Shown: in pieces, positions 1 to 29,070 of the stretch
How the letters are laid out: the number at the start of each line of letters is the position of its first letter
Position numbering within the stretch: the first letter of the stretch is position 1
Source: a virus
Virus record (IMG/VR): IMGVR_UViG_3300047666_000641
Span: 1 to 29,070 of that record
Direction: 5' to 3' (one strand)
Length of the DNA: 29,070 bases
Program-made: the position numbers and the translations under genes
Notes under the pieces: model-generated
Seen by the model: the letters and a program-made list of their open reading frames with translations, nothing else
Databases searched by the model: none
What the model was told of the DNA's origin: nothing

Positions 1-424
1 CATGATGCTGGAATGGAGGGAAATTTAGGCGTTCATGCTTGTCTGCCACTGTCTTTGGATTTTTCTTGCGACCTGGCGCTTCTGGGATATGATTATAAGT
101 CATGACACGGATTACAACGTCGTCTGTATCTATGGTGCTGGCGTCAACCTTAAATTCAGCCTGCTTAGGCTTAGTAGCTAGTTTGCCAGATTCAGCGTCC
201 CATTTGGTGATCCCTTTTTCATATCCAAGGCCGGACAAGCGGCGTGCCTTGTTTTCTTTAGCTTGTTGGATTGTCTCGTCATTGATATCATTAATGTCTT
301 CGACAATAAGGTCAAAGGTCATAAATTTATCATCCATCGCATAACAATAACTTAATTTGCTGGAATGGATTTCTCTTAGCATGTCTTTGTTGTTTAAGTA
401 TTTCGTGGATTTTTTTCTAGCCAT
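1..424 (-). CDS. Putative late-transcription sigma factor (gp55-like), 5' part only
   Basis: An open frame runs leftward from ATG at 424 to the window edge with no stop (141 residues visible). It starts MARKKSTKYLNNKDMLREIH; T4 gp55 also has a 'YVNNKELL' segment near its N-terminus. Further in it reads VMTYNHIPEAPGRKKNPKT and NFPPFQHH, which I recall from proteins annotated as late sigma factors in marine T4-like phages; I could not check this. The sigma core would lie beyond the window, so function is inference. The start is supported by AGGAA about 7 nt upstream and by a perfect sigma70 promoter. The gene is transcribed away from the structural operon. If it is the late sigma, it would direct RNA polymerase to the ATAAATA motifs found before the plus-strand genes. 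It could instead be another conserved phage protein. The reading frame is certain; the function is not. Confidence 0.55.
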   Translation of the reverse strand, partial: MARKKSTKYLNNKDMLREIHSSKLSYCYAMDDKFMTFDLIVEDINDINDETIQQAKENKARRLSGLGYEKGITKWDAESGKLATKPKQAEFKVDASTIDTDDVVIRVMTYNHIPEAPGRKKNPKTVADKHERLNFPPFQHH

Positions 425-445
425 TTTGGTTTCCTGTTCTATACT

Positions 446-474
446 ATTATAATACTTTAACCCATTGATGTCAA
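446..474 (-). promoter_or_regulatory. Perfect-consensus sigma70 promoter for the 424 gene
   Basis: On the minus strand TTGACA (474-469), a 17-nt spacer and TATAAT (451-446) match the bacterial housekeeping consensus exactly. The predicted start of transcription is near 439, giving a leader of about 15 nt that holds the AGGAA ribosome-binding site before ATG 424. This implies transcription by unmodified host polymerase early in infection. Confidence 0.85.
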
Positions 475-491
475 ACACTATTTTTTGGCTG

Positions 492-498
492 ATAAATA
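492..498 (+). promoter_or_regulatory. T4-type late promoter motif (GATAAATA) upstream of the baseplate operon
   Basis: ATAAATA at 492-498 is the core of the T4 late promoter TATAAATA, here with G in the first position. Transcription would start near 505, leaving a leader of about 57 nt before ATG 562. It is one of four such plus-strand motifs, each directly before a gene start. Confidence 0.6.
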
Positions 499-510
499 TC
501 ATCACACAGT

Positions 511-534
511 GTATGCCTAATTATATAGGTATAT
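511..534 (+). other. Possible leader RNA hairpin
   Basis: Bases 511-519 can pair with 526-534 as a 9-bp stem including two G-U pairs, with a 6-nt ATTATA loop. It lies between the putative late start site and the ribosome-binding site of the 562 gene. The stem is AT-rich and has no U-tract, so it does not look like a terminator. It may be chance in an AT-rich spacer. Confidence 0.25.
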
Positions 535-543
535 TATCACTGG

Positions 544-550
544 TATTTAT
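544..550 (-). promoter_or_regulatory. Minus-strand late-promoter-like motif (GATAAATA)
   Basis: TATTTAT on the plus strand reads ATAAATA on the minus strand, preceded by G and followed by CCA, as at 26970-26976. It points toward the gene starting at 424, about 120 nt away, and faces the plus-strand motif at 492-498. It could give the sigma-like gene a second, late promoter, or be fortuitous in an AT-rich gap. Confidence 0.35.
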
Positions 551-561
551 CGGGAAATAAA

Positions 562-1203
562 ATGGCACCACGCAAAGATTTAAGAGCAAGATTATCACCT
601 AGAGGTTCTGCATACTCCGGTCGAAGTGGCGTGGCAGCATTTGAAACAAATTATAATGTGCCGTTCGAAGGCCCAGGCGCAGCGTTGCGCACAACAAACG
701 GCATTATATTCCCATTCACTCCAAATATTAACGTAGCCCATACCGTGGAATATAGTCAATATGACCTAGTTCATACCAACTACCAGCAAAATGCATATAG
801 CAGGACCCGAAATCCTTCTATTCAAATTTCAGGGGTGTTTGCCAGTCAGACCCCAGAAGAAGCAGCATACACGGTAGGTGTTATGCATTTCCTACGAGTA
901 ATGAGTAAAATGAATTTCGGCACAAGTGATGATGAACGCGGCACCCCGCCCCCTGTGTGTGAGTTTAATGCATATGGCACATATAACTTTCACCGCGTCC
1001 CAGTGTTAATCGGTGATTTCACCTTTAACTATGAGGACGATACAGATTATGTGGAAGTCGGGGTCAATGGTGAAACTGTACAAATTCCGGCAATGATGAC
1101 AATTGCTATCAGTCTGATACCACAATATTCCGCTAGCAAGCAAAATAGCTTCAATCTAGGTGAATTTGCACAAGGCACTGGATACAAAAGAGGATTCTTA
1201 TAA
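562..1203 (+). CDS. Baseplate tail-tube-associated protein (gp48/gp54-like tube cap)
   Basis: This 213-residue protein has the signature of small tube-fold proteins at the baseplate end of T4-like tails: FPFTPNINVAHTVEYSQYDL, then a helix-forming EAAYTVGVMHFLRVMSKMNF segment, RGTPPPV, and a C-terminal beta-rich stretch ending ISLIPQYS. In this family the protein joins the central hub to the first ring of the tail tube. The first ~40 residues (MAPRKDLRARLSPRG...) are basic and low in structure, perhaps an anchoring arm. The start has GGGAA 5 nt upstream. Its stop overlaps the next start as TAATG, so it is the first gene of a coupled baseplate operon. Whether it corresponds to T4 gp48 or gp54 cannot be settled here; no second homologue is in the window. 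Confidence 0.7.
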   Translation: MAPRKDLRARLSPRGSAYSGRSGVAAFETNYNVPFEGPGAALRTTNGIIFPFTPNINVAHTVEYSQYDLVHTNYQQNAYSRTRNPSIQISGVFASQTPEEAAYTVGVMHFLRVMSKMNFGTSDDERGTPPPVCEFNAYGTYNFHRVPVLIGDFTFNYEDDTDYVEVGVNGETVQIPAMMTIAISLIPQYSASKQNSFNLGEFAQGTGYKRGFL

Positions 1204-1490
1204 TGGCTTACAAACAAACTAGTCACCTGAGTGCAACTCCGGTAGTAAACGGTTATACAACGATGTATAACCCTTCAATCAGGCCAAATTACTCACAAAC
1301 AACAGTGTTTACACTAACACAAAAATACAATAAGCGACCAGATATATTGGCATATGAGCGTTATGGCGAAGCGGCATATTGGTGGGTGTTTGTTGTTTAT
1401 AACAAGAATTTAATTCTTGACCCCATCAATGACTTCACCACGGGACTAACTATATTAGTCCCTAACAGAAACTTTATCGCAGGATTATAA
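1203..1490 (+). CDS. 53: Baseplate wedge protein, gp53-like (LysM-like fold)
   Basis: This 95-residue protein has the pattern of the gp53/LysM-like baseplate family: RPDILAYERYGEAAYWWVFV followed by YNKNLILDPINDF and the closing GLTILVPN (residues about 45-91). The 'YG..AYWWV....N...DP......G..I.VP' pattern is that of LysM modules in tail proteins such as T4 gp53 and P2 gpX. In T4, gp53 joins wedges around the hub. It is shorter than T4 gp53 (about 196 residues) and keeps little beyond the LysM-like part. It starts within the TAATG overlap with the preceding stop and ends in another TAATG, so translation is probably coupled on both sides. Confidence 0.75.
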   Translation: MAYKQTSHLSATPVVNGYTTMYNPSIRPNYSQTTVFTLTQKYNKRPDILAYERYGEAAYWWVFVVYNKNLILDPINDFTTGLTILVPNRNFIAGL

Positions 1491-3592
1491 TGACCTATTT
1501 ACCCAACGCCCTAAATGTATACGAGACCTATACATACAATCTCAAATTGTATATGATTAAACCTGAAAACACGCCACAAATGGAAAAAAACCTTCCGCAG
1601 TTCGGTGGTAATGCAGCATTAATCATAGATAACGCTGGTGTTGCGGATTACAATATTAACAACCTCGAACAGCAGTATGTTGTAGGGCACAACAGGGTGC
1701 GAAACACGTTCGTAAATAGATTCACAATACAAGTGGCCGAAGCAAATGGTGTTACGCTATTGGATACTATTCGGCGCAACGCTGCCGCAATGGGAATTGT
1801 AGATCACAAGCAGGCGGTATATATATTAGTAATAGAATTTAATGGCCGAAAGTCTGACGGATTGGCCCACAAGCACCCACAGGTATTTTATTATCCAATC
1901 AAGATCACAGATTTCCAATTTAAGGTTGACGAAGGTGGTACAAATTATAGCATCACTGCAATTGAAAACTCAACCAGTGCTTATAATTATTTGAGCAACG
2001 TAATCAAAAATCAGGTGACAATTTTAGCTAGTACGGTCGGTGAGTTTTTCACGGAATTTGTCAAGTTGGCTAACCGATCTGCTGAAGATGCCATCGTGTA
2101 TTCAGTTGATCAATTGTTTGCTGACACCTTTGATATCACATTCGACGATTCAATCGGTGACTGGAAGAATTGGCAATTTCAAGCAATTACCGAAGAACAA
2201 ACACACGACAATGTTAATATTATTTCAGCAGGCGTAGGTTCAGGCGACAGTTTATTACAAATAACTATTACTAACGGATCAAACTTAACGGATATTGTCA
2301 ATATTATATTGAGCCAAACAGCAGAATATAAACAGATTGTGCTAGAAGGTAGTGGCAATTCTGAATTTGCAAGACCGCACCCCAGTGATGATGTGACCAC
2401 AGACTTGGCTCAGTTGCCAGTATTTCACAAGGTAGTGGCCGATGTGATATATGAGGACTATGACTGGTTACGAGGCGACTATACCCGAAAATGTTATTAC
2501 CGTGTTATTCCGTATATCAAGCCCGAACAAATATTAAGCCCAGAGCAATATGTTCGCGGCATCACCAATGCAGCTATTCAGGCTCGCAGAGTGCAGGCGT
2601 TAAAAGACAGAGGATTATTACGTAAAAAATATGATTACATTTTTACAGGTGGCAACACAGAGGTATTAGAATTTGATATTTCAATTGATTACGCATATTA
2701 CCACACCACACCTTATGGTGGTGGTATGCTTGGCAACGCAAATATAACGGCACCGACGCAGGCCGGAGCAAATGACAGTCCATTAGGCGTACTAATTGAT
2801 AACATATCACAACTGAAATCCCAAATATCAGAATTAGGAAGGTCACAGCGAAGCGCTGAAAACCGAATCACACTTAGCCAGCCCGGTCCATTTGGGGAAC
2901 AAAATCGCAATTCTGATGCCGCCACTGTTGCAAACACAACTGCTCAGATACAGGGATTTGCCACGGATGTCCGACGAGAAGCCGCAGCACTCGGAATACT
3001 ACTGCAGGAATCTGGCATGACAGGCAGCGAAGTTGCAATGGCTCTACGGTTTGCACAAGACGTTATCAGTGACGGAGACACAGCAGGCAGTGATAACGAT
3101 AATACTGGTGGACACTTAAAGTTTGGTGCATTGGTAGCCAATATTGAAAACCAAGCCGACCTAATGACCATTGAACTAGGCATTCGCGGTGACCCATATT
3201 GGTTAGGGAAACCTAACAGTTTTTATGATACCGCGCTAAAAAACGGCGAAAATCTTGCTGACTTTGAGCGAGGATCAAACGGATTTTATCTTAAATGTTC
3301 GTTGCCATATCCGTTTGAAGATGCAGACGGTAGACGCAAGCCCAATGTAGAATATGAAATTAGTGGATTTTATACGGTAATAGACGTGATTACCCGTTAT
3401 ACAGGTGGACAGTTTACCATGTATTTGAACGCGGTCCGTGACTTAGGAACAAATACCCCAACGGCACAGGACATATTGGACAACTTGCCGAACTATAGTC
3501 CACCTGGCGTAGATTCAACTACGACTAATCAACAAGTTGATGCAGCAGCATTAGCCGCTCTTTTCCAACCGCTCCAGTCAGGGATCGCATAA
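1490..3592 (+). CDS. Baseplate central hub protein (gp27-like position)
   Basis: This 700-residue protein lies between gp53-like and the gp5-like spike, where T4-like phages often place the hub. Residues about 15-180 form a beta-rich region (NRFTIQVAEANGVTLLDTIR; FYYPIKITDFQFKV; NYSITAIENSTSAYNYL) typical of tail-tube-like hub domains, and the C-terminal part (YEISGFYTVIDVITRYTGGQ, then FTMYLNAVRDLG) resembles the last strands of such domains. The middle holds a possible coiled coil (IDNISQLKSQISELGRSQRS, about residues 436-455). Hub proteins form the trimer that carries the spike and caps the tail tube. It is nearly twice the length of T4 gp27 (391 residues), so extra domains are present. 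It starts by TAATG overlap; the next gene follows after 15 nt. The hub assignment rests partly on order. Confidence 0.55.
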   Translation: MTYLPNALNVYETYTYNLKLYMIKPENTPQMEKNLPQFGGNAALIIDNAGVADYNINNLEQQYVVGHNRVRNTFVNRFTIQVAEANGVTLLDTIRRNAAAMGIVDHKQAVYILVIEFNGRKSDGLAHKHPQVFYYPIKITDFQFKVDEGGTNYSITAIENSTSAYNYLSNVIKNQVTILASTVGEFFTEFVKLANRSAEDAIVYSVDQLFADTFDITFDDSIGDWKNWQFQAITEEQTHDNVNIISAGVGSGDSLLQITITNGSNLTDIVNIILSQTAEYKQIVLEGSGNSEFARPHPSDDVTTDLAQLPVFHKVVADVIYEDYDWLRGDYTRKCYYRVIPYIKPEQILSPEQYVRGITNAAIQARRVQALKDRGLLRKKYDYIFTGGNTEVLEFDISIDYAYYHTTPYGGGMLGNANITAPTQAGANDSPLGVLIDNISQLKSQISELGRSQRSAENRITLSQPGPFGEQNRNSDAATVANTTAQIQGFATDVRREAAALGILLQESGMTGSEVAMALRFAQDVISDGDTAGSDNDNTGGHLKFGALVANIENQADLMTIELGIRGDPYWLGKPNSFYDTALKNGENLADFERGSNGFYLKCSLPYPFEDADGRRKPNVEYEISGFYTVIDVITRYTGGQFTMYLNAVRDLGTNTPTAQDILDNLPNYSPPGVDSTTTNQQVDAAALAALFQPLQSGIA

Positions 3593-3607
3593 CACAGGAA
3601 GTAATTA

Positions 3608-5350
3608 ATGTCAAAAGATAGAAGCTCAGATACCTATAGCCGCAAGGTCCGTGAGGCATATAATCAAAATACCATGTCCAAGGGGATCAAAATTCCGTCT
3701 GGCGTTTACCGTGGAATTGTGGTTAATAATCAAGACCCTGTCAAAAAAGGCCGGATCAGAGTACAGATTATGAAATTCTATGGAACAGCCGTTGTTGGCT
3801 CTGATGCAGATGCAACCAACAACTCTGATGGCAGTGAATGGGTGGGTGCAATGTGGTGCCGCCAAATGCTGCCAACAGGTGGAACGACTGTACCAGAAGG
3901 CGAGGCAGGCTCGGTAGGACAAACTACATACGGTGCATTTGGTCCGCCGCCCAGTCTAGGCAATGAGGTATTAGTCGCCTTTGGTGGTGATATGCACAGT
4001 GGTATTGTTATCGGGGTATTGCCCGATATTGACAGAAGTGACGGCATTGCTGGCGCTGGCATCCAGCGTGAAACCACCGCTGGAAACACAATGTCACTAG
4101 AAACCCCTAAGACTGCTAACTCGGCAGACGCTACGCCATCACCACATCCACAAAACGCCGCATTGATAAACCAAGGGATACAAGACGATCTCGTGCGGGG
4201 CCAAAACACCAGTTCCCCCGCACGCGATCCAAGTTCGCGAGTTGGTGGTATGAGCAGCCCAGCAGGACATTCTATTGTCATGGACGATGGTAGCTTGGAA
4301 GACGGACAGGGGTTGCGTATGCGGCTACGAACTGCGGGTGGTGCACAAATTCTTATGGATGATACGCTAGGGTTAACCTACATCAACAACCGTGAAGGCA
4401 ATGTTTGGATTGAATTAAATCGCAATGGCGATATGGACATCTATGCAGGTGGTAGTATCAATTATCATGCTGAAAATGACTTCAACGTACATTGTGGTGG
4501 AAATTTTAATGTACAATCTGGCGGCGACATTAATATGAAATCACTAGGCGCACAAGGAATAAAAATGGAGGCGGCAAGAGGCAGTTTCAATATGAAATGT
4601 GCAGCCAACATGAATTTACAAGCTGACGCAAACGGTAATATTCGGGTCGCAGGCAACTACCGTGAAACTGCTGGCCGCATCGATATGAATGGCCCAGCAG
4701 CAGCCGCCGCAGCAACCCCATCCATTGTCCAGCATGCAGGCAACACAAACATAACTGAAAGCGTGTCGACACGTGTACCAGAGCATGAACCATGGGCAGG
4801 CCACTTAGACGTGTCTACGCGACCATCGGGCACAACAAGTAGTGATACTACATACTATGGTGCTCCGGTCGATGTGGAAAGTTTCGACGGCCAAACGGGT
4901 AGCTTGTCATTTAATGACTTTTCCAGAGTAACATTACCACCAAATTCACGATTGTCCTTCCAATCAGGCGTCGATACTCGTGTCGATCCGGCACTCATTA
5001 CCACTATGGAAGAAGTCGCCCGCCAATTTGGTCGCTCGTTAGTTATTTCCAGTGGTGCACGTGATCCAACTAGAAATGAAACTGCTGGCGGCGCAACAAA
5101 CTCACAGCATCTTCTTGGCCATGCAGTCGACGTATCCGGCGCAGCACTTTCAAATGCTGACCGAATTTCACTGGTTAAAATTGCAAGTACGATAGGCATA
5201 CGCGGCATCGGGGTATACTCAGGTGGCGGCATGCACTTTGATAATCGAACAGGCGCAAGAGCAGGATGGGGCAATAATTACTCTTATACATCATTGGCAG
5301 CATATGTCGCACCAACAGTAAACAAACACCGCGCAGGAGGATTTTCATAA
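3608..5350 (+). CDS. 5: Baseplate spike/hub protein, gp5-like, with C-terminal M15 zinc peptidase
   Basis: The 580-residue protein begins with an OB-fold (about residues 29-142: GVYRGIVVNNQDPVKKGRIR ... GNEVLVAFGGDMHSGIVIGV), as in T4 gp5 and VgrG. A spike region follows (about 213-370): SSPAGHSIVMDDG, GGAQILMDDTLGLTYINN, then repeats such as GDMDIYAGGSINY and GGNFNVQSGGDINM that suit a triple-stranded beta-helix. Unlike T4 gp5, I see no lysozyme domain between OB fold and helix. Instead residues about 460-565 resemble the M15_3 peptidase family: NSQHLLGHAVDVSG supplies H501 and D508 and GMHFDNR supplies H543, the expected zinc ligands. It would pierce the outer membrane and cut peptidoglycan peptides. 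SD AGGAAG precedes ATG. The stop overlaps the next start as TAATG. Confidence 0.88.
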   Translation: MSKDRSSDTYSRKVREAYNQNTMSKGIKIPSGVYRGIVVNNQDPVKKGRIRVQIMKFYGTAVVGSDADATNNSDGSEWVGAMWCRQMLPTGGTTVPEGEAGSVGQTTYGAFGPPPSLGNEVLVAFGGDMHSGIVIGVLPDIDRSDGIAGAGIQRETTAGNTMSLETPKTANSADATPSPHPQNAALINQGIQDDLVRGQNTSSPARDPSSRVGGMSSPAGHSIVMDDGSLEDGQGLRMRLRTAGGAQILMDDTLGLTYINNREGNVWIELNRNGDMDIYAGGSINYHAENDFNVHCGGNFNVQSGGDINMKSLGAQGIKMEAARGSFNMKCAANMNLQADANGNIRVAGNYRETAGRIDMNGPAAAAAATPSIVQHAGNTNITESVSTRVPEHEPWAGHLDVSTRPSGTTSSDTTYYGAPVDVESFDGQTGSLSFNDFSRVTLPPNSRLSFQSGVDTRVDPALITTMEEVARQFGRSLVISSGARDPTRNETAGGATNSQHLLGHAVDVSGAALSNADRISLVKIASTIGIRGIGVYSGGGMHFDNRTGARAGWGNNYSYTSLAAYVAPTVNKHRAGGFS

Positions 5351-6063
5351 TGTTAACTATAGTTGCAGCCCAATACCGCATACAATGGGAAACCTTTACC
5401 GTACAAAATGCATTTGCAGTTGACTATCGTTATCCGGTACGTAGGGCAACTGTGAGTGACGGAATGAAAGACCTGATACTTAGCCGCCGCACATGGTCAG
5501 GCGTCCGTAAAAAAGACCCTACAACAGGAAAATATGTCATCGGATATGGCGTAGGTGATCCCGACGACGTACAAGGGTATACTGAATCGCAGGCATACGC
5601 GGAATGGGTTGGTGACTTGCGTAATCGTCAGAAACGTCTTATTGCACAGTTGCCAATATTATATGTCACACAAACAATATTTGACGCACTACTAAGTCTG
5701 TATATTGACACTGGTACATGGAGAACTGTGCAAGCAGAAGAAGGCACGTATGATCTCGCCACGTCCGTAAAAGATGGGAATTGGTTATTAGCTGCGGATA
5801 TTATATCACGAGGCAAAATCAATAATGATCTGCGGAAAAAAGAAGCACGGGCGATGCGATTAGGTGACTATAGTTTTACTAAAACGCGCAATCAACAAGT
5901 TGCTCAAGGCGTGCAACTATTGCGCACACAATACGTAGCGGGAATTGCCAATGAATTTGATAAAAAGCAAACAGAATTTGTATACTATCGACAGTTTGGT
6001 ACATTTTTGCCAGGAATGACACAATTGCGGCAACGCAGAGTAATTGCACAAGCTAGAACTTAA
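5350..6063 (+). CDS. Lysozyme-like (GH24 fold) baseplate-linked protein, probably inactive
   Basis: In this 237-residue protein, residues about 38-172 resemble T4-lysozyme-type GH24 enzymes: WSGVRKKDPTTGKYVIGYG matches the usual 'EGxRLxAYxDxxGxxTIGYG', GYTESQAYAEWVGDL matches the helix after the hairpin, and QTIFDALLSLYIDTG matches the 'FDALVSFxFNxG' helix. The catalytic Glu is replaced: the SG at 50-51 occupies the usual EG position; D56 and the IGYG turn remain. In T4 the lysozyme domain sits inside gp5; here the fold is in the gene just after gp5, coupled by TAATG, so it may be a displaced spike lysozyme that kept a structural role. The C-terminal ~60 residues are not recognised. Its stop overlaps the convergent gene in the 4-nt palindrome TTAA. 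Confidence 0.65.
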   Translation: MLTIVAAQYRIQWETFTVQNAFAVDYRYPVRRATVSDGMKDLILSRRTWSGVRKKDPTTGKYVIGYGVGDPDDVQGYTESQAYAEWVGDLRNRQKRLIAQLPILYVTQTIFDALLSLYIDTGTWRTVQAEEGTYDLATSVKDGNWLLAADIISRGKINNDLRKKEARAMRLGDYSFTKTRNQQVAQGVQLLRTQYVAGIANEFDKKQTEFVYYRQFGTFLPGMTQLRQRRVIAQART

Positions 6064-6353
6064 CCATATTTTAGCTTCATCATGACTTTTCCTCCGTCAG
6101 AAATTTCTGTATTTTCTTCCAGCCATTCATCAAACGTATAAAATCGACGACCGTTCAAATACCATTGCTTGTTACCATCTGCCTCTTCAATAGCTGGCCC
6201 GTCAGTGCGGTGAATTCTGTCGTTCAACCACCAATAGTTGTCACCATCCGCCCATTCAGCGGCAGGTCCGTCTGTACGGTGGTAGTCGCCGTTCATCGTC
6301 CAAAATTTGTTGCCTGTGCTATCCGTAGTCATTATTGGCGTTGTATCAACCAT
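6060..6353 (-). CDS. DGPA-repeat protein A
   Basis: This 97-residue protein is the last member of the minus-strand array. It has two 'HRTDGPAxExADG' units spaced 23 residues apart (YHRTDGPAAEWADGD, IHRTDGPAIEEADGN), each followed by an aromatic strand (WWLN, WYLN). It ends with the family's conserved tail YTFDEWLEENTEIS..KVMMKLKYG. The pattern suggests a short beta-hairpin repeat sheet, somewhat MORN-like, plus a C-terminal helix. No catalytic motif, signal peptide or membrane segment is seen, so function is unknown. Its first ~50 residues almost match protein B, and the DNA over about 140 bp is about 95% identical, so A and B are a recent duplicate pair. Its start lies inside the last codons of B. 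Its stop TAA overlaps the stop of the convergent lysozyme-like gene. Confidence 0.8.
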   Translation of the reverse strand: MVDTTPIMTTDSTGNKFWTMNGDYHRTDGPAAEWADGDNYWWLNDRIHRTDGPAIEEADGNKQWYLNGRRFYTFDEWLEENTEISDGGKVMMKLKYG

Positions 6354-6355
6354 AT
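6213..6355. repeat. Direct repeat, copy 1 (paralogue A)
   Basis: About 140 bp recur at 6496-6638, 283 bp away, with about six mismatches seen by eye. It covers the N-terminal half of genes A and B including both start junctions, so it marks a recent tandem duplication. Confidence 0.85.
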
Positions 6356-6636
6356 TGTAACTTTAACATAACTTTATCTTCCTCAGTTAATGCGCAATTT
6401 TGATCAAGCCATTCATCAAACGTATAATGATTGCCATGTAACCACCATTCCTTGTTGCCATTTGCCGATTCAATAGCGGGTCCGTCAACTCGGTGAATTC
6501 TGTCGTTCAACCACCAATATTTGTCGCCATCCGCCCATTCAGCGGCAGGTCCGTCTGTACGGTGGTAGCCGCGATTCATCGTCCAAAATTTGTTGCCTGT
6601 GCTATCCGTAGTCATTATTGGCGTTGTATCATCCAT
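6346..6636 (-). CDS. DGPA-repeat protein B
   Basis: This 96-residue paralogue has two repeat units (YHRTDGPAAEWADGD and IHRVDGPAIESANGN) and the tail YTFDEWLDQNCALTEEDKVM. It shares the N-terminal DTTPIMTTDSTGNKFWTMN with A, and diverges from A after the second DGPA unit. The ATG is nested in the final Tyr-Gly codons of the upstream gene C (tATGGATGA), an 8-nt overlap that implies translational coupling. It is a soluble, Trp-, Asp- and Gly-rich protein of unknown function. I see no separate ribosome-binding site beyond the overlapping coding sequence. Confidence 0.8.
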   Translation of the reverse strand: MDDTTPIMTTDSTGNKFWTMNRGYHRTDGPAAEWADGDKYWWLNDRIHRVDGPAIESANGNKEWWLHGNHYTFDEWLDQNCALTEEDKVMLKLQYG

Positions 6637-6638
6637 AT
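6496..6638. repeat. Direct repeat, copy 2 (paralogue B)
   Basis: Partner of 6213-6355. Identity falls sharply in the C-terminal halves of the genes, so duplication was followed by divergence or gene conversion of one half only. Confidence 0.85.
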
Positions 6639-6979
6639 TGTAGCTTCATCATGACTTTTTCTTCATCTGAAATTTCTGTATTTGCTTCCAGCCATTCTTC
6701 AAACGTATAGTATCTGCCGCGCAATCGGAATTCTACATACCCATCAGCAAATTCAACCGCAGGACCATCTGTTCGGTGAGTGCTGCCGTATTGGCACCAA
6801 AATCTGCCACCATCTGCGCATTCAATAGCAGGACCGTCAGTGCGATGATTTTCCCCATTCAACCGCCATATCTTGTCGCCATCCGCCCATTCAGCGGCAG
6901 GCCCATCTTCGCGATGCAGTCGACCATGCAATCGCCAAAATTTGTTGCCCTTCCGATCTATTTCCATCTTTGGTTCCAT
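6629..6979 (-). CDS. DGPA-repeat protein C (three repeats)
   Basis: The longest member of the family (116 residues) has three units at exact 23-residue spacing: LHREDGPAAEWADGD, NHRTDGPAIECADGG and THRTDGPAVEFADGY. The conserved tail YTFEEWLEANTEISDEEKVM then follows. The extra unit relative to A and B suggests growth or loss by whole 69-bp repeats. The start codon forms a TAATG overlap with the stop of the upstream zinc-ribbon gene, so C is translated as part of that transcript. No known function; nothing suggests secretion or membrane location. Confidence 0.8.
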   Translation of the reverse strand: MEPKMEIDRKGNKFWRLHGRLHREDGPAAEWADGDKIWRLNGENHRTDGPAIECADGGRFWCQYGSTHRTDGPAVEFADGYVEFRLRGRYYTFEEWLEANTEISDEEKVMMKLQYG

Positions 6980-7821
6980 TATGCGACCATCGCTTTGGCT
7001 GGCCGCTTGAAGAACCCGTACTTGGGATCATTGTCGGATACTGTGATCGTTGCGGTAAAGATAACCTGTTGGCCTTTTTTAACTTCAGCAAGAGCCTTTG
7101 GGACTGTGCCCCATACTTTCCATCCTTCGGCATGCTGAACCAGCATCTTAGTCACATAACCAAACTCTGTTTCCTGTCCTTTCAGGGTGAGTACAGCGCC
7201 CGTCACGACCATACGGCCTTCTACAGGGATAGGCAACGCTGCTGCCACCTCTGCGGCCCGCTGTTCGGCAATCTGTGCACGATCCACGATCCGGCCAAGA
7301 AGATTGCCAATGAATGATTTTTGCTTATCCGATATACTACCATACTGGACCAACTTACGAACAATGTCGTAGATGGTGTTTTCTTCCCACTTTGGGTCGA
7401 AGTCAAGTCCGCCATCATAGATGGCCCATGCGGCAGTCAAGTTGGCGTTCTCAAGGAAAACTTGTGCCTTCCGCTTACCCGCTGCGGCGTCAATACCTTT
7501 CTTGGCTTTAACACGGAAGCTGCGGAAATTAAGTGCATCACCCTCATGCAACTTTTCAGCACAATCTTCACCAGTCTGGACATAAGTGTTGCTTGGAACA
7601 TGGTGAAAGCGAGCAACAGTCATTGCATGTGCGCCGCAAACGTGGCACGAGCCGCCGTGGTTATGACGGGAGAACTTGCCACCTGTCTTAGCCATGTGAG
7701 TGCGAAATTGCTCTTGCTCAATAAGGTTGACTACATAATCGTCATGATGACTGTGGAACGATACGAACTGATAATCGTCAGGATTAATAACGCTAGGGCG
7801 GTGAATGTCAGTGCGTGTCAT
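6979..7821 (-). CDS. Zinc-ribbon and OB-like protein of unknown function, inserted in the DGPA array
   Basis: This 280-residue protein has three recognisable parts. Residues about 53-92 form a likely zinc-binding knuckle: H53/H55, C59-x2-C62, H73/H74 and C87 (GSCHVCGAHA ... TGEDCAEKLH). A helical middle contains a Lys/Ala-rich segment (105-120) and the motif YGSISDKQKSFIGNLLGRI (160-178). Residues about 203-280 look like an OB-type beta-barrel (WKVWGTVPKAL ... KYGFFKRPAKA). Similar VWGTVP/GFFKRP proteins, as I recall, occur in phages without known function; nucleic-acid binding is a reasonable inference. It resembles neither the DGPA proteins nor structural genes and is GC-richer (60-nt lines I counted gave 48%, 55% and 65%, against 33% for one giant-gene line). 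It has its own sigma70-type promoter and AAGGAA 7 nt before ATG. Its stop overlaps gene C as TAATG. Confidence 0.75.
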   Translation of the reverse strand: MTRTDIHRPSVINPDDYQFVSFHSHHDDYVVNLIEQEQFRTHMAKTGGKFSRHNHGGSCHVCGAHAMTVARFHHVPSNTYVQTGEDCAEKLHEGDALNFRSFRVKAKKGIDAAAGKRKAQVFLENANLTAAWAIYDGGLDFDPKWEENTIYDIVRKLVQYGSISDKQKSFIGNLLGRIVDRAQIAEQRAAEVAAALPIPVEGRMVVTGAVLTLKGQETEFGYVTKMLVQHAEGWKVWGTVPKALAEVKKGQQVIFTATITVSDNDPKYGFFKRPAKAMVA

Positions 7822-7822
7822 G

Positions 7823-7882
7823 TCATGTTTCCTTTTTGCTTACTTGTTCTTTATAGCAGCAAGGCGCTATGGTGTCAACCAT
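7823..7882 (-). other. Short overlapping ORF (19 codons), possible relic or coupling peptide
   Basis: An ATG nested in the last codons of gene D, exactly where the next paralogue starts at other array junctions, opens a 19-codon frame beginning MVDT (as protein A does) and ending in TGA 1 nt before ATG 7821. It may be what is left of a displaced paralogue start, or a coupling leader. The similarity beyond the constrained Tyr-Gly-stop region is only a few bases. Confidence 0.25.
7850..7878 (-). promoter_or_regulatory. Sigma70-type promoter for the zinc-ribbon gene
   Basis: On the minus strand TTGACA (7878-7873), a 17-nt spacer and TATAAA (7855-7850) form a near-perfect housekeeping promoter. 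The -35 element overlaps the stop codon of DGPA gene D (gGTTGACA). Transcription would begin near 7843, about 20 nt before ATG 7821, with AAGGAA in between. Confidence 0.75.
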
Positions 7883-8156
7883 ATTGTAGCTTAAACATGA
7901 TCTTTTCTTCGTCAGTCATATCTGGGTTGTTATCAAGCCACGTTTCAAATGGCATACCAATGTCATCCAAAAACCACCATTTATCCCCATTTATCCATTC
8001 AATAGCAGGACCATCTGTGCGGTGACGGTTTCCGTTTAAATACCATTCTTTATGCCCATCTGCATGTATCATGGCAGGGCCATCTTCGCGGTGAAGTTTG
8101 CTGTCCAACTTCCAAACTTTGACACCAGACGCATATTCGAATATGCCTGTCTTCAT
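7875..8156 (-). CDS. DGPA-repeat protein D
   Basis: This 93-residue paralogue has two units: LHREDGPAMIHADGH (with the usual AE replaced by MIH) and RHRTDGPAIEWINGD. The tail varies more (MPFETWLDNNPDMTDEEKIM) but ends in the family's KLQYG. The start forms a TAATG overlap with the stop of gene E. It is the last paralogue before the inserted zinc-ribbon gene, and its stop codon lies inside the -35 element of that gene's promoter. Function unknown. Confidence 0.8.
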   Translation of the reverse strand: MKTGIFEYASGVKVWKLDSKLHREDGPAMIHADGHKEWYLNGNRHRTDGPAIEWINGDKWWFLDDIGMPFETWLDNNPDMTDEEKIMFKLQYG

Positions 8157-8386
8157 TATCCATATTCCAATTTATACATCACTTTTTCTCCGTCAGTCAT
8201 ATGTGGGTGTTGATCAAGCCATTCTTCAAATAAATAGGGTATGCCAAACAAATACCACTCCTTGTTGTCCTTCCCAGTCGCCCACTCAATGGCAGGACCA
8301 TCTTCGCGGTGAAGTCTGGCGTTCAACTTCCAAAATTTGTCACCATACTTATTTACAGTAATCACAGGTTGCACATCTTTATCCAT
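8156..8386 (-). CDS. DGPA-repeat protein E (single repeat)
   Basis: The shortest member (76 residues) has one unit, LHREDGPAIEWATGK, between the conserved N-terminal strand GDKFWKLNARL and the tail YLFEEWLDQHPHMTDGEKVM. The minimal form shows what is conserved regardless of repeat number: an opening FW/WKLN strand, at least one DGPA unit, and the acidic C-terminal helix ending in Tyr-Gly. Its ATG is nested in the last codons of gene F (tATGGATAA), an 8-nt overlap. Function unknown. Confidence 0.78.
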   Translation of the reverse strand: MDKDVQPVITVNKYGDKFWKLNARLHREDGPAIEWATGKDNKEWYLFGIPYLFEEWLDQHPHMTDGEKVMYKLEYG

Positions 8387-8678
8387 ATTCCAATTTATAC
8401 ATGACCTTTTCTTCGTCGGTCAATTCTTGATTTTTGTCGAGCCATTCGTCAAACGTATAACGACCGTCGTTTAGATACCAACTCTTGGCACCATATGCAT
8501 ATTCAATTGCAGGTCCATCAGTTCGGTGAAGTCTGCCGTCAATCCACCATTCCTTGCGGCCACTCACCAATTCAACAGCGGGTCCGTCAATGCGGTGAAG
8601 TCTGATGAAATTATTGCGCCACCACCTGTCGCCCGCGCCTGTCTCCGTCATTACAGATTGCATATCACTCTCAGCCAT
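8379..8678 (-). CDS. DGPA-repeat protein F, first gene of the array
   Basis: The frame is open from 8750, but the better start is ATG 8678 (MAESDMQSV, 99 residues): AAAGGAT lies about 6 nt upstream, and a sigma70 promoter predicts a transcript beginning near 8691, inside the longer frame. There are two units (LHRIDGPAVELVSGR and LHRTDGPAIEYAYGA) and the tail YTFDEWLDKNQELTDEEKVM. The N-terminal strand (DRWWRNNFIRL) differs from the usual NKFW. It leads the polycistron F-E-D and probably, by read-through, the downstream genes. Function unknown. Confidence 0.8.
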   Translation of the reverse strand: MAESDMQSVMTETGAGDRWWRNNFIRLHRIDGPAVELVSGRKEWWIDGRLHRTDGPAIEYAYGAKSWYLNDGRYTFDEWLDKNQELTDEEKVMYKLEYG

Positions 8679-8697
8679 TGTATATCCTTTGTCGTTA

Positions 8698-8726
8698 ATT
8701 ATAAGGTACATTATCTGTATTGTCAA
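8698..8726 (-). promoter_or_regulatory. Perfect-consensus sigma70 promoter for the DGPA array
   Basis: TTGACA (8726-8721), 17 nt and TATAAT (8703-8698) on the minus strand match the housekeeping consensus at all 12 positions. Transcription would start near 8691, giving a 13-nt leader with AAAGGAT before ATG 8678. It lies back to back with the late motif of the gp25-like gene. Confidence 0.87.
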
Positions 8727-8750
8727 TACCAAAAGGCACTTTTCAGTCAC

Positions 8751-8757
8751 ATAAATA
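8751..8757 (+). promoter_or_regulatory. Late promoter motif (CATAAATA) before the gp25-like gene
   Basis: ATAAATA ends only 5 nt before ATG 8763. With T4-like spacing the transcript would begin at about the start codon, so the message would be almost leaderless. No Shine-Dalgarno sequence is seen between them. Confidence 0.5.
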
Positions 8758-8762
8758 ACAGT

Positions 8763-9128
8763 ATGGTAACATTTGTAGGCTTCTCAACATACGGAAAAAG
8801 AACAGGAACCAATGTCCTAGAAGATAAGGACTTGGCAATTCGTGATCTATTAAATCATTTTTACACCCGCCGTGGTGAGCGGTTAGGAGAACCGTCGTTT
8901 GGCAGCATCCTACCAGAATTGATATTTGAGCAGTTAGACCAATTAGTAATTGACACCGCAGATGAAGACGTCCGCACAATTATTGATTTGGACCCTAGAT
9001 GGCGACTGATAGATTATGAAATTGACGCAATCGGGCACGCATTGACTATCAAGATTCAACTAAGTTATGTTCCCGACTTGAGTCAAGAACAATTGGTATT
9101 AAAATACACTAGCACAGAAGAGATTTAA
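8763..9128 (+). CDS. 25: Baseplate wedge protein, gp25-like
   Basis: This 121-residue protein belongs to the gp25/GPW family. It shows the hallmark LGEPSFGSILPELIFEQ (about residues 41-57), preceded by DLAIRDLLNHFYTRRGERLG and followed by DPRWRLIDYEIDA and a terminal beta strand (LTIKIQLSYVP). In T4, gp25 forms with gp6 and gp53 the core of the inner wedge and helps trigger sheath contraction. Its length is close to T4 gp25 (132). The frame is open upstream from 8526, but ATG 8763 gives the correct family N-terminus; the longer frame would run through the minus-strand array. Three nt separate it from the gp6-like gene. There is no clear ribosome-binding site. Confidence 0.9.
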   Translation: MVTFVGFSTYGKRTGTNVLEDKDLAIRDLLNHFYTRRGERLGEPSFGSILPELIFEQLDQLVIDTADEDVRTIIDLDPRWRLIDYEIDAIGHALTIKIQLSYVPDLSQEQLVLKYTSTEEI

Positions 9129-9131
9129 CAC

Positions 9132-12100
9132 ATGGCACAAAGCATCCGACAAAGAAATCTGTTCGCAGCAGAAGATTACAGAGTAGTTTACGATAGTTTC
9201 AAGCAGGCGAATTTCCAAGCCTATGATTATGACACCATCCGTGGTGCATTGGTAGATTATATCCAGCAACAATATCCTGAAAACTTCAATGACTGGATTC
9301 AAAGTTCTGAATTTGTGGCGCTGATTGAAACACTGTCGTTTCTCGCACACTCATTAGCCTTCAGAATTGACCAAACAGGTCGCGAAAACTTCTTGAGCAC
9401 AGCCGAACGCCGCGCGAGCGTTTTGCGTATTGCTGACTTTTTAGGATACACTCCAAGCCGTCACCAGCCTGCGCGAGGTCAACTCAAGGTAACTGGCATC
9501 CGTACCACACAAGACGTGTACGACATCAATGGACGTACCCTTAAGAATACTACCGTCGACTTCGAAGATAACTACCAGAATTTCTTGCTTATTATGAATG
9601 AAGTTCTAGGCAATGTCAACAAATTTGGCCGACCAACCGATACGTCGCGCATCGGTAACATCAAGCATGACATTTATGCGACAAGCATTGAAGCTGGTCA
9701 CAATGTGGTGTTTGGTGTCCAAGGCAAGGTAAATGGCAATAGTGGTAACTTTGAAATTCATGGATTAGAAATCGACAATTCTTCCAACGTATTACTCGAA
9801 ACCGCCCCAGACCAAAATAAAAGTTTTGACATTGTTTATAAGAATGATGGACAAGGCATCGGCAGTGAAGACACTGGTTTTTTCGTTGGGTTCAAGCAAG
9901 GTAATTTACAATTCACCGACGTCAACGCCACAACCGCTATTTCCAACTTGGTGGTTGACTTATCAGCCACCAATGTCAATAACAGCGACATCTGGGTTCA
10001 GGAAATTAACACTGCTGGTGAAATCCAAGACACATGGACAAAGATTGATAGTGGGTTTGGAGCAAACACAGTATTTAATAACATTCGCCAAGACAATCGC
10101 AAGCTATACACAGTCAAAACAATGGACCAAGACAACGTCAATATTCAATTTGGTGACGGAGTATTCAGCGACATTCCTCGTGGCATCATTCGTATTTGGT
10201 ATCGCACAGGTGTAAACCAAACATACACCCTTGATACAGACGACATCGGCATTGTAACATTCGGATATACCTACACTGTTAGTCAAGACACTGGATCAGA
10301 TAATACGCACAAGGTGACGTTTACGTGTGAACTTCAATCACCTGTAACTAATGCATCTTCACAGGAAAGTGTGACTAGTATTAAAAATAATGCTGGCCGA
10401 GTATTTGCTACACAAGACCGTATGATTACAGCCAGTGATTATTCAATTTACCCGCTGACGGTCAGTGAAAACGTTAATAAAATTAAAGCGGTCAATCGTA
10501 CATATAATGGACACAGTCGTTTTATCAAGCCACAAGACCCGACGGGCACATACCAGAACGTTGACATGCTCGCGGACGATGGCTACATTTACAGCGAAGG
10601 CATTACGTACAGGTCAAATCTTGCGTTACCGTCTACCCTAACGTCTGAACAAATATATGAACGCTTCATTGCAGACTTAATTGAAAATCCTGAAATTGTC
10701 AATTTATTCTATACCAAATATGACGTAACTGAGATTGACTTTTCGACATCAGTGGGTAGCTATGAGTGGCAGCAGATCACGTCAGGATACCGTGGTAGTA
10801 CAGGTTATTTGACACTTAATAGTGAAATTCAAAAAGCTGGCAAAAACGCAACTAATGACTTAGTCACGGCTGCTCCAGGATCAATTGTAGAATTTATTGA
10901 AACACCATATAATGCAGGTACATTAGGCGTGATCGGCCAAACATTAAGTATCATTAACGCAGGTAGTGGTTACACCAGTGCACCAACTGTAACCGTACAG
11001 GGCACAGGCACGGGGGCTACGGCAACTGCAACTGTATCTGGTGGCCAACTTGCGGCCATCACGTTGACAAATGGTGGCACAGGCTATCAAAACCCTGTAG
11101 TTATAAGTATTTCTGGTGGCGGCGGCGCGGGCGCAGAAGTTGTGGCTGTGGCCACAACTGCTTCACGTAGTTGGGCTAGAGTAGTCGATATTGTGAACGA
11201 CGGTCAAGGTATCAACGACAGCAACGGCAACCCAACGGGATTGTCTAGTCGTGGCCAAGGTGCAATAATTCTCAATAAGAGCATCCCCAACACTGCTAGA
11301 ATATCACAAATATTTCCCGCATATTCAACCGTGTTTACTGCCGATGAAAAAGTTGCCATTATTGACGAACTAGAAAAGTCAAATACATTTGGGTTACGGT
11401 ATGACACCACAACCCGTGAGTGGATAATCATACACGCGGGTGACTTGCCGTCGGAAAATTCAAATAGTCCTGATAATTTTAACATTTCTAATGCAGGCGA
11501 CAACAGCAACAGTAATGCAGATCAATCATGGATCGTGCGGGTACAGTATACGGTTAATGCGTGGCGCTTCATCAGTCGCCGTACACGATATGTGTTTGGC
11601 AGTAATGACCGCATCAGGTTCTTTAACCAAAATGGTAACCGCCGCTTTAATGTAGAGACCAATAAGCCTGACCGTGATCGTGTAGTTGTTTCCAAGATCA
11701 ACACCATCCCAGGTGGCAGTGTGTATCCAATTGGCGAAGATTTGCCATTCTATACATATCGCTATTACACTGGGACAGATGGGTACACTGATGATCGTAA
11801 AGTTATTGTTACATTGGCCGACATTGACAACGACAACTATCCTGATAATCCGCTGGCATTCCGCACATTAGTTGATGCTGACACCATCAATCTTGGCACC
11901 GTTTCAGAAGATGGTTATTCATATGTTGCACTTAGCGACGTTGGGACAGCGACTGCTGGCCGTCAAAATTTGACATTTGTATGGAAACGGATCAGTACCA
12001 GCGACTATAGAATTGACCCAAGCCTTTCAAACATTATTGATATCTTCGTTCTTAACCAAAATTATGATGCTAAATATCGTGAGTGGATAGCAGATAGTCG

Positions 12101-12572
12101 CCTAGCTTCAACCAAACCATTGGCTCCAACGTCAATAGAATTGGAAACACAGTTTGCGGATATTGCCTCAAAGAAGGCGATCAGTGACTCCATTGTTTAC
12201 CGTCCGGCATTTTATAAAGTGTTGTTTGGTGAACTGGCGGACATTGAATTACAAGGTAAATTTAAGATTGTGAAAGTACCAGGGACTACCCTTACAAATA
12301 ACGAAATTAAATCGAGAGCGTTGAATGCAATTAACCAATTCTTTAGTATAGACAATTGGGATTTTGGCGAGGTATTCTACTTCACAGAATTGAGCGCGTA
12401 TATTCACCAACAGCTGCCAGGCATTATTAGTAGTGTTGTGATTACACCAGTGCAAACATCAGGTGTGTTTGGAGATTTATTCCAGATTATACCTGAAAGC
12501 AACGAACTATTCATTCCGGACATAATACTACAAGATATCGACATTGTCGATACATTAAACTCATTAAGGTAA
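9132..12572 (+). CDS. 6: Baseplate wedge protein, gp6-like, enlarged
   Basis: The N-terminal ~120 residues are clearly of the gp6/baseplate-J type: SSEFVALIETLSFLAHSLAF followed by RENFLSTAERRASVLRIADFLGY (residues about 56-113). Gp6 dimers form the continuous iris ring that joins the six wedges. At 1,146 residues it is much longer than T4 gp6 (660). One extra piece is visible at about 589-683, a Gly/Thr-rich beta domain (INAGSGYTSAPTVTVQG ... NGGTGYQNPVVISISGGG) also found in a diverged form in the next gene. The C-terminal part (IKSRALNAINQFFSIDNWDF ... LPGIISSVVITPV) matches the end of J-like proteins. The gene follows gp25-like by 3 nt, and the next start comes 4 nt after its stop. Confidence 0.88.
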   Translation: MAQSIRQRNLFAAEDYRVVYDSFKQANFQAYDYDTIRGALVDYIQQQYPENFNDWIQSSEFVALIETLSFLAHSLAFRIDQTGRENFLSTAERRASVLRIADFLGYTPSRHQPARGQLKVTGIRTTQDVYDINGRTLKNTTVDFEDNYQNFLLIMNEVLGNVNKFGRPTDTSRIGNIKHDIYATSIEAGHNVVFGVQGKVNGNSGNFEIHGLEIDNSSNVLLETAPDQNKSFDIVYKNDGQGIGSEDTGFFVGFKQGNLQFTDVNATTAISNLVVDLSATNVNNSDIWVQEINTAGEIQDTWTKIDSGFGANTVFNNIRQDNRKLYTVKTMDQDNVNIQFGDGVFSDIPRGIIRIWYRTGVNQTYTLDTDDIGIVTFGYTYTVSQDTGSDNTHKVTFTCELQSPVTNASSQESVTSIKNNAGRVFATQDRMITASDYSIYPLTVSENVNKIKAVNRTYNGHSRFIKPQDPTGTYQNVDMLADDGYIYSEGITYRSNLALPSTLTSEQIYERFIADLIENPEIVNLFYTKYDVTEIDFSTSVGSYEWQQITSGYRGSTGYLTLNSEIQKAGKNATNDLVTAAPGSIVEFIETPYNAGTLGVIGQTLSIINAGSGYTSAPTVTVQGTGTGATATATVSGGQLAAITLTNGGTGYQNPVVISISGGGGAGAEVVAVATTASRSWARVVDIVNDGQGINDSNGNPTGLSSRGQGAIILNKSIPNTARISQIFPAYSTVFTADEKVAIIDELEKSNTFGLRYDTTTREWIIIHAGDLPSENSNSPDNFNISNAGDNSNSNADQSWIVRVQYTVNAWRFISRRTRYVFGSNDRIRFFNQNGNRRFNVETNKPDRDRVVVSKINTIPGGSVYPIGEDLPFYTYRYYTGTDGYTDDRKVIVTLADIDNDNYPDNPLAFRTLVDADTINLGTVSEDGYSYVALSDVGTATAGRQNLTFVWKRISTSDYRIDPSLSNIIDIFVLNQNYDAKYREWIADSRLASTKPLAPTSIELETQFADIASKKAISDSIVYRPAFYKVLFGELADIELQGKFKIVKVPGTTLTNNEIKSRALNAINQFFSIDNWDFGEVFYFTELSAYIHQQLPGIISSVVITPVQTSGVFGDLFQIIPESNELFIPDIILQDIDIVDTLNSLR

Positions 12573-12576
12573 ATTG

Positions 12577-15500
12577 ATGGCAATAGACTACAGAGCACGT
12601 CCAACCGACGCAAAAAACTTTACTACCAGCTCAGAAGTAAATCTGACACAGGATTTCCAAGATTATAGCGAGTTTTTACCTGCTATAAATCGCACGGAAT
12701 CCTTACAGAATTTCTTTGGCGCAACGGTTAATCAGCTACTCAGTAGCGGATCAACACAAAGTATTGACGCATATTGGGGACGCTTGTCAGGTCGCAATTA
12801 TAATCCTGAAAATGAATTATTTCAACCTGAAAACTCGGCAACCCGCCTCAACTATCAATTTCAACCTGGTGTGGTTAGTCGTCTTGCTGGTAAGCCACAA
12901 CAAACAACGTCATACGTCAATTGGCTGAACCGTTTGGAAAGCTTGGGCGCAGACGTGAATAACCATGACCGACTATTCAGTGAGCAAGGCTACGTTTTAG
13001 ATTTACCCATCAACGCAGACATGTTTACCAATCACCATAATTATTACTGGTTAGAGGGTGATATCCCTCTGATTGAAATTGAGCTAGGTGGCCCAGATAC
13101 ATTTGACATTGACAAAATTCCGGCTAAATCACAGCACACGACTGCAATTTTATCTAATCACAGAACGGTTGAATTTGTGACAGGCTTGCGCGTCAAATTC
13201 ATTGGTACGAACATCATCAGTACAAGCGGAAATTACCCAGTAGACTCGATCTATTACGTAGAAAATGTTGGCGGCAAAGGTGGCATCAAACTTATTGAAA
13301 TTGAAAACGCGGCAGGAGACATTCTGTTTCCAACGATAACGCCATACTATATTGAACATACGACAGACTGGAACTTGGCCACACATGATCCTACCGTACC
13401 AGATGATAATTACTCACTTAACAAAACTTACACGGTCATGGAACGTTGGGCAAGTGATAAAAATCCTTGGGCTAGAACTAACCACTGGTTCTCTATTCAT
13501 GCAATTCAGATTGCGGTCGAATTTAACAATCTATCGTTAGAAGTATATGCGAATAAATTTAATCGCTCATCTCGTCCAATTATTGAATTTAATGCCAATA
13601 TGGAGCTAACCCAAACTTGTAAAAATTACGTCGAAAATGTAGACTATGTGGTGTCATCAGCACAAATGACTGCCATGACAGGGGAATCTGAATATTACAT
13701 TGACGACGACTACACATTAGAAGATGGGGATATCGTACTTGCAGTGACACTCGCTGCAGACAACGTAGGACCATTCAGTACAAGCTTTGGCGGAGCATAC
13801 GGCACAGCCTACACGCCATCCGAAAGTGCATTTGACTCGAACTACAACGATGCATACGGCAACCGCGACGACTCTTCAATTTATGCTGAGTCATATACAG
13901 TTAGCGGCGTAGGTTCTAGCATCCAGTTGACTCAAAAAACCGCGTTTAACCTTGACGATTATGTTCTCGTAAATAAAGGTTCAGAGATAGGGTATGTATA
14001 TTGCTTAATCGCAAAAGGATGGGAAATTGGACAAAATAAACACAATAATGGTACAGCGCCATTGTTTATTTTGTATGACGAACACAATGTCTCCTTAAAT
14101 GACTTCCCTACTACGGATTTTGCGGGTGATACAATCTTTAGTTACGCAACTAGTTTGACTGGCGCGTATGACCGTGAGTTAGGTATCAGACCTGACTTCA
14201 CAAATTCAGGAACATTTGGTAATTACAATTTTGACTGGACATTGAATAACAACCGTTATAATCAAAATGTCACTGTTGTATCCCGTGAAGAAATTCGCGG
14301 CCTATATTATTTCCGCAACTGGGTTGACGACGCATATTACAATGGATGGTCCAACATTGTTGGTGGACAACGCGTCCCTATTATCCAGACACAGGTGTCT
14401 GACGGCATAAACAATATTGTTTTTGAACTTGGTACAGACGCAATTAGTAAGTCAACTGAATATACTGTTGCCATGGTAGAAGGCCAACTACGTTGGTATA
14501 CCAACAACTATATTGACCGTACCGCAATTGGATACGACAATCCTGAATTGATTATGAAACATGACACAAATTACACATTTAATGACTTAATTTTTGACGA
14601 CGCTAGTAAACTAGAAATGGTAGACCCATATGGAAACGCCGACGCGAATATCACCTATGGTGGCCCAGATACAGTTAAAACATTTAGTGTCGCAGCAGCA
14701 TATGAATATGACACTGTTGTTTACCGTAGAGCAGATGATCCGTCTGTTTCTGGCGAAATTTTTATTACTGACGCCAATCATAATAGTTATGAAGTAATCA
14801 AAAATGGCCAACGATTAATTGACGGTAGCGATTTTACCTTTAGTGGGACACAAATAACACTGACTGATATATTAGCAGAAAACGACGTAGTAGAATTAAG
14901 CTACGTTGCCAACACTGATATGTCCAATGTTGTGTACGACGTTGCCCCAGTGCATTTCTACAATAGTGAAAATACACCATTTTCTACCGCAGGATATGAT
15001 GACATCAATAAGCACTTGAGTAGCCAATTGAGCGCATTACCTGGGTTCACGGGTGACGTAAATGGACTAAACAATTATCACCAGACACTTCGTCAGCACA
15101 CACATGGTGGAATAATTCGCCAACAAATATTTGAAACTAAAAAGATACAGTATCTATTAGATCAAGAAGACATCAACCCAATTCGTGCCCTGAAATCTTT
15201 CAGCCGCGACTACGCTGACTTTAAGCAATTCTTTAAGAATAAGGTGCAACAATTATGGACTACCCGTAGTTGGGATACAGTACAATCACTGGTTAATCAA
15301 GCATTGAGTGATATTAATATTGGTAAAAACGCAACGTTTAAATACGCCAATTCTGACATGCTATACTATACACAGGCACAAAGCGTCACGCACCCTATGC
15401 CACAGTTCGCATCTACTAAATTTTCCCTACCACGGACCCGAAACCAATACGGTGATACGCAAAACCATGTAAATGTATGGCTGACTGATTATGACGTCGC

Positions 15501-18500
15501 TACAGATAGCTCAGTCCAGCGCCCGTTAACAGTAAACATTGATTATACTATCGCTGGCCAAGAACTGACCTTACTGACCACTGTAAACGTGCCAGCATCA
15601 TTGACCATAAAATGGTATGATCACACGCAGACAAGCAATGTGCCCTTTAGTGCGGTCAAATTAGGCTTTATAGCCCCTACTCAAGTTGAAGTCATTGGCG
15701 GTGAACTTATCGGCCACGACTCGTCACGACATACATTGACTGGTTCAGATTTATTGAATATGGACAGTGTTGACTTTGACGTTGTTGGTGCCGCCCTTTG
15801 GGACTTTGAATTACGCATATTCAACAATTTAGTTGACGCGCATTTTGTAAATGAGACTGTAGGCCAAAGCATGGCTACACTTTATCCCGCCGCTGCACGC
15901 AACGTCGGTTATACTGTAGCTGACATTAATACTCGTCTTGACGACTGGTACAATCGTTGGGCAGTGCGCAACTTTGTCACAGACATTGATACTGTGGATT
16001 ATGACGCTGCAGATGAATTTACTTGGAACTACTCATCAGTCGGACCAAACCTTGGTAGCTGGCGTTCACTTTATGTGTTTACATTCGGCACGGATCGCCC
16101 TGACACCCACCCATGGGAAATGTTGGGTCATAATGTTAAACCGTCATGGTGGGACACGCATTACAGTTGGACTACAGGAGCCAAGCGTAACTCACTCGAA
16201 CAAGCTGTGCAATATGGTATTACTGGCAATAAATTTGGCCCATCTAAGGTTGACCTCCGGTATGCGCACCCAACCTTTGACAAATACACATATGATATAG
16301 TTTCTGGCGACGGCAATGACACCCTATTTGGCCCTGTCACGGCAGGTGTTGTGCCTGCTCCATCCAGCCTAGACGCAGCCAAAGACTTTGTGTTTGGTGA
16401 TTGGAGTGAAGTTGAAAATGTTTGGCGTAAGAGTAGCGAATATCCATTCGCCCTCGCCGAGGTACTTCTACAACTCAAGCCATATCGTACACATGGCACA
16501 TTTTGGCAGTTAGGTCGCTGGGATGTCAGGACCAACGTCACACAAGAACAGTGGATTGACACAGAGACGTGTAATCGTACACATATTTCTGAAATTCATA
16601 ATGAGTTAATTGCTGACGGTATAATTGATCACATTTCTGTGGTAAATGGCGGCGAGAACTATGATTCACTTGATATCGAATTCAAAGCAGACAAAATCTG
16701 CTACAGAAACGCTACGGCTATTGCGTATACTGACGGTAATGCGGTCACAAGTGTGGCTGTCACTAATCCTGGTCGCGGTTTCGAAAATGATCCTACTACC
16801 GTGCATGCAAGCTCTGGCACAGGTGTTGAACTTGAATTCATTCTTGACTTTGCCCACACGGTAACTCGACTAGGTTTCAACACACTACCAGCCGAAGAAT
16901 ATGCAGTGAACAGTGAAAATACTAATGCACTATCAACGGCGTTGACCAATTTAGAAATTAACTACATGCTGCACGTAGGTGGATATACTGACAAGCGTAT
17001 TCTACAAATTGAAGTTGACGGTAATTATAACAGTGGGTTAATCCGTATTCCAGAAAGTAGCTATGATATTTTAATTGATCGCAATGCACCTACTAATGTT
17101 CTATTTTACTCTGGTGTAAAAATTGAAAAGATTACATCAGGCGGTTACCGTGTCAGTGGATACGACTTGGATAGTAAATTCTTTAATTTCCTTCGTCCAT
17201 CTAATTCTGGCAAGCAAGTAGCAGTTGATATTGGTAATACAGAAGTGACCAAGCACTTTAATTGGCACAATGAAATAATCCGCGTCCCATATAACACAAT
17301 TATATCTAAACGTCAAGAGCTTTATCAGTTCTTACTTGGCATGGGCAAATATTATGAGACGTTAGGGTTTGACGTATACAATCGCTGGGAAGTAGAGGCA
17401 TATAGCGCAATTATATGGTCACTCGACAGCAACAGCATTGACCCACACCATGTAAATGGCATCGATACTACCCTTACGTATAAGCAAGGCACGCACGGAG
17501 TTGTGCAAACTGTTGACGTCAATTATGACGGTGTGTCAAACGTGTTAGATGCTGATTTCAAAAACATACGTCGCACGGAATTATTAGTGTTGCGCAATAA
17601 TGACAGCACAGAGTACAGTCTGAAATCTGATACAGACCGAATTTGTGGTCTCGGCGTCCGTGTAGTGGAATTTGAACATATTATTGTATTGAACAATACA
17701 ACGGTATTCAACGATCCAATTTACCAACCAGAAATTGGAATTGGTCTGAACCGTGTACATCTTGTTGGTGAGCGAACTCGCAACTGGAATGGCCGCGTAG
17801 AGGCTCCTGGTTACCTAGTGCAAGACAGTGGTCTAGTGCTCAACCTAGAGAGCAGCGTACATGAACTTGAAACAGAATCTGTAACGTCGGAAAGCAAAGC
17901 GCTTGAACGACTAACACGCCAGACAATCGGGTACAACGTGGGTTACACCAAGCCAACATACATGTCAAATATGTTTGTCAACGACAACTCTGCGTATCGC
18001 TTTGAAAAGGGTGTCCGTGAGTACAAAGGCACTGCCATTGCAATCCAAGCAATGACTCGTAACAAGAACATATTTGGTAGCAGCTTTGAGCATGAAATTT
18101 ACGAAGAATGGATGGTTAGATTAGGTGACTTTGGTGACGTATCTGAGCGCAATCCAGTTCAGTTTGCAGTGCAACCGGATAAAATTAAATCTGATCCACA
18201 GCATTTCCGTATAAACAATGTGTTTACTAGTGACAAGAGCGAAGACCTGATCATTGACTTGCACAAAGGATCAGCAGATTCTATTAGTGGCAATTACGAA
18301 TCACCATTCTCAACATATGATACCTTGCGTCTAGACAATACCAGCATATCAGCCCTTGAGCAATACCAACCGTTTATGCGCGACGCCGGACTACCATTGA
18401 TTGACGAAATTGACTATTATCTGGGGTCAGTAGATGATGTCGGCACTGTATATGACCCAACCGAAGAATATGCGTTGATCCCCAACTGGTCAGATACTAC

Positions 18501-21500
18501 AGCCTATGTAAAAGGTGATCGTATCCGTCGCTACGGTAATGTGTATAGATTAGCAGTGGATACTACAGGCCTGACTGATGTCGAAGCGGATGTCGTCATT
18601 CGCGGCACACAACAATACCCACAGGTGGCAAACGGACAAACATTTATTGCTAACGGCACCACAGTGTTGTTTGACAAGAAAAACACATCTATTTCATATG
18701 ACCCGATTATTGTAAATGGTTCTGCTATTTCCCCCACAGTTCCTAGTGGTTCAACTATGCCATTAAATGGTGTGAGTGTTAACTTTATTAAAACTGCGCA
18801 ACAAACGACATATAGTGATATTGTGTTGGACGGCAATGTAACTAACCCATTAATCACCAATGAAAACGGAAAGGTGTTTACTGTTTATTATGCAAACACA
18901 TCCGCTGCGTCATTGACCTCAATTAACGTGCCATTTGATGAGCTTAAAACTACAATGATTATGCAGCAAATATGGCGGGACGCACTGTTGGCAGCAGGTG
19001 CCACCAATACAGCAAATGCTAGAATTGTCGCACTAGAGGAATTACGCAATGACTATATCACTGGCGCAGGTAACACTGTAAGCGCGTGGGAAACATTCAT
19101 TAGTGATTACTATGACTTGGCCCCTAACCCTGACTTATATGTTAATCCAGAATACATGGGTATTCAAGTTGCTGCCAATTTAGGCGCAGCATGGGAAATT
19201 GCTGCTCGCGCTCTAATCCAAATAGACTTGGACTTGCTGACGGAACTAGGAGCAACACACACTGAAACTGAGACAACAATAGTTTCTGGTCGTGGGTCAT
19301 TCAATAATGCAGTCACATTCGACGCAGACATGTCTACGGTCAATACCCTATTAGACTTTGGTAATACCGCCACTGACGCAAACGAAAATCTACAAGCGTT
19401 CCGTGACTATGTGATCTCAAATGGCAGCACCACAATAACCACCGGACAATCAATTACAGTGCCACACCCGACTGATTATGTAATTGACGATCTCGCAGCA
19501 ATCGAAACTAAGATTTCGGATGCGTTGACACTGGCATCCGCGCCAGCAACCATCACGGTGTCAGTTGTTGGTGATATAATCACATTATCACGAACAAGCA
19601 ATGACGTTGGCTTTCGCCTCGGCGCGTCAACCTTTGGGGAATTGGGCTTCCTTTCTATTGATAACGATGTAGAATCCTCCGGCACCATCACTACTGCTCC
19701 GGCTGACCTGACTCTTGCTGAGGCCGTCCTAGCAGTCAATAACGCTGGAATCGCAGGTGTCGCGGCACAATCAGCAAACAATCGCATGCGTATCACGTGT
19801 AACACCGAACAACTTGTAATTGGTGCTGGATCAGGTACCAATGCCCTTGGTTTCAATCTGGGACTGATCAACGCGACAACTAATACAACTACAGTGCCAG
19901 TTGATCTTGCTATCGGTGATATTGTCACCCAAATCAACGCAGCACCAATTACAAACCTGATAGCTACCCAAGTTGAGGGCGCGTTGATCTTGACATATAC
20001 GGGAACTTCTCTGGTTATTGGTGACGGCACAGCCAACACAGAAATAGGCATAATCGCAAACACATATACAGGATTTACGTCTGAAAATCAAAACACATTC
20101 TTAGTCACAGATTGGGAAATTGTGCAAGACCCAGCACACTTTAATGTATGGACAATCGATAACATCGGCAGTAATCCGCGCACGTTGATCACAACGACCA
20201 ATCGTTACGACGTATTACAAACATTGGATTTTAGAATTGGTGTACTTGAAATATGTGCAGGTGATGAATCAGGGGACGACGCCCTTATTAAATGTGATGC
20301 AATTACCACGCTAGCTGTAGGTGAATATGTATTGATTATCAATTCGACGTGTATTCCCAGTATAGACGGTATTCACCAAGTAACCCGTTTAATGGGCACC
20401 GCAGGATTCTTCATTGATCAATATATTGAGCAAAAGGGCTTTACTGGCAAAGTATTGCCGTTGCGTAGCGTGCGTTTCCCCAACACAACTGTTGCAAACG
20501 CCGCCATGCTTGACACTAACTATATCCAAGATGGACTGGGCTTGCGATCAGGTGATTATGTGTATGTAGATGAGCGTCTGGACACAAATGCTAATAGTCT
20601 AGGACACGGTGCCGTATACACGGTGCAACGTAGCGTCAGTGGTGCCGCATTGGTTCATCTACGTGATGAGACGGGCAAAACCGATAACTCGCAAATTAAA
20701 AACGGCACACTTTACAATAACATAACTGGCGAAACTGTAATTAATTTTGAGGTATATGACCCACTAAAAGGCATTATCCCTGGCGTCGCAGGCCGCGAGA
20801 TTGATATCCGCAGTGATGCCGACTTTGCATACTATAATAACTCTACCGATCCTGTCCTAGAGCTACGTGAGAAAAATGCATGGGGCGCTTCACAGGTTGG
20901 AAAAGTATGGTGGGACTTGAGTAATGCAATCTATTTAAATTATGACCAGCATACAACAGAGTATCGACAAACACATTGGGGCGAACTATTCCCCACTGCT
21001 ACTATTGATGTGTATGAATGGACCAAGAGTCCGGTCACGCCAGATGCATACCAAGATGCTGTAAATTCGGGAATTATTATTGACGGCAATGAACTCACTG
21101 GGGTGGCATACGCTATTATAGACCAATTTGGTGAAGCACAATATAATTGGTGTGAATCTGCTGAGGTAAATATCAACACCAACCAAATCGACATTTACTT
21201 TTATTTCTGGGTTAGCCGTAAAACGACAACTCCGACGATTGCCAGAGAATATAGTATCTTGCAAATAGCTGCGGTTATTGGCGATCCAACCACACAACAA
21301 GTCGACTGGATTGCAGCCACTAGTGCAAATACTGTACTGGTCAGCAGTCTCACACGTTCTGTTGTTCATGACAATCTGGTTATGCAGATTAATTTCGACA
21401 AAGGCGACGCAAATTATCATCAGGAATTTGCGTTACTGGCTGAAAATGATCCGGCGTTGGTTATCCCAGAATGGCTGCATATTAGTCTGCGTGACAGTCT

Positions 21501-23295
21501 TGCAGGGTTTACCCAACAGACTGAAACTGTGAACTACACTCAGTGGGGGTCTGTTCCGTCTTACACACCCGGCGATGTAGTTCTCAGTTTAGCTGGCAAC
21601 TATTTCCGCAATCATATTGCGTCAACTAATAATGACCCCGACGCTGATACAGATAATAATCATTGGATATTGTTGGAGTTTAACGAAAATAATCCGGATG
21701 GTGTATATACGGGCAATGATACAGTGAGCGTAAATATTCCGCGAAGTATACCTGATCTTAACTTACATCCATCTGTGCGATATGGCGTAGAAACCCGCCC
21801 ACATCAGACATGGTTTGTCAATATAAGCAATGCCCGTAAAGCAGTGGTTGAAAAGATCAATAGCCAATTCATTGCCATTAATTTGGTTGACAGTGATATA
21901 CCATGGAGCGAAGAATTTGAACGCATATTTACTGTCGGCAGCGTCGATTATGATATTACACAATATTGGAATTTTTATGATTGGTCAATTGCAGGCTATG
22001 TGTTTGACTCAACAGTAGGTGATTATTTTGTCGAACATGTATCAGACTTGGCCGCATTGACTCCAACAACTGATCAAATAGCACAAGTTGAACGAAGCAA
22101 CGACTTAGATGGTCGCCCCCGTCGCAGTGCATGGCAATATTCAGATGGCACATGGTCACTTGTTTACAAAGAAAAGGCTACTATTCAATTCAATTCTCTG
22201 TTATGGAATCATACATCTGGTCAAGCAGGTTGGGATACTATTGGTTGGGATACTGCGGAATGGGACAGAAGTGCCAGTGCCGTTATGGTAGAAATTTTCA
22301 ATAGTTTCTACACCAGTATTTGGACACAAGAATATCGTGGCTTGTATGCTGACATTTGGTTCTACATGGCCAAGCATGTGTTAGGCGAACAGAATGAAGT
22401 AGACTGGATATTCAAAACTAGCTATTTTAAATTGATTGTCGAAGATAAACTTGAAAAGCAATATAACAAGTATTTCACAGAACATACTGACGACTTCTTT
22501 GACTTTGTTAACACAATTAAGCCATTCCATAGTAAACTACGTGATGGCATTGTGCGCAAACTTGCAGACGAGACTTATGACGCTATTGCACTTGATACTG
22601 CGGAAATTCGTGTACAGACTAATCCATCTGGCTCCACAATAGATGAGATATCAACTCGCTCATTCCGAATTCATGTTGGCACAGATAGGTCTAACTATGC
22701 AAGTCAAATTGTAGACTCAAACAAAATGCTACTAGGAAGTAACATCAGTCCAACCAGTACATTCATACCATACCTTAAAATTGGCGACGGTACAATCGCA
22801 AATAGTGGTGCAATTTGGATTAATGGCGAACGTATTGAATTTACTGGAAAAACTGTGTTCGGTACAGCGCCTATTGTCAGTGGATTCAGTACAGGTTTCA
22901 GTGACGGCTTTAACGGTCTAGAAATGCTAACAGGCGTAACGCGCGGCACACAAGGAACATTTGCACGTAGTCATAGCTTTGCTGATATCATCGAAGATGA
23001 AACAACCCATGAATTAACTGAAAATACGACCTTGAATAATTATGGTGGCTTTACCGATGGTGTCGGAACAAACCTAAGCCCAGCTTGGAATGAACTCGGC
23101 AACAGTCTGCTCGACGGAAGTAACGCAAGTCCTAACGCAATTGCAATTCGCGCAGACGGGTTTGGCACAATTGATCCATACGGCAATATACAGCATGCGC
23201 AATGGTTTGCACGACAAGAAACAACAGAAACAATTGCATTATTTCAACTAGAACTGCAAGAATTATTCGATCTAATGGCAGCAGAATGGACATGA
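12577..23295 (+). CDS. 7: Giant baseplate wedge protein, gp7-like (3,572 residues)
   Basis: A single frame of 10.7 kb follows gp6-like, where gp7 is expected. ATG 12577 is preferred to TTG 12574; AAGGT precedes it. T4 gp7 has 1,032 residues. Visible parts: an N-terminal region (FQPGVVSRLAGKPQQTTSYV; NHHNYYWLEGDIPL) of a kind found in large T4-like wedge proteins; a GxGY-type beta domain (about 1348-1427); a CBM5/12-like motif (about 1968-2000: WSDTTAYVKGDRIRRYGNVY); three diverged repeats (about 2275-2505) of 'I..IN.A.I..V.A.......I......LVIG.G.....LGF' type; a second W...Y.PGDVV...GNYF motif (about 2988-3035); GWDTIGWDTAEWDRS (from 3218); and WINGERIEFTG with LTGVTRGTQGT near the end. No separate gp8 gene is seen, so a gp8 role may be fused in. 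The gp7 call rests on order and general resemblance. Confidence 0.7.
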   Translation: MAIDYRARPTDAKNFTTSSEVNLTQDFQDYSEFLPAINRTESLQNFFGATVNQLLSSGSTQSIDAYWGRLSGRNYNPENELFQPENSATRLNYQFQPGVVSRLAGKPQQTTSYVNWLNRLESLGADVNNHDRLFSEQGYVLDLPINADMFTNHHNYYWLEGDIPLIEIELGGPDTFDIDKIPAKSQHTTAILSNHRTVEFVTGLRVKFIGTNIISTSGNYPVDSIYYVENVGGKGGIKLIEIENAAGDILFPTITPYYIEHTTDWNLATHDPTVPDDNYSLNKTYTVMERWASDKNPWARTNHWFSIHAIQIAVEFNNLSLEVYANKFNRSSRPIIEFNANMELTQTCKNYVENVDYVVSSAQMTAMTGESEYYIDDDYTLEDGDIVLAVTLAADNVGPFSTSFGGAYGTAYTPSESAFDSNYNDAYGNRDDSSIYAESYTVSGVGSSIQLTQKTAFNLDDYVLVNKGSEIGYVYCLIAKGWEIGQNKHNNGTAPLFILYDEHNVSLNDFPTTDFAGDTIFSYATSLTGAYDRELGIRPDFTNSGTFGNYNFDWTLNNNRYNQNVTVVSREEIRGLYYFRNWVDDAYYNGWSNIVGGQRVPIIQTQVSDGINNIVFELGTDAISKSTEYTVAMVEGQLRWYTNNYIDRTAIGYDNPELIMKHDTNYTFNDLIFDDASKLEMVDPYGNADANITYGGPDTVKTFSVAAAYEYDTVVYRRADDPSVSGEIFITDANHNSYEVIKNGQRLIDGSDFTFSGTQITLTDILAENDVVELSYVANTDMSNVVYDVAPVHFYNSENTPFSTAGYDDINKHLSSQLSALPGFTGDVNGLNNYHQTLRQHTHGGIIRQQIFETKKIQYLLDQEDINPIRALKSFSRDYADFKQFFKNKVQQLWTTRSWDTVQSLVNQALSDINIGKNATFKYANSDMLYYTQAQSVTHPMPQFASTKFSLPRTRNQYGDTQNHVNVWLTDYDVATDSSVQRPLTVNIDYTIAGQELTLLTTVNVPASLTIKWYDHTQTSNVPFSAVKLGFIAPTQVEVIGGELIGHDSSRHTLTGSDLLNMDSVDFDVVGAALWDFELRIFNNLVDAHFVNETVGQSMATLYPAAARNVGYTVADINTRLDDWYNRWAVRNFVTDIDTVDYDAADEFTWNYSSVGPNLGSWRSLYVFTFGTDRPDTHPWEMLGHNVKPSWWDTHYSWTTGAKRNSLEQAVQYGITGNKFGPSKVDLRYAHPTFDKYTYDIVSGDGNDTLFGPVTAGVVPAPSSLDAAKDFVFGDWSEVENVWRKSSEYPFALAEVLLQLKPYRTHGTFWQLGRWDVRTNVTQEQWIDTETCNRTHISEIHNELIADGIIDHISVVNGGENYDSLDIEFKADKICYRNATAIAYTDGNAVTSVAVTNPGRGFENDPTTVHASSGTGVELEFILDFAHTVTRLGFNTLPAEEYAVNSENTNALSTALTNLEINYMLHVGGYTDKRILQIEVDGNYNSGLIRIPESSYDILIDRNAPTNVLFYSGVKIEKITSGGYRVSGYDLDSKFFNFLRPSNSGKQVAVDIGNTEVTKHFNWHNEIIRVPYNTIISKRQELYQFLLGMGKYYETLGFDVYNRWEVEAYSAIIWSLDSNSIDPHHVNGIDTTLTYKQGTHGVVQTVDVNYDGVSNVLDADFKNIRRTELLVLRNNDSTEYSLKSDTDRICGLGVRVVEFEHIIVLNNTTVFNDPIYQPEIGIGLNRVHLVGERTRNWNGRVEAPGYLVQDSGLVLNLESSVHELETESVTSESKALERLTRQTIGYNVGYTKPTYMSNMFVNDNSAYRFEKGVREYKGTAIAIQAMTRNKNIFGSSFEHEIYEEWMVRLGDFGDVSERNPVQFAVQPDKIKSDPQHFRINNVFTSDKSEDLIIDLHKGSADSISGNYESPFSTYDTLRLDNTSISALEQYQPFMRDAGLPLIDEIDYYLGSVDDVGTVYDPTEEYALIPNWSDTTAYVKGDRIRRYGNVYRLAVDTTGLTDVEADVVIRGTQQYPQVANGQTFIANGTTVLFDKKNTSISYDPIIVNGSAISPTVPSGSTMPLNGVSVNFIKTAQQTTYSDIVLDGNVTNPLITNENGKVFTVYYANTSAASLTSINVPFDELKTTMIMQQIWRDALLAAGATNTANARIVALEELRNDYITGAGNTVSAWETFISDYYDLAPNPDLYVNPEYMGIQVAANLGAAWEIAARALIQIDLDLLTELGATHTETETTIVSGRGSFNNAVTFDADMSTVNTLLDFGNTATDANENLQAFRDYVISNGSTTITTGQSITVPHPTDYVIDDLAAIETKISDALTLASAPATITVSVVGDIITLSRTSNDVGFRLGASTFGELGFLSIDNDVESSGTITTAPADLTLAEAVLAVNNAGIAGVAAQSANNRMRITCNTEQLVIGAGSGTNALGFNLGLINATTNTTTVPVDLAIGDIVTQINAAPITNLIATQVEGALILTYTGTSLVIGDGTANTEIGIIANTYTGFTSENQNTFLVTDWEIVQDPAHFNVWTIDNIGSNPRTLITTTNRYDVLQTLDFRIGVLEICAGDESGDDALIKCDAITTLAVGEYVLIINSTCIPSIDGIHQVTRLMGTAGFFIDQYIEQKGFTGKVLPLRSVRFPNTTVANAAMLDTNYIQDGLGLRSGDYVYVDERLDTNANSLGHGAVYTVQRSVSGAALVHLRDETGKTDNSQIKNGTLYNNITGETVINFEVYDPLKGIIPGVAGREIDIRSDADFAYYNNSTDPVLELREKNAWGASQVGKVWWDLSNAIYLNYDQHTTEYRQTHWGELFPTATIDVYEWTKSPVTPDAYQDAVNSGIIIDGNELTGVAYAIIDQFGEAQYNWCESAEVNINTNQIDIYFYFWVSRKTTTPTIAREYSILQIAAVIGDPTTQQVDWIAATSANTVLVSSLTRSVVHDNLVMQINFDKGDANYHQEFALLAENDPALVIPEWLHISLRDSLAGFTQQTETVNYTQWGSVPSYTPGDVVLSLAGNYFRNHIASTNNDPDADTDNNHWILLEFNENNPDGVYTGNDTVSVNIPRSIPDLNLHPSVRYGVETRPHQTWFVNISNARKAVVEKINSQFIAINLVDSDIPWSEEFERIFTVGSVDYDITQYWNFYDWSIAGYVFDSTVGDYFVEHVSDLAALTPTTDQIAQVERSNDLDGRPRRSAWQYSDGTWSLVYKEKATIQFNSLLWNHTSGQAGWDTIGWDTAEWDRSASAVMVEIFNSFYTSIWTQEYRGLYADIWFYMAKHVLGEQNEVDWIFKTSYFKLIVEDKLEKQYNKYFTEHTDDFFDFVNTIKPFHSKLRDGIVRKLADETYDAIALDTAEIRVQTNPSGSTIDEISTRSFRIHVGTDRSNYASQIVDSNKMLLGSNISPTSTFIPYLKIGDGTIANSGAIWINGERIEFTGKTVFGTAPIVSGFSTGFSDGFNGLEMLTGVTRGTQGTFARSHSFADIIEDETTHELTENTTLNNYGGFTDGVGTNLSPAWNELGNSLLDGSNASPNAIAIRADGFGTIDPYGNIQHAQWFARQETTETIALFQLELQELFDLMAAEWT

Positions 23296-23311
23296 TGTGT
23301 CGGTAATACTG

Positions 23312-23318
23312 ATAAATA
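23312..23318 (+). promoter_or_regulatory. Late promoter motif (GATAAATA) before the fibre cluster
   Basis: ATAAATA lies in the 46-nt gap between the giant gene and the first fibre gene. The expected start of transcription (about 23325) precedes AGGATAAAG and ATG 23342, giving a leader of about 17 nt with normal T4-like geometry. Confidence 0.65.
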
Positions 23319-23341
23319 ATATGAACGCATAGGATAAAGAA

Positions 23342-24493
23342 ATGGCAGTAAACACACTTAATCAGCTACTTACATTGCTTGATTTGGCTGACCAAGATGT
23401 AACAATTCTTGGCGCGATATCGAATGACTCCGCAACTGCTACTGGCAGCGGCAATGGACCAGGATTGGTGACAACGCGCAATGGCGACAATGTTAAAAAC
23501 GTTCAAAAGGTTATTGCTGACATTAACAATGGCATCACAACTGGCATCCGCACGGAAATTCAATATGATGGTGTCACTCTTCTTGACCATGCGGCAGCAT
23601 TAAATTTCAATGGCAACTCTATGACTGTCCAAGACATCGGCGGCGTTGCAACCATCACCATTAATAGTGAAATTACTATAGCAGGCACGCCAGTCACCAA
23701 TCAAATTGGTATTTGGACAGATGGTGTTACACTTGAAGGCAACGCAGGCCTTACATGGGATGGATCAGAGCTTACGGTGACTGGCACGGTTAATGGCCGT
23801 GATATTGCAGTAGATGGCACAGCACTTGACAATATTGTCGCATCAGCTTTGATATCGGCTGATAACCTTTCAGATTTGGACAATTTGGCAACGGCAAAAA
23901 CCAACCTAGGGATTGATGTAGCAGAAGCTAGTGTTGCATCTGCTACGACAGCCGACTTAGGTGCAGAAACTGCCGACAATGTGTTAATCACTGGTACGAC
24001 ACCTATAATCTCATTTGGCCCTGCGGCGGCAGGTATTACTCGTAAAGGGCGTTTCACAGACGCACTAACCCTCACATATAATGCTGTATCACTGATCTTG
24101 CCAGGTTTGACAGATATCACCACATCTGCCAACAGCACATTTGAAGCCCTAAGTCTTGGTGGGGGTAACTGGATCGTTACCAAATATCAAAAAGCAAATG
24201 GACTGGGGTTAGATTCGTGGCTCCTCACATCTGCTAATTACACAGCTTCTACTGGTGAAAAGATTGCAGCCAACATGTCAGGATCAGCATGGACACTAAC
24301 ACTTCCTGCAAGCCCTAGTGCAGGCTCTTATGTTCATCTAATACTAATTGAAGGTGACGCGTCAATTAACAATCTCACAGTCAATGGCAATGGTAACACT
24401 GTCCAAGGGGATGCGACGTTAATTGTAGACGTCAATACTCTGCCACTAGCCCTATCGTTTATTTACAATTTAACTGAATGGAACATTATATAA
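23342..24493 (+). CDS. Tail fibre protein, modular
   Basis: This 383-residue protein is Gly/Thr/Asn/Asp-rich and built of short beta modules. Typical fibre motifs are TNQIGIWTDGVTLEGNAGLT, ELTVTGTVNGRDIAVDGTAL (residues about 140-165) and NLSDLDNLATAKTNLGI, a 'dLsDl.n.a.Ar.NLgl' repeat common in long tail fibres. The C-terminal ~120 residues (LLTSANYTASTGEKIAANMS ... WTLTLPASPSAGSYVHLILI) resemble fibre-end domains. Its middle module is shared with the fibre at 26999. It probably attaches to the baseplate and contacts the host surface. SD AGGATAAAG precedes ATG. The stop overlaps the next ATG (TAATG). Confidence 0.75.
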   Translation: MAVNTLNQLLTLLDLADQDVTILGAISNDSATATGSGNGPGLVTTRNGDNVKNVQKVIADINNGITTGIRTEIQYDGVTLLDHAAALNFNGNSMTVQDIGGVATITINSEITIAGTPVTNQIGIWTDGVTLEGNAGLTWDGSELTVTGTVNGRDIAVDGTALDNIVASALISADNLSDLDNLATAKTNLGIDVAEASVASATTADLGAETADNVLITGTTPIISFGPAAAGITRKGRFTDALTLTYNAVSLILPGLTDITTSANSTFEALSLGGGNWIVTKYQKANGLGLDSWLLTSANYTASTGEKIAANMSGSAWTLTLPASPSAGSYVHLILIEGDASINNLTVNGNGNTVQGDATLIVDVNTLPLALSFIYNLTEWNII

Positions 24494-25866
24494 TGTCAAC
24501 ACTTACATCTTTAATTAACGCTGCAATCCCCGCTGCTGGCGGATCGACGCCAAAGGTATTCTTTAACGGCGCATTAACGTCTACAGACCTCACCGGATTA
24601 GACACGTGGACGTTGTTCACTAACGACGCAAAAACTACAGCAGTCATTGAGGCGGTCCAAGTAGATGGCACTATTGGTCCATTTAATGCAGATGGAGCTA
24701 CCGTTGCCGGAAATTTCATCAACGACAGTGTCGTGATTGGTGCAACAAGCAATTTGGAAGGCAGTGAAATTACTGCACCAAGTACAACGTTGACCGTCAA
24801 ACTTAGCGTGCCTCTCGAACTCACAGATTTTAATTACTACGAGCAAGGGGGTAAAGATACTATAATTAATAGCACCACATCTATCTATTATGCTACAAAA
24901 AGTGATCTTACTATCACGTCGCCATCCTATTATGCAATCAACCAAACTGAAGAACAACTGATTGTCAAATACTTTGATGCGCTCTATGATGGTGTAAAGA
25001 CGGAAACAAGTGGTGAACAAACTGTACCAACTATGAATGAACCTCGCTGGTATTATGCCACAGATAATGATGCTTATTATTTCTATTCAACTGGCGATTC
25101 CCTCACGCAGCTATATCATGCCAGCGTCGGCGCAGGCGTGGTGGGATCATGGTCTGCGATTTCTACTACCACTTACGCTTACATGGCACTGGATATAGAA
25201 AAGAAAAAGGTGTTCTACACCCATTCAAGCAACATTTACGAATGGGACCTAGTCACTGATACGGGAACCACACTTAAAACAGGTGGCGTAACTGCCACCA
25301 GCACCAACACTACAGCAGGTGCAGCAAACGGAGTGTTTTTCTATGGAGTTAGTACTAGTAATGAAACAAACCTATACTATTACGATACTAATACCAGTGA
25401 ATATGGGGTCGTACCTGTCCCAACTCAATTTCAATTGGGCACCGACCCACACTGCGGTGTGTGCTACAATCCCGATGAAAACAAGTTTTATGTGTCTATT
25501 GGATACAACACGGCTTCCTATATATACGCTATCGACTGGACAACTAAAGTAGCTGTCTATCTAGGCCCCTCGTCCGTAGTATATCCTAATAATTTAACCA
25601 GCATGTATGCTATGCTAGGGAACGATCAAGGGGAGATGTTCATACACTCAAATACTGCAAACTTACAGATTATCAAATTTGCGAACAACGTCGCAACCGT
25701 ACAAGAGGAAATTGCCTCGATAAATGGCCAAGCCAATCCTAACTCGAATAGTGCATGGTATCGTGAATTCGTCGTTACCGCGCCACAGACTGTAACCCTC
25801 GCGGTTGAAGATTACGATGTTAATTTCAAGTGCAAAGTATCCGGCACAGAATACAGGAGCGTATAA
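24493..25866 (+). CDS. Virion-type protein with a beta-propeller-like domain
   Basis: The TAATG overlap fixes the start at 24493 (457 residues); an earlier in-frame ATG at 24478 lies in the previous gene. Residues 1-120 are a beta-rich N-terminal region. Residues about 182-405 contain five or six similar blocks of about 40 residues with paired strands: WYYATDNDAYYFYSTGDSL, YMALDIEKKKVFYTHSSNIY, VFFYGVSTSNETNLYYYD, CYNPDENKFYVSIGYNTASY and MLGNDQGEMFIHSNTANLQI. This pattern (x.D.....vyy.....iy.wD) is that of beta-propeller blades (YVTN/kelch type). A C-terminal beta domain (VTLAVEDYDVNFKCKVSGTE) closes it. Propellers bind ligands or sugars; in a fibre cluster it may recognise the host. No known phage family was recognised. 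Confidence 0.65.
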   Translation: MSTLTSLINAAIPAAGGSTPKVFFNGALTSTDLTGLDTWTLFTNDAKTTAVIEAVQVDGTIGPFNADGATVAGNFINDSVVIGATSNLEGSEITAPSTTLTVKLSVPLELTDFNYYEQGGKDTIINSTTSIYYATKSDLTITSPSYYAINQTEEQLIVKYFDALYDGVKTETSGEQTVPTMNEPRWYYATDNDAYYFYSTGDSLTQLYHASVGAGVVGSWSAISTTTYAYMALDIEKKKVFYTHSSNIYEWDLVTDTGTTLKTGGVTATSTNTTAGAANGVFFYGVSTSNETNLYYYDTNTSEYGVVPVPTQFQLGTDPHCGVCYNPDENKFYVSIGYNTASYIYAIDWTTKVAVYLGPSSVVYPNNLTSMYAMLGNDQGEMFIHSNTANLQIIKFANNVATVQEEIASINGQANPNSNSAWYREFVVTAPQTVTLAVEDYDVNFKCKVSGTEYRSV

Positions 25867-25867
25867 T

Positions 25868-26716
25868 ATGTTAAGAAGCAGAAGTGCAAATTCTGGGTTG
25901 GCGGCACCAGGTCAAGCCCAAGGCCAAGTGACACTAGTACCGGATGATTCAGTTAATATCATTGGTTCTGTAATCAGTAACTCTGCCCGAAATAACGTAT
26001 ATTCAACAGGTGAATGGTCTAGCACTGGTCCTTGGACAACTTATTACCACTCTTGGCAGGATGCCAATTCAATCACTCAAGGTTTTAATATGTTTATGGG
26101 TGATGGTCATCCTGATGGTACTTCACAATTTATGTATGTAAACGATGGTGAAAACGCAATGACCCGTAACAGGGAATATGCGCATGGCTACCGTCTTGGT
26201 AATATGTATAAAGACTATTTTTATTATGACAACATTACTTCCAATTACGGTGGTGTTTCTTGGAGATGTACCCCTGTTCGTAACACTACAGGTGCGCAAA
26301 TTACCAGAACTCTAAACACCTATTTGTCAGCTGTGGATAGTACTTACGGTGGTAGTGCTATTGCAGTTTATACCCCGAACTCTAATACATATGCAACCAC
26401 GACAGGTGGTGCATGGACAACGCCATGGTCTGGCGGTTCCGGCACGAACGCAGCAACGTATAACGGTAGCATAACCATTCCAGCTAACACTACTGTTCTT
26501 GTTTTTACAACCAGCTGTCATCGGTATAATACCACGTATAGGTTTAAAGACAGCAACATGTTATATAACCTTGCCACGTTTTTTGACGGTGATCTGCTAT
26601 GTGATCTACGAATGTTAGAAACAGTAGCCACAGCCAGACTTGAAGGCGCGACTTACACAAACGCTGTACCACATAAATTATATACTGTATGTGCAGCTTT
26701 ACAGGGAGACAGATAA
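25868..26716 (+). CDS. Fibre-cluster protein of unknown function
   Basis: ATG 25868, 1 nt after the preceding stop, gives 282 residues; a longer frame from 25805 would overlap the propeller gene. The protein is rich in Tyr, Thr, Asn and Gly, like fibre or virion-surface proteins. After a short N-terminal arm (MLRSRSANSGLAAPGQAQGQ) it contains aromatic blocks WSSTGPWTTYYHSWQ and YFYYDNITSNYGGVSW, and a C-terminal helical region YNLATFFDGDLLCDLRMLET, then TARLEG. No domain is recognised. Position between the propeller protein and a small helical protein suggests a fibre subunit or receptor-binding part; that is inference from context. Confidence 0.6.
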   Translation: MLRSRSANSGLAAPGQAQGQVTLVPDDSVNIIGSVISNSARNNVYSTGEWSSTGPWTTYYHSWQDANSITQGFNMFMGDGHPDGTSQFMYVNDGENAMTRNREYAHGYRLGNMYKDYFYYDNITSNYGGVSWRCTPVRNTTGAQITRTLNTYLSAVDSTYGGSAIAVYTPNSNTYATTTGGAWTTPWSGGSGTNAATYNGSITIPANTTVLVFTTSCHRYNTTYRFKDSNMLYNLATFFDGDLLCDLRMLETVATARLEGATYTNAVPHKLYTVCAALQGDR

Positions 26717-26718
26717 TT

Positions 26719-26973
26719 ATGAACTTTCCAGATGAAACACACCTACCTCATATTCAGTCGCAGATTGTTGACGGTGTTAAACGCGACACTTGTGATGAAA
26801 TTCTTGCTGCCTACAGTATCTCTGATCAGCTAAATGCAACAGGTACTGAAAAGACCGCAATGCAAACCGCAATTGGTGAAATGATTTCTGAGGGGAAGGC
26901 AAAGCAGGATGCTGTTCTCGCAGCTACTACTTTTGCAGAACTTAACGAAATTGTTCCAATGAACGAAGAATAA
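26719..26973 (+). CDS. Small helical protein, possible fibre assembly factor
   Basis: ATG 26719, 2 nt after the preceding stop, gives 84 residues (frame open from 26689). After an N-terminal MNFPDETHLPHIQSQIVDGV it is strongly helical: CDEILAAYSISDQLNATGTE, then KTAMQTAIGEMISEGKAKQD and AATTFAELNEI. Small helical proteins with an 'ILA.Y....QLN' motif often occur at the ends of tail-fibre genes or beside them as assembly chaperones; the resemblance is weak. Its stop TAA lies inside the ATAAATA late motif for the next gene. GGGAGA lies 13-18 nt before the ATG, rather distant for a ribosome-binding site. Confidence 0.6.
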   Translation: MNFPDETHLPHIQSQIVDGVKRDTCDEILAAYSISDQLNATGTEKTAMQTAIGEMISEGKAKQDAVLAATTFAELNEIVPMNEE

Positions 26974-26976
26974 ATA
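26970..26976 (+). promoter_or_regulatory. Late promoter motif (AATAAATA) before the second fibre
   Basis: ATAAATACCA overlaps the TAA stop of the preceding small gene. The predicted start of transcription (about 26983) leaves a 16-nt leader with AAGGAAAG before ATG 26999, the same geometry as at 23312-23318. Confidence 0.6.
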
Positions 26977-26998
26977 CCATAAGACATAAGGAAAGTCA

Positions 26999-28225
26999 AT
27001 GACTGAAACAAATAGAGACACCCTTAAAGGGGACATTGCAACCAACTTACCCGATAACTCGACAGGTGAAATTTCACCCGCTGATATCCGCAATGAATTA
27101 GTTAAATTGACAGATAGTGTACCGTTTAAATATACATCGCAAACAATTCCACCAGTTGCAGACGACGATATTAATGGCACTGCTGGTAATGGGTCATTTG
27201 GAATTGGCGACTCTTGGGTAGATGGTGCTTCTGGCATTATTTACATTTGTGCTGACAATACAGCTAACGCTGCAATTTGGCAAATATCAGCCACTAACTT
27301 TGCCGTTATTGGTGATGGTGACGCTGCAATTAATCAAATTGCAATTTGGCAAGATGATTCAGTTGTAGTCGGCACGTCAGACTTTACATATGCTGCTGGT
27401 GTATTGGACGTAGAAGGAACAGTTGCAGCAACAGATTTTACAGGTGACGGCTCAGCATTAACTGGCGTTGCATCAAGCGCACAAGGTGCGTTGGCCGATA
27501 CAGCTACCCAACCAGAAGACTTGGGCACGTCCGCAGTCGAAGATGTAGGCTATTTTGCAACCGCAGCACAAGGTGCGTTGGCCGATACAGCCACTCAGCC
27601 AGAAGATTTGGGCACAGCTGCAGTCGAAGATGTAGGCTATTTTGCAACCGCAGCACAAGGCGGAACAGCCGACACAGCATTACAGCCTACAGGAGATGGA
27701 ACACAGCTTACAGGTATCAGTTCTGCTCAAATCGGCTTAGGTAATGTAGATAATACTGCTGATACGACCAAACCTGTGTCTACTGATCAACAAACTGCAC
27801 TTGATTTAAAAGAGGATGCAGATGCAACAATATCCAAAACAGGTGTAGCTGAGATAAGAAGTGCTTCTATTGATATGAATGATAACGTACTACAGGGTGC
27901 AGAAATTAAGGACTATGCAGAAACTGTAGTTGCAATGGCTGCTAGTGATATTGATTTGTCTGCTGGTAACGTACATACCATCGCAATCAGCGCTTCTGTG
28001 ACCCTTACATTCTCTAACCCACCAGTATCAGGCAAAGCTGGCGCATTCACATTGATTTGTACTATGAGTGGCGCACCAGTGATTACGTGGCCTGCTAGCG
28101 TGGCATGGCCCGCAGGCACCGCTCCTACGCTAAGTACATCAGGCAAAGATATATTCAGTTTTTTGACTACTGACGGCGGCACAACTTGGTATGGATTTGC
28201 AGCAGGACTGGAAATGTTGTTATGA
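26999..28225 (+). CDS. Tail fibre protein with internal tandem repeat
   Basis: This 408-residue fibre starts with an N-terminal region (ISPADIRNELVKLTDSVPFK; IPPVADDDINGT) of the kind that anchors fibres. The module NQIAIWQDDSVVVGTSDF follows, then ATDFTGDGSALTGV, two almost identical 29-residue repeats (residues 161-189 and 190-218; ADTATQPEDLGT), and the widespread fibre signature GLGNVDNTADTTKPVSTDQQ. The C-terminal ~85 residues (VTLTFSNPPVSGKAGAFTLI ... DGGTTWYGFAAGLEMLL) match a fibre-end domain. SD AAGGAAAG precedes ATG. Its stop overlaps the next ATG (ATGA), coupling it to the glycine-rich protein, an arrangement expected of a fibre and its tip adhesin. Confidence 0.82.
   Translation: MTETNRDTLKGDIATNLPDNSTGEISPADIRNELVKLTDSVPFKYTSQTIPPVADDDINGTAGNGSFGIGDSWVDGASGIIYICADNTANAAIWQISATNFAVIGDGDAAINQIAIWQDDSVVVGTSDFTYAAGVLDVEGTVAATDFTGDGSALTGVASSAQGALADTATQPEDLGTSAVEDVGYFATAAQGALADTATQPEDLGTAAVEDVGYFATAAQGGTADTALQPTGDGTQLTGISSAQIGLGNVDNTADTTKPVSTDQQTALDLKEDADATISKTGVAEIRSASIDMNDNVLQGAEIKDYAETVVAMAASDIDLSAGNVHTIAISASVTLTFSNPPVSGKAGAFTLICTMSGAPVITWPASVAWPAGTAPTLSTSGKDIFSFLTTDGGTTWYGFAAGLEMLL
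27479..27652 (+). repeat. 87-bp in-frame tandem repeat, two copies and a partial third
   Basis: Copies at 27479-27565 and 27566-27652 encode the same 29 residues except one (Ser/Ala). A third copy begins at 27653 and diverges after GCACAAGG. Differences between the two copies are mostly synonymous. The repeat adds a unit to the fibre shaft and could change fibre length by recombination. Confidence 0.9.
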
Positions 28226-29046
28226 TTGGTAATAAATTAAGATTTGGTGGTGGTATTATTACGGGTATTATTGCTACCGGAGGTACTAAGTATACATCTG
28301 GTGATTACACGATACATAAGTTTACAAGTTCAGGAACATTTAATGTTTCTAGCAATGACGCTAACCAGACTGCTGAAGTATTGGTGGTTGCTGGCGGCGG
28401 CGGTGGTGGTGGTCAAATGGGTGGCGGCGGTGGGGCTGGAGGGCTAATATATAGCTCTGCTCTTAGTATAGCAGCAACCACTTATGGTGCCACTGTCGGC
28501 TCAGGGGGAACTGGGGGTGTTCAGGCTGGTAGCGCTGGCGGCAATTCAACTTTTAGTACAATGACTGCTATCGGCGGTGGTGGTGGTGGATATTATAATG
28601 CTTTTGGTGGTAATAATGGAGGTTCCGGTGGCGGCGGTGGTGGTGGTACGACCCCATCCATAGGCGGAACTGGAAGCCAAGGATATGATGGCGGAGATGG
28701 TGCTAATGATAATTACTATCCCGGTGCTGGGGGTGGAGCAGGTGAAGCTGGAGAAAATGGAGTTTTTGGTAGGGGTGCTATAGGTGGAGATGGACTGCCA
28801 TATGATATATCTGGAACAAATCTTTATTATGCTGGTGGCGGTGGCGGTGGAGGTTACTATGGTAACGGTACATGGACTGGAGCTGGGGGACAAGGCGGTG
28901 GCGGAATAGGGACTTCCTCTAACGGCGGTGATGGAACAGATGGAACAGATGGTCTCGGCGGCGGAGGTGGCGGAGCTGGATGGAGCACCGGAACAGGTGG
29001 AACAGGTGGTTCTAGTGTTATACTCATCAGATATTTAACAACTTAG
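28222..29046 (+). CDS. Glycine-rich tail fibre tip adhesin
   Basis: The ATGA overlap with the preceding fibre sets the start at 28222 (274 residues). After a short N-terminal segment (MIGNKLRFGGGIITG) comes YTIHKFTSSGTFNVSS and AEVLVVAGGGGGGG, the signature of the phage glycine-rich domain. Most of the rest is runs of 5-8 glycines separated by variable loops (GGGGGGYYNAFGGNNGGSG; YPGAGGGAGEAGENG; YYAGGGGGGGYYGNG), and it ends SSVILIRYLTT. Such proteins fold as polyglycine sandwiches whose loops bind the receptor, as known for the T2/T6-type gp38 adhesins; here the comparison is of architecture only. Short 9-bp repeats near the end (GTDGTDG, GTGGTGG) could vary loop length. It is likely the host-range determinant of the preceding fibre. 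Confidence 0.75.
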   Translation: MIGNKLRFGGGIITGIIATGGTKYTSGDYTIHKFTSSGTFNVSSNDANQTAEVLVVAGGGGGGGQMGGGGGAGGLIYSSALSIAATTYGATVGSGGTGGVQAGSAGGNSTFSTMTAIGGGGGGYYNAFGGNNGGSGGGGGGGTTPSIGGTGSQGYDGGDGANDNYYPGAGGGAGEAGENGVFGRGAIGGDGLPYDISGTNLYYAGGGGGGGYYGNGTWTGAGGQGGGGIGTSSNGGDGTDGTDGLGGGGGGAGWSTGTGGTGGSSVILIRYLTT

Positions 29047-29062
29047 TGAGAGGAGACAAGTC

Positions 29063-29070
29063 ATGTATAT
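29063..29070 (+). CDS. Start of a further gene, cut by the window edge
   Basis: ATG 29063 is preceded by AGGAG at 29051-29055 with 7 nt spacing, the best Shine-Dalgarno sequence in the window, 16 nt after the adhesin stop. Only Met-Tyr can be read. The product cannot be guessed. Confidence 0.55.

Follow-up and report, generated by a model that had tools for sequence, protein, structure and literature searches.

What does a virus gain from six small, closely related repeat genes placed on the minus strand within its plus-strand baseplate module? The question is raised by a locus in the window, by which we mean the whole 29,070-nt stretch of viral DNA analysed here (IMG/VR record IMGVR_UViG_3300047666_000641), from a T4-superfamily myovirus of lytic type. 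The same array is present in another assembly, a 66,277-bp contig that is 99.9% identical to positions 1-28,247 of the window.

Organization of the DGPA array

Six minus-strand ORFs encoding proteins of 76-116 aa lie between a lysozyme gene and a gp25 gene (Table 1). Together they carry 12 HRxDGPA cores, the unit being 23 residues long with the consensus HRxDGPAxExADGxKxWYLNG; an alignment of the six proteins has 20 invariant columns, and tblastn with one member recovered the other five (best matches E 3e-25 to 1e-11). The shared architecture of six paralogues and 12 units, described at the same coordinates in a sequence-only reading of this DNA, is thus borne out, as is the minus-strand setting within a plus-strand baseplate module (gp5/lysozyme, gp25 and gp6-like genes). 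The reading had also spoken of a dedicated minus-strand operon. The six paralogues do share the minus strand, but they are split 3+3 by an unrelated 280-aa gene that had been overlooked. The N-terminal part of its protein is Cys/His-rich (C59xxC62...C87), its C-terminal ∼80 aa are found in phrog_18425, phrog_4750 and phrog_4265, families of unassigned role, and its structure model, with a pLDDT of 42.5, is too poor for use. Neighbouring genes of the array overlap by 8 nt or 1 nt; the end of gene 4 (...TATGGATGA) contains the start codon of gene 5, and the 3′ ends of gene 6 and the lysozyme gene overlap by 4 nt. For gene 1 an alternative start exists at an upstream GTG (position 8750), which would add 24 aa.

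Table 1. Features between and including the two flanking structural genes (positions in the window)
Feature	Position	Strand	Length (aa)	Units	Remarks
Lysozyme-like gene	5350..6063	+			left flank, structural module
DGPA gene 6	6060..6353	-	97	2	recent duplicate of gene 5
DGPA gene 5	6346..6636	-	96	2	
DGPA gene 4	6629..6979	-	116	3	structure modelled
280-aa gene	6979..7821	-	280		non-paralogous; between genes 3 and 4
Promoter P2	7850..7878	-			TTGACACCATAGCGCCTTGCTGCTATAAA; TTGACA-17-TATAAA, 11/12 consensus match
DGPA gene 3	7875..8156	-	93	2	
DGPA gene 2	8156..8386	-	76	1	8-nt overlap with gene 1
DGPA gene 1	8379..8678	-	99	2	plus C-terminal domain
Promoter P1	8698..8726	-			TTGACA-17-TATAAT, 12/12 consensus match
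gp25-like gene	8763..9128	+			right flank, baseplate wedge

Promoters of the array

Two sigma70-type sites face into the array, called by match to the sigma70 consensus only, and the earlier claim of strong separate promoters is corrected to one perfect site, P1, and one near-perfect site, P2. The -35 element of P2 overlaps the stop codon of DGPA gene 3, and P2 reads into the 280-aa gene and then into genes 4-6; it belongs to a 29-nt promoter family that recurs in the same viral lineage and of which P1 is not a member. Apart from that of the array, the 66-kb contig has just two 12/12 sites, both ahead of minus-strand genes in the recombination-nuclease region. The pairing of a DGPA gene's 3′ end with a promoter is seen again at several loci. 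A scan of 5300-9300 revealed no terminator-like site. Most relatives with minus-strand cargo at this junction carry a minus-strand TTGACA-like site no more than ∼30-45 nt from the gp25 side, the exceptions being L177 and L186, whose best promoter-like sites are farther away, and the same site was not found at junctions that are empty or hold an HNH gene. Immediately ahead of gp25 lies a conserved CATAAATA, which was considered as a late promoter and left aside because it is not enriched genome-wide (5 occurrences versus 8.7 in shuffles). Judged from these promoter sequences, the array is probably switched on early in infection.

A cargo site with scattered relatives

The lysozyme-gp25 junction is a cargo site, since its content varies among relatives: it is empty (35-40 bp) in L187, L193 and L199, holds an HNH gene in L202, L205, L208, L213, L234 and L239, and holds other minus-strand ORFs in L177, L178, L183, L192, L194 and L196. 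DGPA genes are present there as a single copy in L180 and L197, with five in L176, six here and at least ten in L186, the arrays of L176 and L186 being cut by contig ends.

Beyond this lineage the family is widespread and undescribed, with members in at least 522 IMG/VR stretches and 110 GTDB stretches and with 163 matches in one 122-kb contig. Runs of at least two DGPA genes occur at 37/59 viral loci versus 10/70 cellular loci. In bacterial genomes, a Pfam scan of 118 neighbours showed no dominant toxin or defence association; the neighbours matched were mainly HTH proteins, and the ArdC-type anti-restriction proteins and DNA methylases among them, two of each, are too few for an argument. 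Ten long DGPA-containing ORFs yielded only one methyltransferase fusion in the Pfam scan, a CsgG match being rejected as a protein with a chance DGPA.

The position of the genes could mean that their products are minor virion proteins, either small MORN-like ribbons attached as decoration to the baseplate or the tail fibres, or proteins that are packaged and injected. Besides the place between lysozyme and gp25, this would suit related arrays in L276, flanked by a neck-like gene of 247 aa and a sheath-like gene (both identified by eye). Virions of phage Atu_ph07 contain 131 proteins, the majority without assigned function (PMC6102473), and some of its DGPA relatives may lie in or near a virion-rich gene cluster. 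The relatives recovered from Atu_ph07 include AUZ94863, AUZ94888, ASV44699, AUZ95025, AUZ95137, AUZ95138 and AUZ95347. However, the array is on the opposite strand with separate sigma70-type promoters, close relatives with the same flanking baseplate genes lack it, and relatives are also found upstream of DNA polymerase on the same strand (L171) and ahead of primase and polymerase in the podovirus Celeribacter phage P12053L (AFM54614). We therefore regard a virion role as improbable. Because of the host-type sigma70 promoters, the absence from relatives with the same baseplate genes and the polymerase- and primase-side relatives, the operon is likely early and non-structural, and to that extent the earlier reading gains support.

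The same neighbourhoods suggest another role, that of early accessory proteins for nucleotide or DNA metabolism, which would serve as adaptors to the replication enzymes of phage or host and not in counter-defence. Members in Atu_ph07 adjoin genes for nicotinate phosphoribosyltransferase and NMN adenylyltransferase and lie near ThyX, the P12053L member is two genes from ThyX, and the L171 arrays are upstream of DNA polymerase as described. Yet a copy number that varies among relatives between 0 and at least 10 at a single site is ill-suited to a core metabolic role, and we give this explanation a low probability.

Predicted fold and family placement

The AlphaFold model of DGPA gene 4 (pLDDT 96.9, pTM 0.85) has paired short strands in each unit, and Foldseek against the PDB placed MORN proteins at the top (MORN4 with a probability of 1.00, Toxoplasma and Plasmodium Morn1 with 0.99, and also radial-spoke proteins and junctophilin). 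TM-scores to MORN structures were ∼0.44 and the best E was 5e-3, which indicates a similar repeat architecture and does not prove homology to MORN. DGPA units are thus predicted to fold as a MORN-like ribbon of 23-residue β-hairpins. In sequence, the window proteins gave no Pfam match to the MORN family (including PF02493), and 5/52 relatives matched MORN_2 (PF07661) weakly (best E 0.0066). Placement in the MORN family had been named beforehand as an outcome that would refute the sequence-only reading; it holds for the predicted fold and fails for the sequence family, and the MORN label itself gives no function. MORN repeats are 23-residue β-hairpin modules for protein-protein interaction (PMC7725318).

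A fragment of DUF6745 (PF20530) was matched by 42/52 relatives and, above the curated cut-off (30.1 versus 27 bits), by one window protein. The match covers ∼35/206 model positions, its best stretch being 64-97, and falls short of the whole domain; hence it marks a common repeat sequence. Neither DUF6745 nor a DGPA repeat turned up as the subject of a paper in a literature search, searches of the six proteins in PHROGs, NCBIfam and PADLOC returned nothing informative, and a PDB sequence search with the family profile gave no match at E up to 1.

Turnover and selection

The gene content of the array changes through duplication and mosaic recombination. The youngest pair, genes 5 and 6, shares 76% protein identity and 92% over 164 nt, in keeping with the recent duplication proposed earlier. 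In the near relative L176 a clear full-length orthologue exists only for gene 3 (85%), and gene 4 is a mosaic of L176 paralogues, with 92% identity to h4 over its first 51 nt and 88-89% to h5 in repeats 2-3 and the C-terminus. At codon level, dN/dS was 0.19-0.43 in the gene pairs measured, and pN/pS was 0.03-0.10 at constant and 0.74-0.83 at variable repeat positions. These values do not bear out the diversifying selection that had been suggested; being below 1, they do not directly point to an arms race, and diversification proceeds mainly via gene turnover and recombination.

Such turnover could also come from self-proliferating repeat genes, that is, recombination-prone cassettes that spread through duplication as a by-product of short homology and are of little benefit to the phage. 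High turnover, mosaicism, the recurring unit of promoter and gene 3′ end and the contig with 163 matches are consistent with this, but all six frames are intact and the scaffold codons are strongly constrained (pN/pS 0.03-0.10), and we consider it quite unlikely.

Proposed function

Our preferred reading, held tentatively, is that the array encodes early, non-virion, MORN-like protein-binding adaptors and would work like the viral equivalent of a polyimmunity locus. The six genes would be cargo at a variable site, transcribed early from host-type sigma70 promoters against the structural operon. Each protein would form a short ribbon of MORN-like β-hairpins with a two-helix cap and act as a soluble binding module, in which HR, DGPA, G13 and W17 hold the ribbon and the variable positions provide the contact face. 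Co-translated paralogues with differing faces could bind more than one host protein or different variants of a single one, the most plausible targets being host defence or takeover proteins, and new faces may arise by unequal recombination among units and paralogues. A bolder version, which we find doubtful, holds that such arrays in phages and giant viruses are viral polyimmunity loci, with MORN-like decoys or inhibitors present from the start of infection, each directed against a different defence protein and renewed by recombination.

The proteins might instead serve in superinfection exclusion or competition, blocking other phages or neutralising toxins of competing elements. YwqK-type antitoxins contain MORN_2 repeats, which together with the polyimmunity-like anatomy and the MORN_2 matches would fit such a role. 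Those matches are weak, however, no toxin gene was recognised beside the arrays, and we judge this explanation very unlikely.

For a very common undescribed phage family, the present analysis predicts a fold, recognises a genomic logic in the cargo site, strong sigma70-type promoters and tandem arrays, and proposes roles that can be tested. Should the adaptors bind host defence proteins, the arrays would amount to a large reservoir of counter-defence genes missed by family searches, because nearly all members are unannotated. MORN repeats are 37 times enriched in long reads (PMC9238414), and since repeat arrays break assemblies, the abundance of DGPA arrays may be underestimated.

Comparison with known systems

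MORN proteins (MORN4, MORN1 of Trypanosoma, Toxoplasma and Plasmodium, radial-spoke proteins and junctophilins) resemble the DGPA proteins in the 23-residue unit and the predicted hairpin ribbon. Their consensus YxGEWx2Gx3GxGx3Yx2Gx2 differs from that of the DGPA unit, and unlike them the DGPA proteins end in a lineage-specific two-helix C-terminus. A similar predicted fold, with up to 51% identity, is found in uncharacterised proteins of Atu_ph07, P12053L, uncultured Caudovirales and giant viruses (Mimivirus R871, Harvfovirus and Powai lake megavirus), whereas the ending FDEWL...EEKVMxKLQYG was seen in no virus outside the close lineage of the one in the window. Like phage morons and variable accessory-gene sites, the array has its own consensus-predicted promoter and lies between genes that are conserved, and only some of the relatives carry it; unlike them, it is a multi-gene paralogue array with no terminator found, in a myovirus of lytic type. 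Bacterial polyimmunity loci consist of tandem paralogous inhibitors (PMC3482391). The DGPA array differs from these in being viral, split by an unrelated gene, without a toxin partner and of no known immunity family, but shares with them its tandem, co-oriented and closely spaced small paralogues with a putative binding function, whose number differs between relatives (0, 1, 5, 6 and at least 10 at one junction).

Organization of the array and its putative expression signals

In this T4-superfamily myovirus, whose gp5-like protein is closest to the Atu_ph07 and Phosso counterparts (25–27% identity), six paralogous minus-strand genes have a lysozyme-like gene on one side and a baseplate gene resembling gp25 on the other, and all share an N-terminal aromatic strand, 23-residue repeats of the form HRxDGPAxExADGxKxWYLNG and a C-terminal ending FDEWL...EEKVMxKLQYG. 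The sequence-only reading had described six paralogues with 12 units in total, and both counts are confirmed, with kinship beyond chance (best matches to other members, E 3e-25 to 1e-11); it had also described a dedicated operon, and here the paralogues stand but continuity does not, as an unrelated gene, 90% identical to its counterpart in the near relative L176, lies inside the array. The C-terminal ∼80 aa of this 280-aa product are common to many Klebsiella, Microbacterium and Arthrobacter phages, and a few of the phage proteins with this part are annotated as ssDNA-binding. A 66,277-bp IMG/VR contig is 99.9% identical to the window across 28,248 bases, therefore the array is no assembly accident. 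The two are near identical to position 28,247 and diverge beyond it, and related direct repeats surround the fibre-like region that ends there.

Coordinates of the features discussed
Feature	Positions	Strand	Remark
Lysozyme-like gene	5350-6063	+
DGPA array	6060-8678	-	six genes
DGPA genes 1, 2, 3	8379-8678, 8156-8386, 7875-8156	-
P2	7850-7878	-	29-nt promoter-like family TTGACACCATRRCGYCTTGMTGCTATAAA with conserved leader
280-aa gene	6979-7821	-	between members 3 and 4
DGPA genes 4, 5, 6	6629-6979, 6346-6636, 6060-6353	-
P1	8698-8726	-	gp25 side
Conserved CATAAATA	8750-8757	+	five bases before gp25 ATG
gp25-like gene	8763-9128	+
Fibre-like region	26988-28247

Because neighbouring DGPA genes share 8 nt or 1 nt, and the Y-G-stop end (TATGG(A/T)TRA) of one gene in several cases holds the ATG of the next, their translation is probably coupled. 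Synonymous codon identity is 0.66 in C-terminal codons versus 0.48 in repeat cores, perhaps because the former stretch also serves as the next gene's start region.

Strong separate promoters had been proposed, and by sequence P1 is a perfect TTGACA-17-TATAAT (12/12) and P2 scores 11/12, both called by consensus, one match to which is no proof of function. Only three 12/12 sites occur in the 66-kb contig, P1 and two before minus-strand genes of the recombination-nuclease region (identities assigned by eye), and sites scoring at least 11 outnumber the ∼2 found in shuffles that keep base composition and nothing else. Relatives with minus-strand cargo have a P1-like site (10–12/12), mostly within ∼30–45 nt of the gp25 side, except that the best sites of L177 and L186 lie farther away; empty and HNH junctions score 8–9. 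The element before gp25 is kept even in relatives at ∼48% protein identity, and showed no enrichment elsewhere in the 66-kb contig.

The P2 −35 overlaps gene 3's stop codon. Exact matches to the 29-nt sequence occur in 8 IMG/VR stretches. Family members with a similar leader follow DGPA genes at two sites in L176 and also in L171/L274, L038/L272 and L276, the −35 often overlapping the DGPA stop codon and the downstream genes differing; one copy in L272 has no preceding DGPA gene. The family is a lineage-specific promoter-like class, often borne by DGPA 3′ ends. L171-, L038- and window-type contigs come from the same metagenomes. The DGPA genes of L171 precede a phage DNA polymerase gene of like orientation, from which a single small gene separates them. 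In P12053L the DGPA gene sits among small genes, ahead of those for primase and polymerase and two genes away from ThyX. Atu_ph07 has about seven scattered members, some adjoining nicotinate phosphoribosyltransferase or NMN adenylyltransferase genes or standing near ThyX; its loci L281 and L280 have DGPA genes that directly follow those for NMN adenylyltransferase and nicotinate phosphoribosyltransferase. Promoter class and setting of relatives together suggest early expression of the array.

A site of exchange and a changing family

Searching with the two flanking genes located the lysozyme-gp25 junction in relatives, which is the neighbourhood survey that the earlier reading had put forward. 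It is 35–40 bp in three groups (L187, L193, L199), carries a plus-strand HNH endonuclease gene, recognised by eye from its HNH-type motif, in six loci among those listed (L202, L205, L208, L213, L234, L239), other small minus-strand ORFs in L177, L178, L183, L192, L194 and L196, a single DGPA gene in L180 and L197, and five and at least 10 DGPA genes in L176 and L186, both arrays cut by contig ends. Because contents differ in this way, the junction is a site where genes are exchanged, with DGPA arrays as one type of cargo. The HNH genes at this position are as expected of a homing site.

Between the window and L176, gp25 is 91% identical and gene 3 (85%) is the sole straightforward DGPA orthologue. 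Gene 4 is a mosaic: its first 51 nt have 92% nucleotide identity to the L176 paralogue h4, repeats 2–3 and the C-terminus 88–89% to the paralogue h5, and repeat 1 is close to neither. Diversifying selection, suggested earlier, is not borne out as positive selection, since dN/dS is 0.38 for gene 3 (0.10 for gp25 and 0.25 for the 280-aa gene, all versus L176) and 0.43 for genes 5/6, and repeat-level pN/pS is 0.03–0.10 at constant and 0.74–0.83 at variable positions. Constant scaffold positions beside freely changing ones would suit a binding family, though they do not prove positive selection.

Relatives are encoded in at least 522 IMG/VR and at least 110 GTDB stretches (lower bounds from pattern scans), and P12053L and Atu_ph07 are among the named phages that have them. 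Expansion is extreme in contigs of 121,933 bp (L164-L166, 163 repeat hits) and 203,774 bp (L172-L173, 57 hits). Single proteins there reach 12–13 units. Tandem arrays are mainly a viral habit, because runs of two or more genes occur in 37/59 viral versus 10/70 cellular loci, which were picked by similarity and are not an unbiased census; several arrays stop at contig ends.

Predicted fold and proposed working

A profile search, also proposed earlier, assigned the six proteins to no family in PHROG, NCBIfam or PADLOC, and Pfam gave a partial DUF6745 match and nothing else; once relatives were added, 42/52 proteins matched DUF6745 and 5/52 weakly matched MORN_2. The structure model of the 116-aa member (gene 4) is confident (pLDDT 96.9, pTM 0.85), and its top PDB matches are MORN proteins, including MORN4, MORN1 of Trypanosoma, Toxoplasma and Plasmodium, radial-spoke proteins and junctophilin. 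Since these matches are modest (best E 5e-3, TM about 0.44), we propose a MORN-like architecture and do not claim descent from MORN. The closest viral models are uncharacterised phage proteins and giant-virus proteins, some named MORN repeat proteins.

Most likely, the array would work by supplying several MORN-like adaptors per genome, made early in infection, that bind host proteins and gain new faces by recombination; the weakest link in this mechanism is an anti-defence target. In T4, recombination can multiply a counter-defence gene into tandem copies (PMC9391042), which makes such a route plausible here. The MORN unit is a 23-residue beta-hairpin plus loop, and its repeats have been argued to be protein-protein interaction modules (PMC7725318); the DGPA unit likewise has 23 residues and a predicted MORN-like fold. 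In anatomy the DGPA array resembles homogeneous polyimmunity loci (PMC3482391).
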